Assembly (NCBI GenBank): GCA_014804655.1
Contig: JAAUZK010000031.1
Span: 12,477 to 76,476 of the forward strand
From: Lachnospiraceae bacterium
Lineage (GTDB): Bacteria; Bacillota; Clostridia; Lachnospirales; Lachnospiraceae
Reading direction: 5' to 3'
Length of the DNA stretch: 64,000 nt
Every line of letters starts with the position of its first letter. Position 1 is the first letter of the stretch. A program made the position numbers and the translations under genes. Positions 1 through 64,000 of the stretch are shown here, in pieces. Below the pieces are notes generated by a model. That model was not told the DNA's origin. It worked only from the letters and a program-made list of their open reading frames with translations, and did no database searches.

Positions 1-121
1 TAAATGACAAGTAGTGAATGTCAAATAATAGGGAATCATTGCATAATTTGGCATAAATGTGAATGGTACGTGTAATCCGTAATTTAGATTTGCGCAACAC
101 TAGCGCAGAGATGGGGAAACT

Positions 122-370
122 ATGTATAAAAACAGAGCAGGATCAGGACGAAATAATATATCAGGCAGTAACATTGCCCGTATTCGTAAAAAGCTATATC
201 CTAAAGTATCACAGAGACTCCTGGCTGACAAAATGCAGCTGGAAGGTATAGAACTGGATAAGAATGCGATTCAGCGCATAGAAAGCGGTGCGCGGTTTAT
301 CACAGATATTGAACTAAAGGCCTTTGCAAAAGTACTTGATGTAAGTTACGAAGTGCTGTTAGAAGAGTAA
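122..370 (+). CDS. Small XRE-family helix-turn-helix regulator
   Basis: An 82-residue protein that is almost entirely one helix-turn-helix domain of the XRE/Cro type. Residues 17-80 read as IARIRKKL, then KMQLEGI, an IQRIESG recognition-helix region and the usual tail LKAFAKVLDVSYEVLL. GGGG lies 5 bases before the ATG, and the frame is preferred over the overlapping ORF at 63, which has no domain. It faces the threonine-aldolase-like gene and shares a terminator with it. Targets are unknown; it could be an orphan regulator left from a mobile element, because the next genes form a toxin-antitoxin and defence-like patch. The family call is firm, the role is not. Confidence 0.75.
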   Translation: MYKNRAGSGRNNISGSNIARIRKKLYPKVSQRLLADKMQLEGIELDKNAIQRIESGARFITDIELKAFAKVLDVSYEVLLEE

Positions 371-375
371 GTCCG

Positions 376-415
376 AAAAACTGATTTCCATTTAAAGCAT
401 GGAAATCAGTTTTTT
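376..415. terminator. Bidirectional intrinsic terminator between convergent genes
   Basis: A near-perfect hairpin, AAAAACTGATTTCCAT paired with ATGGAAATCAGTTTTT, is flanked by A and T runs, so it can end transcripts from both sides. The stop codon of the minus-strand threonine-aldolase-like gene lies inside the loop, which means one stem arm is also the last codons of that gene. Confidence 0.85.
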
Positions 416-1417
416 CACATCCTCTTCGCTCGTAGCCCAGCTCGTGGCAAATCTCACCACCGTATGATTCTCATCATACTTTTCCCAAAAATCAAATATA
501 ACCTTCTCCTGCAGTTCCATCATCCGCGCATTCTCCAACACAATAAAGATTTGATTCGTAGGCGTTTTCACGTAAAAAGTATATCTCTTTTCCTCAAAGG
601 CGTTCCGAAGCACGCCTGCCATGCGGATGGCATTTCTTCCGTTTTCCAGATACAGATCGTCTGTAAACAGCGTATCGAACTGAATACCGAGCAGCCTCCC
701 CTTCGCAAGAAGCGCGCCGTGCTGCTTGATCAATGTCATAAAATGTGCGGGCGTGTTTCTCTTAGTGAATACAACGGCTTCACCGCACAGCGCTCCCACT
801 TTCGTCCCACCGATATAGAAAACATCGCAATATTCCGCTATGTCAGGCAGTGTTACATCCGTATCCTCGCCGGCAAGCCCATATCCCAGCCGCGCGCCGT
901 CCAGATATAACGGCACGTGATATTTCGTGCATACCGCCGAAATATCCGAAAGCTCCTGTTTCGTATAGAGGGTCCCGTACTCCGTCGGATGGGTGATATA
1001 CACCATTCCCGGAAAAACCATGTGCTCGTGGTTCACATCCCCATAAAAGGATGCCATATAGCGCCCAATCTCAGCCGCCGAAAGTTTGCCGTCCGTATGG
1101 GGAAGCTCCAAAACCTTGTGTCCCGTATATTCTATCGCTCCCGCTTCATGCACATTAACATGTCCCGTCGTCGCCGCGATTACTCCCTCATATTTGGCAA
1201 GCACCGAATCGATAACGATCTGGTTTGTCTGCGTGCCGCCTGTCAGGAAATAGATGTCCGCGTCCTCACAGCGGCAGGCTTCCTTTATTTTCTTTTTGGC
1301 TAAGTCGCAGTATCTGTCGCTTCCGTATCCCGGCAGACTTTCCATATTCGTATCGATCAGTTTCTGTAATATTTTTTCATGTGCCCCTTCGGAATAATCA
1401 TTGGCAAAGCTTAGCAT
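392..1417 (-). CDS. Low-specificity threonine aldolase-like PLP enzyme
   Basis: Fold-type I, PLP-dependent enzyme of the beta-eliminating lyase/threonine aldolase family, expected to cleave L-threonine or related beta-hydroxy amino acids to glycine plus an aldehyde in the cytosol. Family marks are FLTGGTQTN near the N-terminus, the AATTGHVNVHEAGA cofactor region, YLDGARLGYGL with the PLP-binding Asp, and FYIGGTKVGALCGE carrying the likely Schiff-base Lys near residue 205. The ATG at 1417 (MLSFAND) is chosen over the track start because GGGAGG lies 8 bases before it and homologues begin there. The resulting 341 residues is the usual family length. It stands alone on the minus strand, with a possible catabolite site upstream. 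Substrate preference cannot be read from sequence. Confidence 0.85.
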   Translation of the reverse strand: MLSFANDYSEGAHEKILQKLIDTNMESLPGYGSDRYCDLAKKKIKEACRCEDADIYFLTGGTQTNQIVIDSVLAKYEGVIAATTGHVNVHEAGAIEYTGHKVLELPHTDGKLSAAEIGRYMASFYGDVNHEHMVFPGMVYITHPTEYGTLYTKQELSDISAVCTKYHVPLYLDGARLGYGLAGEDTDVTLPDIAEYCDVFYIGGTKVGALCGEAVVFTKRNTPAHFMTLIKQHGALLAKGRLLGIQFDTLFTDDLYLENGRNAIRMAGVLRNAFEEKRYTFYVKTPTNQIFIVLENARMMELQEKVIFDFWEKYDENHTVVRFATSWATSEEDVKKLISML

Positions 1418-1468
1418 GTTTTTGTCCTCCCACTGCTTTAGTCGGTGTAAAAGTATACACTTATACAT

Positions 1469-1483
1469 ATGTAAACGATTTCG
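1469..1483. promoter_or_regulatory. Possible CcpA (cre-like) site
   Basis: ATGTAAACGATTTCG matches the cre consensus WTGNAARCGNWWWCA at all but the last position. It lies about 50 bp upstream of the chosen start of the threonine-aldolase-like gene. One match of this length can occur by chance, so this is weak. Confidence 0.3.
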
Positions 1484-1842
1484 TGAAAATCCGAATGCTC
1501 GTACAAATGCGTTTACTTGACTTATTACTTACGAAAATAAATATTGCATTCTTTGATGCTTCATGTAAATCAGATTATACGATAAAATGCCGACTATGAC
1601 AACGCCGGTTTGTATTGGTACTGCCAGGTCTGCTATCTTTTAAATATCATACGTAATATCTTCGGGAAAAATTTTTTAGAAAATTGATAATACTTTGTAT
1701 AAAGCTGGAAAAAACGGTTACAATGATAATAGTCAAAAGATAAGGAAATACTTATCCTCCCCTAAGGAAGCCTCTAAGAGTGCGGGATCCGCATTTTTAG
1801 GGGCTTCCACTATGTTTGCAAGAACTTTATTCATGTCTCGTA
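1484..1842. other. Intergenic stretch with a two-part hairpin
   Basis: No credible gene. At 1766-1808 GGAAGCC and GGCTTCC flank an inner TGCGG/CCGCA stem. Just upstream, CCCCTAA (1759-1765) could instead pair with TTAGGGG (1797-1803), so two foldings compete. It lies downstream of higA on the minus strand and may serve as its terminator, though no clear U-run follows. Confidence 0.4.
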
Positions 1843-2136
1843 TCAATTATTAGCAGGTCGTTTAGGAACAAACTCTAACTTTAGCGTCATTCCCATTCCA
1901 TCGGCCAAACGCTTTAATAACTTGAGAGATGGATTCCTTGTTCCATTTTCGAGTTTGCTTATATCTGCCTGATTGATTCCTGTCCTTTCAGCAAGCTCTT
2001 TTTGGGTAAGATTCTGTGATATTCTTGCATCAACCATTGCCCGGATCACATCCATTTCCGGCTGAATATCTTCCCATTCTTTTCTGAACTCATCATCCTG
2101 CAATTGTTCATTTAGAAATTCCTGAAATTCACTCAT
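1843..2136 (-). CDS. higA: HigA-type XRE antitoxin
   Basis: 97 residues. The N-terminal half (EFLNEQLQDDEFRKEWE) is the acidic arm seen in HigA antitoxins that follow a Gp49-like toxin. Residues 35-90 are a helix-turn-helix: ISQNLTQKELAERTGINQADISKLENG. It should neutralise the upstream toxin and repress their shared promoter together with it. The start codon lies inside the toxin's last codons (8-base overlap), so translation is coupled. The toxin-first order is typical of higBA and unlike most type II pairs. GGTG precedes the ATG. Family is clear; actual toxicity and neutralisation are inferred. Confidence 0.88.
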   Translation of the reverse strand: MSEFQEFLNEQLQDDEFRKEWEDIQPEMDVIRAMVDARISQNLTQKELAERTGINQADISKLENGTRNPSLKLLKRLADGMGMTLKLEFVPKRPANN

Positions 2137-2488
2137 TATTTTTCACCCTTTCCAAATAATCTTTACGATATGACTTTGCCAGCTTTATTTCACGCTTGGG
2201 CGTTTCCTGTGTTTTCTTAATAAATCCATTTGTTATTATAATCTTCTTCCCATAATAGAAAAAATATAGAACCCTTGTTATATCTGTCCCCACTTTTCCG
2301 CGAATTTCAAATATTCCGTCATCTAAATGTTTACTGTATGGTCCTCTTAACTGATTTCCTTTTTCCTCCAGTACGTTAATGATCCCCAATACTTTTGCCC
2401 GCATTTTAACATCCAGACCAAGGATAAAATCTTTAGCCGGTTTTTCACCGTTATCTTTAGTATAAAATTCCACTTCGAATTTATCCAT
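2129..2488 (-). CDS. higB: HigB/Gp49-type RelE-superfamily toxin
   Basis: 119 residues of the phage-derived Gp49-like (HigB, RelE/ParE superfamily) toxin family, which act as ribosome-dependent mRNA interferases. Visible marks are EFYTKDNGEKPAKDFILGL, the KMRAKVLGIINVLEEKG helix, LRGPYSKHLDDGIFEIR and a YFFYYGKKIIITNGFIKKTQETP strand with the usual C-terminal Lys-rich helix. The start at 2488 (MDKFEVEF) is preferred because TTGGAG lies 7 bases upstream and the promoter ends before it; the longer track ORF would start upstream of the -10. It forms an operon with higA. A decayed relative lies 2 kb away (4519-4743). Confidence 0.88.
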   Translation of the reverse strand: MDKFEVEFYTKDNGEKPAKDFILGLDVKMRAKVLGIINVLEEKGNQLRGPYSKHLDDGIFEIRGKVGTDITRVLYFFYYGKKIIITNGFIKKTQETPKREIKLAKSYRKDYLERVKNNE

Positions 2489-2516
2489 TGTAATCTCCAA
2501 TTCGTTTTCTACATTC

Positions 2517-2545
2517 AGTATATGGCAAATATACCATATTGTCAA
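2517..2545 (-). promoter_or_regulatory. higBA promoter with overlapping palindromic operator
   Basis: On the minus strand TTGACA (2540-2545), exactly 17 bases, then TATACT (2517-2522): a near-consensus sigma-A promoter about 30 bases before the toxin start. The spacer and -10 contain TATGGTATATTTGCCATA, an interrupted palindrome fitting a HigA-HigB operator, so binding would block RNA polymerase directly. Confidence 0.8.
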
Positions 2546-2580
2546 TAAAGTGTCCTCACGTCTATTATATCTTTACGTCT

Positions 2581-2665
2581 TACTAAAAGTACCCCATGCA
2601 CTACTATTAGCACATGGGATATCCCATCACATACCACCATAGAATTGCTGATCCTACCTACTCCA
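2581..2665. repeat. Dispersed hairpin repeat, copy 1
   Basis: TACCCCATGCAC with a matching CATGGGAT arm forms a hairpin followed by TATCCC. The same hairpin plus about 40 flanking bases recurs at 24695-24770 with roughly two-thirds identity by eye. The second copy abuts the 5' end of a group II intron. The remainder of this intergenic stretch (2666-2887) shows no gene. Confidence 0.55.
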
Positions 2666-2887
2666 TCCACTCCGGTACGCTATTCCATATTCAGTTTTTT
2701 TCCTCAACAAATCAAAAGCTTTACCTCACCCATACCTGCAAAAAATCTGTTGCTAACACTTTCAGAGGGCTCGCAAATTACCCAATTTATCGGGTTTCTC
2801 GGACTTCTATCCTGCATACTTATCCTCCCCTAAAATGAAAACCCGATGCTACAAAATTCAACACTGGGGCTTTCACTGTCTCCCCTT

Positions 2888-4489
2888 TCATTCTTTCATC
2901 GCAAGCATAACTACTTCTAGGCGATCGCCGTATTTCTTATTTTCTGGATCTAATTCTATTGCCTTCCTTATCTCTTTCATCGCTTCCTCATATCTCTTCA
3001 TTTTATGCAGGGTAGCTCCCAAACTGTCATGATATTTTGCGTTTTCTGGCTCTAATTCTACCGACTTACGCTTCTCGCTCTCCGCCTCTTCATATCTCTT
3101 CATTACATGCAGGGTAACTCCCAAACTGTCATGATATCTTGCGTTTTCTGGTTCTAGCTCTACCGACTTACGTTTCTCGCTCTCCGCCTCTTCATATCTC
3201 TCCATTTCATGCAGGGTAACTCCCAAACCGTCATGATATCTTGCGTTTTCTGGCTCTAGTTCTACCGCCTTCCTTAACTCGCTCTCCGCTTCCTCATATC
3301 TCTCCATTGCATGCAGGGTAGCTCCCATAATATAATAGTATCGAGAATTTTTTGCGTTCATTTTTACCAACTGCTTTTCTATCTCCCACGCCTCTTCATA
3401 TCCACCGCCATTATGTAATACAACAGCCTCTCTATATAGACGTTGTTGGTCTGCTTGGCTTGTAATCTTTTCGACAACTTGGCTAATCTCTCTGTCTTCT
3501 TCTGCTTTATTTTCTATCTTCTCGCCCTGCTCAAACTCCTTTCCGCCTAGCGATACTTCAGTAAATCTATCCATAGAGTTGGACAACATCTGAAAACGTT
3601 CTTCTGCATCATCTAGAAAAGCCTCTTTGGATGGTAATTTGTAGTCAAACGCCTCCCCCATAAAACACATCACTTCGTCAAAACCATTATGTTTGACTAA
3701 ATATCCCTCCGTCTCTTCCAAAAAATCCAATACCATTCCATATGCATTGTCTTTGTTATAAATCATCCAATATGGAAATAACCATTCATTTTTTAAAAAT
3801 TTTTTACTATTATCGTGTAAAAAATTCATGAGGCTGTTATCATTACCTGCGTATCCAATAAAAATCGGATGATACTCTGAAAAAACCTCTCCTAACGCTT
3901 TTTTCCAATTATCATGAAGCATTTCCAACTCATCCGTTCTGTTCTTTGGATCGAGCAGAAGATCTCTGTGTATTTTTATGATGGTAGGCCTTGATATCTG
4001 TTTGGTAACATAATGAGCTAAAGATTCATGTCCTATAACCAATGGAATTTTCTGCTCATAATAGTTCACAGCATCTTCTGTCAAATGATCAAAATTAGTT
4101 GTTATCACAACATTATGACGTGTTTTGCTCAATAAATAAGAAAGTATAACATATCCAATGCTCGGCTTAGCATGTTCCATCAATTTTTCCAAATAGTTAT
4201 ACCCATCCACTGGCTGCCTTCGAAAACGTTTTTCATAAAACTTACTGTAAAAACTGTACTTATTATCTTCCGTTATATTTAAATCTTTTTTCCACTGTAC
4301 ATGTGCTTTTTCATTTCTTACCTGAAGTTCTCTGTCCCATATTGTCACCAGTTCCTGCCTGGACTTTATTCCAGAAGAGATTGATGCACCTGCTCCAAGT
4401 ACAAAGCAAAACTTTCTTGGATGAGGTCCACTTGACACTTCTTTTATTTCATTTATAAATCCTTTTAAACTCAGTTCTTCATAACTCAT
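2888..4489 (-). CDS. SIR2-family domain protein with C-terminal TPR repeats
   Basis: 533 residues. Residues 1 to about 280 form a SIR2-like domain: the NAD-binding FVLGAGAS near residue 30, VVITTNFDHL near 130 with the Asn-Asp pair, IKIHRD near 170 in the place of the catalytic His motif, and FIGYAGNDNSL. The rest is helical and ends in about four TPR units (about 385-520) of 34 residues. This layout matches SIR2-TPR effectors that deplete NAD+ on phage infection, so an abortive-infection role is a reasonable inference; a metabolic deacylase is less likely. The start at 4489 is chosen for AAGGGAG 8 bases before ATG. It is flanked by higBA, a HigB remnant and an HNH protein, which supports a defence-like patch. 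Confidence 0.8.
   Translation of the reverse strand: MSYEELSLKGFINEIKEVSSGPHPRKFCFVLGAGASISSGIKSRQELVTIWDRELQVRNEKAHVQWKKDLNITEDNKYSFYSKFYEKRFRRQPVDGYNYLEKLMEHAKPSIGYVILSYLLSKTRHNVVITTNFDHLTEDAVNYYEQKIPLVIGHESLAHYVTKQISRPTIIKIHRDLLLDPKNRTDELEMLHDNWKKALGEVFSEYHPIFIGYAGNDNSLMNFLHDNSKKFLKNEWLFPYWMIYNKDNAYGMVLDFLEETEGYLVKHNGFDEVMCFMGEAFDYKLPSKEAFLDDAEERFQMLSNSMDRFTEVSLGGKEFEQGEKIENKAEEDREISQVVEKITSQADQQRLYREAVVLHNGGGYEEAWEIEKQLVKMNAKNSRYYYIMGATLHAMERYEEAESELRKAVELEPENARYHDGLGVTLHEMERYEEAESEKRKSVELEPENARYHDSLGVTLHVMKRYEEAESEKRKSVELEPENAKYHDSLGATLHKMKRYEEAMKEIRKAIELDPENKKYGDRLEVVMLAMKE
2935..3330 (-). repeat. 102-bp tandem DNA repeats encoding the TPR units
   Basis: Within the SIR2-TPR gene, consecutive 102-bp units share long identical stretches such as GCGTTTTCTGG and CATGCAGGGTA. 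The protein repeats ELEPENARYHDxLGVTLH are therefore nearly identical as well. Such close DNA identity suggests recent duplication or ongoing gain and loss of units. Confidence 0.85.
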
Positions 4490-4518
4490 TTGTATCTCCC
4501 TTCTACACACTTTATCCG

Positions 4519-4743
4519 TCAGTTCTTCACATTACTTTGCCATAAAACATTAAATTGTCCCAGATCTTTCGCCCGCAGCTTAGCATTCAACCTAATAATT
4601 AACTCTCTAACCGATTTTTCACCATTATCTTTCTCCCCATTCCAATATAGGTTGCAATTCATATGCTCTAACAGAAGTATTAACCCTGCTCCACTTTTCG
4701 CCACTTTTTTCCCATTGGTATTTTCCATCTTGGTAACTACCAA
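4519..4743 (-). pseudogene. Decayed HigB/Gp49-like toxin fragment
   Basis: The 74-residue frame contains KDNGEKSVRELIIRLNAKLR, which lines up with KDNGEKPAKDFILGLDVKMR of the intact HigB at 2129-2488. It then keeps AKDLGQFNVL where HigB has AKVLGIINVL. After this match it ends; the whole C-terminal half with the catalytic strands is absent, and no HigA follows. The N-terminal 40 residues do not match. I read it as a truncated toxin remnant just upstream of the SIR2-TPR gene. A functional short peptide cannot be excluded. Confidence 0.6.
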
Positions 4744-4862
4744 TTACTTAATATGTATATTTTACCATTAAACTATTTTTTTCGCCATAAAAAACATATC
4801 ATGCCGCAATTGTCAATTGTGCTATCCCCAAGCCACATTCTTCCCATTTTCCACTCCTTTTC

Positions 4863-5198
4863 TCAAATCAGCCTGACAATCTCATGCCGGCTTGTACCCC
4901 GAATTCTTTTGACTTGATACAAAGCTTCATCAATCCAATAGGTAATCCTGTCACCGGCAATATCATTTGTTATGATATTCGTACAGATAAGATTCTCTTC
5001 TGCATTTGTACCACCACGGGCAATGGGAAGAATGTGGTGGATATTCCAACCGCAATAAATTCTTCTCCCATTTCTCCAGACAAAGAAATCCTTTTCGCCG
5101 TAAGCCTCACGGTACATAAGCCCACCGTCGAAATCATCCGCATATTCGGCATATCCATAATTCTGAAACCACAAACGCATTGCTCGCGTGATTCTCAT
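4863..5198 (-). CDS. Small HNH-endonuclease-like protein
   Basis: 111 residues. The centre reads WNIHHILPIARGGTNAEENL, the beta-hairpin and helix of an HNH (His-Me finger) motif with the paired His and the downstream Asn; the C-terminal part DRITYWIDEALYQVKR is not a family mark. It starts at MRITRAM, where GGAGGTGAC sits 5 bases before ATG, rather than at the longer track start. Short free-standing HNH proteins act in phage packaging, restriction or as selfish nucleases, and no partner tells which. No zinc-ligating cysteine pairs are visible. Nuclease family is likely; biological role unknown. Confidence 0.65.
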   Translation of the reverse strand: MRITRAMRLWFQNYGYAEYADDFDGGLMYREAYGEKDFFVWRNGRRIYCGWNIHHILPIARGGTNAEENLICTNIITNDIAGDRITYWIDEALYQVKRIRGTSRHEIVRLI

Positions 5199-5706
5199 TT
5201 TGTCACCTCCAATCCGAATCAAAATAAAAAGCCCATACACCGCCGTGTGTACAGACTTAGATGATCCATATCGGATGCTTTACACACAGCGTTACTAAAG
5301 ACAATCAAACACAATTGTCTTTTCGTAAAGATGGTGTAAAGCACAATAGAACAACAATTTACCTACCGAGAGTTTATCATTGCTTTTTCAGGGTGAATCG
5401 GAATCACTTTATCCCTGATAGTTCCATCGGGGTTTACAAAACACTATAGACAGCACAGTAAGCCCAGCCGCTCTATTCCTGCTTATCCGATATCACAGTT
5501 TGAGGTTCAAGACCTATACTCTTTATCAGCTGCCTATTTACAGTCATATATTACCATGTAATACTACAAAATTCAACAAATATTTCAAAAAAGAACAAGC
5601 AAAAAGAACAGGCCCGCCGTGAATCATAGTTCCGGAATTTATTATGAAAATTCCATGACACAACCTCACTTAGCCACACACATGTCAAAACCGCTTAGAA
5701 AACATC
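5199..5706. other. Intergenic region with a possible gene remnant
   Basis: No intact gene. On the minus strand around 5370-5440 one frame gives CFVNPDGTIRDKVIPIHPEK and ends in TAG. This looks like a natural protein tail, but a stop lies just upstream, so it may be the end of a decayed gene. A TACAC/GTGTA hairpin followed by GGGCTTTTT (5227-5257, minus) could be its terminator. The family was not recognised. Confidence 0.35.
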
Positions 5707-6465
5707 TTAGTAATCATCCTCCACATATGTCTTTTGCGCTTCATTCCATATATAGCCAATCGTTATTCTCTCTCCGACAGCATTATCCCACATGCTCCCA
5801 AAGAATGACCCGTTCTCCCCCTTCTCGAAGGCTACGGAAAATTGGCCGGGACTACAGTTTGGAATATCCTTTCCCAATAAATCCAGCTTCCCATCCTCCA
5901 GGATTGTGTACAACGCGTACAGGTTGACCGAGGACGAACCGTAGCTGCCTATCGTGAAATCCGGACATCCATCCTGATTGTAATCCTCAACCATAATCTC
6001 AAAAGTTCCTGGGAAATTCATCCGATCTCCTTCCTCAAAATCCTGCCCCAGTTCTCTCTTTGACAAAACCTCGCCGTTCTCATCCACCACAGCCAGATGG
6101 TACTTGCCGATATAATTTTCCTCGTAGATACCGCCGCCCGCTCCAAACTCTTCCATGCTACCGTAGATTCCCTGATCAAGCCAAAGCTCCAGAATATAGA
6201 TTCCGTTTTCCGTTTCCAGCTCTTTCTGACAGAGACGGTATTCATTCAATTCCCTTGGGCTATCCCCGGTAATATCACCGGGTTCATCGCTGTCCTGCCG
6301 CCGTTTGTCTGCTTTGCGCTCCCTGTCCTCTTTTTCCGCCGCTGTCTGCGCCTCTTCCCGGGTGCCCGTTTCTTCTGAGCCGCATCCGCTTAAGGCAACC
6401 GCCACTGCCATAAATAGCGCCATATTTCTCATTCTTGTTTTTATCATTTTTTCCGACCGGTACAT
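5707..6465 (-). CDS. Lipoprotein of unknown function with FG-GAP-like segment
   Basis: 252 residues. A basic start, a short hydrophobic stretch (MALFMAVAVALSGC) and the lipobox LSGC predict an exported lipoprotein. A Glu/Lys/Arg-rich linker follows to about residue 65. The body contains VEDYNQDGCPDFTIGSYGSS, a calcium-binding-like loop typical of FG-GAP/VCBS-type beta repeats, which often read out exported or surface values. The start at 6465 (MYRSEK) is chosen for GAGG 9 bases upstream; the track start has only a distant GGTGG. It appears monocistronic. No specific function can be assigned. Confidence 0.7.
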   Translation of the reverse strand: MYRSEKMIKTRMRNMALFMAVAVALSGCGSEETGTREEAQTAAEKEDRERKADKRRQDSDEPGDITGDSPRELNEYRLCQKELETENGIYILELWLDQGIYGSMEEFGAGGGIYEENYIGKYHLAVVDENGEVLSKRELGQDFEEGDRMNFPGTFEIMVEDYNQDGCPDFTIGSYGSSSVNLYALYTILEDGKLDLLGKDIPNCSPGQFSVAFEKGENGSFFGSMWDNAVGERITIGYIWNEAQKTYVEDDY

Positions 6466-6522
6466 CGTCAAATTCCTCACCATTTATGTCAATACCACCG
6501 TTGACTTATTTGTTGCATTCAC

Positions 6523-6843
6523 TCATTTTGTCAACATGCCATGATGTTCTTCCATATATCCTCCGAGCTGCGCGTTTTTGTATCCCAGCTTCTTAAACTT
6601 TTTCACGGCCTCTCCCGGTCTTTGTGTATAACTGCCTACAATATAAAACTGTGACGTTTTATCCGGGAATCTGCGAAGGATATTGTCTTCCGTGATTTTA
6701 TCGATCGGACAGTTGATCGCGCCTGAAATATGTCCGTTCTTATATTCGTCCTTTTCCCGACAGTCGATCAGGTATGCATTGTCCGATGTCCGGCATATAT
6801 TGATTACTTTGTTCACTGTAACCTTTCTCGTAAATAGTCCCAT
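6523..6843 (-). CDS. Rhodanese-like domain protein lacking the catalytic cysteine
   Basis: 106 residues, a single rhodanese homology domain. AYLIDCREKDEYKNGHISGA is the conserved first motif (Asp, Arg, Glu, GHI-GA). At the active-site loop, where active enzymes have C-x-x-x-x-R, this protein has FYIVGSYTQRPGEA, with no Cys. It is therefore unlikely to transfer sulfur and may be a binding or regulatory domain. The ATG at 6843 is chosen because AGGGAG lies 6 bases before it. It lies downstream of uxaC but has its own promoter at 6901. The two Cys elsewhere (LIDCRE, INCPID) are not in the catalytic position. Confidence 0.75.
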   Translation of the reverse strand: MGLFTRKVTVNKVINICRTSDNAYLIDCREKDEYKNGHISGAINCPIDKITEDNILRRFPDKTSQFYIVGSYTQRPGEAVKKFKKLGYKNAQLGGYMEEHHGMLTK

Positions 6844-6900
6844 ATGCATCTCCCTGTGATATTTAGATAAGCTTGGTTTCTTCTTGTACCTAACTGAACT

Positions 6901-6906
6901 ATTATA
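6901..6906 (-). promoter_or_regulatory. Extended -10 promoter for the rhodanese-like gene
   Basis: The minus strand reads TGGTATAAT, an extended -10 box (TGnTATAAT), 58 bases before the chosen start. No good -35 is visible, which is usual for extended -10 promoters. It would separate this gene from the glucuronate operon. Confidence 0.5.
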
Positions 6907-6958
6907 CCAGATTTCTACTCTCCACTCTACTTCTATCGGCAAGTTGTATACTATATTT

Positions 6959-8371
6959 TCAGATTTTCAGATTAAATCCAAAATATCGAACGGCATTCCG
7001 GTAGGAAATATCCTTCACAAGTTTTTCAAGCGACTTTTCGTCATTCGGATATTCCCCGTTTTCCACCCATCCACCTATCAGATTGCAGAGTATCCTGCGG
7101 AAATACTCATGTCTTGTATAGGATAAAAAACTCCGTGAATCTGTCAGCATTCCGACAAAGTTTCCCAGAAGTCCCAGATTGGCTAAGGATGTCAACTGAT
7201 CGATCATTCCCTGTTTATTGTCATTAAACCACCATGCACTTCCCTGCTGGATCTTTCCTGCACATTCCTCATTCTGGAAACAGCCTATAATGGTACCAAT
7301 CGCCGCATTATCCGCCGGATTTAGACTATACAGAATCGTTTTGGGAAGTGCATCCTTCTCCTGTAATGCATTTAGCAGGTCTGCTAACTGGGCAGAGGGA
7401 GTATAATTATTGATACAGTCTATCCCGGCATCAGCGCCCATACAGCGGTATACCCGCTTATTATTGTCCCGTTTTACGCCGAAATGAAGCTGCATAGCCC
7501 AGCCAAACCGTCTGTATTCTTTTCCGGCATACAGAAGAAATGCTGTCTTGTATTTTAATTCTTCTTCGTAAGACACTTCCCCGCCTGCCATTGCCCTTGC
7601 AAAAATATCTTCTATTTCTTCATCGGATGTCGGTTCATACATAGCATAATCAAGGCTGTGGTCGGATATCCGGCAACCCATTTTATCGAAAAATTCCATC
7701 CGTTTTGTAAGGGCAGTTTTCAGTGCTTTAAAAGTCAGGATTTCCATATCCGCCACACTTCCAAGGCGTTCTATATAGCCCGCAAAATTCGGTGACGCTA
7801 TGTTCATAGCAGCTTCCGGTCTCCATGCGGGCAGAACCTGCACATCAAAAGCCTTATCCTCCGCGATCTGTTTATGCCATTTCAGGTCATCCGCCGGATC
7901 ATCAGTGGTACACAGCAGCGTCACACCTGACTGTCTGATCAGGCTTCTCGCGCTGATCTGCGCCGTTTGCAGTTTATCGTTACAGATTTCCCACACATCC
8001 TGTGCTGTTTCTCCATTCAGCACTCCGTCATATCCGAAATATCTCTGCAACTCCAGATGGCTCCAGTGGTACAGGGGATTCCCAATTGCCTTTTCCAGTG
8101 TCTCGGACCACTTCTGAAATTTCTCCCGGTCAGGAGCATTTCCGGTGATATATTCTTCCCCTATCCCATTGGAACGCATCTGCCTCCACTTGTAATGATC
8201 ACCGCCCAGCCAAAGCTGTGTGATATTCTCAAATCTCTTATCTTCCGCGATTTCCTGTGGGCTGATATGGCAGTGGTAATCCAGAATCGGCATTTTTGCA
8301 GCATACTCGTGATACAGCTTCTGCGCTGTTTCAGTTGACAGCAGGAAATTTTGATCCATAAATTTTTTCAT
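6959..8371 (-). CDS. uxaC: Glucuronate isomerase (uronate isomerase)
   Basis: 470 residues, the usual length for UxaC. It interconverts D-glucuronate and D-fructuronate (and galacturonate/tagaturonate) in the cytosol, the first step after glucuronide cleavage. The amidohydrolase-fold metal site is seen in ILDYHCHISPQEIAED near residue 30; other family marks are WLGGDHYKWRQMRSNG, CTTDDPADDLKWH, LHFGVKRDNN and TDSRSFLSYTRHEYFRR. GGAGGG precedes the ATG. It is the last gene of the glucuronide operon, 21 bases after kdgK, with no strong terminator visible after it. Confidence 0.95.
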   Translation of the reverse strand: MKKFMDQNFLLSTETAQKLYHEYAAKMPILDYHCHISPQEIAEDKRFENITQLWLGGDHYKWRQMRSNGIGEEYITGNAPDREKFQKWSETLEKAIGNPLYHWSHLELQRYFGYDGVLNGETAQDVWEICNDKLQTAQISARSLIRQSGVTLLCTTDDPADDLKWHKQIAEDKAFDVQVLPAWRPEAAMNIASPNFAGYIERLGSVADMEILTFKALKTALTKRMEFFDKMGCRISDHSLDYAMYEPTSDEEIEDIFARAMAGGEVSYEEELKYKTAFLLYAGKEYRRFGWAMQLHFGVKRDNNKRVYRCMGADAGIDCINNYTPSAQLADLLNALQEKDALPKTILYSLNPADNAAIGTIIGCFQNEECAGKIQQGSAWWFNDNKQGMIDQLTSLANLGLLGNFVGMLTDSRSFLSYTRHEYFRRILCNLIGGWVENGEYPNDEKSLEKLVKDISYRNAVRYFGFNLKI

Positions 8372-8392
8372 GTTGCAACGCCCTCCGTCAGA

Positions 8393-9436
8393 CTACCTCT
8401 GCACACGTCCGGAAGCATCTCCGTCCGCCAGTTTCAAGACCTCACCCATCGACACCATATTGAAGTCTCCCTCAATGGAATGCTTCAGGCAGGATGCCGC
8501 CACCGCAAATTCAACAGTCCTTTGCGCGTCATATCCATTTAAGCAGGCTGCAATCAGACCGGCGCCGAAGCTGTCCCCGCCGCCCACGCGGTCAACGATG
8601 TGCATTTTATATTTCTTGCTGAAAAAATAATCATTCCCATCATACAGCATCGCCGACCAGAGATTATCATTTGCAGAGAGTGACTCCCTCAGGGTAATTG
8701 CCACCTTTTCAAACCCGAAACGATCTGCCAGGCGTTTTGCAACACTCTTATATCCTTCATGGTTCACCTCGCCCGCATAAACATCCGTATTCTCCGCTCT
8801 TATACCGAATACATCCGCCGCATCTTCTTCATTTGCGATACATACATCTACATATTTGCAGAGGTCACCCATGACCTGCCCTGCCTTTTCCCGGCTCCAT
8901 AGCTTATTCCTGTAATTTAAATCACAGGATATCTTTATTCCTGCTTCCTTGGCAGCCTTACACGCCTCAAGACAGATCTGTGCCACATTGTCATTCAACG
9001 CCGGCGTAATCCCTGTAAAATGAAACCACTCTGCCCCTTCAAAAATCGCTTTCCAGTCAAAATCATCTTTCGATGCCATGGCAATGGAAGATCCGGCACG
9101 GTCGTAAATAACCTTTGAAGGCCTCTGGGACGCCCCTTTTTCAAGAAAATAGATACCGATTCTGTCTCCTCCGCGTACAATCCCGGATGTATCCACTCCG
9201 AATCTTCTTAAAGAATTTACTGCGCCCTGTCCGATCTCATGCGCCGGAAGCTTTGTGACAAAGCATGCATTAAAACCGAAATTTGCAAGAGATACCGCCA
9301 CGTTTGCCTCTCCACCGCCATAGGTCGCGCCGAAGCTTTCCGCCTGCACAAAACGATAATATCCTTCCGGTGCCAGCCTTAACATGATCTCACCGAACGT
9401 AACAACTTTTTTTCCCATATTCTGCTTCATTTTCAT
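8393..9436 (-). CDS. kdgK: 2-keto-3-deoxygluconate kinase (PfkB family)
   Basis: 347 residues. It phosphorylates 2-keto-3-deoxygluconate (KDG) to KDPG with ATP. PfkB marks are GGGEANVAVSLANFGF near the N-terminus and the anion-hole signature RVGGGDSFGAGLIAACL with the catalytic Asp. VVTFGEIMLRLAPEGYYR matches KDG kinases more than fructokinases. The start is uncertain: ATG codons at 9442, 9436 and 9430 lie behind one GGAAAGG; 9436 has the best spacing. The 5' leader is one copy of a dispersed motif (see 9437-9484). It sits between the aldolase and uxaC, matching pathway logic. Confidence 0.92.
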   Translation of the reverse strand: MKMKQNMGKKVVTFGEIMLRLAPEGYYRFVQAESFGATYGGGEANVAVSLANFGFNACFVTKLPAHEIGQGAVNSLRRFGVDTSGIVRGGDRIGIYFLEKGASQRPSKVIYDRAGSSIAMASKDDFDWKAIFEGAEWFHFTGITPALNDNVAQICLEACKAAKEAGIKISCDLNYRNKLWSREKAGQVMGDLCKYVDVCIANEEDAADVFGIRAENTDVYAGEVNHEGYKSVAKRLADRFGFEKVAITLRESLSANDNLWSAMLYDGNDYFFSKKYKMHIVDRVGGGDSFGAGLIAACLNGYDAQRTVEFAVAASCLKHSIEGDFNMVSMGEVLKLADGDASGRVQR

Positions 9437-9484
9437 CCTCATACCTTTCCGCAGTCTGCCGGCTTTGTGCCACAGACACAAATT
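9437..9484 (-). repeat. Dispersed leader motif, copy 1 (kdgK)
   Basis: The minus strand reads TTGTGTCTGTGG..GGCAGACTGCGGAAAGG directly before the kdgK start. GTCTG and CAGAC can pair, presenting GGAAAGG as ribosome site. Similar sequence precedes four other genes in this window (39158, 54464, 60749, 63270). Confidence 0.6.
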
Positions 9485-9488
9485 CGCG

Positions 9489-10130
9489 TCATTTACTTCT
9501 GATATCAGATACCAGTCTTACTGCTTCAGCAGTCAGTTTCTTTACTACATCAAATTCTTCGTTTCTGATCAGATCCGCTTTTACCATCCAGCTTCCTCCA
9601 CATGCCACAATTCTGTCGTAAGACAGATATTTCTCAAGATTGGCTGCGTTAATACCACCGGTAGGCATAAACTTAATATCCGTATAAGGCGCTGCCAGAG
9701 CTTTGATCGTGTCAATACCGCCGAACTGCTCTGCCGGGAAAAATTTGATAACCTCCAGTCCGCGTTTTACTGCCTGTGCCACTTCCGATGGTGTAATACA
9801 TCCCGGGAATACCGAAATACTTCTCTCAAGACAGTGATCCACGATCTCCGGATCAAATCCCGGACTGACAATAAACTTAGCTCCTGCACCTATGGCACGG
9901 TCGGCCTGCTCTATGGTAAGCACCGTCCCTGCCCCGACGAGCATTTCAGGAAATTCCTTTGTCATGCTCTTAATTGATTCTTCTGCGGCTTCTGTCCGGA
10001 ATGTAACTTCCGCACAGGGAAGCCCTCCTTCACACAATGCCTCTGCCAAGGGCCGGGCATCTTTTGCATCATTCAGTACAACTACCGGAACCACTCCCAG
10101 TTCCTGTATCATTTCCAGCTCACTCATCAT
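9489..10130 (-). CDS. eda: KHG/KDPG aldolase
   Basis: 213 residues, normal for the class I KDPG/KHG aldolases. It splits 2-keto-3-deoxy-6-phosphogluconate into pyruvate and glyceraldehyde 3-phosphate. The Schiff-base Lys is in GLEVIKFFPAEQFGG; the catalytic Glu is in CAEVTFRTEAA; VGAGTVLT and FMPTGGINAANL bind the phosphate and pyruvate. AAAGGA precedes the chosen ATG at 10130 (MMSELEM); the next ATG, 3 bases on, is equally possible. It lies between uxuB and kdgK in the glucuronate operon. Also called kdgA. Confidence 0.93.
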   Translation of the reverse strand: MMSELEMIQELGVVPVVVLNDAKDARPLAEALCEGGLPCAEVTFRTEAAEESIKSMTKEFPEMLVGAGTVLTIEQADRAIGAGAKFIVSPGFDPEIVDHCLERSISVFPGCITPSEVAQAVKRGLEVIKFFPAEQFGGIDTIKALAAPYTDIKFMPTGGINAANLEKYLSYDRIVACGGSWMVKADLIRNEEFDVVKKLTAEAVRLVSDIRSK

Positions 10131-10198
10131 TTTCGCCGTTCCTTTCAAAGTCACAAATATATTTTAAATAATTTATCAAACTTTCCACTCTTCCTCCC

Positions 10199-11803
10199 TC
10201 ATACATATTTTTCTAATGTTTTGCGAACTGCTCCACGTCCTGCAATCAGTTCCTTAAAATAACCGTATACCTTATCGGCCATACCCGCCTCATACAGATT
10301 CACACCAAATATCTTGGCATTTTCCATGATCGGTCTCAGGATATCTTCCACATCCGTATCTCCAAGTCTGATTCTTTCTATCTGCGGACAAAGTTCCTCA
10401 AGCAGAGGATCCGGGCTCAGTTCAAAGGGCTGTCCTTCGTCATCTACCGCCATCAGATATCTCATCCATCCCGCAAACACGAGCGGGATCATCTGCAGAT
10501 CATCTGTCTTTAAGTTTTCGTCTGCTACATAAGCCTTAATGGTCTCCCCAAAACGGATTGCGAGTTTCTGGGATGTGTCTGTTGCAATCCTTTGTGGTGT
10601 GTCCGGCATAAACGGATTCGGCACACGCACCTTAAGTACTGTATCTATGAATTCCCTCGGGCTTAAGATGCCCGGATCGGCTACCACCGGAAGCCCTTCC
10701 TTGTAACCTACTGTCTCCACCAGCTTTACGAGTTCCCTGTCCTTCATCTCATCAGAGATTTTCCGATATCCAAGCAGACAGCCGAATATTGCAAGGCAGG
10801 TATGCAGCGGATTCAGGCAGGTACATACCTTCATTTTTTCTACTTGGTCTACCGTTGCACGGTCTGTAAAGATAATGCCGCCCTGTGTCAGATCAGGCCG
10901 TCCGTTCGGGAAATCATCTTCGATGACCAGATATTCTGTTTCTTCCGCATTAACAAATGGTGCAACATATGTATTTTTAGTAGTGATCACCGGTTCCAGC
11001 TCTTCCACGCCGTCTTCGCGCAAAACAGCTTCCACGGAAGCATCCGGTCTGGGCGTGATCTTATCGATCATACTCCATGTGAAAGATACTTTTCCGGAAT
11101 CAATATATTCCATAAATCCGGCATCAGCCTTTCCGTTTTCCGTCCATGCTTTTGCAAATGCCGAGACTGCCGCATATAATTTATCCCCGTTATGGGAGCA
11201 GTTATCCGTGCTGACCATGGCGATAGGTTTCTCTCCCGCGCTATATCTTGCATAAACCAGAGAGGCCACTTTTCCCATGTAGCTTGCCGGTCTTTCCGGT
11301 CCCGCCGTAAAATCCGCCACTACATCGGGCAACTGTTCTCCTTTTCCGTCGGTCAGACTATAACCTTTTTCCGTGATCGTAAAGGTAGCCATCTGCAGGG
11401 AATCTTTTCCAAAGATCTCTTTCAGTCTTCCGTATGCCTTATCATTACCTGAATCTAAAGGCAACGCCTCCGCCACGCTTCCTATCACTTTTTTGCCGAT
11501 CGTCCCGTCTGCTTTCAACGTCACGGCAATCCCCAGATTATCGTGTGTGTCATACATCTTTTCCACGATTTCATAATCGAAACCTTCCGCGACAATAATA
11601 CCTCTGTCCAGCGTTCCGTCATTCAGCATTTTCTCTGCGATCGCGGCATGAAAGGCACGGAATAGATTACCTGCACCGAAGTGAACCCAGAACGGGTTTG
11701 CTTTTGTTGCCTCTCTCATCTTGCCGATGTCGTACCGGGGAAGACCATATCCCTTTTCTTCCCATTGTTTCCTGTCCGATATTCCTTGTAAATCAACTTT
11801 CAT
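10199..11803 (-). CDS. uxuB: Fructuronate reductase (D-mannonate oxidoreductase)
   Basis: 534 residues of the long-chain mannitol dehydrogenase family. It reduces D-fructuronate to D-mannonate with NADH in the cytosol. The N-terminal Rossmann region carries FWVHFGAGNLFRAFHAA; the middle has AMVSTDNCSHNGDKL and STWS-type FTWSMIDKITPRPD; the substrate-site region is KVCTCLNPLHTCLAIFG. The tight link to uxuA and uxaC makes fructuronate (rather than tagaturonate or mannitol) the likely substrate. The start at 11803 is chosen for GGAG 6 bases upstream; the track start lacks a site. Confidence 0.93.
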   Translation of the reverse strand: MKVDLQGISDRKQWEEKGYGLPRYDIGKMREATKANPFWVHFGAGNLFRAFHAAIAEKMLNDGTLDRGIIVAEGFDYEIVEKMYDTHDNLGIAVTLKADGTIGKKVIGSVAEALPLDSGNDKAYGRLKEIFGKDSLQMATFTITEKGYSLTDGKGEQLPDVVADFTAGPERPASYMGKVASLVYARYSAGEKPIAMVSTDNCSHNGDKLYAAVSAFAKAWTENGKADAGFMEYIDSGKVSFTWSMIDKITPRPDASVEAVLREDGVEELEPVITTKNTYVAPFVNAEETEYLVIEDDFPNGRPDLTQGGIIFTDRATVDQVEKMKVCTCLNPLHTCLAIFGCLLGYRKISDEMKDRELVKLVETVGYKEGLPVVADPGILSPREFIDTVLKVRVPNPFMPDTPQRIATDTSQKLAIRFGETIKAYVADENLKTDDLQMIPLVFAGWMRYLMAVDDEGQPFELSPDPLLEELCPQIERIRLGDTDVEDILRPIMENAKIFGVNLYEAGMADKVYGYFKELIAGRGAVRKTLEKYV

Positions 11804-11873
11804 CACACACTCCATTTCTGCGCACATCCTTATGCATCATTAATTTGTACCAAATGCACACAAGCCATATTTT

Positions 11874-12950
11874 CTATTTTCCTGCTACTGACGATTTTTC
11901 AATTGCTTCCCACAGACCGTTGAGATAAGCTGCGCCAAGCGCACGGTCATAAAGCCCATATCCGGGCATTGCGACCTCATCCCAGATCATACGCCCGTGG
12001 TCAGGACGAATGGGTCCGGTAAACCCGATATCATACAGGGCTTTCATGATTTCATACATATCGAAACTTCCGTCGGCGGAAAGATGGGCCGCTTCTTCAA
12101 AGTTGTCGGGTGTGATAAACTTTAAGTTCCGCACATGGGCGAAATGAATTCTTCCCTTCAAAGAGCGTATCATATCAGGAAGATCATTCTCCAGATTCGT
12201 ACCATACGAACCGGAACAGAATGTTACGCCATTATGCGGGTTATCCACCATTTTCATCATACGGAGAATGTTTTCCTTATTGATGATAATGCGTGGAAGT
12301 CCGAATACGCTCCATGCCGGATCATCCGGATGGATCGCCATGTTGATATCGTATTTATCACAGACCGGCATGATCCTTTCCAGAAAATATTTTAGGTTCT
12401 CAAATAATTTTTCATCATCAATATCTTTGTACATCCCAAACAGCTCTTTTACATGAGCCATGCGCTCCGGCTCCCACCCCGGCATTACCGTCCCGTTCAT
12501 ATCCCCGGCAATAGACTCAAACATCTTCTCCGGATCAATGGCATCCACAGCTTCCTGTGTATATGCGAGCACTGTAGATCCGTCCGGTCTTACGCGCGCC
12601 AATTCCGTACGCGTCCAGTCGAATACCGGCATGAAATTGTAACATACCAGATGAATATCTTCCTGTCCCAGATTCTCAAGAGTTTTGATATAATTCTCGA
12701 TATACTGTTCCCTCTCCGGCACGCCGGTTTTGATCGCATCATGAATGTTGACGCTCTCTATGCCCGCAATATGCAGACCGGACGCCTCCACTTCATCGAT
12801 CAATCCGCGTATCCGCTCTCTGCTCCACACCTCTCCCGGGCTCGTATCATACAATGTTGTAATGACCCCTTTTACACCCGGTATCTGGCGGATCTGTTTC
12901 AATGTTACCGTGTCAAACTTGGAGCCGTACCATCTTAGTGTCATCTCCAT
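11874..12950 (-). CDS. uxuA: Mannonate dehydratase
   Basis: 358 residues, matching UxuA. It removes water from D-mannonate to give 2-keto-3-deoxygluconate. Recognisable segments are MTLRWYGSKFD at the start, GIESVNIHDAIKTG, NFMPVFDWTRT, the metal-ligand region MAIHPDDPAWSVFGLPR, CSGSYGTN, HFAHVRNLKF and IRPDHGRMIW near the C-terminus. GGAGG lies 8 bases before ATG. It begins 31 bases after the beta-glucuronidase stop and leads the catabolic half of the operon. Confidence 0.95.
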   Translation of the reverse strand: MEMTLRWYGSKFDTVTLKQIRQIPGVKGVITTLYDTSPGEVWSRERIRGLIDEVEASGLHIAGIESVNIHDAIKTGVPEREQYIENYIKTLENLGQEDIHLVCYNFMPVFDWTRTELARVRPDGSTVLAYTQEAVDAIDPEKMFESIAGDMNGTVMPGWEPERMAHVKELFGMYKDIDDEKLFENLKYFLERIMPVCDKYDINMAIHPDDPAWSVFGLPRIIINKENILRMMKMVDNPHNGVTFCSGSYGTNLENDLPDMIRSLKGRIHFAHVRNLKFITPDNFEEAAHLSADGSFDMYEIMKALYDIGFTGPIRPDHGRMIWDEVAMPGYGLYDRALGAAYLNGLWEAIEKSSVAGK

Positions 12951-12981
12951 GTCTATGTCCTCCGTTAATCGGTTTTATATT

Positions 12982-14748
12982 CTAAGCCTGCAGATAAAAT
13001 TTCTGCAGAACATGAAATGCCATCTTCTTATACTTCTTATCCGCAGAACACAGCCCCTTCCGATTATAATAATTCTGAATATAGCTGGTTCTTCTCGGAC
13101 ATCGGAAATCATATAAGATCCAAGGTGTCATTCCCTTGATGTAATCGATCTTTCGTAATACTTCGATCTGCCGTTCATATACATACGCCTGACATTCCTC
13201 CGTCCCCTTATCTGTCACGGTTCCGTGATGACCTGCCAGAGCATCTGCCCCGAATTCCGTAATAATGACCGGCTTCTCCGGTCTGCTGTTTGCCATAAGC
13301 TGCGGAAGCTTCTCGAAATCAGGTGTATACCAGCCACAGTATTCATTGATACCGATCACATCCAGATACTCAATCAAGCGATCTGCTATCACATTTTTCT
13401 CGCCGTCAACAAGACATGCGGCCGACACCAGACGGTTTCCGCCTTCTTTGTGTGCACACCCGGCAAGACTGCTCATAAACTTTAACCGTTCGTCCGTATC
13501 GGCATTCTCATTACCTACAGACCATATAATCACACTTGCCCGATTCCAGTCACGTTTCATCAATTCCCTCATCTGATTTTCGGCATCCTCGTAAGTCTTG
13601 TCTCTTTCAAACCTGATTGCCCAGTACACGGGAATTTCCTCCCAGAGAAGCATCCCCATCTCATCTGCAAGCTTTGCCATTCTTTCGCTGTGCGGATAAT
13701 GTGCAACCCGCATGAAATTACATCCAAGTTCCTTTGCCAGCAGAATATTCTCTGTTCTTTCTGCGTCTGTCAATGCCTTTCCGTTTTCTACACTTTCCTC
13801 ATGACAGCTGATTCCGCGCAGGAACACAGGACTGCCATTTAGAATAATCTCGCCCTTCTCTACTTTAATTTCACGAAATCCTACCCTGTCACTGACAGAA
13901 TCATCCATATATGATACTGTTACATCATATAATCTGGGCTTATCCGGCGACCATAACTCAGGCCCTGCTTCTATAACAAGAGTCCCTGCTCCGTCCACAA
14001 CGGAAATCTGTGATTTGATCCCTAATTCTTCAATACACAGCCCGGCTTCCCCTGAAAGTTCCTCTGACAGCTTCACTTCTGCCTGTATTTTGCTAAATGT
14101 TCCGTCGGGAACAAGCGCGATCTGAAAATCTTTGATATAGACCTTCGGAAGATAGATCAACTCAATATCCCTGTATACTCCCCCATAGTTAAACCAGTCC
14201 GTATTTTCGGTCGGAACCTGCGTTTCCCTTCTGGTACTGTCAACGACGAGCATGATTCTGTTGTCTGCTTTTAAAACATCAGTAATATCAAAATAACCTG
14301 GTGTAGACCCGCCTCTGTGCATTCCCACATAGGTTCTGTTTACAAACACACGACACAGATAATTTGCAGCTCCCACTTTCAGGACCACTCTTTCCTCTTT
14401 GTTTCCGCAATGGGAGAATTTTCTGGTAAATACCATGCTGCCGTCATATAGTAAAAATCTTTCATCCAAAGTATTCCAGCAGCAGGGCAGAGACATCACA
14501 GGCCACTCGTCAAAAGAATAATCCAGCGGAAGCGTATAGCCGTTTTCATCAAACTGTCTTTCTTTGAACCACTGCTGCCTTAAACATGTATCATATTGAT
14601 CCACAGCATACTGCCATTCCCCATTCAATAAAACCTTCTTCCTTCCGGAATCAAATATCATTGTATCTGTTGTTGCCTGTTTCCCCTCATACTGCTGGGT
14701 ATAATCTTCCAAATGAATATCTGACATATAAATTTTCGGTTTTTCCAT
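12982..14748 (-). CDS. uidA: Beta-glucuronidase, GH2
   Basis: 588 residues with the GH2 order: jelly-roll sugar-binding domain (about 30-190), Ig-like domain (about 190-285) and TIM barrel. The acid/base Glu is in [11 protein letters not shown], the nucleophile Glu in [16 protein letters not shown]. The NxK motif that grips the glucuronate carboxylate is present as YNRKG near the C-terminus, separating it from beta-galactosidases. The region after WEEIPVY runs straight into the next helix with only a short loop, unlike the long loop of E. coli GUS, so larger oligosaccharides may fit. No signal peptide, so it acts on imported glucuronides. GGAGG precedes the ATG at 14748. Confidence 0.93.
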
Positions 14749-14764
14749 ACTCTTTTCCTCCACT

Positions 14765-17029
14765 CTAAACAATACTGACTTCTACTCGATATGTTTTCCC
14801 GTCCTGATAAGGCAGAACTACCTTTTCAAATAATCGTCCGTCCACAGATACAGCGGCTTCTTCTCCACGTTTAATCGTTATATCATAAACTGCATTCCGG
14901 TATCGTCTTCTACACTTTACCTGATCCCACCCGGACGGAAGTAACGGATGAATACACAATCCCCACACGGTACTTTCCACTCCCAGCAGCTCCTCCACTA
15001 ACAACATGTACATCCATGCGGCGGTACCCGTGCCATAATGTTGGCTGGAACGCCCGAAATTATCGGATTCCCTTAAGCCATAATAATAATTTGCCAGATA
15101 AATCGGAAGCTGTAAACTCTGGGAAGGCATATTTTCAGGATTCGTCGGAAGCGTTCTCCACAAAGTCTCATAGAAACCTTCCGCATCTTTCTCCTTCGCT
15201 TGTGCAAACGCCATAAACATAGAAGCATGACAATATACCGATCCGTTTTCCGTAGTGCCGGATTTCTTCACGCTGATTCGTCCCCAGCGCGGATTCCATT
15301 CCCGAAACGGCGGATCGAGTATGATCGGACCAAATGGTGTTGCAAGCTGCCCGAATGCCTCTCCCAAAAGCCTCGTTCTTTCCTCATCCGCAATTCCTGC
15401 CAGAACAGCCCAGGACTGCGTATTCAGAAACAATCTGTCATGACTGTCTCCGAGTATCGTTCCGTCATCGTGGATGGCAGCTGCATACCATTTACCGCCC
15501 CATGCATGTTCGTTCAGCGCATTTTCCATGCGTTCTGCCGACGCCGTCAACTCATTTGTTCCCTCCGGATCGCTTTCCAGATAAATAAGTATTTTTCGTG
15601 TCGCATACACCAATGCCATAGAAAGCCATACCGACTCACCCTTTCCTTCCCTGCCGACACCGTTGATCGGATCATTCCAATCCCCGTCGCCCATCAGACA
15701 CAGTCCATGTATCCCCACGCTTTGGTACAAATAACGCAGCGCTTTCAGCAAATGTTCTAAGACCGTCCCATCACCTCCGTCCAGATAGGGAACCTTCTTA
15801 TATAACACATCCTTTTCGCCCCTTTGCCGGGCATATATTTCAGTACAGATAACCAGCCAGACCGGTGCGTCTGTGTGGTTTAACAGACACAGCCCTCTTG
15901 GTGGTGCACCTGTCGTATCGTGCCACTGCCGGAGCGATCCATCCCTTTTCTGTAACCGCATCACATCTAAAATATATTTCTCCGCCTCTTCCGGGGCAAA
16001 CATGGCATACCCCATTGCATCCTGAAGCTGATTTCTGACCGGACAATAAGAGCTTCCGCGATTCTGTCTGGTCAACAATGTGATCTGCTTTTTCAACCAG
16101 TAATTCCCGAATGCGTTCAGATTCTCATCCGGCGTCTCCATAAAGAAACGCTCCTCCGTTTCCTTCCATGCCTTTTGCAGAACCAGCCGCTCCTCTTCCA
16201 CATAGGCACCACCGAACTTTCTCTTCTGCTCAAAAATCTGCTCCTTCGTCACCGCAGCGCCCGCCTCCAGAAAGAGTACAACTTTCTCATTCGGTCTTAT
16301 CACGAAATTATGGCACAGGGCTCCGCAAAAATCTTCCGCTTCCCCCTTTTTTCCGCTCAGCACGCCTTCTTTGACTCCCTGTGGAATATGGGTTTCACCG
16401 AAACTTCCGAAGAAACGCCGTCTGCTCATATCACAAGAGTCTGGCTCACGATCCGAAAACAGATAGAAATATGCCGCCTCCTTCTCCACTTTCTCCTTCT
16501 CCTCATACAACGCATGATACGGAAAGGCATATTTGATGATCACCTGCTCCTCCTCGTCATATACGCATTCACCGCCCATGACTCCGTGATCATAAAATCC
16601 GAATACGGTATATAAGGAAATCTCCCGCTCTTCCTTGCTTTGATTCCGTAAGGATAAAGACCACAGCTCCTTATTCCCGGCGGCCGGCACCATCACTTCT
16701 ATCGTAGTCTCTATTCCCTCACAGACAGAATGCAGTGTCGTACTCCACAAACCGTGCTCACAGGAATAAGAATCATAGTCTTTTCCTAACGGAAGAAAAT
16801 TCGGATTCCATATCTTTCCCGATTTTCTATCTGCAAGATAAAAATACCTCTCCTGACAGATACATGGTGTCCTGTTATAACCGTTTACCAACTGCCCGCT
16901 TCCCTGCAGCGTCTGATCCATTTCCAGATAATATGTATCGTTATATAAGAAATTCTTCCATGGGGCAGGTGTGTGCGGAGTCACAATCTCATACTTCTTT
17001 CCGCCCTCCGTAAAATGTCCATATTCCAT
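14765..17029 (-). CDS. GH94-family disaccharide phosphorylase
   Basis: 754 residues of the GH94 family (formerly GT36). These inverting enzymes use phosphate to split beta-linked disaccharides, giving an alpha-sugar 1-phosphate. The catalytic Asp lies in [33 protein letters not shown] is the phosphate-site loop, and [23 protein letters not shown] is the usual C-terminal signature. No signal peptide, so it is cytosolic. It is placed between the importer and beta-glucuronidase, implying a disaccharide containing glucuronate or an aldonate. Cellobionic-acid phosphorylase, cellobiose phosphorylase or an undescribed uronide phosphorylase are all possible. The start at 17029 (MEYGHF) has GGAGAGG upstream; the longer track start would overlap the permease gene. 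Confidence 0.85.
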
Positions 17030-17046
17030 CTTCTTTACCTCTCCAT

Positions 17047-17895
17047 CTACATTTTGACAGCGCCTTCTGTCACCCCGGCAATTACCCATTTACTGGTACA
17101 TACATAAACGATAATAACCGGAATAATTGCAAGACTCGCGCCTGCCAACAGAAGTCCCCATTCCGTTGCCGCTTCTCCGGCGGAATCTTTAAGCGCAATT
17201 ACCGCAACTACCAGCGGCTGAATCTTTGTATTTGTAAATGTCATAACATACGGCCAGAAGAAATCATTCCAAATCCGATTGAAAAAGATGACTGAAAAGG
17301 TTCCGATCATCGGCTTCGCCAGCGGAATCCCCATATAAAAGAACCTCTGAAATATATTACATCCATCCAGTTCTGACGCCTCGTTAATCTCTTTTCCCTG
17401 GCTTCTGAAATACGCTTCAAAGACAAATACCTCTGCACCTGCGGTGATGATCGTACCCAATATGATAGACAGTCTGGTTCCGGTTATCCCTAACGAACGC
17501 ATGACCTCAAGCTTCGGATATAAAGTCATGGGACCTAAAGATACAAACATCGTAGCCATGATCAGAAACCGAATGAGCTTTTTCCCCGGAAAATCCTGAC
17601 ACGCCATGCAATATCCCAGAACACAGATATTAAACATGGATATTACGGTTCCGACTGTAGAATACATCACACTGTTTCCGAGATACCCGACGAAATTTGC
17701 TTCCTTAAACGCCCTTGTATAGTTATTCCAGACAACCTCTTTCGGAAAAAACGTACTTTCCGTTAAGAGTTCGGATACCGGTTTTAACGATCCCATAATA
17801 CTGAATATAATCGGAAACAGTACAATGATACTTACGATAATCAAAAAAATGTAGATCAATATCTGTCCTGCTGATTTTTTTAATTTACTATTCAT
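17047..17895 (-). CDS. Sugar ABC transporter permease, MalG/UgpE type
   Basis: 282 residues with six predicted membrane helices and the EAA loop seen as EINEASELDGCNIFQRFFYMGIPLAKP, which docks onto the ATPase. It pairs with the MalF-type permease just upstream (10-base gap) to import an oligosaccharide, here most likely a glucuronide. GAGGTG lies before the ATG. The transporter has no ATPase gene in this window, which is common for CUT1 importers of Firmicutes that share one MsmK/MsiK-type ATPase encoded elsewhere. Confidence 0.92.
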   Translation of the reverse strand: MNSKLKKSAGQILIYIFLIIVSIIVLFPIIFSIMGSLKPVSELLTESTFFPKEVVWNNYTRAFKEANFVGYLGNSVMYSTVGTVISMFNICVLGYCMACQDFPGKKLIRFLIMATMFVSLGPMTLYPKLEVMRSLGITGTRLSIILGTIITAGAEVFVFEAYFRSQGKEINEASELDGCNIFQRFFYMGIPLAKPMIGTFSVIFFNRIWNDFFWPYVMTFTNTKIQPLVVAVIALKDSAGEAATEWGLLLAGASLAIIPVIIVYVCTSKWVIAGVTEGAVKM

Positions 17896-17905
17896 AATTC
17901 ACACC

Positions 17906-18889
17906 TCAGTCATACTGCATTTTTTCTGTTACCACGTTGTAAATCGCTGTGATAATACCTACGATAACTGCAGAAACTACTGCAACCGCAGCGCCCATTC
18001 CATATTGTGCCGTTGTGCCGCTCGGGAAGAACAGATTATAAATATACATAAAAGTCAACTCTGTTGTATGATTAGGTCCGCCTTTGGTCATAACGAAATA
18101 GGATCCCATTGCCTTTAAGCATCCCACAAGTGAAAGCATAATGATCACCTGTCCCATTCTTGCCATCATAGGGATCGTGATATAGCGAAGTCTCTGAAAA
18201 TCGGTTGCCCCGTCTATGCTGGCACTCTCATACACATCCTTCGGAATATTGGTCAGACCCGCAATAAAAAATAACATATTCAGTCCGAAGTAAATCCACG
18301 CATCCGCAAGTATACCTACGATAAACGCACTCTTCGTATTGGCAAGAAAATTATAGTACCGCGGAACCGCCCCTATATTTGACAGATACTTTGTCAAAAT
18401 TCCATTGTATGGATTCAGCATAATGGTGAATACCATAAAAATTGCAAAACTCGGCAGGATCTGCGGCATATAGAACAATGTTTTGAAAAACGTACGTCCC
18501 TTGATCTTACTGGTGACAAATAAGGCACAAAAAAAGGCAAGCGGAATCTCAATCAAAGTTTTTATCACTGCATATGTCAGTGTCCTGCCCCACGAAGACC
18601 AATATACCGCATAGGGATTCCCTGCCTCACTTAAAATCGCTTTAAAGTCAAAAAGTTTCTTAAAATTGCTCAGTCCCACAAAAATCGGTATCGTCGTACC
18701 GTCATAATTATACAGACAATACTTTAATGCCCATATGATCGGATAAACGCCCATTACCAGAAACAAAATCATTGTGGGCGCCAGAAGAATGTACGTAGGT
18801 ACATTCCTTCTGGCTTTTTTTGCCACACCTTTGAGATGACTTTGTTTACCGGCAGCATTTTTTTCGTATGCTTTCTTTCCAGTTTTCAT
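17906..18889 (-). CDS. Sugar ABC transporter permease, MalF/UgpA type
   Basis: About 327 residues. After a basic cytoplasmic tail of about 35 residues come six membrane helices, starting YILLAPTMILFLVMGVYPIIW. The EAA loop reads YESASIDGATDFQRLRYITIPMM. It forms the transmembrane pore together with the downstream MalG-type protein. ATGs at 18895 and 18889 share one AGGAAG site; 18889 has better spacing. It lies 41 bases after the binding-protein gene, in the order binding protein - MalF - MalG typical of CUT1 importers. Confidence 0.92.
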   Translation of the reverse strand: MKTGKKAYEKNAAGKQSHLKGVAKKARRNVPTYILLAPTMILFLVMGVYPIIWALKYCLYNYDGTTIPIFVGLSNFKKLFDFKAILSEAGNPYAVYWSSWGRTLTYAVIKTLIEIPLAFFCALFVTSKIKGRTFFKTLFYMPQILPSFAIFMVFTIMLNPYNGILTKYLSNIGAVPRYYNFLANTKSAFIVGILADAWIYFGLNMLFFIAGLTNIPKDVYESASIDGATDFQRLRYITIPMMARMGQVIIMLSLVGCLKAMGSYFVMTKGGPNHTTELTFMYIYNLFFPSGTTAQYGMGAAVAVVSAVIVGIITAIYNVVTEKMQYD

Positions 18890-18930
18890 ATACATCTCTT
18901 CCTTATTTTATTATATCCTATTCTCTGTTT

Positions 18931-20457
18931 CTACTGCAATGCCTTCCACTCATCGGCTGTCAGATACTTAATATTTTCAGGATCGATCGCCTGTTTCGGA
19001 TCAAAATTCTCGATAGACATAATCTTTCCCTGGAATCCGATCTTAACATCAGATACTTCCGCCTTCTGTTCGTCCATCTTGGCCTGCTCATACAAGCCGT
19101 TATTATAACGTGCAGACAATTCTTCCAATGTTGCCATAGCATCCATGCCCGGATTGCTGATAAGCGTTGCCAGTGTTGTCGCCTCATTATCGCCAGAGAT
19201 CTGTACACTCAGATTCACATTGGATACCGGCACCATATCTTCTGTCGGATTATAGCTCACCCACTGTGTATATTCAGAAGCAGGCTTATTCTCAGCTGCC
19301 TCTAACGCCCACGGCAGAATAGACATATCCGTTGCCTTGGATAACATTTCCGACTGATAGTCTTCTCCAAGCATGAACTCAACAAATTTTGCGGCAGCCT
19401 CCTTGTGCTCACTTGTGGAAGAAAGCATATAGTTTGCTGAATCACGCAGGCACAGTGCGCCTTTATTCTCTCCGCCCATAGCTGAAGGCCAATCAAACAC
19501 ATCCCAATCGCAGCTTGCTTCAAATTGATCATTAATTGCTGCGCAATCCCATGAAACAGAAGGTAAAATACCGATTTTTCCTGCTGCGAACTGTGCGCGG
19601 ACGCCATCATTATCAAGTGTCTCTGCTCCGGGGAATGTAATTCCTTCTGCGATCATCTGTCTGAATAAATTAATATACGGTTCCATATATGTGAAATCAT
19701 AGACATTCTTCCGGAAATCATATCCCATCTTGTAATATCCTTCGTATGCACCGATCGGCTCCGTGATAAAAGCCACTGCCGATCCGGAAGGTGCACTGCT
19801 GAGTCCGAATCCGTAATACTCTCCATTGCCTGCCTCAGTGATCTTCTTTGCGCACTCATATACTTCATCCCATGTTTTCGGTGTTTCCGTAATTCCTGCC
19901 GCTTCAAACAGCTCTTTATTGTATGCCATCTTGTAAGTTTTGGCTCCCCATACAAATGCGTATGTATTCAATTCGCCGTCAACTTCCACTTTATAGGTAT
20001 ACGGGTCGATCTTCTCTTTAAAATCAGCGGATAAATAATTATCCCACGGCTCGATCCATCCGTTACTCAGAGCCTCCGTCACATCCTGTACGCCATGAAG
20101 AATATCCGGTGCCTGTCCCGATTGGATTGCGGTTTTTAATGCCGTCTGCCACTCTCCTGTTTTCAACACCACTTCTACAGTAATATTGTCTTCATTCGTC
20201 TCATTAAATTTCTCCACCATTGGTTCAATGGCTGTCATGGATCCCGATGTCCATGTAAAATACTGAATCGTCACCGGCTCTTTATTGCTGCCGCTGTCTG
20301 AACTCTCCGTATCGGCGTTTCCTCCCTGATTTGAAGTACTTCCTGCCTGTTTCGCTTCAGCGCTGCCTCCCGTACTTCCACATCCTGATAATACGGACAT
20401 CGTCATCGCTGCTGTACAGATCACAGCCAGCACCTTATTCATTATGTTCTTTTTCAC
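18931..20457 (-). CDS. Extracellular sugar-binding lipoprotein
   Basis: 508 residues, family 1 solute-binding protein. A hydrophobic signal ends in SVLSGCGS, a lipobox, so the mature protein is membrane-anchored on the outside, followed by a Ser/Gly/Asn/Glu linker. Family marks include VTIQYFTWTSGS, AFVWGAKTYKMAYNKELFEAAGI and FAAGKIGILPSVSWD. The GTG at 20457 is chosen because AGGAGG lies 8 bases upstream; the track ATG is far from any site. It should deliver a glucuronide to the two permeases. A promoter could lie in the 101-base gap after the yesN-like gene, so it may be the gene the two-component system controls. Confidence 0.92.
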   Translation of the reverse strand: MKKNIMNKVLAVICTAAMTMSVLSGCGSTGGSAEAKQAGSTSNQGGNADTESSDSGSNKEPVTIQYFTWTSGSMTAIEPMVEKFNETNEDNITVEVVLKTGEWQTALKTAIQSGQAPDILHGVQDVTEALSNGWIEPWDNYLSADFKEKIDPYTYKVEVDGELNTYAFVWGAKTYKMAYNKELFEAAGITETPKTWDEVYECAKKITEAGNGEYYGFGLSSAPSGSAVAFITEPIGAYEGYYKMGYDFRKNVYDFTYMEPYINLFRQMIAEGITFPGAETLDNDGVRAQFAAGKIGILPSVSWDCAAINDQFEASCDWDVFDWPSAMGGENKGALCLRDSANYMLSSTSEHKEAAAKFVEFMLGEDYQSEMLSKATDMSILPWALEAAENKPASEYTQWVSYNPTEDMVPVSNVNLSVQISGDNEATTLATLISNPGMDAMATLEELSARYNNGLYEQAKMDEQKAEVSDVKIGFQGKIMSIENFDPKQAIDPENIKYLTADEWKALQ

Positions 20458-20558
20458 TTTTGGTTCCTCCTTGTTTTTTGATAATTTCATTCTAAACAAA
20501 GACAGCGAAAAAAACTTATGACCCATGTGTAAAAACTTCCGCCGCTTATTAATACCAT

Positions 20559-22148
20559 TTATTGCTTTTCTTCCTGATACTTCTTGTATACCTTAGAGAA
20601 ATATCTCCCGTCTTTGTAGCCCAGCTCCTGTGCGATCTGATTTAAGTTATACTGTTCTGTCTTCATCAATTCTGCCGCCCGCTCCATCTTGATCCTCACC
20701 ACATAATCTTTGAAGTTCTCCCCATGCTCCTTAAACAGAAAACTCAGATAATTAGGACTGACGAACACGGCATCCGCCACCGTGATCAATGACACATCGC
20801 CGGACATATTCTGTTTCACATACTTCTCGGCTTTCTCAATGATACCTTCATTCCGCAGAATACGGTTATTGTTGATCCTGTCCGCAATATCATACAGAAC
20901 TCTGCTTACCTTTCTCTCCAGTTCCTGCAGCGTCGATAATTTCTTTCTTCTTCCCATATCCGCTATCAATTCTTCAAGCTCCGTAAAAAAATCATCCTCA
21001 AATACGGAACCGTCTTCCTTCAGAAAAATCAACAGATAGGTAAGAAACATTTTAATCGTTTCAATAATAAAGTCCTGTCCCTTGGACACATAATTCTCCA
21101 GAGCTTCAAAATACTTCCTAAGCTCTCTATCCGTTCCCGTACCATCACCTATCTTGATACACAAAAGCAGATCTTCCTGCTGTGCAAAGAAAAGACCTTC
21201 CCCATGCTCGTCCTTTGCCATATCACCGATATAAACAGTGCTCATATTTCCCATAAAAAAACGGAAATTCAGTGCTTTTTCCGCTTCTCGGTAGGCTTTG
21301 GGCAGATATAAAATATTATTTATCATCCTTCCGATCCCAAAACTCACTGATTCTTCCCGCAGCTTTTTCATTTCTCTCTGAATACGTTCCGCTTTCCCCT
21401 GTAAATACGTCACAGTGTCCTTCTTGGAAATATCCGCAGAATAATTTAATACGATCACAACCCGGTCTTTTAAATCATCAAATACAATACACCGATATTC
21501 ATTTCCGATTATTTCCTCACAGAGTTCGCGCAACTGGAGCTGGGATATCCGGAACAGGTCTTCTTCTTCAGGTTTATGATCCAGTTCTGCGATCATCACC
21601 GCTATATTTTCTGCATCAACAGCCACTTGGAGATAATCCATCTGCTGCCTTATTCTCTTTTCGTCTCGCTCTCGACCGTTCAGCAGTTGGTTCATAAAGT
21701 GTTCCCGTAAGATCGGAATACTCTTTTCCAGCTTTATCTTTAAAAGTTCCTCATCCGCTTTCTTCTTCCGCTCCGCCAGTATTTCTTCCTTTACCCGCAG
21801 CACTACCTCTAGCAGTTTTTCCATACGGGCAGGCTTCAATAAATAGTCACAGGCATGGTACTCCATTGCTTTCTTCACATATTCAAACTCTTCATGTCCG
21901 GACAATAAAATCACCCTGATATCCGAATACTGCTCATATACGGTTCTCGTCAGCTCAATTCCGTCCATGACCGGCATAACAACATCAGTGAGAATGATAT
22001 CCGGTTTCTCCCTTTGTATCTGCTGCAATGCAGCCTGTCCGTTTTCTGCCGCCCCTACAATCTGAATATCATACTCTTCCCAGTTTCCTACCTTACAGAT
22101 TCCCTCTCGAAGAATCTTCTCATCCTCAACGACTAACATTTTCATCAT
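20559..22148 (-). CDS. YesN-like AraC-family response regulator
   Basis: 529 residues. Receiver domain at about 1-120, with the phosphorylatable Asp in DIILTDVVMPVMDG and the switch Lys in YLLKPA. A long helical middle region carries no named domain. A C-terminal pair of AraC helix-turn-helices starts near 430, marked by NYLSFLFKEHGENFKDYV and IAQELGYKDGRYFSKVYKKY. It is expected to activate the downstream glucuronide genes when phosphorylated by the YesM-like kinase. The start at 22148 lies inside the kinase gene (23-base overlap), so the two are co-translated; GGGGTGG is the ribosome site. Confidence 0.93.
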   Translation of the reverse strand: MMKMLVVEDEKILREGICKVGNWEEYDIQIVGAAENGQAALQQIQREKPDIILTDVVMPVMDGIELTRTVYEQYSDIRVILLSGHEEFEYVKKAMEYHACDYLLKPARMEKLLEVVLRVKEEILAERKKKADEELLKIKLEKSIPILREHFMNQLLNGRERDEKRIRQQMDYLQVAVDAENIAVMIAELDHKPEEEDLFRISQLQLRELCEEIIGNEYRCIVFDDLKDRVVIVLNYSADISKKDTVTYLQGKAERIQREMKKLREESVSFGIGRMINNILYLPKAYREAEKALNFRFFMGNMSTVYIGDMAKDEHGEGLFFAQQEDLLLCIKIGDGTGTDRELRKYFEALENYVSKGQDFIIETIKMFLTYLLIFLKEDGSVFEDDFFTELEELIADMGRRKKLSTLQELERKVSRVLYDIADRINNNRILRNEGIIEKAEKYVKQNMSGDVSLITVADAVFVSPNYLSFLFKEHGENFKDYVVRIKMERAAELMKTEQYNLNQIAQELGYKDGRYFSKVYKKYQEEKQ

Positions 22149-23979
22149 CTGTATGTCCACCCCTTTCCTCAACTTTACCTCCGGAAAAATTCATCGGAAA
22201 ACAAATCCGCACCTTTGTTCCCTCCGTAATTTCTGTGTCAAACCAGACGCCGTATGATTCTCCTGCATAGAGTTGAATTCTCGCCTTTACATTTTCTATT
22301 GCATATCCATAATTCCCATCACCCTGTGCCCGGTTGCGGTTGATCTCCTCCCGCTTCTCTATGGGCATTCCACATCCGTTATCCGCAATATCAATGATGA
22401 TATCTTCCTCTTCTCTAAACACACGGATATCGATCTTCCCTTTTTCCGTCATACCTTCAAATCCATGCAGCAGTGAATTTTCTACAAAGGGCTGCAGGAT
22501 CAGTTTCGGAACGCTGTATTTAACAAGCGCCTGATCTATTGAGATCCGGTAGTCAAATGTGTCATCCATCCGCCTTTTCTGGATCTCCAGATATTTTTTG
22601 ACATGTTCTGCCTCTCTCTCCACTGTAGTAATATCTTCTCCCTTATTTAAACTCAGCCGGAAGAAATCCGCCAGATCCGCTATCAGATTTGCTGAACTGT
22701 CATTTCCCTCCATCTTATCCATCCAGTAGACCATATCCAGCGTATTATATAAGAAATGCGGATTGATCTGTGCCTGAAGCGCTTTTAATTCTTCGATCTG
22801 CTTCTGCTTTTCTACCTGTTTTACTTCCTCGATCAAATTTGCTGTTTTCTGTACCATGGCTGCAAATCTTCTTCCTAAATAAGCAACTTCATCATTATAT
22901 TTTGGCACAAAGGTAACGACCATATTATTATCCACAACCTCGTCCATTGATTTCGCCAGCGTCCGTATCGGTGTCACGACAGTGCGGGAAATGAACGACG
23001 CAATACCGATAACAATAACAACTGATATAACGAAAATAAACACTGCAGCAGTTTGTATCTGTTTCGCCTGCCTATATAAAATATTCATATCATACAGATA
23101 AACAATACTCCAATCCGCAAGATCAATCTTGCGAATGTTGATTCCCACACGCCCCTCTATTAACTCTCCTTCAAAGATTCCTGAAGTGTTGCCCCTAATC
23201 TCATCAGTCAATGCATCAACATCTTCCTCTGTAAGCCAGTCAATACTTCCTTCGGAAACGACTACATCTCCCTGATCATCAAAAATCATCACACTGGTCT
23301 GACGCTTGACCGCTTCCTTATGAATCTGTTTCTGCAGCCACGACTTCTTCAACCGAAAAATTAATACGCTGTAGTCTTCATTCTCTTCCGAAAGATATCC
23401 GACATCAGGATTTACGGAATTTTCTCCGTTCGTGTAATAGAATGATCTCACAATACTGAAATATTCCTTGTCCGGTTCAAAGTCTCCATATAGGATCCTG
23501 TTCTTATTCTCCATGCATACATCATAATAAACGGACTTCTGAAACTGTGCCCAGTCATATTCCGGTCTGTATTCACTGGAATAAACTTCGCCATTGTGGA
23601 ACAGATAGACGTCGTCGAGCTGCCTGCTGTTCCTTATCTTAATATCCATAAAATAGTTTGTAAGTTCACTGCTCAATTCCACCTTCTGAACAGGTGTCTT
23701 CACCCCTGATACACTGTTTCTGTACAAATCAATAAATTGATTGTCCGAAAAAATGTTGATAAACTCTCCATTGATTCCTTTAACCTGCGTACTGATATCT
23801 TTTTCCAAATATTCAAGCGAATCGCTTAGAATCGCCATCTCTTTCTTTTTCAGCAGATCTACCGTAAAGTGATAGGAATATAACGTAATTCCTCCCACCA
23901 ATATAACCGCAAACAATGTATATAATACTATCATTCTCATTCTCAGTGAGGTATTCATAAAAAATCTTTTCAGTATCAT
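22126..23979 (-). CDS. YesM-like sensor histidine kinase
   Basis: 617 residues. One membrane helix near 14-36, an extracytoplasmic sensor of about 250 residues, a second helix near 298-320 and a HAMP region (VVTPIRTLAKSMDEV). The kinase core follows: the phospho-acceptor His is in ALQAQINPHFLYNTLD, and the ATP-binding parts are FVENSLLHG and IADNGCGMP. This is the two-component type that senses extracellular sugars and works with a YesN regulator. GGAAAG precedes the ATG. Its position at the head of the glucuronide locus suggests it detects the imported glucuronide or its binding protein. Confidence 0.93.
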   Translation of the reverse strand: MILKRFFMNTSLRMRMIVLYTLFAVILVGGITLYSYHFTVDLLKKKEMAILSDSLEYLEKDISTQVKGINGEFINIFSDNQFIDLYRNSVSGVKTPVQKVELSSELTNYFMDIKIRNSRQLDDVYLFHNGEVYSSEYRPEYDWAQFQKSVYYDVCMENKNRILYGDFEPDKEYFSIVRSFYYTNGENSVNPDVGYLSEENEDYSVLIFRLKKSWLQKQIHKEAVKRQTSVMIFDDQGDVVVSEGSIDWLTEEDVDALTDEIRGNTSGIFEGELIEGRVGINIRKIDLADWSIVYLYDMNILYRQAKQIQTAAVFIFVISVVIVIGIASFISRTVVTPIRTLAKSMDEVVDNNMVVTFVPKYNDEVAYLGRRFAAMVQKTANLIEEVKQVEKQKQIEELKALQAQINPHFLYNTLDMVYWMDKMEGNDSSANLIADLADFFRLSLNKGEDITTVEREAEHVKKYLEIQKRRMDDTFDYRISIDQALVKYSVPKLILQPFVENSLLHGFEGMTEKGKIDIRVFREEEDIIIDIADNGCGMPIEKREEINRNRAQGDGNYGYAIENVKARIQLYAGESYGVWFDTEITEGTKVRICFPMNFSGGKVEERGGHTDDENVSR

Positions 23980-24174
23980 TGGCTTTCCTCTCTTTATCTG
24001 TGTGATATATTGATTTTAACACTATCATTGCCGCTGTTGTAATTTTTCTGTGACAATGCGCTGAAATAGCAGACCATATTCTCATAATATAAACCCCTAT
24101 TCGTAAAAACTTATCTAAAATGTATAAAAATTCATTCACTTTTCTTAATCAGCCTGACCCTGCCGTGCACACAC

Positions 24175-24691
24175 AATCGAGTAGGAGGTAGGCGATTATT
24201 TCGCCTACCGACCTCTCACACCACCGTGCGTACCGTTCGGTACAATATATCGAGTTACACTCTTCATTACCCGTTCTACCGCCTGTTGAACAAACCGGTC
24301 TACTACGGTTGGTACTCCAAGATTTCTTACTCCGCCGTCAGGTTTTGGTATCTCCACCCTGCGGACTGGTTGCGGTTTGTACTTCCTTGTCCGCAACTGT
24401 TCTCTGATACTTTCGCCGTTTTCCGAAAGGTAATCGCCAAGCTCTTCTACGTTCATGCCATCCACACCTGCCGCATTTACTCGTACTTCCGGCAACCTTT
24501 TGGACTTCAATGCTTTTAGCCGCCTTATCCTTATTTCCGAGCCTTATATGCGGTTCCTGTCCGTCAGGTCAGAGGTTTGCCTTCAGATTCCGTCTCACGG
24601 CGGACACCCTTGCTGTTCGGCTATGTGCTTCGTCGTTGCCTGCGCGCACTCGGGACTTTCAGCCGTTAGAGTTCGCCCATGCTGGGCGAAC
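24175..24691 (-). mobile_element. Internally deleted group II intron
   Basis: On the minus strand the element begins GTTCGCCCAGCATGGGCGAA and continues with the domain I signature CTAACGGCTGAAAGTCCCGA. It runs into the start of a reverse-transcriptase frame and then jumps directly to a domain V-like end (CGCACGGTGGTGTGAGAGG) and a domain VI hairpin (GGTAGGCGA/TCGCCTACC), finishing near CTCCTACTCGAT. Most of the protein and domains II-IV are missing, so it cannot move by itself. Boundaries are estimated to within a few bases from remembered intron ends, not from an alignment. Confidence 0.75.
24205..24510 (-). pseudogene. Group II intron reverse transcriptase, N-terminal fragment
   Basis: 101 residues keep only the start of an LtrA-type reverse transcriptase: AAGVDGMNVEELGDYL, then YKPQPVRRVEIPKPDGGVRN, GVPTVVDRFVQQAVERV. 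After this the family sequence stops abruptly and the frame reads through intron RNA domain V sequence to a stop. The catalytic YADD region, maturase and any endonuclease domains are absent. It is nonfunctional as an enzyme. Confidence 0.85.
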
Positions 24692-24694
24692 TAA

Positions 24695-24770
24695 AGATAC
24701 CCCATGCACCACTACCGGCACATGGGGTATCCCCTCATCCACTAACCAGACAATTACTGATCAAATCTAT
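24695..24770. repeat. Dispersed hairpin repeat, copy 2
   Basis: TACCCCATGCAC..GCACATGGGGTA forms a strong hairpin immediately next to the intron 5' end, followed by TATCCC and a tail ending AATTACTGATC. It matches copy 1 at 2581-2665. Some group II introns insert next to terminator-like hairpins, so this may be the 5' exon target. The stretch 24771-24861 shows nothing else. Confidence 0.55.
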
Positions 24771-24861
24771 ATGCTCCCACGTTGTCTCCGCATTTGATCT
24801 TGACCAGGAATTCTTCATTAAGATTCGGTGCCTACACCGAAGCGCGGCAACCCTATTTTTA

Positions 24862-24987
24862 TTAATGCTTTACTGCTTTATGAACAGCTAATGTCTTACC
24901 TGCATTACTTTTAGCACCTTTGCTTGAGGCGTTAGAAGCAAGAGTTTTAGCCGCTTTACCAACTTTACCGCCATGATGTACTGCCAT
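24862..24987 (-). CDS. Short basic Gly/Ala/Lys-rich peptide
   Basis: A 41-residue peptide starting MAVHHGGKVGKAAKTLAS and ending HKAVKH. A very strong ribosome site, AAAGGAGG, lies 8 bases before the ATG at 24987, which is better than anything upstream of the longer track ORF (25092). The peptide has many Lys and His, no acidic residues, no Cys and no hydrophobic helix. Two related motifs, AAKTLAS and AGKTLAV, repeat within it. It may be a nucleic-acid-binding or antimicrobial-like peptide; I do not recognise a family. It lies downstream of the XRE-ImmA-PIN operon. Confidence 0.5.
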   Translation of the reverse strand: MAVHHGGKVGKAAKTLASNASSKGAKSNAGKTLAVHKAVKH

Positions 24988-25093
24988 ACTATTTCCCTCC
25001 TTTGCGTTTTTTAACAACTCTTGCAAAAGATTATCTTCTCTGTTATATTTAAATTGCTTATATTCAAATGTCGAAAGATAATCTTTTGACATC

Positions 25094-25118
25094 AGAACCA
25101 GATATCTTATCTGGTTCT
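25094..25118. terminator. Perfect 11-bp inverted repeat after the PIN gene
   Basis: AGAACCAGATA - TCT - TATCTGGTTCT pairs without mismatch. It lies 35 bases beyond the PIN gene stop on the minus strand. No long U-run follows on either strand, so it may be a weak terminator, an RNA-stabilising hairpin or an operator. Confidence 0.4.
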
Positions 25119-25152
25119 ATTTATGTAAAAGAATAATTCTATTACATTAATT

Positions 25153-25758
25153 TTATCCTACTGCTTTCTTACGTTTTATATATTCTTCATATGTGCCTTC
25201 CGGCAGATACAACCCATCTTCATACATCTTTTCCCACAAATTAATTGCATTTTTTTGAGTTATTATTCCTAATTCTTCCGCTTTTACCAATACATCTGCC
25301 GTAGTCCATAAAGTAATTCCATAATTTTCTACGTATCGACCGACATCTTTTAAGTTGTTACTTGCCAGACAAGCGGCTTCATCTTCCGCATAAAGCAACA
25401 TGCTTATAGCCGCTGACTCACCCTGCCCCATACTTTCCTTTAATTCTTTATACTTTATTCCCATATCGGAAAACGGGTCAATATCTCTAATATATACATT
25501 TCCGGAACCACTCACTTTATCTTTCTTATTATTTAACTGCATGAGCGGTGTTTGCAGACGTTCCCTTGTTCTAGTACTATATCCCAGTTCCTCTATTACT
25601 GCTTGCGGAACCACTATATCCATTTCCAATTTTGCAAATAATCTCGTCACAATTCCAAATTGATTTCTCCACAAAAAACTTGACAAAAAATCTGTATCGG
25701 AAATGACAATTTCATTTTTTTCGGCAGTATTGTTCATCTTGTCACGCTGATCAGTCAT
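25153..25758 (-). CDS. PIN-domain nuclease-like protein
   Basis: 201 residues. The order of acidic motifs fits a PIN-fold RNase: IVISDTDFLSSFL (first Asp) near residue 20, IVVPQAVIEELGY, then MGQGESAAISMLLYAE near 110 and CLASNNLKDVGRYVENYGI near 130. Length is greater than classical VapC (about 130), with a C-terminal helical extension. It overlaps the ImmA/IrrE gene by 8 bases and ends a three-gene operon. As the last gene, it is the likely effector: an RNase restrained by the regulator or released by the protease. RNA target unknown. Confidence 0.75.
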   Translation of the reverse strand: MTDQRDKMNNTAEKNEIVISDTDFLSSFLWRNQFGIVTRLFAKLEMDIVVPQAVIEELGYSTRTRERLQTPLMQLNNKKDKVSGSGNVYIRDIDPFSDMGIKYKELKESMGQGESAAISMLLYAEDEAACLASNNLKDVGRYVENYGITLWTTADVLVKAEELGIITQKNAINLWEKMYEDGLYLPEGTYEEYIKRKKAVG

Positions 25759-26506
25759 ATATAAGTGCCTCCTTAATCATTTTACTCCATCGCTCATCAC
25801 AAAATCCTTCAAGAGCAAATTGTTTATAAAGGCTGTCTGAAATGCGTTCTTCTTTATGAGCACGTTCAAGAAGCTGACTGTATTGACCATATGATTTCTC
25901 CATTTCTTCCTCAGGAGATTTCATATACAAGGACATATCTGTTCCCGTATCCTTAATAATATCTATAATATTTGAATTTATTAATTTATGATAAACAAGA
26001 TCATTAATTTTCCCTTCCTGATGCAGTCTGTATACAACTGCCTGAAAGCTCATACGGAATAATTGACTTAATCTTACAATCTGTTCCAGCGTCCATTCTT
26101 TCACTTCATATTTTTCAGCAAACCATTCTAATGCGTCACAAGGAAGTAAAAAGTAAGATGCAAAGCGATCCGCCTCTTTTTCAGAATCTGTTATAGTTCC
26201 CTTTTTACAAATAACTCCCTGCCCTCGATGCTCAATTTCAATATGATATAATTCATGCGCAACGGTAAACCGCTGTCTCCCCAAAGACATCATAGAATTT
26301 ACGGCAATTATTTTAGAATCGCCATCAATAACGCACATCCCACTAATATTCTCTGTCATGGGCAGTCTGATAAAAGTATAACATTCCTGCGCAAGCAACA
26401 GGCCTATCACATCAATCGGCTCTGTACTCCCATAACCATTTATTCTTCTCAGTTTGACAGCTTCCGTCTGTAGTTGTAAATCATCTTTCATTACAATATC
26501 ACTCAC
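25751..26506 (-). CDS. ImmA/IrrE-family metallopeptidase
   Basis: 251 residues. The zinc site HELYH lies in FTVAHELYHIEIEH near residue 85, followed by EKEADRFASYFLLP, the conserved third-ligand region of ImmA/IrrE proteins. Such peptidases cleave or inactivate XRE-type repressors in response to DNA damage or other stress, as ImmA does for the ICEBs1 repressor ImmR. Here the obvious partner is the XRE protein encoded immediately upstream, with an 8-base overlap. The start is a GTG at 26506; an ATG at 26491 is possible. Confidence 0.88.
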   Translation of the reverse strand: MSDIVMKDDLQLQTEAVKLRRINGYGSTEPIDVIGLLLAQECYTFIRLPMTENISGMCVIDGDSKIIAVNSMMSLGRQRFTVAHELYHIEIEHRGQGVICKKGTITDSEKEADRFASYFLLPCDALEWFAEKYEVKEWTLEQIVRLSQLFRMSFQAVVYRLHQEGKINDLVYHKLINSNIIDIIKDTGTDMSLYMKSPEEEMEKSYGQYSQLLERAHKEERISDSLYKQFALEGFCDERWSKMIKEALIYD

Positions 26507-26852
26507 TCTCTAAACTAACTTTAATCCGTCTCAAATTCAATGCAATCTGCTGTACCTTTGAAACTACTTCAATATCATCCAATGTTAGATCTTTTGCCCG
26601 ATAAGCTACTGCAAGAGGACGATATTCCTGTTCCTCCAAAACAGCATCTGCCTCACACCCGAATAAACTGCATGCCTTTTCAATCAATGCCATTCCAAGG
26701 CTTCTTTCGCCAACTTCAAATTTTGCAATCAAAGAGCGGTCTACCTGAAGAAATTTTGCAATCTGCTCTTGAGTAAAATCATTTTGCTTTCTAATTTCTT
26801 TAAAACGCCTCCCGGCATTTACCAGCATTTCATTTCTCTCTTTGTCTGCCAT
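26499..26852 (-). CDS. XRE-family repressor of the ImmA-PIN operon
   Basis: 117 residues. Helix-turn-helix at about 12-70: FKEIRKQNDFTQEQIAKFLQVDRSLIAKFEVGERSLG. The C-terminal part, YRPLAVAYRAKDLTLDDIEV, is a short tail also seen in regulators paired with IrrE-like peptidases, and could be the cleavage or contact region. GGAGG lies 8 bases before ATG. It is first in the operon and sits next to a strong palindromic operator, so it most likely represses itself and the two genes behind it. Confidence 0.88.
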   Translation of the reverse strand: MADKERNEMLVNAGRRFKEIRKQNDFTQEQIAKFLQVDRSLIAKFEVGERSLGMALIEKACSLFGCEADAVLEEQEYRPLAVAYRAKDLTLDDIEVVSKVQQIALNLRRIKVSLESE

Positions 26853-26892
26853 ATGAATTTCCTCCGATTATATAAGCATCTTTTGTTATCTT

Positions 26893-26948
26893 AATATACA
26901 ACGCAATTGTCACATTGTCAATATTAATATGTTTAAAAAATGTGACAA
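26893..26948 (-). promoter_or_regulatory. Promoter and palindromic operator of the XRE-ImmA-PIN operon
   Basis: Minus strand: TTGACA (26916-26921), a 17-base spacer, TATATT (26893-26898). Two perfect 10-base inverted arms, TTGTCACATT (26907-26916) and AATGTGACAA (26939-26948), flank the -35 box. A dimeric repressor bound here would block polymerase. The start codon follows about 40 bases after the -10. Confidence 0.8.
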
Positions 26949-27088
26949 ATTATATGCATTACTTTTCACATTCAAACCAATCAGCCACTGCCATAGCATT
27001 TAACTTTGACATCATTTCTCCGCAAATCTCAAGTATTTCACCCTAAATTTATTTCTGCAGTTTCCCTTACTACAGATTTGCAAATATT

Positions 27089-28507
27089 CTACTCCAGCAT
27101 CAGCATAATACAGAGACAAAACTCCCCATCCTTTAGTGTAATGTCTATATCGCCGGCATATTTCCCCGCCATTCTGCGGATATTGGACAGGCCGTATCCA
27201 TGTCCTTCCACTTTTTCCTTTGACGTGACCGGAAGCCCGCTTTCCGCATCCCATTGTAAACTGCCCGTAAAACTGTTGCAGATTTCCATGATATAAGCAT
27301 TCTTTCTGCGGTATGACTCTATGGATATTTGTTTCACCTTTTCTTTTTCCGTATTTTCTATTGCATTCTGCAAAGCATTGTTCAAGATCACGCTGATGTC
27401 AAAGACATTGATATTAGTATCCACAGGGTAATGAAATTCCGAACGGAAAGAAATTCCCCTTTCCCCTGCTTCCTTTCTGAACTCCTGTAAAATCACGTCC
27501 GTTACCGGATTTCCGCTTTCTATCCCGCCTGTCATTTGAGAAAGCTCTGTCTTTAATTCTTCACCGTATGCTTTGGCCTCCTCCGTATTATTTCCTTCAT
27601 AAAGCCTTTCCAACGTGAGGATATGATTGGTCATATCATGCCTGACACTGCGGATATTCTGATAAAGATCCTCCACCTGCTCGATATGCCGTCTGATACT
27701 GTCAATCTGCACAGCAAGAATTTCCGTCTGCCGGTTCTCTTCCTGCCTTGCCTTAATTTCCTGATATAATACAATAAGCACAACAATCAAAACAACAGTT
27801 GCTGCATAAAACAGCAATATCAATATATCATAATCATCCTTCTTTCTCCCGGCTTCTACAATATAAACCATGCGGTGGCTCCCTATGATTACAAATGCCA
27901 TCATTCCCATGAGCGATGGCAGTGCCAGCATAAACAGTTCCCTTTTTTCCAGATCCGCACTCTTATTTCTATAGACCTTTATAATCTGTCGGATTCCAAT
28001 AGCGGTAAATACAAACTCCAGCGCCAGATAAAAAACAGTTACCCCTGCATACAAAGCAATCCACGTCGGATCATCCGGATGACTCTGCATATAATCCGTA
28101 TGTTCGGCAAAAGCATATAAGTTGTCATATAAAATTTCCGCCATGGCAGCACAAAGCCAGCTTACGGAAAAAAACATGATCACAAGAAATGCTTTTTGTC
28201 TGTAATTCCTACGATCGATACAACAGATCAAAAAGAACATGATAAAGCTTCCTATACGATATGCCTTAAAAAGATCCATGGGATGCGGCGTAACATACAG
28301 CAGCACTATTATCAAAAGATGGATAGCTCCCACATAAAATACAAATTTTTTCCTTTTCCCGGCAGATGCCTGTATAGCCTCTAAGCCACACATATTATCA
28401 GGCATAGCTTCGGAGAACATAAACGGTTTTACCAGACTGTAAAAAAAATATCCTCTGATCAATATCTCCATCACCACATACATATCATGAACTACAGTAT
28501 ATCCCAC
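27089..28507 (-). CDS. AgrC-like GHKL sensor histidine kinase
   Basis: 472 residues. About six membrane helices fill residues 15-255, an arrangement used by AgrC-type receptors for peptide pheromones. The cytosolic part has the His in IRSVRHDMTNHILTLERL, the N-box LNNALQNAIENTE and the G-box GHGYGLSNIRRMAGKY of GHKL kinases. It starts with GTG at 28507 behind AAAGGA, 3 bases after the regulator stop, so the pair is co-translated. No agrB/agrD-like genes are visible nearby, so its signal must come from elsewhere or be something other than a peptide. Confidence 0.9.
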   Translation of the reverse strand: MGYTVVHDMYVVMEILIRGYFFYSLVKPFMFSEAMPDNMCGLEAIQASAGKRKKFVFYVGAIHLLIIVLLYVTPHPMDLFKAYRIGSFIMFFLICCIDRRNYRQKAFLVIMFFSVSWLCAAMAEILYDNLYAFAEHTDYMQSHPDDPTWIALYAGVTVFYLALEFVFTAIGIRQIIKVYRNKSADLEKRELFMLALPSLMGMMAFVIIGSHRMVYIVEAGRKKDDYDILILLFYAATVVLIVVLIVLYQEIKARQEENRQTEILAVQIDSIRRHIEQVEDLYQNIRSVRHDMTNHILTLERLYEGNNTEEAKAYGEELKTELSQMTGGIESGNPVTDVILQEFRKEAGERGISFRSEFHYPVDTNINVFDISVILNNALQNAIENTEKEKVKQISIESYRRKNAYIMEICNSFTGSLQWDAESGLPVTSKEKVEGHGYGLSNIRRMAGKYAGDIDITLKDGEFCLCIMLMLE

Positions 28508-28510
28508 TCT

Positions 28511-29230
28511 CTATTCCTTTCCCTTTCTCTGATTGAATCTCAAGTAACATTTAACGAAATCATGATAATTTTGTTTTGACACAGGCACCTGTGCATTTTC
28601 TAAATAAATGGTTTTCGCGTCATATTTCCTGATAAAATTGAGATTTATAAGATACGCCCTATGGGGACGGTAGAAATCATCCCCTGCTTTTTTCTCCAGT
28701 TCTTTCATTTTCCCATAGAATTCTATGTCCGCATCCATTGTGTGAATGATTATTTTCCGATTGAACACTTCTGCATATACGACGTCTTCCATAGGGATGG
28801 TAATGTGCTTGCCTTTTGTGGTTACCATCAGGCTCGGCATTTCCTTTTTTATGCCCATGCGCTCCGTCTTTCTTTCCCGAAACTGTCTGACGGCATTGTG
28901 TAAGACTTCCTCAAATTTCTCATCTTCAAACGGCTTAATAAGATAATGAAACGCCCCGACATCAAACGACCGGAATACATAATCTCCTGTTACGGTCACA
29001 AAAATAATTATCATATGCCGATTCAGTTTACGGAGCTCTCCGGCAGTTTCCAGTCCGTCCATTCCCGGCATCTGTATGTCAAGAAACAGGATATCCGGAA
29101 GATGTAATGCCGCCAGTACTTCCTGTCCGGATCCGTAAGATACAATATCTTCCGCAGGATAAAACTTCTTTACTTTATCGATGATCATCTCCCGGATTTC
29201 TTTCTGATCATCACATATACCGATCTGCAC
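28511..29230 (-). CDS. LytTR-family response regulator
   Basis: 239 residues. Receiver domain (1-120): the acidic pair CDDQ at the start, phospho-Asp in DILFLDIQMPGMDG, and the switch Lys in HYLIKPFEDE. C-terminal LytTR DNA-binding domain: VVYAEVFNRKIIIHT, DDFYRPHRAYLINLNFI and VPVSKQNYHDF. This is the AgrA/VirR type that binds direct repeats upstream of target promoters. The GTG at 29230 has AGGAGGTGG in front of it, so the upstream part of the track ORF is excluded. It works with the AgrC-like kinase. Confidence 0.92.
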   Translation of the reverse strand: MQIGICDDQKEIREMIIDKVKKFYPAEDIVSYGSGQEVLAALHLPDILFLDIQMPGMDGLETAGELRKLNRHMIIIFVTVTGDYVFRSFDVGAFHYLIKPFEDEKFEEVLHNAVRQFRERKTERMGIKKEMPSLMVTTKGKHITIPMEDVVYAEVFNRKIIIHTMDADIEFYGKMKELEKKAGDDFYRPHRAYLINLNFIRKYDAKTIYLENAQVPVSKQNYHDFVKCYLRFNQRKGKE

Positions 29231-29324
29231 GATTCCACCTCCTGAAAAACATATGATATATTTATATCGGATTTGAACTTGGTTTTCATCAATAGCTTGT
29301 CGCGGACAGACCATTTTATGTTGT

Positions 29325-29385
29325 AAAAAATCGAGCTACGCTCGATTGCGAGATTTGCTTCGCAAACTCGTGCCTAAACGAGCAA
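29325..29385. repeat. Cluster of small hairpins, repeat family B copy 1
   Basis: Three consecutive hairpins: ATCGAGC-TAC-GCTCGAT, CGAGATTTGC/GCAAACTCG and CTCGT/ACGAG. The CTCG segment can pair with either neighbour. It shares GCTCGATTGCGAGAT with the opposite strand at 42056-42143. Confidence 0.55.
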
Positions 29386-29396
29386 TTTCCTATAAG

Positions 29397-29440
29397 AAAA
29401 ACCCCGCCACGACTCCTTTACGGAATCATGACGGGGTTTT
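29397..29440. terminator. Strong terminator after the pullulanase gene
   Basis: AAAACCCCG and CGGGGTTTT enclose an inner GACTCC/GGAATC stem with loop TTTA. On the minus strand the stem is followed by TTTTTCTTA. It ends the pullulanase transcript 60 bases after the stop and may also act on plus-strand readthrough. Confidence 0.88.
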
Positions 29441-29502
29441 CTTTATTTACAGCACGGTTTCGCACTGCTTATTATGTTTTGTTACATACATCACCTGAGA
29501 TA

Positions 29503-32500
29503 CTATCTTGTGTCAGATGTCATCGGTTTCGCGTTAATCTTAAAGCTTACAGTCTTGGTGCCGCCGTACTCGCCGATACCGTGTATGGTCACTTTTGCCG
29601 TGCCCTTCTTGGTATTGTTGGAGTACCCTGTGATCTCGAAGTTGGATTTATCTATTGCCACCCACTTTCCGTTCTCTTTCATTTCAACGGTGATGTCGTT
29701 ATAATTGAGTTTCACCTCTGCACCCGTATATATCTGCGGTTCAACCTTAACTTTGGCTGCAGCAATATTCTTATCATTGGCAATGACTCTGAATGTCGTG
29801 GATACTTCTCCGGTATAGTTTCCTTCTTTGGCTTTCGCCGTAACTTTTATGACAGAACCGACTGCCGGATCTCCCTTGATTTCACTGCCGTCCTCGTAAG
29901 TATATGCCGTCAGTTTATCGACTGTGAAGTCCGTCTTGTTTTGCAGCTTCTTGCCGTTTAAGTCGGTGATTACCGGAATCACGGTGTTGTACTTCTTCGC
30001 ATTCTTTTCCAGAATATCTCCCGCAACGGCATAGTCTTCCAGTTTACTGAGATCTCTCGGTATAATCGTGAACGGAATATCCTTGATCGTTCCCTTATAA
30101 TTACCTTTACCCTTGATCGAGACGCTGGCATCGCCAACCGCCGTATTCTTCTTATAAGACAGAGTATAATCTTTGCCCTGCTCCAACGCCTGCTCTCGCT
30201 TAACAGCACCGTTTACGGTAAAGCGTGCATTCACATTCTCATCGGTAAGCTTACTGCCACCCTTTGCATAAGGGATCTGACCCGTGATCACATTGTTCTC
30301 TCCGTAGGTAAACAGACTGTCCTCCTTGGCAATATCATAAGCCGTGATCTTAAAGGTCTTCTTGACCGTGCCGGTGTAACCGTTGATACCGGTCACCACG
30401 ACAGTGGCCGTACCTACATCCTTGTTCTTTTGATACTCTACTGCAAACTTCTTATAACCATTCTCTTCTGTATCGTCAACACCGTCAACTACCACTTCTG
30501 GCTCCTGTGCTGCTCCCGTGTAAACAAGTCCTGCTTTCGGCACATCTTTCAATGATACTTTGCTTGCCTTTAAAGCTGTTCCCGTAATCTTGAAGGAAGC
30601 CGTCTTTTCACCAACATACTTTTTACCGCTTCCCTTGACAGTGATTGTCGCCGTCTCGCCGACCTCCGTATGTTTTGTATCATAGATTACTTCGTAGTCC
30701 CAGCTCTCTTCCGGCTTGCTGTCATCTTTGCAAATCAGCGTATTATTCTTGTAAGTCACGACGACATCCGGTTCCTGTACCTTGCCTTTCCCTGCAGTTT
30801 CATTCCACTCGTATGGCCGCGCCGGAATCTTCTTGATGGTTACCTTGCTCATCAGCACTTGCTCATCTTTATTGGCAAGTACCATCTGAATCTCTTTGCT
30901 GCCCGTGAAATTTGTACTGTTCGCATTGGACTCCAATATAACTGTGTAAGTATCCGGTGTCTTACCGTCTGTTTCGGGATTCTTGTAAGCAACCGTATAA
31001 TCCGTTTTCAGCTTCAATGCTTTGCCATTATATTTTACTACCGGCGTCGGCTTTACCTGTTTTGTATTATTTGCTGCTACTACCCCGTACAGATCAGCGA
31101 TCTCCAAAGTGCCGATATCCACTTTATCGATGAAAAAGCTCTGTTGGAGAGACTGTGCGTAGTTTCCTTTTCCGGTCACGGTAATAATCGCCTCGCCCGC
31201 GTTGGTATTCTTCTTATAGGCCACCGTGTAGTCAGTCTTTTCTTTCAGTTGACTCGTGCCGTCGTAAACCAGAATCGCCGGCTTAATTGCCTTGCCCGTG
31301 TAGGTAATATGGTATGCGCCATCCTCATCTTGTGTAAACATTGACGCATCCGCCCATTTGACCCAAAGTCCATGTTGTGCTTCCTCCAGATCTTCATAGG
31401 CTTGCTCCAAAGCCGCCCTTGCACGGTCGATATCCGCCTGCGTTGCATCTGGGTCGTTCACCACACGCTCCGCCTCTTTCAGCGCCTCTTGGAATGCCGC
31501 CCAGCTTTCGTCGGTATAATCGCCCTGCTCTATCTTGCCGTACTTGTTCACAAGGTCTTTCAATGCACTGTTATCCACAGGACCGGTGTATTCCGCAAGT
31601 CCTTCGTAAGCCGCCTTAAGCGCTTCATAAGCCTGATTGACCTCTTCCTGTGTCGCGTCCGTCTCAGCCAGAACTTCTTCCGCTTTTTTCCGAGCCTGTG
31701 TGAACTTTTCCCAGCTTTCGTATGTATAATTGCCCTGTTCTGTCAGCTTGCGGCACTGCTCTACCAGCCCGCTCAGTTCATTTTTGTTAACTGTTCCCGC
31801 CGGAACTTCAAGCCCATTATAAGCAGCCCGCAGCTGATCCATTGCACTGTCAATCTCTTCTACCGTCACATCACTCTTCTCGGCAATTGCCTTAGCTGCT
31901 GCCAGCGCGTCGGTAAATGTCTTCCAGCTTTCATCCGTATAGTTGCCCTGTTCCAGTTTCTCATATTCTGCAATCAAGTCTTTCAGTGCCTGCAGTTTTC
32001 TTATTGCAAGCTCATTCTTGTCATATACGGATTCCTGATCTTTCGCCTCTCCTTTGACGAGAACCATGGCTGAGATCGGGGCAACTGTCACCTTTCCGTC
32101 TGTCACGGAATCAAGTGTCTTTATGCCTGCCTTCTGATCATTAATGCAGACATTCCATGTTCCTTCGGCAACGCCATAATTGTTATACAGATTGATCGCC
32201 TGCTCGGAGTCCGTGGCATTGAAGATCACCACAATTCCGTCAGAAACTTCACCTGCTATTGTGTCCTTGCCGCCTATCACAAACATAACTACGTCGTTGG
32301 TGATCCACTTGTAGTCTACATTCGCCGCTACATCGGCCGCCGAGGTTAAGCGCAGTGCGGCATGGTTTTTACGGAATTCAATAAGTCCCTTGTAGTAATC
32401 CCTTACATTCCTGTATTCTTCTTTATCAAGGTCACTCCACTTAATACTGTTGACCGAATCAGGAAGATTATAACTGTTATGCTCCACACCGTGATTATCC

Positions 32501-35500
32501 TCATCCGGGTCCAAACTTGGCTTCGTCCTAAGAATCTCCTCGCCCGCATGGATCAGCGGTATTCCTTCCGCGGTCATATAAATTGCCGCAGCAAGGTTGT
32601 TCATCCGAATTCGATCTTCTTCCAAGGCAGCTGATCTGGAAACACTGATCTTATCCCACAGTGTATAGTTGTCATGGCAGGAGGCATAGTTTATGGTCTG
32701 CGTCGGGCTCTTGCACCATGAAGTCGCTGCTTTAAAGCAAGCCGCAATATTCGCCTCCAGTCCTGTTGCACCAGTCACAAATCCGGTACTCTTCGCATCA
32801 AAGTTATCACCCTTGATGGCATCCCTTATGGTATCACTGAAGTATGCAAAATTCGGTGTCTTCGCAGAATTTGTCTGTGCTGCCATGGTAATGTTCGGCT
32901 TGCTGACCGCAGAATCCATCGTCCAGCCTTCCCCGTAAAATATTGCGTCGGGATGTTTCTGATGTACAGTCTCCACCACTTCATTAATGGTTTCGGTATC
33001 CAACAGTCCTACCAAGTCAAACCGGAATCCGTCGATGTGATATTCATCCGCCCAGTAATTGACAGAATCCACGATATACTTTCTTACCATCGCCCGTTCG
33101 GAGGCGGTGTCATTGCCGCAGCCGGAAGCATTGGAATAACTGCCGTCCGCATTTGTTCTTGAGAAATACTTCGGAACCAGCTGGTTAAAGCAGAATTCGT
33201 CCGCATTATATACATGGTTATACACAACGTCCATAATGACATTAATGTCATTATCATGCAGTGTCTTAATCATCTGCTTCATTTCTTTTACTCGTTTTTC
33301 CCCATTGTAAGGATCCGTAGAGTAAGAGCCCTCCGGCACATTGTAGTTCACCGGATCATATCCCCAGTTATACTGCTCCTCATCCAGTCTCGTCTCATCT
33401 ACTGAGCCATAATCATAAGAAGGAAGCAGGTGGATATGGGTTACACCCAGATCAACCAGATAATCCAACCCTGTGGGCTGCCCAGTCTCGTTTGTCGTTC
33501 CTGTCTCCGTCAGCCCGAGGAACTTGCCTTTGTGATTCGCCGAGATGCCGGAGGATTCATCGATGGAGAAATCTCTCACATGAAGCTCATAAATGACAGA
33601 GTCATTATAGCTCATACCCTGATTCGGTCCGCTGTCATTTGCCCATCCCGCCGGATCGGTAGAATCCAGATCGATGACCATCGCACGGTCTCCGTTCACA
33701 CCGGTGGTTCTCGCATAGGGGTCGCAGGCCTCTACAGACTCACCATCCTGCACCGCCACATAAGTATAGTAGGTGCCGTTTAAGTCTCCTGTCTTCACTG
33801 CTGTCCAGATGCCCTTCTCACCCTTTGTCATAGCAATGGATTCGATCTTGTCATCTGTTCCCTTCGTCCCTGATTTATATAAATTAACTGTTACTTCTTC
33901 TGCTGTAGGCGCCCAAACCTTAAAGGTAGTCTTCTCTTTGCTCCATGTTGCGCCAAGATCATCGCCTGTGTAAGTATATTCATCTTCAAAAGCGTTCGAG
34001 GAATATACATCCGGCATCGTTATTTTATACTCATACCCGTCAAACACCACGAACCATTTCTTCTGCTGTGCCTCTGCTGTTGACAGATTAGCATCTGCTT
34101 CCAATGTATATACATTCCCGTCTGCAGTGACTTTATTGACCTTGACAGTTTCTTCGCTCTTATTAACAGAAGCCTTTAAGGCGAATACGTCATCAACACT
34201 TCCTGCAATCTGTATTCCGGTGGTTACCTTAATTGTACTGGTTGTTTCAGTGTCATATACTGCTGATGTAATTTTAGCTCCGGTCAGAACATCATCACCC
34301 AACACTCTGGTGCCTTCTGCCTTACCGGACTCTACATAGAAATCAACCGTACCGCAAAGAATATCCGAAAGATCTACCAAGCGGTTTCCAAAGTCCTCTC
34401 TGTCTGTCCAATCACCCTTGCGGATAATATAATTGAAAGCAGCAATAGCACGAGCATCTTCAAATTCCAGCTTAAGAACCTGATCATCATCGCCCGCCGT
34501 AAAGTCATACTGTTTACCTTCTGCACCGGTCATCCATCCCCAGACATTCCAATCGTCATATGTGTCATCCGTTCTGTGATAGTGCAGGTTCAATGTAATT
34601 TTGTTTGTATCTTCAACAGCGTTCACAGTAATATTTGCTGTATACTTCTTCTCATCATCTGTTGCTGTTACGGTCATCTCGATCGCGCCTTTGTAATCAC
34701 CTACCGTAATCACTTTACCCGCTGCGTCAAGGTTTACACCATCAACATCCTCGCTAATAGCGTAGGTTACATCTACCTGATTTTCCTTGCCATCTTCTGT
34801 CAGCACAACCATCTGCTCAGGCAGAACCGTTTTCTTATTGGTTGCAACATTGAACTTCGTAACAACAAGACCCGGTACATAAACAACACTCTTACCATTC
34901 TCGGTACGAATATTCTTAGGGTCACTAATTGTTTTATCGTCCACCTTGAACTGATATAGATGTTTGCCTGTTTCCAATTCAATCTCGCAACTAAATACGT
35001 CGCTACCTTCCTCTTTCGTCATCTCAGCACTCTTAGCACTGGGACCATCGCCATATTCGACTGATACGGCTGTTGCATCTTCGCTCTGATAACGGAATGT
35101 CACTTTATTGCCATTTACTTCAGGACTTACAAGCTTCTCCTCAACAATCTTCAGCGTAAGAGTTGCTGTCTCCGTCTTCCCTCCTACTGTTGCCGTTGCC
35201 GTCAGATCCAATGTTTCTCCTTCATATGTTTCGGGAATTTTGATTTTATTGCCATCAATCTCAACGCCTTCTGTTTCTGTAGCATATGTTACTGCTACAT
35301 ACTCTACTGTATCGGGATCCTCTGTCTGGAAACGTAATTCGTTCGGGAGTCCATTCTCCTCACCCTTAGTAACGTCTACCTCCGCGTCATAAAGTCCGGT
35401 TACAACAACAAGACTATCATTCTCAGTACCCGGTTTAATCTTGTTCGTACTGGGATCCTGAATCCAATACTTCTTATCTCCATCTTCGTAGTAGAACTTG

Positions 35501-36453
35501 TACCCGTACACACCTGTTTCCAGCGGCATTGTAAGTGTATACACGCCGCCATCACCCTTTATCATCTCGTCTCCATCCCAGCCATTCATATCACCTTTTA
35601 CATATACTTTATCAGGTGCATTTGCATTCTTATAACGGAATGTTACTTTTTTGCCGTTAACTTCGGGGCTGACAATCCTTTCACCCTCATTCCAGTCGGC
35701 AGGTTCTGTAAATGTTACTTTTTCATCACCCTTGTTGACTCCACCTTCAGGCCAAACTACCCATGCTTCATATGTACCGGTTGCATTGGTTAAGTCAAGA
35801 TCCGCCGTCTGTTTATCATGATTGTTATTATTAAAAATATACTTAAATGACTCAGGATCAGACATCGTCAGAATATATGTATAACACAACGATTTCTCTG
35901 AATCCGGCTTAACTTCGTTACCCGGCCAACTTTCACCTTTGGTATCTGTATCCCCACCCCAATAGTATATGCGAACCTCCGGCCATGACTCCGTGTTTTT
36001 GAAATGCAGTTTAACAGTTACCGCTTCATCCCCGGCACCATCCGCTATCGGTTCATCGACAGCGCTGCCGGTGTCATCCGCGGGCGTATTATCGCCAACA
36101 TCCGAACCGTTATCGTCTCCGTCACTTTCATCCGGTGTTGCGCTGTCGCCTGTGCCTGCACTGCTATCAGCTGGTGCCGTACCGTCATCCGGACTTGCAG
36201 CGTCTCCTGCACCGTCGTTCTCATCACTGCCCGACGCTGCGTCGCCTGCTGCGTCACTGCCGCCTACGTCATTACTCTCACTGGTATAGACGGTTTTACC
36301 CCCCCCCACTTCATTTTCGGCCGCCAGAGAAGTCATTGCAAACCCCGGTGCAGTCGATACACTCGAAACGACTATGGCAAACGCCAGCAGCCAACTGAAG
36401 ACGCTGTTTGCCATTCTGTGCTTCTTTCGAAAGAATTTCTTTTCTCTCTCCAT
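29503..36453 (-). CDS. Secreted multidomain type I pullulanase (GH13)
   Basis: 2316 residues. A long signal peptide (to about 46), then an Asp/Gly/Ser-rich linker to about 145. Starch-binding modules follow: a CBM26-like one (about 146-245), two E-set modules (about 260-370 and 435-530) and a CBM41-like module (about 612-715). The CBM48-like N-domain begins near 820. The GH13 barrel carries YNWGYDP (about 1027), DVVYNHV (1073), nucleophile GFRFDLVG (1140), acid/base YGEGW (1171) and SCHDN (1256), so it should cut alpha-1,6 links of pullulan, amylopectin or glycogen. Then three FIVAR-type helical units (about 1474-1690) and several YTG..DYTVxYKxN beta repeats to the end. No LPxTG is seen. Transcribed alone. 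Confidence 0.93.
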   Translation of the reverse strand: MEREKKFFRKKHRMANSVFSWLLAFAIVVSSVSTAPGFAMTSLAAENEVGGGKTVYTSESNDVGGSDAAGDAASGSDENDGAGDAASPDDGTAPADSSAGTGDSATPDESDGDDNGSDVGDNTPADDTGSAVDEPIADGAGDEAVTVKLHFKNTESWPEVRIYYWGGDTDTKGESWPGNEVKPDSEKSLCYTYILTMSDPESFKYIFNNNNHDKQTADLDLTNATGTYEAWVVWPEGGVNKGDEKVTFTEPADWNEGERIVSPEVNGKKVTFRYKNANAPDKVYVKGDMNGWDGDEMIKGDGGVYTLTMPLETGVYGYKFYYEDGDKKYWIQDPSTNKIKPGTENDSLVVVTGLYDAEVDVTKGEENGLPNELRFQTEDPDTVEYVAVTYATETEGVEIDGNKIKIPETYEGETLDLTATATVGGKTETATLTLKIVEEKLVSPEVNGNKVTFRYQSEDATAVSVEYGDGPSAKSAEMTKEEGSDVFSCEIELETGKHLYQFKVDDKTISDPKNIRTENGKSVVYVPGLVVTKFNVATNKKTVLPEQMVVLTEDGKENQVDVTYAISEDVDGVNLDAAGKVITVGDYKGAIEMTVTATDDEKKYTANITVNAVEDTNKITLNLHYHRTDDTYDDWNVWGWMTGAEGKQYDFTAGDDDQVLKLEFEDARAIAAFNYIIRKGDWTDREDFGNRLVDLSDILCGTVDFYVESGKAEGTRVLGDDVLTGAKITSAVYDTETTSTIKVTTGIQIAGSVDDVFALKASVNKSEETVKVNKVTADGNVYTLEADANLSTAEAQQKKWFVVFDGYEYKITMPDVYSSNAFEDEYTYTGDDLGATWSKEKTTFKVWAPTAEEVTVNLYKSGTKGTDDKIESIAMTKGEKGIWTAVKTGDLNGTYYTYVAVQDGESVEACDPYARTTGVNGDRAMVIDLDSTDPAGWANDSGPNQGMSYNDSVIYELHVRDFSIDESSGISANHKGKFLGLTETGTTNETGQPTGLDYLVDLGVTHIHLLPSYDYGSVDETRLDEEQYNWGYDPVNYNVPEGSYSTDPYNGEKRVKEMKQMIKTLHDNDINVIMDVVYNHVYNADEFCFNQLVPKYFSRTNADGSYSNASGCGNDTASERAMVRKYIVDSVNYWADEYHIDGFRFDLVGLLDTETINEVVETVHQKHPDAIFYGEGWTMDSAVSKPNITMAAQTNSAKTPNFAYFSDTIRDAIKGDNFDAKSTGFVTGATGLEANIAACFKAATSWCKSPTQTINYASCHDNYTLWDKISVSRSAALEEDRIRMNNLAAAIYMTAEGIPLIHAGEEILRTKPSLDPDEDNHGVEHNSYNLPDSVNSIKWSDLDKEEYRNVRDYYKGLIEFRKNHAALRLTSAADVAANVDYKWITNDVVMFVIGGKDTIAGEVSDGIVVIFNATDSEQAINLYNNYGVAEGTWNVCINDQKAGIKTLDSVTDGKVTVAPISAMVLVKGEAKDQESVYDKNELAIRKLQALKDLIAEYEKLEQGNYTDESWKTFTDALAAAKAIAEKSDVTVEEIDSAMDQLRAAYNGLEVPAGTVNKNELSGLVEQCRKLTEQGNYTYESWEKFTQARKKAEEVLAETDATQEEVNQAYEALKAAYEGLAEYTGPVDNSALKDLVNKYGKIEQGDYTDESWAAFQEALKEAERVVNDPDATQADIDRARAALEQAYEDLEEAQHGLWVKWADASMFTQDEDGAYHITYTGKAIKPAILVYDGTSQLKEKTDYTVAYKKNTNAGEAIITVTGKGNYAQSLQQSFFIDKVDIGTLEIADLYGVVAANNTKQVKPTPVVKYNGKALKLKTDYTVAYKNPETDGKTPDTYTVILESNANSTNFTGSKEIQMVLANKDEQVLMSKVTIKKIPARPYEWNETAGKGKVQEPDVVVTYKNNTLICKDDSKPEESWDYEVIYDTKHTEVGETATITVKGSGKKYVGEKTASFKITGTALKASKVSLKDVPKAGLVYTGAAQEPEVVVDGVDDTEENGYKKFAVEYQKNKDVGTATVVVTGINGYTGTVKKTFKITAYDIAKEDSLFTYGENNVITGQIPYAKGGSKLTDENVNARFTVNGAVKREQALEQGKDYTLSYKKNTAVGDASVSIKGKGNYKGTIKDIPFTIIPRDLSKLEDYAVAGDILEKNAKKYNTVIPVITDLNGKKLQNKTDFTVDKLTAYTYEDGSEIKGDPAVGSVIKVTAKAKEGNYTGEVSTTFRVIANDKNIAAAKVKVEPQIYTGAEVKLNYNDITVEMKENGKWVAIDKSNFEITGYSNNTKKGTAKVTIHGIGEYGGTKTVSFKINAKPMTSDTR

Positions 36454-36872
36454 TGTTTTCCCTTCCTTTCTTTTTAGTCCTTCACCATTTTCATAGATAA
36501 TACATCTCAGTTCATCTTATATAACAACACTTTATCACTTCGTTTATTTTCCCACAAGTATGCGTAGCGAAATTATACGAAAATTTTTATTCTCGTTTTT
36601 TGTGCAATATATACAAATTGCTGGTATATAATGGCAGAATCACCTACAGATGTATAGAAAGCAAATTCAATCAGCCCTTAGAAGACTACATGAAATGGAA
36701 CTTCTTATGCATAAACTACCAAAAAAGTCCCCTAGATTCGAAAAAATACAAAATTTAGTGTTGTCCCTATTCCATATTACACATAGTATTTAATAATTTG
36801 CCACTCCTGTTGAAACTCCAACTCCCCACAATATGATGCGTATAATACCACATATAAATAGCAGATAGGATG
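36454..36872. other. Intergenic region upstream of the pullulanase gene
   Basis: AT-rich. The minus strand has TATAAT near 36577 that could start the pullulanase transcript, but the -35 is unclear. On the plus strand a 47-codon frame (36650-36793, MYRKQIQSALRRLHEMELL) follows TATAAT but has no ribosome site. Nothing else was recognised. Confidence 0.35.
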
Positions 36873-37358
36873 TTATCTTTCAGGATACCTTAAATAATAT
36901 ATATCATTATGTTCCATATACTTAGTTTTTTTGAATCCGTGCTTTATGTAGAATTTCGCCGCCAACTCATTTTCTTTATGGCAGCCTAAAGCTATAGGTC
37001 TAACTCCGAAATCTTTGTAAACTTCAGCAATTGTCATTTCCAGTGCCTTACCCCCAATTCCTTTTCCACGATACTTTTTATCGATAACAAACCCCATTAA
37101 GCGATAAAAGGGCACACTTTTCATTTCAGGTGGATCAGTTTCCCATTCTATTGCTTCTCCAAGCATAATTAATCCTATATATACATCATTTTTTATGATT
37201 GCAAAAGTATGACCGATACAACAATGTTCAATTCCATAATTCGTATATTCCATTATCGTATTTATGTTATCAACAAAATTTTCGCTTATATCGCTTCTGT
37301 CAATTCTACTTGCAAGTGCAAAGTTTTTATGTGTAAGCTCTTTGAGTTCAATGTCCAT
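36873..37358 (-). CDS. GNAT-family N-acetyltransferase
   Basis: 161 residues, one GNAT domain. Motif A, which binds the acetyl-CoA pyrophosphate, reads MGFVIDKKYRGKGIGGKALEM, and the closing motif ENELAAKFYIKHGFKKTKYM is also typical. The N-terminal part TFAIIKNDVYIGLIMLGEA supplies the first strands. The acceptor (antibiotic, amino acid or protein) cannot be told. The ATG at 37358 is preferred over the track start because AAGG lies 8 bases in front and homologues start near it. It follows the broken DUF2344 gene with a 44-base gap. Confidence 0.85.
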   Translation of the reverse strand: MDIELKELTHKNFALASRIDRSDISENFVDNINTIMEYTNYGIEHCCIGHTFAIIKNDVYIGLIMLGEAIEWETDPPEMKSVPFYRLMGFVIDKKYRGKGIGGKALEMTIAEVYKDFGVRPIALGCHKENELAAKFYIKHGFKKTKYMEHNDIYYLRYPER

Positions 37359-37402
37359 AATATCAACCTTGCCTTTATAGATTTGTTTGTCGCTCCTACG
37401 CA

Positions 37403-37736
37403 CTATCCAACCTCTGCAAGAGAAATAAACCTGTGAACGTCTCCATCTTTCGCAGTATCAGTGTACGTCTCCAGTCTGGTCACCTGATAAGCCAGTGGGG
37501 AAATATCTATTCCCACAAACTGACAGAACTTCTCAAATATAATCGTAGGTTTTATATTGCCACTGCTGCTTGCATTAACCAGCATGTAGATTGCTCCATC
37601 CGGCTGCGCTCCGATTTCATCGATGCCCTGCTTTAAATCCAGTTCTACAACGCTCTTTTTCGTCTCTTTCTTGTAAGGGATGATGTCCTATAAATTTCAT
37701 TGTGCCATATTTGGCGAATTTGATTCTGATTTTCAT
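37403..37736 (-). pseudogene. Broken DUF2344 (radical SAM-linked) protein gene
   Basis: The 5' part, from an ATG at 37736 with GAGG 8 bases upstream, reads MKIRIKFAKYGTMKFIGH, the N-terminal signature of DUF2344 (TIGR03936) proteins. The family reading frame then breaks. A shifted frame gives IIPYKKETKKSVVELDLK, and LVNASSSGNIKPTIIFEKFC with PLAYQVTRLETY, resembling the C-terminal end of the same family. About 100-130 residues between them are missing. The simplest reading is an internal deletion with a frameshift. The track shows only the last 60 residues. Confidence 0.7.
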
Positions 37737-37858
37737 TTGCTAGTCCTCATTTTGGAAAAAGTCCTCCACCTTACGGCGAAGGACTATACTTTCGACCCAA
37801 CCACTTATATACCGCATATTGGTCAGCGGTATACTTTCTTTGTAATTTCATTCTATTA

Positions 37859-39157
37859 TTATTTCCCCGAAATCACAATCTTGTCAAAGGCAATGTAAGG
37901 CAATACGTCACTGCCGTTTTCTACCGTCTCTTTGGAGATGTCTACCACATTCATCAGCATCCTGGCAAGGTTGCCGCTGATCATCGTCTCGCTTACCGCA
38001 CCGGTGATTTCTCCATTCTCAATTAAAAAGCTGTTTTTGGCCACCCCGGAAAAGTCTCCGCTGCTACCCGGTCTTCCTCCTGAGAAGCGTCCTACGATAA
38101 GCCCTTTTTTGATTCCTTTCAGAATTTCCTCATAGGGAGTAGCGCCGCCCTCGATGATGACAGAGAAGGAAGAGCTCTTCTCACGCTCAAATCCGGACTT
38201 ATTTGCCACATACAGAGAGATCATAAAGGATTTAAGTATACCGTCCTTTATAATATCATAGTCTTCTTCCAGAAAACCGTCCGACGTAATGTGATCCCTG
38301 TCTACAACGCGGGGATCGGATGGTTTTATGGAAAGGGTAAGCCGTTCATCTGCCACCTTTTCATTCAGCTTATTAAGCCATATACTTGTCTTCTCCAAAA
38401 TGGCAGAATCACATGCGAAATTGCTGAGAATACCGTAAAGGAAAGAGCCAAGGCTGTCGGGAGTCAGGACGATGACACCCTCAAACTTGCCTTCAAGGGG
38501 AGTCGTCACAAGCTGAGCTTCCGCCTCCTTTAACTGTGTTTCAATGGTTCCCAGTTCTATAAAGGGGTTATCCAGATTATCTGTCATTACGCCTGTTCCA
38601 CAGATTGAAGTGGTCACATCTCCTTCATGCCCTGCAAACGACAGAGAAACCGAATACTTTCCCTTAAATACTTCACATTCCGTACCGTTGGTATTCAGGT
38701 AAAGGGTATGGATCTTCTGATGGGAAACGCTCAGTTGATCCACAAGGACCTTGGGATATCGCTTTTCGATATCAGCCATCAGTTCCCTGGTTCGTTCAAA
38801 GAGGCGTTCCATATCCGGCTCATAGCCGTTGTCATGAAAGCACTGTTTCTCCTGTACGGGTGCAATATCATATGCCTCATCCGCAATTCCCGATTCTGCA
38901 GAGGCAAGGGCCCCCTCCACAGCCGAATCGATGGAAACGTCGTCCAACTTATTCGTGGTGATGGAGCCTTTTTTGTTTTGATGATATACCGTAAGATTTA
39001 AACCATTGTCAAATAAGGTGCGGAACAGGGTAAACTCCCCGCCCTCTACATTAAATTCCTGTGTTTCCGTTTCCGTCACCCAGAATCCTGCCTTGTCCAC
39101 ACTATGTCTTTTTAAGGCGTCATTTACCCTGCCGCCTGCGCTTTTAATATCTACCAT
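37859..39157 (-). CDS. tldE: TldE/PmbA-family metalloprotease subunit
   Basis: 432 residues of the PmbA/TldE family. TldE forms a complex with TldD that degrades unfolded or modified peptides and matures some ribosomal peptides, such as microcins. TldE itself lacks the HExxxH zinc motif, as here; family marks are NGLNLTVYHQNKKGSITTN, FSGGRPGSSGDFSGVAKNSFLIENGE and SGNLARMLMNVVDIS. The start at 39157 (MVDIKS) follows a dispersed leader motif with AAAGG unusually far away (12 bases). It is 54 bases after tldD. Confidence 0.9.
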   Translation of the reverse strand: MVDIKSAGGRVNDALKRHSVDKAGFWVTETETQEFNVEGGEFTLFRTLFDNGLNLTVYHQNKKGSITTNKLDDVSIDSAVEGALASAESGIADEAYDIAPVQEKQCFHDNGYEPDMERLFERTRELMADIEKRYPKVLVDQLSVSHQKIHTLYLNTNGTECEVFKGKYSVSLSFAGHEGDVTTSICGTGVMTDNLDNPFIELGTIETQLKEAEAQLVTTPLEGKFEGVIVLTPDSLGSFLYGILSNFACDSAILEKTSIWLNKLNEKVADERLTLSIKPSDPRVVDRDHITSDGFLEEDYDIIKDGILKSFMISLYVANKSGFEREKSSSFSVIIEGGATPYEEILKGIKKGLIVGRFSGGRPGSSGDFSGVAKNSFLIENGEITGAVSETMISGNLARMLMNVVDISKETVENGSDVLPYIAFDKIVISGK

Positions 39158-39208
39158 ATTATAACCATGCCTTTCCGTAGCCTGCCGCCTACGCCGCAGA
39201 CACAAATC
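39158..39208 (-). repeat. Dispersed leader motif, copy 2 (tldE)
   Basis: Minus strand: TTTGTGTCTGCGG..GGCAGGCTACGGAAAGGCATGGTTATAAT, then the tldE ATG. The inner ATGGTTATAATATGGTAG could encode a 5-residue peptide overlapping the tldE start. Confidence 0.6.
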
Positions 39209-39211
39209 GTT

Positions 39212-40597
39212 TTAACGTCCACCTATCATAATCTTGCAGCGGAGAGCCGGACCGCCCATGCCCACCGACATCGGCTGCTTTTTGCCACACGTACCGCTGC
39301 AGGTCCAGATGACCTCATCCGATACCATATCCACCGTCTTTAACATATCAAAGGCGACTCCTGAGACCGTGGTATCAAGAATAGGACGTGCAAGTTTCCC
39401 TTTTTTGATCTCATATCCCATGGTGACACCGAACATAAATTCGCCCGTAAGGTCTGCCTGCCCATTATTTGTGTTGATCAGATAATAACCGTCATCCACC
39501 GATGCGATAATATCTTCCAGCTTATCTTTTCCAGGCAGCACAGCCGTATTTCTCATGCGGATAAGCGGTTCATCCGAAAATGACCACGCACGGGCGTTAC
39601 CCAGAGGATTCATGTTAAAGTGCTGTGCGCTTTCGCGGCTGTTCAGATATCCTGTCAAAATGCCGTCCTTTATCAGAACTGCATCTTCCGCCGGCGTTCC
39701 CTCGTCGTCCAGAAATACGGGAAGCGGAGCAGGCTTACCAAAAGCGGTATGCGCAAAATCCACAAGGTTCACAAGCTCAGAAGCCACACGCCTGCCCAGA
39801 TTCGGTCCCGCCACGGAACCGCTCTGCACAAGGTCTGCTTCGACCGTGTGCCCCACCGCCTCATGTGCGATCATTCCGGACAAAAATCCTCCCAGAACCA
39901 CCGTTTTATAACCTGCGTCGGCATGGACGCCTTCGCGTTTGTGCATCAAGGTCTCATATAATTTATCTATTTCCGGGTAAAGGAGCGCCGGATCTGAAAA
40001 ATTATCCTCAAAATTGCCAAAACCGCCCACCGGTGTATATAATTCAACAGGATCACCCGAAGCCGATTCCGTGTTAAAGCTAAAAATAATGTGGACGCGC
40101 GGTGATGTGGTATGCCCATTGTAACCATCGGACGTGCATAATATTTTTTCCATGGAGTCCGCTCTCATTATGACGGAGCGGCTGGACAGATCAGGATAAG
40201 TTCCGGCAATGTAAGCGTCCAGCTCCTTACAGAACTCAAGATATCGTTTCTGCTCTGTGTCGGAAATCACTTTACCAACCGGTATCTGCCCTGCCGGTAT
40301 GACGGGGAAGGTGCCTTTATTCTTTTGGATATGTCTGTCCATAAACATAGCATTCTCCGTAGCCGCCTTCAATACAGTTTCCGCGGCCAAGGAAGAGCAT
40401 TCCGCCATAGATGAGAAACCGTACACTCCGTTCTTATATACTCTTGCGCAAACTCCTGAGACCTCGGAACGGCTGTTGGATGTCAGGCTGCCCTGTACCA
40501 ACGCGATATGCCTGTTACGGTTCTCCTGCGCTCTCAGTTCCATATGTACACCATCTTTAAACAGTGCCTTTTTACCTGAAATAAAATCATCAAGCAT
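39212..40597 (-). CDS. tldD: TldD metalloprotease subunit
   Basis: 461 residues. The zinc-site helix HEAVGH (HExxxH) is in GMIAHEAVGHTVEADLVQSG near residue 240, with the later TNNGQADLTGEFMFGVTMGYEI and a C-terminal CSGTCGKKQPMSVGMGGP holding the last zinc-site residues. It is the active partner of TldE and hydrolyses peptides without tight sequence specificity. The start at 40597 (MLDDF) has AAGGAGG just before it. An extended -10 promoter lies 70 bases upstream. No ribosomal-peptide precursor is seen next door. Confidence 0.92.
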   Translation of the reverse strand: MLDDFISGKKALFKDGVHMELRAQENRNRHIALVQGSLTSNSRSEVSGVCARVYKNGVYGFSSMAECSSLAAETVLKAATENAMFMDRHIQKNKGTFPVIPAGQIPVGKVISDTEQKRYLEFCKELDAYIAGTYPDLSSRSVIMRADSMEKILCTSDGYNGHTTSPRVHIIFSFNTESASGDPVELYTPVGGFGNFEDNFSDPALLYPEIDKLYETLMHKREGVHADAGYKTVVLGGFLSGMIAHEAVGHTVEADLVQSGSVAGPNLGRRVASELVNLVDFAHTAFGKPAPLPVFLDDEGTPAEDAVLIKDGILTGYLNSRESAQHFNMNPLGNARAWSFSDEPLIRMRNTAVLPGKDKLEDIIASVDDGYYLINTNNGQADLTGEFMFGVTMGYEIKKGKLARPILDTTVSGVAFDMLKTVDMVSDEVIWTCSGTCGKKQPMSVGMGGPALRCKIMIGGR

Positions 40598-40665
40598 TAT
40601 TGTTTCCTCCTTATTTTCATGGCAGGCAAAGAAACATTTCCACTTCTTTGCCCACAAACAAATTC

Positions 40666-40671
40666 AGTATA
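40666..40671 (-). promoter_or_regulatory. Extended -10 promoter for tldDE
   Basis: TGTGCTATACT on the minus strand fits TGnTATACT, 69 bases before the tldD start and just after the preceding gene's stop. Confidence 0.5.
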
Positions 40672-40694
40672 GCACATCCTGCGCATATCCACAA

Positions 40695-41981
40695 TTATTT
40701 CACCCAAAACGCCTCGTATTGCACATCCTCATCACAATACATGTTGGCAAACGTCAGGTCAGCATCATTGTAACAAATTCTGCTGTTTTCGCTGTAAATG
40801 GAGTAAATTCCCTCTTTTGCCAATCCGGCCAGCGCATCGTACTGAAGCGTGTCCGCGATATAGACGGGAATCATCCGAAGCAGAATTTCACTACAGCTCG
40901 ATTCGCTGCTATAGCATACCAGATCACTGCAGGCACTCCTGCAGATGCCGTCTTTTGTATCCAGATACGGGGTGCGTCTCTCTCCGCCTGAATATAAGTA
41001 AAATAAATGCTGCGCACTGCCCAATGCATAATCACGGAGACAGACTATACATGACGGACCGCTGTATTGTATGCTTGCCGCAGGATAAATCGTGGTATCC
41101 TGTCTGTTGTAAAAAATATAATCATAGACCTCTCCACTCCGGTCCAGATTTCTGGTAAATCCGTCCAGACTGGAAATGCAGCCCCTAAAATAACCTGCCG
41201 AAATCATCTCCTGTACCAGATAGTCCACAATAAAAGCATTCTTCATCCAATAAAAATCAATAAAACTTCCGATCTCATTTTCCGAAGCAAAATCCAGATA
41301 CTCCTCTGCTACCCTCAGACAGATCCTGTTTTCTCCCAGAAGTTCCAGATCTATCATCCGCGTATCATTGGCGAACCCTGCTACTGCGGCGTAGTAATCC
41401 GCCACATCCTGATTCAGATAAGGATCATATTCCACCGTCTGATATTCCTCCGTGCAGTAGAATAAACCATCATATTGCTCATAAACAGGCGCAAGATAGA
41501 GGCTTCTGTCCTCGGATTCCTGAATCAAAGAAAATGCCCGGTACAGAACATCGTCTACCTTCATCTCCTCGTTTGGATGGCGATTGATATAGTACATATT
41601 GTGAACATTTTCGTATTCCACATCATTTGTAAACATCCGAAACGCATATTCTGTGGCAGCGGAATAACATGCGGTGATCTCCTTATTCTCCGCTGTGGCT
41701 GAAGCCTCGCCCTGTCCCAGGCAATACAAAAACACAAAATCATCGCTACAATTTAGTTCTGAAGAATCGGCTTCTATTTCACTCCATCCGGAATCCTTTG
41801 ATGAAAGATTTGCCACACTAATAGCTAAAAAAAATGCTCCCACGATCAAAAAAACGACGGCCAGAACCAATCTCAGCCGCCTGTGCTCTGCCGGAAGTTC
41901 AATCTTATTCACTGGTTTCGGATGCGGCAGGTCTCTTCCCCCGCCGCCGGTTCTGCTTTCCCTCAAAGTTCTTCTCCTCAT
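40695..41981 (-). CDS. Membrane-anchored protein, faintly ApbE-like
   Basis: About 428 residues. A basic cytoplasmic tail (to about 37) is followed by one hydrophobic helix, LVLAVVFLIVGAFFLAI, and an exported domain rich in Tyr and Cys. Its order recalls ApbE flavin transferases: an early INRHPNEEMKVDDVLYRAF, then IGSFIDFYWMKNAFIVDYLVQEMISAGY (ApbE: IDLGGIAKGYAVD), then ISSLDGF. The ApbE catalytic and metal-binding residues are not evident, so activity is doubtful. The start is unclear: ATG 41981 has AGGA too close, and a TTG 15 bases later with GAGGAG is as good. A GC-rich hairpin just upstream argues against the track start. Confidence 0.5.
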   Translation of the reverse strand: MRRRTLRESRTGGGGRDLPHPKPVNKIELPAEHRRLRLVLAVVFLIVGAFFLAISVANLSSKDSGWSEIEADSSELNCSDDFVFLYCLGQGEASATAENKEITACYSAATEYAFRMFTNDVEYENVHNMYYINRHPNEEMKVDDVLYRAFSLIQESEDRSLYLAPVYEQYDGLFYCTEEYQTVEYDPYLNQDVADYYAAVAGFANDTRMIDLELLGENRICLRVAEEYLDFASENEIGSFIDFYWMKNAFIVDYLVQEMISAGYFRGCISSLDGFTRNLDRSGEVYDYIFYNRQDTTIYPAASIQYSGPSCIVCLRDYALGSAQHLFYLYSGGERRTPYLDTKDGICRSACSDLVCYSSESSCSEILLRMIPVYIADTLQYDALAGLAKEGIYSIYSENSRICYNDADLTFANMYCDEDVQYEAFWVK

Positions 41982-41999
41982 TCCTGTTTCATTCAACAC

Positions 42000-42029
42000 G
42001 GCGCACGGAATGAAATGCTCCCGTGCGCC
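42000..42029 (-). promoter_or_regulatory. Leader hairpin upstream of the ApbE-like gene
   Basis: GGCGCACGG and CCGTGCGCC pair perfectly around a 12-base loop, 18 bases before the chosen start. It lies inside the longer track ORF, which makes that start unlikely, and may act in mRNA stability or translation. Confidence 0.4.
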
Positions 42030-42055
42030 ATACATTTATATAAGAAATTCTTAAG

Positions 42056-42143
42056 TTTAATTCGAGTTCGCCGAGATGCACAGCATCTCATGGGCGATAT
42101 CTCGCAATCGAGCTTGCCTCGCAACCCCGCAAAGCTCAATTTT
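42056..42143 (-). repeat. Cluster of small hairpins, repeat family B copy 2
   Basis: Minus strand: AAAAAATTGAGC..GCTCGATTGCGAGAT..GAGATGC-TGT-GCATCTC, directly after the oppF stop. It shares 15 identical bases and the AAAAAATYGAGC start with 29325-29385 on the plus strand. Confidence 0.5.
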
Positions 42144-43448
42144 TTATATTACCGCCAATAATATCAACAGCAGGAAGATAAGCACGATCACAGCCAGAGT
42201 GATCAGCCCGGCAATAGCCCCTCTCTTACATGCCCTGTAATTTCGAATATGATTGATCCGCCTGAAGATAAATGCCGCAATCAGTCCGAGTATTGGCAGG
42301 AAGAATGAAAGAAGCTTATATATGAATGATCCCGTATCATGAACAGGCGGAAGCTTTATCTCATCCTCTGAGGCTGTCACCTCCTGCACATGATCCGTAA
42401 TCTCAGTACCGGAAAAATTAATGGTAATAGCTTTAACAGGCTCATTCTTGTCCCTGATGGCTTTATACTCCTCAATCTCCTTTTTGCTTCCGTATACATA
42501 GTGGTTATGGCCGATGTTGACTAACTCCGGCTCTTCCTCGCTGTAATCATGGATGGAAGGATCGTATGTATAGAGCACTTTGTTCTTCTCAAGTTTCGGA
42601 TCCGGAATGGGAATCGCCGAAATCAGAGAGTGGGTGTAAGGATGCAGTGGAAAGTTGAAAAGCTCCTCCGCCTCTGCAATCTCCACAATTTTACCTTTAT
42701 AAATAACACCGATACGATCTGAAATAAACCTTACCACAGACAGATCGTGTGCAATAAAGAGATATGTAATCTCTTTTTCACGCTGGAATTTCTTCATCAG
42801 GTTCAGCACCTGCGCACGAATAGACACATCCAGCGCAGAAATAGGCTCATCCGCCACTACCAGCTCCGGTTCCATAACCATAGCGCGGGCGATACCGATA
42901 CGCTGACGCTGTCCGCCGGAAAACTCATGCGGGTATCTGGTCAGATGTTCAGGCAGAAGCCCTACCTCTTTGATCATATTTTCCACCTTTTGCTGACGGT
43001 CAGCCTTGCTCGTATAGAGATGGAAATTGTACAGTCCTTCGGAAATAATATAATCCACTGTCGCTCTGTCATTTAAAGAAGCGGCAGGATCCTGGAACAC
43101 CATCTGAATGTTACGAATCACCTTACGATCCAGTGCGCGGGGAATTTTCCCTGAAATACGGACACCTTTATACAATATTTCACCGCCTGCAAGCGGATTA
43201 ACGCGAATGACAGCCCGTCCCACAGTAGTCTTTCCCGAACCGGATTCTCCTACCAATGAAAAAGTTTCTCCTTTGTAAATATCAAAGGAAGCATTCTGTA
43301 CGGCTTTGACCGCATTTTCCTTTTTTCCAAAAGTGATATCAACGTTCTTAACCGACAGCAGGATTTCCTTTCCGTCTTCATTAAGCGGTCCATGTTCGGG
43401 AAAAACGGTGGCGGTACTTGATTTTGAGTTTGAATTTAAATTTGACAC
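42144..43448 (-). CDS. oppF: Oligopeptide ABC transporter ATPase OppF with membrane tail
   Basis: About 434 residues. Walker [16 protein letters not shown]-loop [16 protein letters not shown], signature [15 protein letters not shown], Walker [15 protein letters not shown], and the peptide-family end [17 protein letters not shown]. Ordinary OppF stops near 330; here about 100 residues more follow, ending in two hydrophobic helices ([19 protein letters not shown] and [20 protein letters not shown]) that could anchor the ATPase in the membrane. The ORF opens with GTGATTGTG; the second GTG (43448) is better placed from GGGGG. It follows oppD without a gap. Confidence 0.9.
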
Positions 43449-43450
43449 AA

Positions 43451-45208
43451 TCACACCCCCTGAATATTGTATGCATGCATGAGCCGCTCATGAAGATTAC
43501 AGATGATCTCCGGCTTCTCAATTTTCGGAGCATCCGGATCCAAAAGCCATGTCTTGGCAAAATGCGTATCGCTGACCGAAAACATCGGTGGCTCCAGCAG
43601 TGTATCGATTTTCATGCAATATGGATTTCGGGGCGCAAACGCATCTCCCGTAATTTCATTATAAAGGGAAGGCGGTGTACCGGTAATGGAATATAGTTCG
43701 GTATCAGGCTCCGCCAACTGAGGCAGCGAGGACAATAATGCCCATGTATAAGGATGGCGCGGATCATAGAACACATCCTCTACCGTTCCCAGTTCTACAA
43801 TCTGTCCTCCATAAACCACTGCCACCCGGTCGGCAATATTTGCCACAACTCCCAGGTCATGCGTGATAAAGACGATCGTATAATTAAATTCTTTCTGCAA
43901 ATCCTTGATCAGCTGTAAAATCTGTGCCTGTATGGTCACATCCAGCGCAGTAGTCGGCTCATCACAAATCAGAATCTTCGGCTGGCATGAAAGCGCAATC
44001 GCGATAACAATACGCTGGCGCATACCGCCGGAATACTGGAAAGGATAATCATCGTAACGGGCAGCCGGATTCGGAATGCCTACTTTCTGCATCAAATCCA
44101 AAGCCTGCATCCTTGCCTGCGCTTCAGAGCAGTTCTGATGCTTTATAATAATGGAAGAAATCTGTTTTCCGATTGTAATAATAGGATTTAGGGATGTCAT
44201 GGGATCCTGAAAAACAGTAGCAATCTTCTTTCCGCGAACCTGTGCCCAGTCCTTGGGAAACTGCATATAAGCTAAATCCAAAATACAATAACCGATCAGT
44301 TCGCTATTCGTTTCGCTTACAAATTTTACCCTTGGTACAATGCCGTCGTAAATACCGTTATGCTGTGCCTCATCCTTCCAGTCGATTCCGAGTTTCATCG
44401 CGTCTTTGAAGGATTCCATCAATTGATTCATAACCTTTCTTCGGCGTATTAAATCGCCTCTGGCAACAGACAGATATATTTCTTTTGCCAGTTTCTCATT
44501 TCTGTCCAAAACATCCTTAGAGAGTTCTTTATGGATCAGCTTATCATATTTCTCCTTAAGTTCCGCTTCACGTCTGGCATACTGCGCATTATACTCCGTA
44601 TCATGCTCTGCAGCTTCTTTCTGCTTGAGGATTTTCTCTTTATTACGGGCTTCCAGCTCTTTGATCTGCGTATCCAGCCGGGAAATCTCCTCCTGTGCAG
44701 CCTTGATCTCTTCTTTGTCCCTGGAACGGTCCATCGCCGTCTTACGGTTATAAACCTCTGTCCGCTGGAACGTCAGATCTTTCAACTCTTTTTCTTGCGC
44801 CGCTCTCTCTTCTTCACTGAGTTCGTAACGATCTCTTTTCTCCGCTTCAAGGGCAAGAATCTCGCGATATACGGAAGCGCCCGGCTCCAGCTTTGAAAAA
44901 GTATCCAGTTTTTCCTTAATGGAAGCGATATTGCGGCGTGTTTTATCATTTAACTGTACGCGTGTATCTGCAAGCTCCTCATCATGGAATACAATATGTC
45001 CGTTGCTGACAAACCCGTTGGAATCCAGCATTCCGGCAAAAGTTTTAGTAAAAACGGATTTGCCCGAACCGGACTCTCCTACAATAGCAATCGACTCATT
45101 CTCATATATATCAAGGGATATCCCGCGAATCGCCTTCAAAATCCGCCCGCGGACACGGAATTTTACTTCCAGATCCCGGACAGACAACAGTACCTTTTTA
45201 TTTTCCAT
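43451..45208 (-). CDS. oppD: Oligopeptide ABC transporter ATPase OppD with coiled-coil insert
   Basis: 585 residues. Walker [15 protein letters not shown] lies near 40, but the Q-loop [12 protein letters not shown] is near 331, about 240 residues later than in normal OppD. The insert (about 80-310) is highly charged and helical ([31 protein letters not shown]), predicting a coiled coil inside the nucleotide-binding domain. All other motifs are intact: [29 protein letters not shown] and the Cys-containing C-terminal peptide-transporter domain. AGGAGG precedes the ATG. Confidence 0.92.
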
Positions 45209-45218
45209 GCTCTACCTC

Positions 45219-46190
45219 CTACATATGCGTCCGAGGATCGGATGCATCACCCAGATTCTGTCCCACCACATACAGTACAATCGTGATGATAGAAACAACT
45301 GCTACAGGACCCCAGAATTCCAACTCCCAGCCCGGTGTCACCATGGCCGCCTCAGCCGCATAAATCAGACGTCCAAGAGACATCTCACTCATGCCCATTC
45401 CGATGTAAGCTAAGAACACTTCATAGGAGATATAGGACGGAAGCTCCGTTGCAAGCAAAGTTACGATCACCGATGTCATAAAAGGCAGAATATTTTTTAT
45501 GGCAATCTTTATCGTGGAAGTACCCAGACATCTGGACGCCAGATTATATTCCCTGTCACGGATGATCAGTACCTGTGTACGGATAAAATACGCTATGCTC
45601 AGCCATCCGACGATCGTAAGTGCAAACACCATCGTCCAGAAAGTAGGCGAAAACAGCATGGAAAGCACGGATATGATCAGAATCAATGGTACATTTCCGA
45701 TAATATTGTAAACCTCTGTCATGATGATATCCACTTTCTTGGAAAATCCCCACACCGCTCCCAACAATACGCCGATGGTCATATTGATGGCCGCGCACAA
45801 AAATGCCAAAGAAATTGAAATCTTCGCCCCGTTCCAGACTGCTTCAAAGGTCGGCTCTCCGGACGCTCCCGAACCGAGAATCCATTTCAAACCGAAGCCA
45901 AAATGTTCGAACGCGCCGCTGGGGGAGAGATGCTTAGCTCCGGTATCCAGCAGGTTGGCATAAGGATCATAATCCGTCACCGTAGGATATATGTATGCAA
46001 ATGCAATTACAAACAACAGAAGACTCAAAATAACAATATTCACTTTGTTCCGGAAAAACACACGGAACACCGACTTCCAGTAGGAATACCTCGGCGCTGC
46101 TATTTTTTCCGACTCCGTATCACTATGTGCCACACGGCTGAACAACTCTTCTTTACTTAAGCCGGTCTTACTTTTCAATTCTTCATACAT
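45219..46190 (-). CDS. oppC: Oligopeptide ABC transporter permease OppC
   Basis: 323 residues. A cytoplasmic N-terminal segment of about 40 residues, one helix (VNIVILSLLLFVIAFAYI), an outside loop, then five helices. The ATPase-contacting loop is LASRCLGTSTIKIAIKNILPFM. The loop usually reading GTDxxGRD before helix 2 is here WILGSGASGEPTFEAVWNGA. The ATG at 46190 lies 6 bases after the oppB stop, with AGGTGATAGGA serving as ribosome site. Confidence 0.93.
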   Translation of the reverse strand: MYEELKSKTGLSKEELFSRVAHSDTESEKIAAPRYSYWKSVFRVFFRNKVNIVILSLLLFVIAFAYIYPTVTDYDPYANLLDTGAKHLSPSGAFEHFGFGLKWILGSGASGEPTFEAVWNGAKISISLAFLCAAINMTIGVLLGAVWGFSKKVDIIMTEVYNIIGNVPLILIISVLSMLFSPTFWTMVFALTIVGWLSIAYFIRTQVLIIRDREYNLASRCLGTSTIKIAIKNILPFMTSVIVTLLATELPSYISYEVFLAYIGMGMSEMSLGRLIYAAEAAMVTPGWELEFWGPVAVVSIITIVLYVVGQNLGDASDPRTHM

Positions 46191-46195
46191 TCCTA

Positions 46196-47776
46196 TCACC
46201 TGCCTTTCGATGTAAATGAAATCCGAGGGTCTACACTGGCTATCAAAATATCTCCCAGAATAATGGAAGTTACCGTCAACAGCGCATAGAACAAGGCAAC
46301 GCCCACAATGACGCCGTTATCGTACTTGTTGATAGCCTGAGTCAGCAGATTACCTGCACCGGGAACAGCGTACACACGCTCGGTGATAATTGCTCCTACC
46401 ATAGCAGTCAGGATACTTCCTGGAATACCATGGACAAGAGGGATCGCAGCATTCTTCCAGATATGCTTCGTAAAGATTTCTGTCTCGCTTAATCCTCCTG
46501 ATCTGGCAAACTTCACATAATCGCTGTTCATCTGGTCGATCATGTAACGCCGCATCCATTTCATCAGACTACCGACGCTGGGCAGTGTCAGAGATATAAT
46601 GGGCATGATGAACATAAGCTTACTGGATGAATCCATATCAAACAATGTAGGTAGTTTGAATACGCTTCCGCCAATCGCTTTAAACAGGAAAATATATGCC
46701 AGTGGAGGCACTGCTATAATGAATATAATATATAATGTGCCGATTTTATCCAAAATGCCGTTCTTGAACCGTGCCATTAATATTCCAATCGGAAGGCCGA
46801 GAACATAGGCAATTATAGTCGATATAATACCGATCACAAAGGAATATCCCAGTTTTGACATGCTTCTTTTATGTGTAATCGTATTTGTGTAATCATCCGT
46901 AAACCGTGCTGCATACATATCGCTCATCTCCAGAGATCCTTCCGCATATGTTGCGGTATGCAGATCATCGGCGCTTTGCTCAACATGCCCTGTGGGATAA
47001 CTCACAGTACCCAGCACATAGCTACCCTGGGATGCAGTCATTGTTTCAAACACATCAACGCCACGGTTAACAGTGTAAGATTCTCCCAGATTCAGCGTCA
47101 GGAAATTCTGATGGAAATAAGGGAATTTTTTGTCGAAATACATTAAGTATTTATGTTTCGTACCGTTTCCAATAATAGCAGGTGAAAATTTATCCCCGCC
47201 GTAAAGCGGGTCATAGAGCGTAAATGTCAGTTTACGTTCTCCAATATCCGTATATTCATCCACATAATGAATGTTATCAAGGAAAAACATTCCCGTAAAA
47301 TAAGAAACAACACGGGTATACAAAGGTTTATCCCTGGTAGCAAATAAAGCTGCCTGCCCACCGTCCTTCACCCGGCCATTTGTCTTTTTATCCGCATCCA
47401 GACGTACAATGGTATACCCCTGGCTTTCATATTCTTCCGTAAATTTCTGAATATATTCGGCCGCGATCTCTTTATCCTTTTCCGGCGTCTGCCCGATAAG
47501 CGCCGCATCGCTTCTGTTTTCTTCGTCAAGTTCTCCTCTTTTTACCAACATGGTAATATAGTCCGAATAATTCACATAGTCCACATAACCAAACGCCTGA
47601 TACCGGGTTTGTTCATATGTAATTCTCGCATTACTCTGCGTCTTGGTGTAATTGCTGTCACCGGCAAAGATATTGCCTCTGTCCATCAAAGAGTAGACAA
47701 GTATCATGATAAGAATTACCACACAGATTGCAGAGAGTGTTCCCTTTATAATTCGCTGCACTATATATTTTGCCAC
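46196..47776 (-). CDS. oppB: Oligopeptide ABC transporter permease OppB with large external insert
   Basis: 526 residues, against about 310 in classical OppB. After helix 1 (GTLSAICVVILIMILVYSL) comes a hydrophilic stretch of about 245 residues (YTKTQSNARITYEQ ... SMSKLGYS) that should lie outside the membrane, before the usual five helices. The ATPase-contacting loop is YVKFARSGGLSETEIFTKHIWKN. The external domain may help dock the binding protein or select peptides. The GTG at 47776 is chosen because GGAGGG lies 8 bases before it. Confidence 0.92.
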   Translation of the reverse strand: MAKYIVQRIIKGTLSAICVVILIMILVYSLMDRGNIFAGDSNYTKTQSNARITYEQTRYQAFGYVDYVNYSDYITMLVKRGELDEENRSDAALIGQTPEKDKEIAAEYIQKFTEEYESQGYTIVRLDADKKTNGRVKDGGQAALFATRDKPLYTRVVSYFTGMFFLDNIHYVDEYTDIGERKLTFTLYDPLYGGDKFSPAIIGNGTKHKYLMYFDKKFPYFHQNFLTLNLGESYTVNRGVDVFETMTASQGSYVLGTVSYPTGHVEQSADDLHTATYAEGSLEMSDMYAARFTDDYTNTITHKRSMSKLGYSFVIGIISTIIAYVLGLPIGILMARFKNGILDKIGTLYIIFIIAVPPLAYIFLFKAIGGSVFKLPTLFDMDSSSKLMFIMPIISLTLPSVGSLMKWMRRYMIDQMNSDYVKFARSGGLSETEIFTKHIWKNAAIPLVHGIPGSILTAMVGAIITERVYAVPGAGNLLTQAINKYDNGVIVGVALFYALLTVTSIILGDILIASVDPRISFTSKGR

Positions 47777-47883
47777 TTTCCTATCCCTCCATGAAATGCC
47801 CTTCCCTATTCTATACAAGGAAGTGCGGAGAAGTAAGACTCCCCCGCACCTCCATCAGTGCTTTCAATTTTCACTGCTGTATC

Positions 47884-50169
47884 TTAATACAATCCGATAT
47901 TCTTACACATATAACCATAAGGCTGAATCGTATCAAGGTAGGTCTGCGCATCACCATAGTCAGGACCCCAGCCGCTGGTACCGGGAGCAGCGTCAAAGTT
48001 TGCTTCATTACCGTTGCTGATACGGTAATAGGAATAGGTATAGTTGGTCTGATCATCAAATTCAACCAGGTTCACAATTACCTTTCCGCCAAGTGACTTC
48101 TCAATTGACTGCTTGTATGCATTAGCCCTGTTAGAATAATATTCTGCGAAAGAACCGCAAGGAATATCAATATAAACCGGATTCTCTGCGGAAACCTCTA
48201 CACCAACTTCTGCCAGTTCCGCGATCGCAGTATCCAGGAATGCTGCTGCGTTGCTTTCATTGTACCAGCCATCAAAACCGTCACCGGAACCTACGCCGTC
48301 ATCAGCTGACGGATCCCATACAGTAAGCGGTATTTCATCTGCATCCAACTGTGCCTGCATAACCTCACCGTAGTAGGTGCCTGCTTTGAAAGTAACGCTC
48401 TCGCCATTGATATCAACCGTTGTATCATTAGCAAGGCTCTGGAATGTACCGGGTACATAGGAATTTCTAAGGCTGGCATACTTCAGATCCTCACCTACGC
48501 TCGTTGCGTTAAAGGCGCCTCTGTCAAATGCCATTGCCAAAGCAAGACGGAAATTCTGGTTGCTCAAGGCTTCTCTTGTCTTAGCTTTATCTTCGTCTGT
48601 CTGAGGGGAAATACCTACCGTATCGTCATTGTAATTCGTCCATGATGCACGGTTAACGTTTACCCAGCCGCAGAAGGTTGTACCGTCAGTAGCGGATACA
48701 TAATTATACAGATCGAAATATGTCTCAGTCTCTCCATCCGGAATATCCTGCTGTGCCTGTACCAGTGCGGAAGAGTTAAATCCACATGCAGAACAATTAT
48801 TATCCTTCGTATCGTTATACATACGGAGCGGATCCGAACCGTCGTTATAATAAATATTTATATTCGGAGTATTAACTGCGTCTGCATTCCAGTATGCAGG
48901 GTTTGCTTTGTAGCTGGTAACATTATTCTCCGTGTAGTTGGTAACCAGATAAGGACCGCAGTATGCAATGTGGCTGGGGTCAGTACCGTAATTACCGGGT
49001 GTATATTCATCGCCTTCCGCTGAGAATGTACCGCCCTGTGACTTATAGAAGGAACGGTTCAGCGGAGCAAAACAGCCATAACCCATCATGGATATAAATG
49101 CCGGGAACGGAGCTTCCAGTGTGTATACAAGAGTATAATCATCTACAGCTTCAACACCTACTTCTGAGAAATCTGAAATCTCGCCGTTTACCCATGCGTC
49201 ATAATTCTTGATTCCACAACCGTCTGTGGTGGTCATAAGATATCCAAGTTCACCGTCATTATCAGCCACGTGCTGCATGGAAGCAACCCAGTCGTCTGCT
49301 GTTACTTCGCCGACTTCACGCCCCTGCTGGTCTACCCATTTCACACCCGGGCGGATATGGAAAGTATAAGTCAGACCGTCATCGGAAACCTCATAGCTCT
49401 CAGCCAGAGCAGGCTGCTGCTCATTCAAAGCATCATATTCCAGCAATCCTGAATAAGTACATGAAATAAAGTAAGAATCACTGGTCATGCTGGTAGCGAT
49501 AACATCCCATGTTACCAGCTGATAGCTGATCTCATAGTTATATGTGTCATTTAGTGTGTAACCTTTCTCATCTAGAAAAGCCTTTGCGTTAGCGAACCAT
49601 TCGTCTGCAGTCTCGCTCTCTCCCCATATGGAAACCAGTTCTGCTCTGTCTTCTGAATGGAGTAGTTCGTTGGTAACCAGATAAGTATACCACTTATACT
49701 CATCCAGACCCCAGAGAGTTGTTGTTCCGGTACGAGGTACGATACGGGTCATAGCATATCCACCCCCATTACTCTGAACAGGCTGGAACACACCGGACTC
49801 TAACAGTTTCGCTTCAGCGACAGCCATCAATGCCATACGCTTATCCAAATCTGTAACCTCTTCTTTTGCCACCTGATAGTATTCATTGAATTCGCCCAGG
49901 TTGTAGTCATACAGCGCATCAGACTTTTCATCATAGTCCATTGCGTCAATAGCCTCCCAATCCGGTCCCACATAACCATCTGATTCAGCTGTGTCTGTCT
50001 CTCCTTCACTTTCGCTGCCGTCGGTAGATTCATCGACTTCATTTGTACTGCTGTCGGTAGCCGGAGCATCATTGGTTGTTCCGCCGCCATTACCACAGGC
50101 AGACAGTCCAAATACCATAGACGCTGACAGAAGAACCGCCAGCAATTTCTGAACTTTGTTCTTTTTCAT
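47884..50169 (-). CDS. oppA: Oligopeptide-binding lipoprotein OppA
   Basis: 761 residues, a family 5 solute-binding protein and longer than most (about 540-600). Signal and lipobox VFGLSACGN; an acidic Ser/Glu linker to about 70. Family marks include LAESYEVSDDGLTYTFHIRPGVKWVDQQGREV, DYTLVYTLEAPFPAFISMMGYGCFAPLN and the C-terminal WGPDYGDAQTYLDTI. It captures peptides outside the cell for OppBCDF. GAGAGGAG precedes the ATG; a consensus promoter is 170 bases upstream. First gene of the opp operon. Confidence 0.94.
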   Translation of the reverse strand: MKKNKVQKLLAVLLSASMVFGLSACGNGGGTTNDAPATDSSTNEVDESTDGSESEGETDTAESDGYVGPDWEAIDAMDYDEKSDALYDYNLGEFNEYYQVAKEEVTDLDKRMALMAVAEAKLLESGVFQPVQSNGGGYAMTRIVPRTGTTTLWGLDEYKWYTYLVTNELLHSEDRAELVSIWGESETADEWFANAKAFLDEKGYTLNDTYNYEISYQLVTWDVIATSMTSDSYFISCTYSGLLEYDALNEQQPALAESYEVSDDGLTYTFHIRPGVKWVDQQGREVGEVTADDWVASMQHVADNDGELGYLMTTTDGCGIKNYDAWVNGEISDFSEVGVEAVDDYTLVYTLEAPFPAFISMMGYGCFAPLNRSFYKSQGGTFSAEGDEYTPGNYGTDPSHIAYCGPYLVTNYTENNVTSYKANPAYWNADAVNTPNINIYYNDGSDPLRMYNDTKDNNCSACGFNSSALVQAQQDIPDGETETYFDLYNYVSATDGTTFCGWVNVNRASWTNYNDDTVGISPQTDEDKAKTREALSNQNFRLALAMAFDRGAFNATSVGEDLKYASLRNSYVPGTFQSLANDTTVDINGESVTFKAGTYYGEVMQAQLDADEIPLTVWDPSADDGVGSGDGFDGWYNESNAAAFLDTAIAELAEVGVEVSAENPVYIDIPCGSFAEYYSNRANAYKQSIEKSLGGKVIVNLVEFDDQTNYTYSYYRISNGNEANFDAAPGTSGWGPDYGDAQTYLDTIQPYGYMCKNIGLY

Positions 50170-50337
50170 TTTTTTCTCCTCTCATTAAATTTGTACATAC
50201 TTTTGCACTTTATTGCTTTAAACTGTTACAATCAACAAAAAAGGATAGAATAGAAATAACAGATCTACTCGTCCCTTGTGTGCATGTATACACTAAAACA
50301 ACAAAGTGTAATATGCAATTACATTACAGCACCATAT

Positions 50338-50366
50338 ATTGTACTGTATGCCACATTAAATGTCAA
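50338..50366 (-). promoter_or_regulatory. Promoter of the opp operon
   Basis: Minus strand: TTGACA (50361-50366), 17 bases, TACAAT (50338-50343). The long untranslated leader of about 160 bases up to oppA could hold regulation, but no known riboswitch was recognised. The rest of 50170-50541 shows no gene. Confidence 0.75.
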
Positions 50367-50541
50367 TGAATAAAACCATTTTAAACACGGAAAGCGGCAA
50401 TTAATCTGATTAAACGGTATAAAGAAAGAGCAGGGTCAAAGCGCGCTATGTCTAAAATTATGTTTGACTGTCTGCTCAATCCTTCCGCAACATAAGCATG
50501 ATCGTCAGAGGAATTAACGGCATCCGTATTTCAAAACGAAC

Positions 50542-52257
50542 TTACTTCGCCCACGAAAGCGCCTCCTCCAGACTTCCTGCGCCCAGAATATTCAACATGA
50601 ATTTCGTATATTCCTTCCCCTGATCCGTGTCGATATTTTTGTATACGTCGCAGATATACTTGGGCGTGTGATCCATTTCATAGATACCGAACGAAAGTCC
50701 CTGTTTAACTTCTTCCAGCGCATCGGTCTGCCTGTTCATTATGAATGCATCCACATAAGGGTTGTCCTCAATGATATAATAGCAGTACGCAAAAGCAGCC
50801 GCCTGCAGTTTTTCGCCGGAGGCAGAAGTAAAACCAAGTTCCGTGACTGTAATACTCCGTACATTTCCGTTCCGGTCAAGATATTCTTCCTGCCTTAAGA
50901 AATCCGTCACCGTGCTTAAATTCATCAGCGTAAGGACAGGAGCATCCGGCGTCTTGTCATAATTCTCCGTCCAGTAGTTTACTTTGGTGAGTGGATTCGG
51001 GTACGGATGGATCGCCAGCCCCCAATCGTAATTTCCTTTCTGCCCGGCCATCTCATTGACCGCCGCCACGACCTCTTTCGCATTGAAGTATTTCTCGTCA
51101 TTCCCTCTGTTGCTGTTCCAGTCGTGATCTATGCTGAAATACACTTTGGCATCGGCATAGTTACTCTTCGCCGCATAATAGAAGATACGCAGCGCCTTCT
51201 CAAATTCGGCAGCGTATAACATAATGTCATCCGTGTCCATATAATTCCAGACTTTATATTGATTGATTTCATTGGCAATGACCCAGTTCGATACAAGTCC
51301 GTGTTCCTTGCCGGAATAGCGCTCCGTCAGAAAGGACGCGATCGCTTCCAGACAATTGATTCCTTCCTGGTTGGCGGTATTAAAAGCATAGTAATATGCG
51401 CCCGCTTCTTTATTGTCTGACAACGGATGGATCAACTCCGGATACGTTTCATTCCAGTCATTTAAGATGATCGCCGTGGAATTCATCCCCTGGCTTGTCA
51501 GGTAGGAAAAAAGGTAGTCATAGCCGTTGATGGCAGCACCGTTAAACAGATATGTCTCCCCCTGATATTCATAAGAGATCGTGGGAAAAGTTTGATCAGT
51601 GGTTTCTCCCATAATAATGGAAAGGGGAATATTGTAAATCGCATACTGCACCCCTAAATCCGTCAGTAGAGAAGTCTCCAGCATCTGCGGGTCTAAGAGC
51701 AGTCCTTTTTTGGACTTAGGCTGCGGGCAGTCTTCTATCGTATCCGCCAGCATTTCCGGATTGCTGATGCAGATACCCGCGGACAGCGGCATATATTCTC
51801 CGTTCAGAAGCAGGGCCGGAACGAACTGTTTAAAAAGATATTCATCCTGATATGCACACTCCAGTCTGCACTCTGTGGATTTTCTCTGACTCGCGATCGG
51901 TTCCCGCTTAAGCTCTTCGGTAAAAGTACACTCTTCATATGTTTCAAAAGCAAACAGATAAACCATGGCATCATCGCTCTTCGGAATATCCGGCATGGTG
52001 AGCGTAAGCGACAGTGTCTTCTTATCACTCTGCAAGGAGCAATCCGTAATCTTACCGTACAGTGCAAGCTGCAGCCGTGACATGGTAACGTTTCCTTCCG
52101 TCAGTTCTCTCTCGATCTCTTCTTCCGTTTTTCCCGACTGCCACGATACGCTGTCAGAGACCGCAGGTGTCTTCTCTCCACATCCCGATAACAGGAGCAG
52201 AAAACCGGAAAGAAGCAGTACAACAAATACATATGGATTATAGCTGGATTTCATCAT
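50542..52257 (-). CDS. DUF5722 lipoprotein, glycoside-hydrolase-like
   Basis: About 571 residues. Signal VVLLLSGFLLLLSGC is a lipobox. A beta-sandwich-like region (about 70-190) precedes a TIM-barrel-like domain recognisable as DUF5722. Two Glu sit where clan A glycosidases have acid/base and nucleophile: VSNWVIANEINQYK and SITVTELGFTS, with AIHPYPNPL between them. A surface glycan hydrolase is plausible but unproven. The start ATG at 52257 overlaps the BMP gene stop as ATGA, so both are made together. Substrate unknown. Confidence 0.7.
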   Translation of the reverse strand: MMKSSYNPYVFVVLLLSGFLLLLSGCGEKTPAVSDSVSWQSGKTEEEIERELTEGNVTMSRLQLALYGKITDCSLQSDKKTLSLTLTMPDIPKSDDAMVYLFAFETYEECTFTEELKREPIASQRKSTECRLECAYQDEYLFKQFVPALLLNGEYMPLSAGICISNPEMLADTIEDCPQPKSKKGLLLDPQMLETSLLTDLGVQYAIYNIPLSIIMGETTDQTFPTISYEYQGETYLFNGAAINGYDYLFSYLTSQGMNSTAIILNDWNETYPELIHPLSDNKEAGAYYYAFNTANQEGINCLEAIASFLTERYSGKEHGLVSNWVIANEINQYKVWNYMDTDDIMLYAAEFEKALRIFYYAAKSNYADAKVYFSIDHDWNSNRGNDEKYFNAKEVVAAVNEMAGQKGNYDWGLAIHPYPNPLTKVNYWTENYDKTPDAPVLTLMNLSTVTDFLRQEEYLDRNGNVRSITVTELGFTSASGEKLQAAAFAYCYYIIEDNPYVDAFIMNRQTDALEEVKQGLSFGIYEMDHTPKYICDVYKNIDTDQGKEYTKFMLNILGAGSLEEALSWAK

Positions 52258-53474
52258 TTTTCCGGTATCCAAAGGTCTTCCTCCTGCTGTTCATGCCAAA
52301 TAACCGAAACGGTCGTCTCCGGCTGCGTATCTATGTCGTCTGATACTTGAATGTCACCGCTCTTTAGGCCGGCGATCACATGTAAATAGTCACTCATTGC
52401 CGCCGACTGAAAGCGCCATGCAGCACCATACACGGGCAGACGGACGCATTTTTCTTTCGCGCCGTAGGAAATCACACTGCCCGCAATTTCTTTAGGCCAG
52501 CTCCTTCCGCTGGCAAAAAACTCATCCAGCGCATCGATCACGGAAGAATCAATCCCTTTCATTGCGGAAGTTAAGATCAGTTCGGAAATATCGCTCTGGT
52601 CTACGTCCGCCCCGATCAACTTTCCGCCGCAGGACTCCGCGGATAACAATACCGACTGATACAACGAACCGCCGCAGGCGAAAATAACCTCCGTGCCCGC
52701 CTCGTACCACTCGCGGGAGGTCTCCTCAATCTGCTCATCTGGCAGAAAAGTGCCCGCATACCAATACTCTACGCTGATATCATCACTGTTGTCCAAATGG
52801 GCTGCCGCCGCATCGATTCCCTGCAGATAACCGTATCCATACCGCTCCACAGAGGGAAGCTGTTCCCCTCCGATAAATCCCAGCTTGGTGTAGCCATCCA
52901 AAACCGCCATATATCCGGCCAGATATCCTGCCTCCTCCTCCCGGTACGTAATACAGTGGACATTGGGTGCAATGGCAACCGCATTGCCCTCGGCATCTTT
53001 TGGCACGCCGTCTAACAACAGGAAAAACACATCGTCGTATTCATTTTGCATCCGCCCAACCGTCCCTTCAAAATGGCTGCCGGCACATATGACAAGTGCC
53101 GCATCATTCTGAATCGCCGTGGTTACGGCTTTCTCATAGGATTCCTGCGTGTCATCGTCGGCACTGTAGTAAGAATAAGAGACCTCCGCTGCATCGGCAT
53201 AGGTCTGCGCACCGTTAAGCGCCGCCTGGTTGAAACCGCTGTCCATGGCGGAACTTGCATCGATCACCAACGCAACCTGTCCGCCTGCGATCTGACAGTT
53301 ACTCACCGTAGTCTGTTCCGGTTCCATCTCCGGTTCTTTCTCAGACGTATTGTCCTCCTGCGCCGGTCTCTCAGTCGCTACAGGTTCCTCTGTAATCTCA
53401 TCGTTTTTCCCACAGCCTGCGGATAACATACCGACTGCTGCAGCCAGGCCGAAAATTGTTAATCGTTTTCTCAT
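52254..53474 (-). CDS. BMP/PnrA-type substrate-binding lipoprotein
   Basis: 406 residues. Lipobox MLSAGCGK, then an acidic Glu/Pro/Thr linker to about 60. The binding fold resembles basic membrane protein (BMP/PnrA/Med) lipoproteins: VALVIDASSAMDSGFNQAALNGAQTY, LVICAGSHFEGTVG, EEAGYLAGYMAVLDGYTKLGFIGGEQLPSVERYGYGYLQG. Relatives bind nucleosides for ABC import, or sense. No permease or ATPase is next to it; instead it is translationally coupled to the DUF5722 lipoprotein, suggesting a capture or sensing role with it. GAGGTGG precedes the ATG. Confidence 0.82.
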   Translation of the reverse strand: MRKRLTIFGLAAAVGMLSAGCGKNDEITEEPVATERPAQEDNTSEKEPEMEPEQTTVSNCQIAGGQVALVIDASSAMDSGFNQAALNGAQTYADAAEVSYSYYSADDDTQESYEKAVTTAIQNDAALVICAGSHFEGTVGRMQNEYDDVFFLLLDGVPKDAEGNAVAIAPNVHCITYREEEAGYLAGYMAVLDGYTKLGFIGGEQLPSVERYGYGYLQGIDAAAAHLDNSDDISVEYWYAGTFLPDEQIEETSREWYEAGTEVIFACGGSLYQSVLLSAESCGGKLIGADVDQSDISELILTSAMKGIDSSVIDALDEFFASGRSWPKEIAGSVISYGAKEKCVRLPVYGAAWRFQSAAMSDYLHVIAGLKSGDIQVSDDIDTQPETTVSVIWHEQQEEDLWIPEK

Positions 53475-53533
53475 ATTCCACCTCTTCTTCTATCATAAAT
53501 CTATCGTTGATAGAAAACTCACGCCGGAACTTT

Positions 53534-54463
53534 TCATTCCTTTCGTACATCAAACGGCGGTATAAAACTCTCCCGTGCCGTATCTCCCTCCTGAATGTAA
53601 GCGTTCGTGATTCCCAGATCTATGGCATAATCCACTACGGACTCATACTCCCTTTTCGTCACTTTCCTGCCCAACTCACCATACTCCGGACGATCCCGCA
53701 GTCTGTCAAAAGGAGTGTACTGGTTCATCAGACTGATATATACGCTGTCACCGTATGTCTCATAAACATATCGGATCACATCTTTAGCATTCTGCTTATG
53801 ACCCGGCAGAAGAAGGTGCCTGACGATCACGCCTCTTTGCATCATACCGGTTTCATCGAAGAGAGGCAAATTCTCATCGCCATCTTTATATGTTATGTAA
53901 ACCATTTCTTCCAGTGCTTCCTTCGCCACGGCAGGATAATCCAACGCCGCGGAATACTTCGCCGCAAGGGCCGGATCCATATACTTGAAGTCTGTCAGGA
54001 AAATATCTACGATCCCCGCCAGACTCTTTATAACCTCCCGCTTGGCATAGCCGCTGCAGTTATATACAACGGGAAGCACAAGTCCCTGTTTTTTTGCCTT
54101 AAGGACAGCCTGCGCCACACCGGGCACATAATGATCAGGCGTGACCAGATTGATATTGGCAGCTCCCTGCTCCTGCAGTGTAAGGAATATCTGCGCCAGT
54201 CGCTCTACGGAAACCGCTTTTCCTCTTCCTCCCGCCGCAATCTCATAATTCTGACAGTAGACACAGCGCAGATTACATCCGGAGAAAAACACCGTTCCGG
54301 AACCTTTTTCCCCGGAGATGCACGGCTCCTCCCACATATGCAGCGCCGCCCTCGCGATAAAGATCCGGTCATCCGAGCGGCAGTAGCCCATCTGTCCTTC
54401 TTCCCGGCGGACATTACACTCTCTGGGACACAGATTGCAGGGATTTATACTCAACTTATCCAT
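53534..54463 (-). CDS. Radical SAM protein, PflA-like
   Basis: 309 residues. The [4Fe-4S]-SAM motif is in FFSGCNLRCVYCQNYEIA (CxxxCxxC) near residue 65. An extra N-terminal Cys cluster, CNLCPRECNVRREEGQMGYC, matches the COG1313-type proteins annotated as pyruvate formate-lyase activating enzyme homologues. NLVTPDHYVP and FLTDFKYMDPALAAKYS are also typical of that group. The true target is unknown; no glycyl-radical enzyme gene is adjacent. Its leader is one of the dispersed motifs, with a 3-codon frame ending right before the ATG. Confidence 0.85.
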   Translation of the reverse strand: MDKLSINPCNLCPRECNVRREEGQMGYCRSDDRIFIARAALHMWEEPCISGEKGSGTVFFSGCNLRCVYCQNYEIAAGGRGKAVSVERLAQIFLTLQEQGAANINLVTPDHYVPGVAQAVLKAKKQGLVLPVVYNCSGYAKREVIKSLAGIVDIFLTDFKYMDPALAAKYSAALDYPAVAKEALEEMVYITYKDGDENLPLFDETGMMQRGVIVRHLLLPGHKQNAKDVIRYVYETYGDSVYISLMNQYTPFDRLRDRPEYGELGRKVTKREYESVVDYAIDLGITNAYIQEGDTARESFIPPFDVRKE

Positions 54464-54502
54464 TTATATAGCCATGCCCCTTTCTCAGGCTGTGTAATTT
54501 GT
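54464..54502 (-). repeat. Dispersed leader motif, copy 3 (radical SAM gene)
   Basis: Minus strand: GCACAAATTACACAGCCTGAGAAAGGGGCATGGCTATATAA, then ATG. ATGGCTATATAA is a 3-codon frame whose stop abuts the gene start. Confidence 0.5.
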
Positions 54503-54546
54503 GCCGGGAAGCGCTCTTACCGATCATCGCGATCCATTCATCGGGA

Positions 54547-57135
54547 TTACCTGATCTGATACACTGACCGCAGCGCAAACTCCGTGGCATCTCCTTCCAG
54601 GATCTCCACTCGCTTCGTGCCGGGATTCATGTCAAAAAAGTTATCGGACAGTTTCACATCTCCATCCACACCCCGGATCTCCACACTCTTCGCATATGCC
54701 TGCGCATTAATTAACAAGCTGTTCCCCTCTCTCGTATAGGACAGCTTCGGATCTTCAAACTTAAAATGCTTCGGCGCCGTAAACAGGCTGGTACCTTCCG
54801 ATACAACCTGTCCTTCTACTTCCAAAGCATAACTTATGTAAACTTCCAATTCGCTAAATGATGAGAAATCATGTCGCTCAATCCACGTGCCGCTAAGCGG
54901 TTCCACTCTGACCCGCTCTTCACCTACCAGCAGAATCTCACCCTTGGCCGTGCGGAGCTGCCACGTCACCAAACCGCTCACCGGTTCAAACGTCTCATTT
55001 GCCACATGCAGTCTCGCCGACTTCACAATAGGTGCCGGCTGTGATACACAGAAGGGTCTCTCGCTCAGTTCCCCTGTTTCCTCACAGGAGATCATGATCG
55101 GTGCAAAAGCCCGCTTTTCGGCATAATGCAACGCTTTCCAGCGGCCGTAATAATCAATACTCGCCCATGATGCCACTGGCCAGATATCATTGAGCTGCCA
55201 TACGATCGTGCCCATGCACCTGCCCCGGTGCCTGCGGAAATGTTCAATTCCGTAGCGGACCGCATCCGCCTGCAGAAGCTGGGAAGCATACAACAGTGTA
55301 TCGAAATCCGTCGGATAGAGGTACGTCGCAGACAGATATGTCATGATCTTACCGTTCGCCGCCACATTCCGCTGATGCATCTCCATGACTCTGGAAAAGA
55401 TATTGCGATCCTCGGGTTCAGTGAAAGTCTCCACAGTTTTTAAGCACGGGAAAGACTGGAACCCAAACTCAGACACATAACGGAATCTGAATTTACGATA
55501 CTCCGTAAATGGTTTATTCCCATGCCATACATCCCAATAATGTGTGTCCCCTCTGTTTTCATCCCACGGATTGTCAAAATTTCCTCCGGAAGACGGGGAT
55601 GACGGCCAATAAAATGTCATCGGATCTTCCTCTTCCAGAATCTTCGGAATGATATATTCAAACAGCTTAATATAGTCACATTTCTGTTTCTCAGACGGCT
55701 TCCACGCCTTATCGAGCGTCTGGGTCTCTATCTCGTTATTGCCGCACCACAGCCCCAGACAGGCATGGTGTCTGATCCTTCTTATGTTATCGCAAAGCTC
55801 CATGCTGACATTGCGCTCAAAATCGTCATCCAACTCATAAGCCGCGCAGGCAAACATGAAATCCTGCCATACGACCAATCCCAATTCGTCGCACAGATCA
55901 TAAAACCAGTCATCCGGATAATATCCGCCGCCCCATACCCGGATACAGTTGTAATGTGCCTGTGCCGCATCCTGCAACAGCTTCTTCGTGCGCTCCGCTG
56001 TCACTCTGGACAAAATATTATCTTCCGGAATATAGTCTGCCCCCATGGCAAAGATCTTAACACCGTTCACCTCATGAGCAAAGCACTCTCCCCACTCGTC
56101 CTGCTGTGTGTTGACTGTCATGGTGCGCAGACCGATCCTGCGGCTCCACACATCCAGCACCGTCCCCTGATCATCTAACAGCGTCACTTCCGCACGGTAG
56201 AGCGGCTGCTTGCCGTAACCGTTAGGCCACCAGCGCTTCGGGTCATGCACAGTGATCGTATCCCAGTTGTCCCTTGTTTCGTCACCCTTATCTGCTGTGA
56301 CCGTCTCCGCATATTCTTCCGCCGCACTTGCGCCCGCACGCTGCCCGGAGGACTTCTCCGCAATCAGCATACCCTTGTCGTCATAGAGCGCCGTCCTGAT
56401 TTCATAGCTGTCATCCGACATTTCCGGTACAAAATTTTCAATGGTGACATTATACTTTATGTCAACCGACCCCGTGTGAATACCCACACCCTTCGGTGTA
56501 ACATCCACTGCATTTCCATGGAGCCAGTCTTGTGTTATGTAAATCTGTTCCAATCTTGCCATCCTGCCGGATAAAACGGAGACTTCCCTGAAAATCCCCA
56601 CATCAGGCAACCTCGGACCCCAGTCCCATCCGAACATGCAGTGTGCCTTGCGCAGATGTGGGAACCCTTTCATACACTCTCCGGAACCGCCGGTATATAC
56701 TTTCTCATTCTCTTTTGCAATGTATTTCGTCGGAGACGAGAACTCCACGCGTAACGTATTCTCACCAACCTTGGCAATTTCTTCAATATCAAACTCCCAA
56801 ACACGGTGCATATTGTCAGTTTGTCCCAAAAGTCTGCCATTAAGGTAGACTTCTGTAAGCGTGTCAATCCCGTCGAAACGCAACAGCAGGAAATCACCCA
56901 GCAACTGCTCTTTGTCAATAGTAAACGTGGTCTGAAAGCAAAAATCATTTTCCATCAGACGCAGTGCCTCTAACTCGTTCATCCTGTCATATGGATCAGG
57001 CATAAGCCCCTTTTCCAGCAAAGTACCATAGACGGAACCCGGAACCTGCATATCAATCCAGTCTTCCGGTATGTCATAGACATTCTCCCCCACGATCTTC
57101 ATCCGCCAATTCTTGTCGAGTATCATTCTATCCAT
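54547..57135 (-). CDS. Beta-mannosidase, GH2
   Basis: 862 residues, the length of GH2 beta-mannosidases. N-terminal sugar-binding domain with DWIDMQVPGSVYGTLLEKGLMPDPY and LLRFDGIDTLTEVYLNG, an Ig-like domain, then the barrel. The acid/base Glu lies in LGLWCGNNEIETQ, the nucleophile in FRYVSEFGFQSFP; WGGGYYPDDWFYDLCDELG and GTIVWQLNDIWPVASW are family marks. No signal peptide, so it trims imported mannosides (from beta-mannan or N-glycan cores). No mannan transporter is adjacent, so it seems to be a stand-alone gene in this locus. Confidence 0.92.
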   Translation of the reverse strand: MDRMILDKNWRMKIVGENVYDIPEDWIDMQVPGSVYGTLLEKGLMPDPYDRMNELEALRLMENDFCFQTTFTIDKEQLLGDFLLLRFDGIDTLTEVYLNGRLLGQTDNMHRVWEFDIEEIAKVGENTLRVEFSSPTKYIAKENEKVYTGGSGECMKGFPHLRKAHCMFGWDWGPRLPDVGIFREVSVLSGRMARLEQIYITQDWLHGNAVDVTPKGVGIHTGSVDIKYNVTIENFVPEMSDDSYEIRTALYDDKGMLIAEKSSGQRAGASAAEEYAETVTADKGDETRDNWDTITVHDPKRWWPNGYGKQPLYRAEVTLLDDQGTVLDVWSRRIGLRTMTVNTQQDEWGECFAHEVNGVKIFAMGADYIPEDNILSRVTAERTKKLLQDAAQAHYNCIRVWGGGYYPDDWFYDLCDELGLVVWQDFMFACAAYELDDDFERNVSMELCDNIRRIRHHACLGLWCGNNEIETQTLDKAWKPSEKQKCDYIKLFEYIIPKILEEEDPMTFYWPSSPSSGGNFDNPWDENRGDTHYWDVWHGNKPFTEYRKFRFRYVSEFGFQSFPCLKTVETFTEPEDRNIFSRVMEMHQRNVAANGKIMTYLSATYLYPTDFDTLLYASQLLQADAVRYGIEHFRRHRGRCMGTIVWQLNDIWPVASWASIDYYGRWKALHYAEKRAFAPIMISCEETGELSERPFCVSQPAPIVKSARLHVANETFEPVSGLVTWQLRTAKGEILLVGEERVRVEPLSGTWIERHDFSSFSELEVYISYALEVEGQVVSEGTSLFTAPKHFKFEDPKLSYTREGNSLLINAQAYAKSVEIRGVDGDVKLSDNFFDMNPGTKRVEILEGDATEFALRSVYQIR

Positions 57136-57202
57136 ACAATTCTGTCTCCGTTCTCCGTACTAAATATAATTGCTTTTACTGTTTTAACATAACCGATACC
57201 CA

Positions 57203-57354
57203 GCGCAGATGAACGTGAATATCTTAAGAAGCCCCTCAAAAAGCGTCAGCGCTTAACGAGGTTATGAGTTGCAAAGCAACTCACGAGTTTAGCGTCTGCT
57301 ACGCTTTTTGCGGAGCGAAAGCGCGGCTTCGTAGATATTCACTTTCATCTGCGC
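57203..57354. repeat. Palindromic intergenic element A, copy 1
   Basis: 152 bp bounded by 22-base inverted arms (GCGCAGATGAACGTGAATAT and its complement) with one mismatch. Inside, CAAAAAGCGT pairs with ACGCTTTTTG, and GAGTTGC-AAA-GCAACTC forms a smaller hairpin. The same layout recurs at 63445-63581 with compensating changes in the arms. Confidence 0.75.
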
Positions 57355-57751
57355 GTACGGTTTACATAACTTACAAGCAGTAATATTTTTACATTTATTA
57401 CATCATAGCGGAATTCCCCCCATTTGTCATCTTAATTATTTCTGTACATCCGCACCCACCGAAACAGGCACAGATCTTCCGTTGCTTCCTGACCGAAATC
57501 ATGCTAAAGTATGAAAAGAATATCTCTGAATCAGCTCTGCGCACTTGCTGCGCTGAGCGTACACGCGCCATGCTGCACATGCAGCTTGTCTGCATGAGAG
57601 CATAGTGTGCATCACAATACTTGCACCGGACTTTTCATGGACATTTGTATCCGAGAAGACATGAGGTGCAAGTATGGGATATAGACTGCAACAAACTGCT
57701 CTGACACGTAGACTGACATTAAATACGCAGATGTTAAGAAGGAGAACTCTT
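57355..57751. other. Intergenic region with several stem-loops
   Basis: No gene. TACTTGCACC (57618-57627) and GGTGCAAGTA (57665-57674) form a perfect 10-bp stem about 80 bases before the small membrane protein start, on its transcript strand. Further GC-rich palindromes lie at 57535-57600. A structured leader RNA or small RNA is possible; no known family was recognised. Confidence 0.4.
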
Positions 57752-57958
57752 ATGAAAAAAAAGACCCCGAAACAGATCGTCGCCCTTACATGCGTCGTTC
57801 TGCTCGTTGCCATGTATGTGATTACTCTGATTGCAGCATGTCTGGATTCAACGGCTACCGGACGGCTCTTCGCAGGATGCCTTGCGCTCACGGTAGCCCT
57901 GCCGATTTTATGCTGGATTATCATTCATTTTTGTAATAATTCTCAAGATCAATCATAA
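57752..57958 (+). CDS. Small two-helix membrane protein
   Basis: 68 residues: MKKKTPKQ, one helix (IVALTCVVLLVAMYVITLIAAC), a short DSTATGRLFAGC turn and a second helix (LALTVALPILCWIIIHF) with a short polar tail. Proteins of this plan are common in Lachnospiraceae but have no known function. The ATG at 57752 has AAGGAG 8 bases in front. Its stop overlaps the end of the opposing ABC permease gene by 6 bases. It is one of three plus-strand genes in the window. Confidence 0.75.
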   Translation: MKKKTPKQIVALTCVVLLVAMYVITLIAACLDSTATGRLFAGCLALTVALPILCWIIIHFCNNSQDQS

Positions 57959-58648
57959 CAGACCGCTCCTGCGATAAGCATAGATAAACATTCCTGCGGC
58001 GATTACGGCGCTGACCGCAATGACAAGCAGACTCTTCGGCTCAGCTCCCGTCCCTGACGCAAGGCCGTTCAACATCAGTTGAACCTGTTGTGAGTAAGCA
58101 TAATCCGCCACCTTGGCGATGGTTTCATTGAACATGGCGAGCATGGGCAGGAAAGCAAACACCATCATGGTCGGCGTTGCGATCGTTGTGGCGCTGATCT
58201 GACTCTTCGTCAGGATTCCGATCACCGCGCCTAAAAGCATGGAAACGCAGATCCCCGCTGCCATAATCAGCAGAAACCGCAGGAACTCTACTCCGCCATA
58301 TCCGCCCACTACGGCAAATACAACAGTTCCCGCCATGCAGGCACTAAAGACAAAACTGCCGATTCCCAGAAGATACTCTACAGGCTTCACACTGCCGAAG
58401 AAGAGCATGCGCAGCGTGTTCTTCTCTTTTTCCTCCGAAATGACTGCCGCCATGACGTTGAGCGGCGCCATGCCGATATGCATGACCGCAAACATACCCA
58501 CGAAAAAGTGCGGCGGCATATTCTCGACCTGTATGGCGTTTTCCATAATGACCGCCATCAGGGGAAACATAATAAACTGGATGCCCAGAGCAAGATTTCT
58601 ACCGGTGTCTTTCACTTGTTTTCTGAATATAATGATCGAATTTTTCAC
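57953..58648 (-). CDS. ABC-2 type transporter permease
   Basis: 231 residues with six predicted helices, the plan of ABC-2 exporters. EEKEKNTLRMLFFGSVKPVEYLLG is the conserved cytoplasmic loop of this family. It pairs with the ATPase at 58767. The start is a GTG behind AGGAG. It ends the LytTR - DUF3021 - ATPase - permease operon and likely exports a peptide, lipid or drug. Similar modules elsewhere respond to cell-envelope stress or antimicrobial peptides. Confidence 0.88.
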   Translation of the reverse strand: MKNSIIIFRKQVKDTGRNLALGIQFIMFPLMAVIMENAIQVENMPPHFFVGMFAVMHIGMAPLNVMAAVISEEKEKNTLRMLFFGSVKPVEYLLGIGSFVFSACMAGTVVFAVVGGYGGVEFLRFLLIMAAGICVSMLLGAVIGILTKSQISATTIATPTMMVFAFLPMLAMFNETIAKVADYAYSQQVQLMLNGLASGTGAEPKSLLVIAVSAVIAAGMFIYAYRRSGLL

Positions 58649-58766
58649 TCTTTTCTCCTACCTTCCATACTCTTTTAAGCTTCGCTTTCTCATTTGACTG
58701 CGCTACACTGCACTACAAAATCCGCTTGCGTGCTTCCAGCGATTAAGCCAAATCAGTTTACATAAC

Positions 58767-59672
58767 TTATTCCTGTAAACGCTGTCCCGTCAGTTCCAGA
58801 AACACGGATTCCAGATTCGGTTCCGTGGAATGTATCGTCTCAATCTGTCTGCTTTGCAAATACTCATATAACTGCTCCGCCGCTTCCTCCGTATTCGGCA
58901 GTTCCAGATCCTTGCCGCTGTACAGTCGTATCCTCAGTCGGTTCATATGATTATATTTCCTGTTGATCTCCTGGGGTTCTCCGTACTCTACGATCTTCCC
59001 TTCATGCAGGAGCGCAACATGTTTACATAACTTCTCAGCCTCATTCATATTATGTGTTGTCAAAAAGACTGTTGTCCCCTCCTTGCACATTCCGAAGATC
59101 AGCTCATGAATATGTCCGGTCGTGGCCGGGTCCAGTCCGCTTGTAGGTTCATCCAAAAACAGAAATTCCGGTCTGTGCAAGACGGCTCTCGCCAGCATAA
59201 GTCTGCCTCTCATGCCTTTAGACAGCTTCTGCGCCGAACATTTCCTGTCTTCATACAAGCCCACCCACTTTAACACCTCACCGATCCTGTCGTGACCGAT
59301 TCGGTACAGATCGGCATACAGCCTCAGATTGTCATAACAGGACAGTCTCTCATAGAGCCCGCAGTCGTCCATCATCATGCCGATTCTCCGATAAATTGCC
59401 GGACCGGGACTTCGCATATCGCACCCCGCCAGTTCCACGCTGCCGGACGTAGGTACGAGCTGCCCCGTGATGATCTTAATAAGTGTTGTCTTGCCCGCAC
59501 CTGACGGTCCTAAGAGACCTATGATTTCTCCTTTCTTTACAGACAAGGAAATGTTTTTCAGCACTTCTTTGTCCCCGAATCGGTGGGATACATTTGCAAT
59601 CATAATCGTGTTCTGATCAAGCTGTTTATCGTCTTTTGTTTGAAACTCTTTTGTTTGAAACTGGTTTTCCAT
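58767..59672 (-). CDS. ABC transporter ATPase
   Basis: 301 residues. Walker A GLLGPSGAGKTTLIKI, signature LSKGMRGRLMLARAVL, Walker B FLFLDEPTSGLDPA and H-loop TTHNMNEAEKLC, followed by a C-terminal dimer part typical of drug or lantibiotic exporters. The signature has LSKGM instead of LSGGQ, a common variant in this subfamily. The ATG at 59672 has GAGGG upstream; the track start has no site. A gap of 118 bases separates it from the permease gene. Confidence 0.9.
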   Translation of the reverse strand: MENQFQTKEFQTKDDKQLDQNTIMIANVSHRFGDKEVLKNISLSVKKGEIIGLLGPSGAGKTTLIKIITGQLVPTSGSVELAGCDMRSPGPAIYRRIGMMMDDCGLYERLSCYDNLRLYADLYRIGHDRIGEVLKWVGLYEDRKCSAQKLSKGMRGRLMLARAVLHRPEFLFLDEPTSGLDPATTGHIHELIFGMCKEGTTVFLTTHNMNEAEKLCKHVALLHEGKIVEYGEPQEINRKYNHMNRLRIRLYSGKDLELPNTEEAAEQLYEYLQSRQIETIHSTEPNLESVFLELTGQRLQE

Positions 59673-59777
59673 CTTCAAAATCCCTCTTTTTTCTCTACTT
59701 TTTCCTTTACTCTCATCCGCTTCCTGTCCTATCACTTCGGCGCTCATGATATTTGCACAGAAAGCTCATCTTTGACA

Positions 59778-60266
59778 TTAAGAATCCTCATTCCCTTTCT
59801 CCTGCTCCTTCAGCCTCGACAGTGCTTCCTCCATCCTGCGGTTCTGCGTCCGCTCCTTCAACAGTGTGAGTATAAGGCTTCCCACAAAGCACACGCCGAA
59901 GCTGACAGCAAATCCCGCCCATGCCTGCCACATGTCTGCCGGAAACCAGCCGAACACCGCCGCACATACTATGATCATCACGATCACACACAGCAGCATA
60001 CATACTGTGCGCAGCGTGACAGACATCCGCTTGATCACGCCATCCGTGAAGAAAATTGTACGAAATGCAGTAATGCAGACCGATACGCCCAGAAACTGCA
60101 GTATCGTTGCTACGGACAATCCCTCTTTGCCCAGAGAATACAGGCTCGAAACCTCCCTTGCCTCCTCTCCCACAATACTGCAGAAGATGCACAGCACTAA
60201 AATGCTAAAGCCGAATGTAATAAATACATGACCGCAATAATCAAATATCGTTCTTTTCTCTTCCAT
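59778..60266 (-). CDS. DUF3021 family membrane protein
   Basis: 162 residues with four hydrophobic helices (HVFITFGFSILVLCIFCSIV, ILQFLGVSVCITAFRTIFF, LRTVCMLLCVIVMIIVCAAV, FAVSFGVCFVGSLILTLL) and a charged coiled tail. DUF3021 proteins are encoded beside a LytTR regulator and are thought to hold it inactive at the membrane. Here the regulator gene is 38 bases upstream and the exporter follows, which fits that scheme. AGG precedes ATG. Confidence 0.85.
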   Translation of the reverse strand: MEEKRTIFDYCGHVFITFGFSILVLCIFCSIVGEEAREVSSLYSLGKEGLSVATILQFLGVSVCITAFRTIFFTDGVIKRMSVTLRTVCMLLCVIVMIIVCAAVFGWFPADMWQAWAGFAVSFGVCFVGSLILTLLKERTQNRRMEEALSRLKEQEKGNEDS

Positions 60267-60304
60267 AATATCCTGCCTCCGTCATATCCGCGATTCTGTT
60301 TCTC

Positions 60305-60748
60305 TCACTTCGCAATCCCAAGCCGTTTCTTGATCCCGTCCGCATACTGCCTTGAGGCTATGATCACTTCTCCGTTATCCAGTGTCACACGAATCCTGCG
60401 GTTAATGTCACTTCGAAGAGACCTGACGGCGCTTAACCGAACCAGACATGATTTACTCACCCGCAAGAATCCCCACGCTTCCAACTGCTCCTCCAGCTCA
60501 TACAGCTTGAGTCCCGACTCATACACACCATCTTTCGTATAGACAAAAGTCTTTCGCTCCAAGGATTCTATATAAATGACCTCTGTGACATCAAGCAGAT
60601 ACGTCTCCTCTTCCCGCGTGACGGCAAGCTGCCTTTCCGGCAGACGCAGCATGGCAAGAATTCTGGAGAGTTCCGGTGTCAGTTCTCTACAGGATATCCT
60701 GATGCAAGTCTCATCGACCTGCTCATCCACATTAATCTCTATTTTCAT
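60305..60748 (-). CDS. LytTR DNA-binding regulator paired with DUF3021
   Basis: 147 residues without a receiver domain. The C-terminal LytTR domain spans about 48-145: YLLDVTEVIYIESLERKTFVYT, GFLRVSKSCLVRLSAVRSLRS, then GEVIIASRQYADGIKKRLG. Such short LytTR regulators are controlled by the DUF3021 membrane protein and switch on the adjacent exporter. Its leader is one of the dispersed motifs (AAGGG 13 bases from ATG). Confidence 0.9.
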   Translation of the reverse strand: MKIEINVDEQVDETCIRISCRELTPELSRILAMLRLPERQLAVTREEETYLLDVTEVIYIESLERKTFVYTKDGVYESGLKLYELEEQLEAWGFLRVSKSCLVRLSAVRSLRSDINRRIRVTLDNGEVIIASRQYADGIKKRLGIAK

Positions 60749-60790
60749 TTTTCTAACTATGCCCTTCTCTCAACTTGCAAGTTTGCATCC
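60749..60790 (-). repeat. Dispersed leader motif, copy 4 (LytTR gene)
   Basis: Minus strand: AACTTGCAAGTTGAGAGAAGGGCATAGTTAGAAAA, then ATG. It is the most divergent copy; the hairpin here is AACTTGCAAGTT. The rest of the gap to 61043 has an ATGGGA/TCCCAT palindrome and no gene. Confidence 0.45.
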
Positions 60791-61043
60791 GTATGATGCC
60801 CCATATTCCTCTTGATATATTCTGACATGGGAAAACATGCTATGCAGTATGCCTCCCATATATGAGTGTCACTGTACGGATCAGGATTTTATACTGGAAA
60901 CATACCACAACACTGCTTCCCGCACAATATCCCGATACCTGTTCTGCCCGATTCCGGACATAACATGCCGTGACAGTGACATGAAAAGACTTTAATAGAT
61001 ACGATTAGAAAATTTTAATGTCGTTAACTATAAAAGAAATGAA

Positions 61044-62354
61044 TCACTGATATTCTGCAAGTGTTCCCTGTTTCACTAGCTTATATAATTCTTCTGCGGC
61101 AAGTCTCGCTTTCGCCACAATGTCGCCACTCTCTTTCGGGAAACAGTAATACTGCACCCGCGCGTCCCCGATGCTGATCACGTCGCCGATCTCATACCAG
61201 TAGAAATCGGAATACAGACTGTAGGAGGCAAGCGGTTCCTGTCGATAGTCTAATCTGCCGTCGCAGCCTGTCAGCTGGAAGCCTTCTGCCGAATGGCTGA
61301 GTACCCCTTCCCCTACCTGATAGATTCTATCCGTATTAACCATCATATAGATCGTAACAGGCACATCCATCCGATAATTTCCTGAAAGAATCTCCTGTCT
61401 GACACACTCCCGCTCCCAATGGTACCAGTCGGGAATATGGGTGAAATCAGGGGATTCCTGATTCTCTTTTTCTCTGCTCTCTGTTTCTAAGGCGTGCAGA
61501 TATCCGTACTCCGTCAGTTCATACGCCTTTCCGCATAGTTTACATAATATTTTTGTCCCCTGCCCCAGCATCTGTCCTTCCGCCTTACACCGGGGACACT
61601 TGTACAGCATCCGATTAAGTCCGTCCGCACGAAACGGCTCTTTGATCCTGATCTCATTCTCCTGCTGCCAACGGAAATAATCGAAGGTAAACTTCTCCTG
61701 TAAGATATCGTTCAGCTCCTGCTGGGATTTCTCTGCAATCTCTTTAGCGGAAAGCAGATATTCCACATCGGCGGATATCCTGACCTTGCGAAGCTGCAGA
61801 TTATTGTACAACGGATCTCTCGCAAAAGCACCGTGGGTTCTGATCATGACAACCGGGACCTTCAATATCTTAAGGCATTTTCCGAGGCTGTCCGGCAAAG
61901 GTGTCTGGGTTCCATCGAAGCTGTAGCTCGCCTCCGGAAACATAAGAATGGAACTTTTCAATTCTTTGGTCGCATAGACCATATCCCGTACCAGCGTCAC
62001 ATCCGTCATGAATTTTCTCGTCGGAATACAGCCGATCTGCCGCATCAGCCACCTTTTTCCCACAAAGCCGTCGGCAGTGCATATGATATGAAACGGTCTG
62101 GTGCACATAAGCCGCGCCGCGATCTTTAAGTCAATAAAGCTGGAATGATTCATCAACACGAGACACGGTTCACCCTTTTCCAGTTTCTCCATGCCGATCA
62201 TCCGATATGTAAACCGGGTCATCCACAGATCCCATATGGACAACAAAAGCAGCACTACCCGAAAGAGCAGCCGCTGCTTGATTGGTTTCTGATGTATCGT
62301 AACCGGAAGCGCAAGCACTTCCTCATAGCTCATCTTAGCAGTTTTAATCTTCAA
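61044..62354 (-). CDS. PlsC-like acyltransferase with zinc ribbon tail
   Basis: About 436 residues. The acyltransferase domain (about 30-210) has the H(x4)D motif in LVLMNHSSFIDLK and the later MFPEASYSFDG, standing for FPEGxxS; these fit 1-acylglycerol-3-phosphate acyltransferases, which build phosphatidic acid at the inner membrane. A zinc ribbon follows near 255-280 (CPRCKAEG and CKLCGKAYEL), then an uncharacterised domain, unlike housekeeping PlsC of about 240 residues. The start is taken as TTG at 62354, with GGGGAG 6 bases before it; the ATG at 62411 has no site. Lipid substrate uncertain. Confidence 0.8.
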   Translation of the reverse strand: MKIKTAKMSYEEVLALPVTIHQKPIKQRLLFRVVLLLLSIWDLWMTRFTYRMIGMEKLEKGEPCLVLMNHSSFIDLKIAARLMCTRPFHIICTADGFVGKRWLMRQIGCIPTRKFMTDVTLVRDMVYATKELKSSILMFPEASYSFDGTQTPLPDSLGKCLKILKVPVVMIRTHGAFARDPLYNNLQLRKVRISADVEYLLSAKEIAEKSQQELNDILQEKFTFDYFRWQQENEIRIKEPFRADGLNRMLYKCPRCKAEGQMLGQGTKILCKLCGKAYELTEYGYLHALETESREKENQESPDFTHIPDWYHWERECVRQEILSGNYRMDVPVTIYMMVNTDRIYQVGEGVLSHSAEGFQLTGCDGRLDYRQEPLASYSLYSDFYWYEIGDVISIGDARVQYYCFPKESGDIVAKARLAAEELYKLVKQGTLAEYQ

Positions 62355-62495
62355 TCTTTTCTCCCCTTTGTCCTCTATCCCTTCAGATATATTATATACA
62401 GCTGCTTCCATGCTGTATGATATCTTCTGAACATTATCATCGGTAACTGTTTCGCCTGTATGAATCTCCTGTACGGACTTTATAAGTTTAGTATA

Positions 62496-63269
62496 CTATA
62501 GCAGAGGGCCATACGGCAATATCCTATCCCCCACCAGGTCCTTCACCACTTCCCCCGCAATGATCAGTCCCGCGACGGACGGCACGAACGCGATACTGCC
62601 CGGCGTACTTCTCCTGCCTGTCGCAGCCTGTCCGTTTTCCGCATCTGTTTCCTCCGCCGTCTCTTTCTCCTGCCCGATCGGTTTCATAGGCTCTTCTTCC
62701 GAATATACCACTTTCAGATGTTCCACATTTCTTTTTTTCAATTCCCTGCGCATCACCTTGGCAAGGGGACACACTTTCGTCTCGTATATGTCAGCCACGC
62801 GAAAAGCGCTCGCATCAAGCTTGTTCCCGGCTCCCATGCTGCTGATGATCGGAACATTCTTCTCCTGTGACCGCAATACCAGTTCGATCTTAGCGGTCAC
62901 GGTGTCCACCGCATCCACCACATAGTCATATTCCTCAAAAGGAAACTGATCCGCATTTTCCGGCAGGAAGAAGCACTGATGAATCCGCACGCGTGCATTC
63001 GGGTTAATATCCAGAATCCGCTCTTTCATCACCTCTGTCTTGTGTCTGCCTACTGTCTTATGGGTGGCAATGATCTGTCGGTTCAGATTGGAAAGACAGA
63101 CCGTATCGTTGTCGATCAGATCAAGCGCGCCCACACCGCTACGCGAGAGCGCTTCGCATACATAACCGCCCACGCCGCCCACGCCGAACACCGCCACACG
63201 CGCACGCGCCAGTCTGTCCATTGCGTCGCCGCCGATCAGCATTTCCGTTCTGGAAAATTGTTCCGTCAT
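62496..63269 (-). CDS. tcdA: tRNA threonylcarbamoyladenosine dehydratase
   Basis: 257 residues of the ThiF/E1-like family. TcdA makes the cyclic form of t6A at position 37 of ANN-reading tRNAs, using ATP. The nucleotide-binding loop is VAVFGVGGVGGYVCEALSRSG, followed by LIDNDTVCLSNLNRQI and DYVVDAVDTVTAKIEL; CPLAKVMRRELKKR and GSIAFVPSVAGLIIAGEVVKDL are TcdA marks and separate it from MoeB/ThiF. An Ala/Glu/Thr-rich insert lies near 195-215. ATG 63269 is chosen; ATG 63281 in frame is possible. The leader carries the dispersed motif. Confidence 0.92.
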   Translation of the reverse strand: MTEQFSRTEMLIGGDAMDRLARARVAVFGVGGVGGYVCEALSRSGVGALDLIDNDTVCLSNLNRQIIATHKTVGRHKTEVMKERILDINPNARVRIHQCFFLPENADQFPFEEYDYVVDAVDTVTAKIELVLRSQEKNVPIISSMGAGNKLDASAFRVADIYETKVCPLAKVMRRELKKRNVEHLKVVYSEEEPMKPIGQEKETAEETDAENGQAATGRRSTPGSIAFVPSVAGLIIAGEVVKDLVGDRILPYGPLL

Positions 63270-63322
63270 AATAATAACCATGCCTTTCCGTAGCCTGTGA
63301 ATTTGAACCACAGGCACAATTT
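63270..63322 (-). repeat. Dispersed leader motif, copy 5 (tcdA)
   Basis: Minus strand: TTGTGCCTGTGG-TTCAAATT-CACAGGCTACGGAAAGGCATGGTTATT before the tcdA ATG. CCTGTGG and CACAGG form a clear hairpin. It shares CAGGCTACGGAAAGGCATGG with copy 2. Confidence 0.65.
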
Positions 63323-63444
63323 AATGCTTACTGCCCTTATTGTACCGCATTTCTCACTCACAGACAACGAATCCTTCCACCAACCCTATCAGTTGTTGTA
63401 TATTCATTTCCACAGTTTCTCTTCCCTCCCACACCACAGCCTAA

Positions 63445-63581
63445 GCGCAGAGGGAAGTTAATATCTGAAGGAACCCCTCAAAAAGCGTCGGCACTTGACG
63501 AGGTATTTCACGAGTCTAGTGTCCGCTACGCTTTTTGCGGAGCGAGAGCGCGGTGACGCAGATATTAACTTTCCTCTGCGC
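63445..63581. repeat. Palindromic intergenic element A, copy 2
   Basis: 137 bp with 23-base inverted arms (GCGCAGAGGGAAGTTAATAT and its complement), one mismatch. The core CCCCTCAAAAAGCGTC and CTACGCTTTTTGCGGAGCGA match copy 1 at 57203-57354; the small GAGTTGC hairpin is lost. The rest of 63323-63647 shows no gene. Confidence 0.75.
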
Positions 63582-63647
63582 GACCGGTTTTGCCGCGTGT
63601 AAAAAGCAACTTTCCTGCCGGCCTGCCGGACTGAACATCACAAAATC

Positions 63648-63676
63648 TTGTCAAGCCATTTAAAAGAGGTTATACT
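63648..63676 (+). promoter_or_regulatory. Promoter of the flavodiiron protein gene
   Basis: TTGTCA (63648-63653), a 17-base spacer, TATACT (63671-63676), 70 bases before the start codon. Both boxes are one base from or equal to consensus use in low-GC Firmicutes. Confidence 0.75.
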
Positions 63677-63746
63677 AATATAGCATCGCAATGAAAAATT
63701 GATGTAATTTTCAAACCTCAAATATATCATAAAAAGGAGACCCAAT

Positions 63747-64000
63747 ATGCAGATCACGAAAGACATTCAATACATAGGCGTAAACGATCACGATATCGAC
63801 CTCTTCGAGGGACAGTATATCGTAGAAAACGGAATGGCATACAATTCCTATGTGATCATCGACGACAAGATTGCCGTCCTCGACACGGTGGATACCCACT
63901 TCGGCGAAGAATGGCTGCAGAACCTGAAGGAAGTTCTCGGATCACGTACCCCGGACTACCTGATCATACAGCACATGGAGCCGGATCACTCCGCTAACAT
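63747..64000 (+). CDS. Flavodiiron protein, 5' part
   Basis: The gene runs off the window; 84 codons are present and it is absent from the ORF track. It reads MQITKDIQYIGVNDHDIDLF, then VENGMAYNSYVIIDDKIAV and IIQHMEPDHSAN, the first half of the di-iron ligand motif HxExDH of FprA/A-type flavodiiron proteins. These reduce oxygen or nitric oxide to water or nitrous oxide and protect strict anaerobes. AAAGGAGA lies 6 bases before ATG. A strong promoter sits upstream. Confidence 0.9.
   Translation, partial: MQITKDIQYIGVNDHDIDLFEGQYIVENGMAYNSYVIIDDKIAVLDTVDTHFGEEWLQNLKEVLGSRTPDYLIIQHMEPDHSAN

Follow-up and report, generated by a model that had tools for sequence, protein, structure and literature searches.

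What keeps two long palindromes complementary while the sequence of their arms changes is the question raised by this window, the whole 64,000-nt stretch of Lachnospiraceae DNA analysed here. A first-pass annotation had described the two palindromes and suggested that they were either a structured RNA or a mobile element of palindromic form; the coordinates that it gave were correct and bound the core well (Table 1), and both arm positions that it saw changing jointly on the two sides do so, from GATG/CATC to GAGG/CCTC and from GTGAA/TTCAC to GTTAA/TTAAC. Alignment of the cores adds three compensated pairs absent from that annotation (CAG/CTG to CGG/CCG, GCGC/AGCG to GCAC/AGTG, and TTAAC/GTTTA to TTGAC/GTCTA), and a further difference between the copies is an entire 15-base hairpin segment. 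The apical hairpin TGAGTTGCAAAGCAACTCA of copy 1 gives way to a short loop in a 145-nt type of element, of which copy 2 is an example. The energies of folding as + strand RNA, -82.5 kcal/mol for copy 1 (z -10.9) and -76.2 kcal/mol for copy 2 (z -9.4), were equalled by none of 200 shuffles. A covariance model derived from a set of 33 diverse copies matches copy 1 at 172 bits (E 3.6e-38; G000:C31:69679-69830, +) and copy 2 at 145 bits (E 1.3e-31; G000:C31:75921-76057, +). The flanks of copy 1 (left, TTACTGTT..; right, ..CAGTAA) constitute a weaker outer layer with a weak outer inverted repeat, and the right end of copy 2, GTGTAAAAAGCAAC, is a variant form of the ..GTGAAAAGTAAC terminus seen in a second subtype. 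Each copy lies between divergently oriented genes, which for copy 1 holds if a small ORF with a likely start at 57752 is a gene.

Table 1. Parts of the two palindromic element copies, in window positions
Feature	Position	Strand	Basis
Copy 1, complete palindromic element (arm-core-arm), 152 nt	57203..57354	+	covariance model, fold
Copy 1, left arm	57203..57225	+	pairs with 57333-57354
Copy 1, right arm	57333..57354	+	fold; family covariation
Copy 1, tandem G.A motif, 5' strand CGAG	57257..57260	+	opposite 57284-57287
Copy 1, tandem G.A motif, 3' strand CGAG	57284..57287	+	family conservation
Copy 1, optional apical hairpin TGAGTTGCAAAGCAACTCA	57265..57283	+	alignments
Copy 1, GNRA mini-hairpin GC[GAAA]GC	57315..57322	+	GNRA count of the family
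Copy 1, outer left flank, consensus TTACTGTTCAGACATAACCAATACCCA	57176..57202	+	conserved among congeneric copies, alignment
Copy 1, outer right flank, CAGTAA at the end	57355..57383	+	conserved among congeneric copies
Copy 2, complete palindromic element without apical hairpin, 137 nt	63445..63581	+	covariance model, fold
Copy 2, left arm	63445..63467	+	fold
Copy 2, right arm	63559..63581	+	fold
Copy 2, GNRA mini-hairpin GC[GAGA]GC	63542..63549	+	sequence
Copy 2, outer right flank, end GTGTAAAAAGCAAC	63582..63610	+	sequence, alignment

Absence of other copies together with absence of a transcript was the result that the first-pass annotation had named as counting against it; other copies proved numerous. 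BLAST detected the element at no fewer than 40 places in the host genome (at least 40 at E <= 1e-27), and the covariance model returned 83 matches in its 4.55 Mb, corresponding to approximately 75 places once eight weak reverse-strand images of stronger matches were removed, a figure that includes some partial copies at contig ends. Such partial copies were seen at the ends of host (G000) contigs C3, C11, C20, C27, C31, C50, C51 and C54, and the window's own contig starts with one; the repeat thus seems to break the assembly and to be, in practice, a cause of broken assemblies. In a Lachnospiraceae sample, 71 of 200 genomes and 70 of 199 genera carry the element, often in multiple copies. Among 245 genomes sampled across the class, it is present in seven of nine Lachnospiraceae and in none of the 236 other Clostridia, and viral contigs, plasmids and phages gave no match. 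At E values of up to 5 for copy 1 of the window, and of up to 1 for 13 distant loci, Rfam has no family at the element, and no prior description was found in a literature search of partial coverage. The family of long hairpin elements is apparently previously undescribed. Candidate structured RNAs from the human microbiome include 250 of 3161 called palindromic (Fremin and Bhatt 2021, PMC8040213); these were mostly assigned to terminators, the examples shown being from Bacteroidetes, and they could include relatives of the Lachnospiraceae element.

The element is a branched hairpin of 135-185 nt on the + strand, built in layers. The outermost layer is variable and in the host genus reads TTACTGTTCA.. 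and ..TGAACAGTAA, or belongs to a TTACTTTTCA.. subtype. It surrounds the arms, a clamp of ~20 bp, inside which lies a brief conserved single-stranded stretch of the UUAAGGAG type. The junction carries a 2-bp mini-hairpin capped by a GNRA tetraloop, next to a conserved middle stem of the AAGCGUCAGCGCUUA..UUAGCGUCUGCUACGCUU type that in the host genus contains a tandem G.A internal loop, and the apex is either an apical loop or an optional apical hairpin. Conservation is lowest in the ends and arms and highest in the core. In congeneric genomes (G059, G026, G028, G039 and others) the core is kept and the arms are unrelated, yet they pair over ~20 bp; in distant copies the core is likewise retained and the arm sequences are wholly different, still complementary. 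The extreme case is genus g200, in which arms, middle stem and apical stem are private to nearly every copy in a genome, the constants being a CRGUACUUA/UUAGUACYGCUACGU motif and the GNRA mini-hairpin. A second subfamily with different arms, GCGTCGGATAGTATGCAGATGTCATAAGGAC, occurs in the host's own genus (L128:7024-7175, +, and in the flanks of L005, L014 and L016), in some cases adjacent to a first-subfamily copy. A shortened copy at L164:653-720 (G000:C18:91552-91619) has arms and mini-hairpin and has lost the middle and apical stems.

A consensus structure with covariation statistics, which the first-pass annotation had proposed as a check, supports the RNA fold. The covariance model comprises 44 pairs, 35 of which show changes on both sides, as do all 19 arm pairs. 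The share of cells that pair is 95.8%, compared with 79.2% when shuffled and 31-45% when the partners are slid, and the covariation score is 0.50 against 0.19; none of 500 shuffles attained any of the observed measures. With this consensus structure and significant covariation, the element is a candidate structured RNA family in the sense used by Rfam. Full copies number 141, grouped into 95 loci. The tetraloop is GNRA in every one of 141 congeneric copies (GAAA in 68, GAGA in 34, GGGA in 22 and GGAA in 17) and, with few exceptions, in a further 94 copies from other sources, where GCAA and GCGA appear as extra variants. Three copies depart from GC closing pairs, having GU/AC stems and still a GNRA loop, as in GU[GCAA]AC. 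The tandem G.A motif (CGAG/CGAG, G.A/A.G) is present in 138 of 141 congeneric copies, and its closing pair has changed from C-G to U-A in 16. Mispairs in the arms, aligned with both types scored as plain mismatches, are more often G.U than A.C (162 versus 102, p 2.7e-4, the counts being not fully independent), and copy by copy G.U prevails in 78 versus 39 (p 4e-4). The excess falls short of significance in some subsets on their own, and the g200 subset shows no difference. A strand-neutral process would predict equal counts, so the excess favours RNA of the + strand. The model itself scores the same places at ~175 bits on the + strand and ~35 bits on the - strand. Together, the GNRA loop, the tandem G.A motif, the G.U excess and the gap in strand score favour a + strand RNA.

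Evidence for mobility of the element comes from comparison of sites between genomes. At the L024 site three relatives are empty, and GCTAYA flanks the insert at both ends. At the L008 site the element, outer ends included, stands in opposite orientations in related species (L008 and L187 versus L186 and L188), either through inversion in place or through independent insertion. In genome G168, which has 13 matches, the copies read are near-identical and some are in tandem at a 164-bp period; one such array (L253 1651-2235, G168:C59:97650-98234) consists of three near-identical 164-bp units, each a complete element plus spacer. Copies in the host genome are mostly common to related species, which suggests low current activity. 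Thus, the RNA half of the original proposal is strongly supported by covariation and strand-specific motifs, and the mobile half in part: the many copies at sites without relation to one another, their independent amplification from lineage to lineage, the empty site and the inverted copy speak for it, and neither a consistent target duplication nor a mobiliser was found. At the site orthologous to L036, two relatives (L175 and L177) have a different palindrome, GACCTTGGCTGCTAAGCAGCCAAGG.., where the host has the element; it may belong to a separate family of palindromic repeats that occupies this site as well. Insertion of the element into a pre-existing palindrome was considered and rejected, with no excess of inverted arm extension into the unique flanks.

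On balance, the window palindromes probably belong to a dispersed Lachnospiraceae repeat that is non-autonomous and forms a structured RNA. The conservation of the fold although both arms have been replaced by unrelated sequence suggests that it is the fold that counts; what is recognised and selected would be the + strand RNA fold, with the arms serving as an interchangeable clamp that presents the core to a factor. Since the core is constant and pairing is all that is required of the arms, any factor spreading or using the element should read the core, probably as RNA. A trans-acting factor of this kind may have permitted separate copying bursts in different genera, with an RNA stage in the spread of the element, and if the burst in each lineage began from a single founder, lineage-specific arms such as those of the host genus and G168 would result. 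Resident copies would then change by ectopic gene conversion between copies, by deletion and by occasional inversion, and would either sit harmlessly between genes or form RNA hairpins in read-through transcripts. A possible extension, which we put forward tentatively, is a Lachnospiraceae-wide class of RNA-structured mobile elements, equivalent in bacteria to SINEs, whose core would be read by a putative protein that copies the element whatever its arms. The recognised core would then be the GNRA mini-hairpin plus the middle stem, and copying regardless of the arms would allow their wholesale exchange with pairing kept. A search for the mobiliser gave negative results. At nine loci in genomes with few copies the neighbouring genes are unrelated, and neither candidate enzyme, compared with the element subfamilies pooled, is positively associated with carriage: Y1 transposase occurs in 34 of 71 carriers (48%) and 79 of 129 non-carriers (61%; p 0.075, in the wrong direction), and reverse transcriptase in 38 of 71 (54%) and 77 of 129 (60%), respectively. 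A search of the host genome for an autonomous partner, with the arm and end patterns, returned, among the matches inspected, full, shortened or truncated copies only.

The same palindromes could be a miniature transposon (MITE) operating at the DNA level, with a transposase acting on the ends and with arm covariation arising not from selection on RNA but from gene conversion between copies and from the correction of quasipalindromes by template switching. We consider this unlikely. One argument for it comes from orthologous sites, where 59 Watson-Crick pairs changed on both sides versus 51 on one, with ~4 doubles expected; core haplotypes there are exchanged as blocks, which accounts for much of the double changes and suggests that copies convert one another, as this reading predicts. 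These changes are therefore not clean proof of selection for pairing. One locus, L099, has a unique arm change on both sides (GCGAAG../..CTTCGC). Palindrome-type deletions at other orthologous sites and the empty L024 site would also suit a MITE, as would the weak outer inverted repeat, TTACTGTTCA..TGAACAGTAA, but this repeat is confined to the host genus and conserved terminal inverted repeats (TIRs) are absent: the gradient of conservation, from variable ends to a constant core, is the reverse of that of a TIR-defined MITE. Nor does a process acting on DNA ends sit well with a GNRA loop and tandem G.A motif kept on one strand only, or with G.U outnumbering A.C. A consistent target duplication, moreover, was not found: the 22 loci compared agree on neither a length nor a position at the outer ends, and the direct-repeat signal there is marginal (reached in 4 of 300 permutations).

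Vertical inheritance without mobility, the copies being paralogous small-RNA genes or cis leaders and each an individual RNA, is less probable again. It draws on the persistence of orthologous copies between species, in which core identity is 0.944 compared with 0.892 in adjacent intergenic DNA and 0.943 in farther, mostly genic DNA, and on g200, whose copies have their own arms, are retained as orthologues between species and in several cases stand 20-35 nt before start codons, for example that of a rapZ-like gene. The element's right end is also the nearer to neighbouring genes: in the host genus the 3' ends of neighbours lie 38 nt from it versus 240 nt from the left end (p 6e-4), and in other genera their 5' ends lie 50 nt away versus 138 nt (p 0.0016). 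The promoter and context results stand against this reading. The 78 loci of the genus are intergenic, two overlapping an ORF of at least 90 aa by mechanical ORF calls, on which the context counts also rest; flanking genes are arranged -- at 30, -+ at 24, ++ at 19 and +- at 5, and + strand copies show no preference for co-directional genes (19 ++ versus 30 --). No inward sigma-70-like promoter enrichment was detected, and orientation and neighbour are inconsistent. The near-identical dispersed and tandem copies, the empty site and the inverted copy show a multiplying repeat. As a separate matter, an orientation linked to replication was considered in a two-contig genome and rejected, the strands being mixed along the chromosome.

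That the palindromes are bidirectional transcription terminators sharing sequence by chance is very improbable: gene 3' ends do face the right side of the element at a median of 31-38 nt, but the stem has no adjoining U-run (and no T-run adjoins the arms in the flanks), convergent gene pairs are the rarest context (5/78) and divergent pairs common (24/78), and a terminator would not need a core of three stems bearing GNRA and G.A motifs.

Taken as a structured-RNA repeat, the element can be compared with the intergenic palindromic repeats already known, and by analogy with bcr1, ERIC, NEMIS and REP it would work as they do. Among the closest is bcr1 of the Bacillus cereus group, likewise dispersed, intergenic, non-coding and folded as a stem-loop, and of similar size; it is set apart by its taxon and by its description, which includes a fixed target duplication. 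In the Lachnospiraceae element no fixed target duplication is seen, and the arms are swapped wholesale between lineages with the core kept. The bcr1 repeats measure 147-167 bp (Table 3, PMC2267715). ERIC/IRU, the NEMIS/Correia repeats of Neisseria and the palindromic repeats of Yersinia are, like the element, imperfect intergenic palindromes of ~100-170 bp in tens of copies, but they are defined by conserved terminal repeats or by one conserved sequence, whereas here the arms vary freely and the GNRA/tandem-G.A core is fixed. The known cases among them act at the RNA level once transcribed. A role in mRNA stability has been described for repeats of this type (PMC2267715). The REP/BIME sequences (GTAG and CGTC families) are also small intergenic palindromes, some of them dispersed by a Y1 transposase. 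REPs are 20-40 bp long with a tagged foot (PMC3733652), unlike the Lachnospiraceae element, which is 135-185 nt with a branched core, no fixed foot tetranucleotide and no link to RAYT/Y1.

Lachnospiraceae are among the commonest gut bacteria, and about one third of the genera sampled carry this repeat, in up to ~75 copies per genome. The element is a clear case of an RNA fold outliving nearly all of its sequence. Its covariance model is ready for use in annotation, and what recognises the core, and whether the element is moved as RNA or as hairpin DNA, can now be tested. Elsewhere in the window, positions 24451-24604 on the - strand match group II intron D1-D4-3 at 103.9 bits. The sole reverse transcriptase found in the host genome (G000:C27:22211-22831) is on a different contig, so this intron may be ORF-less or truncated.
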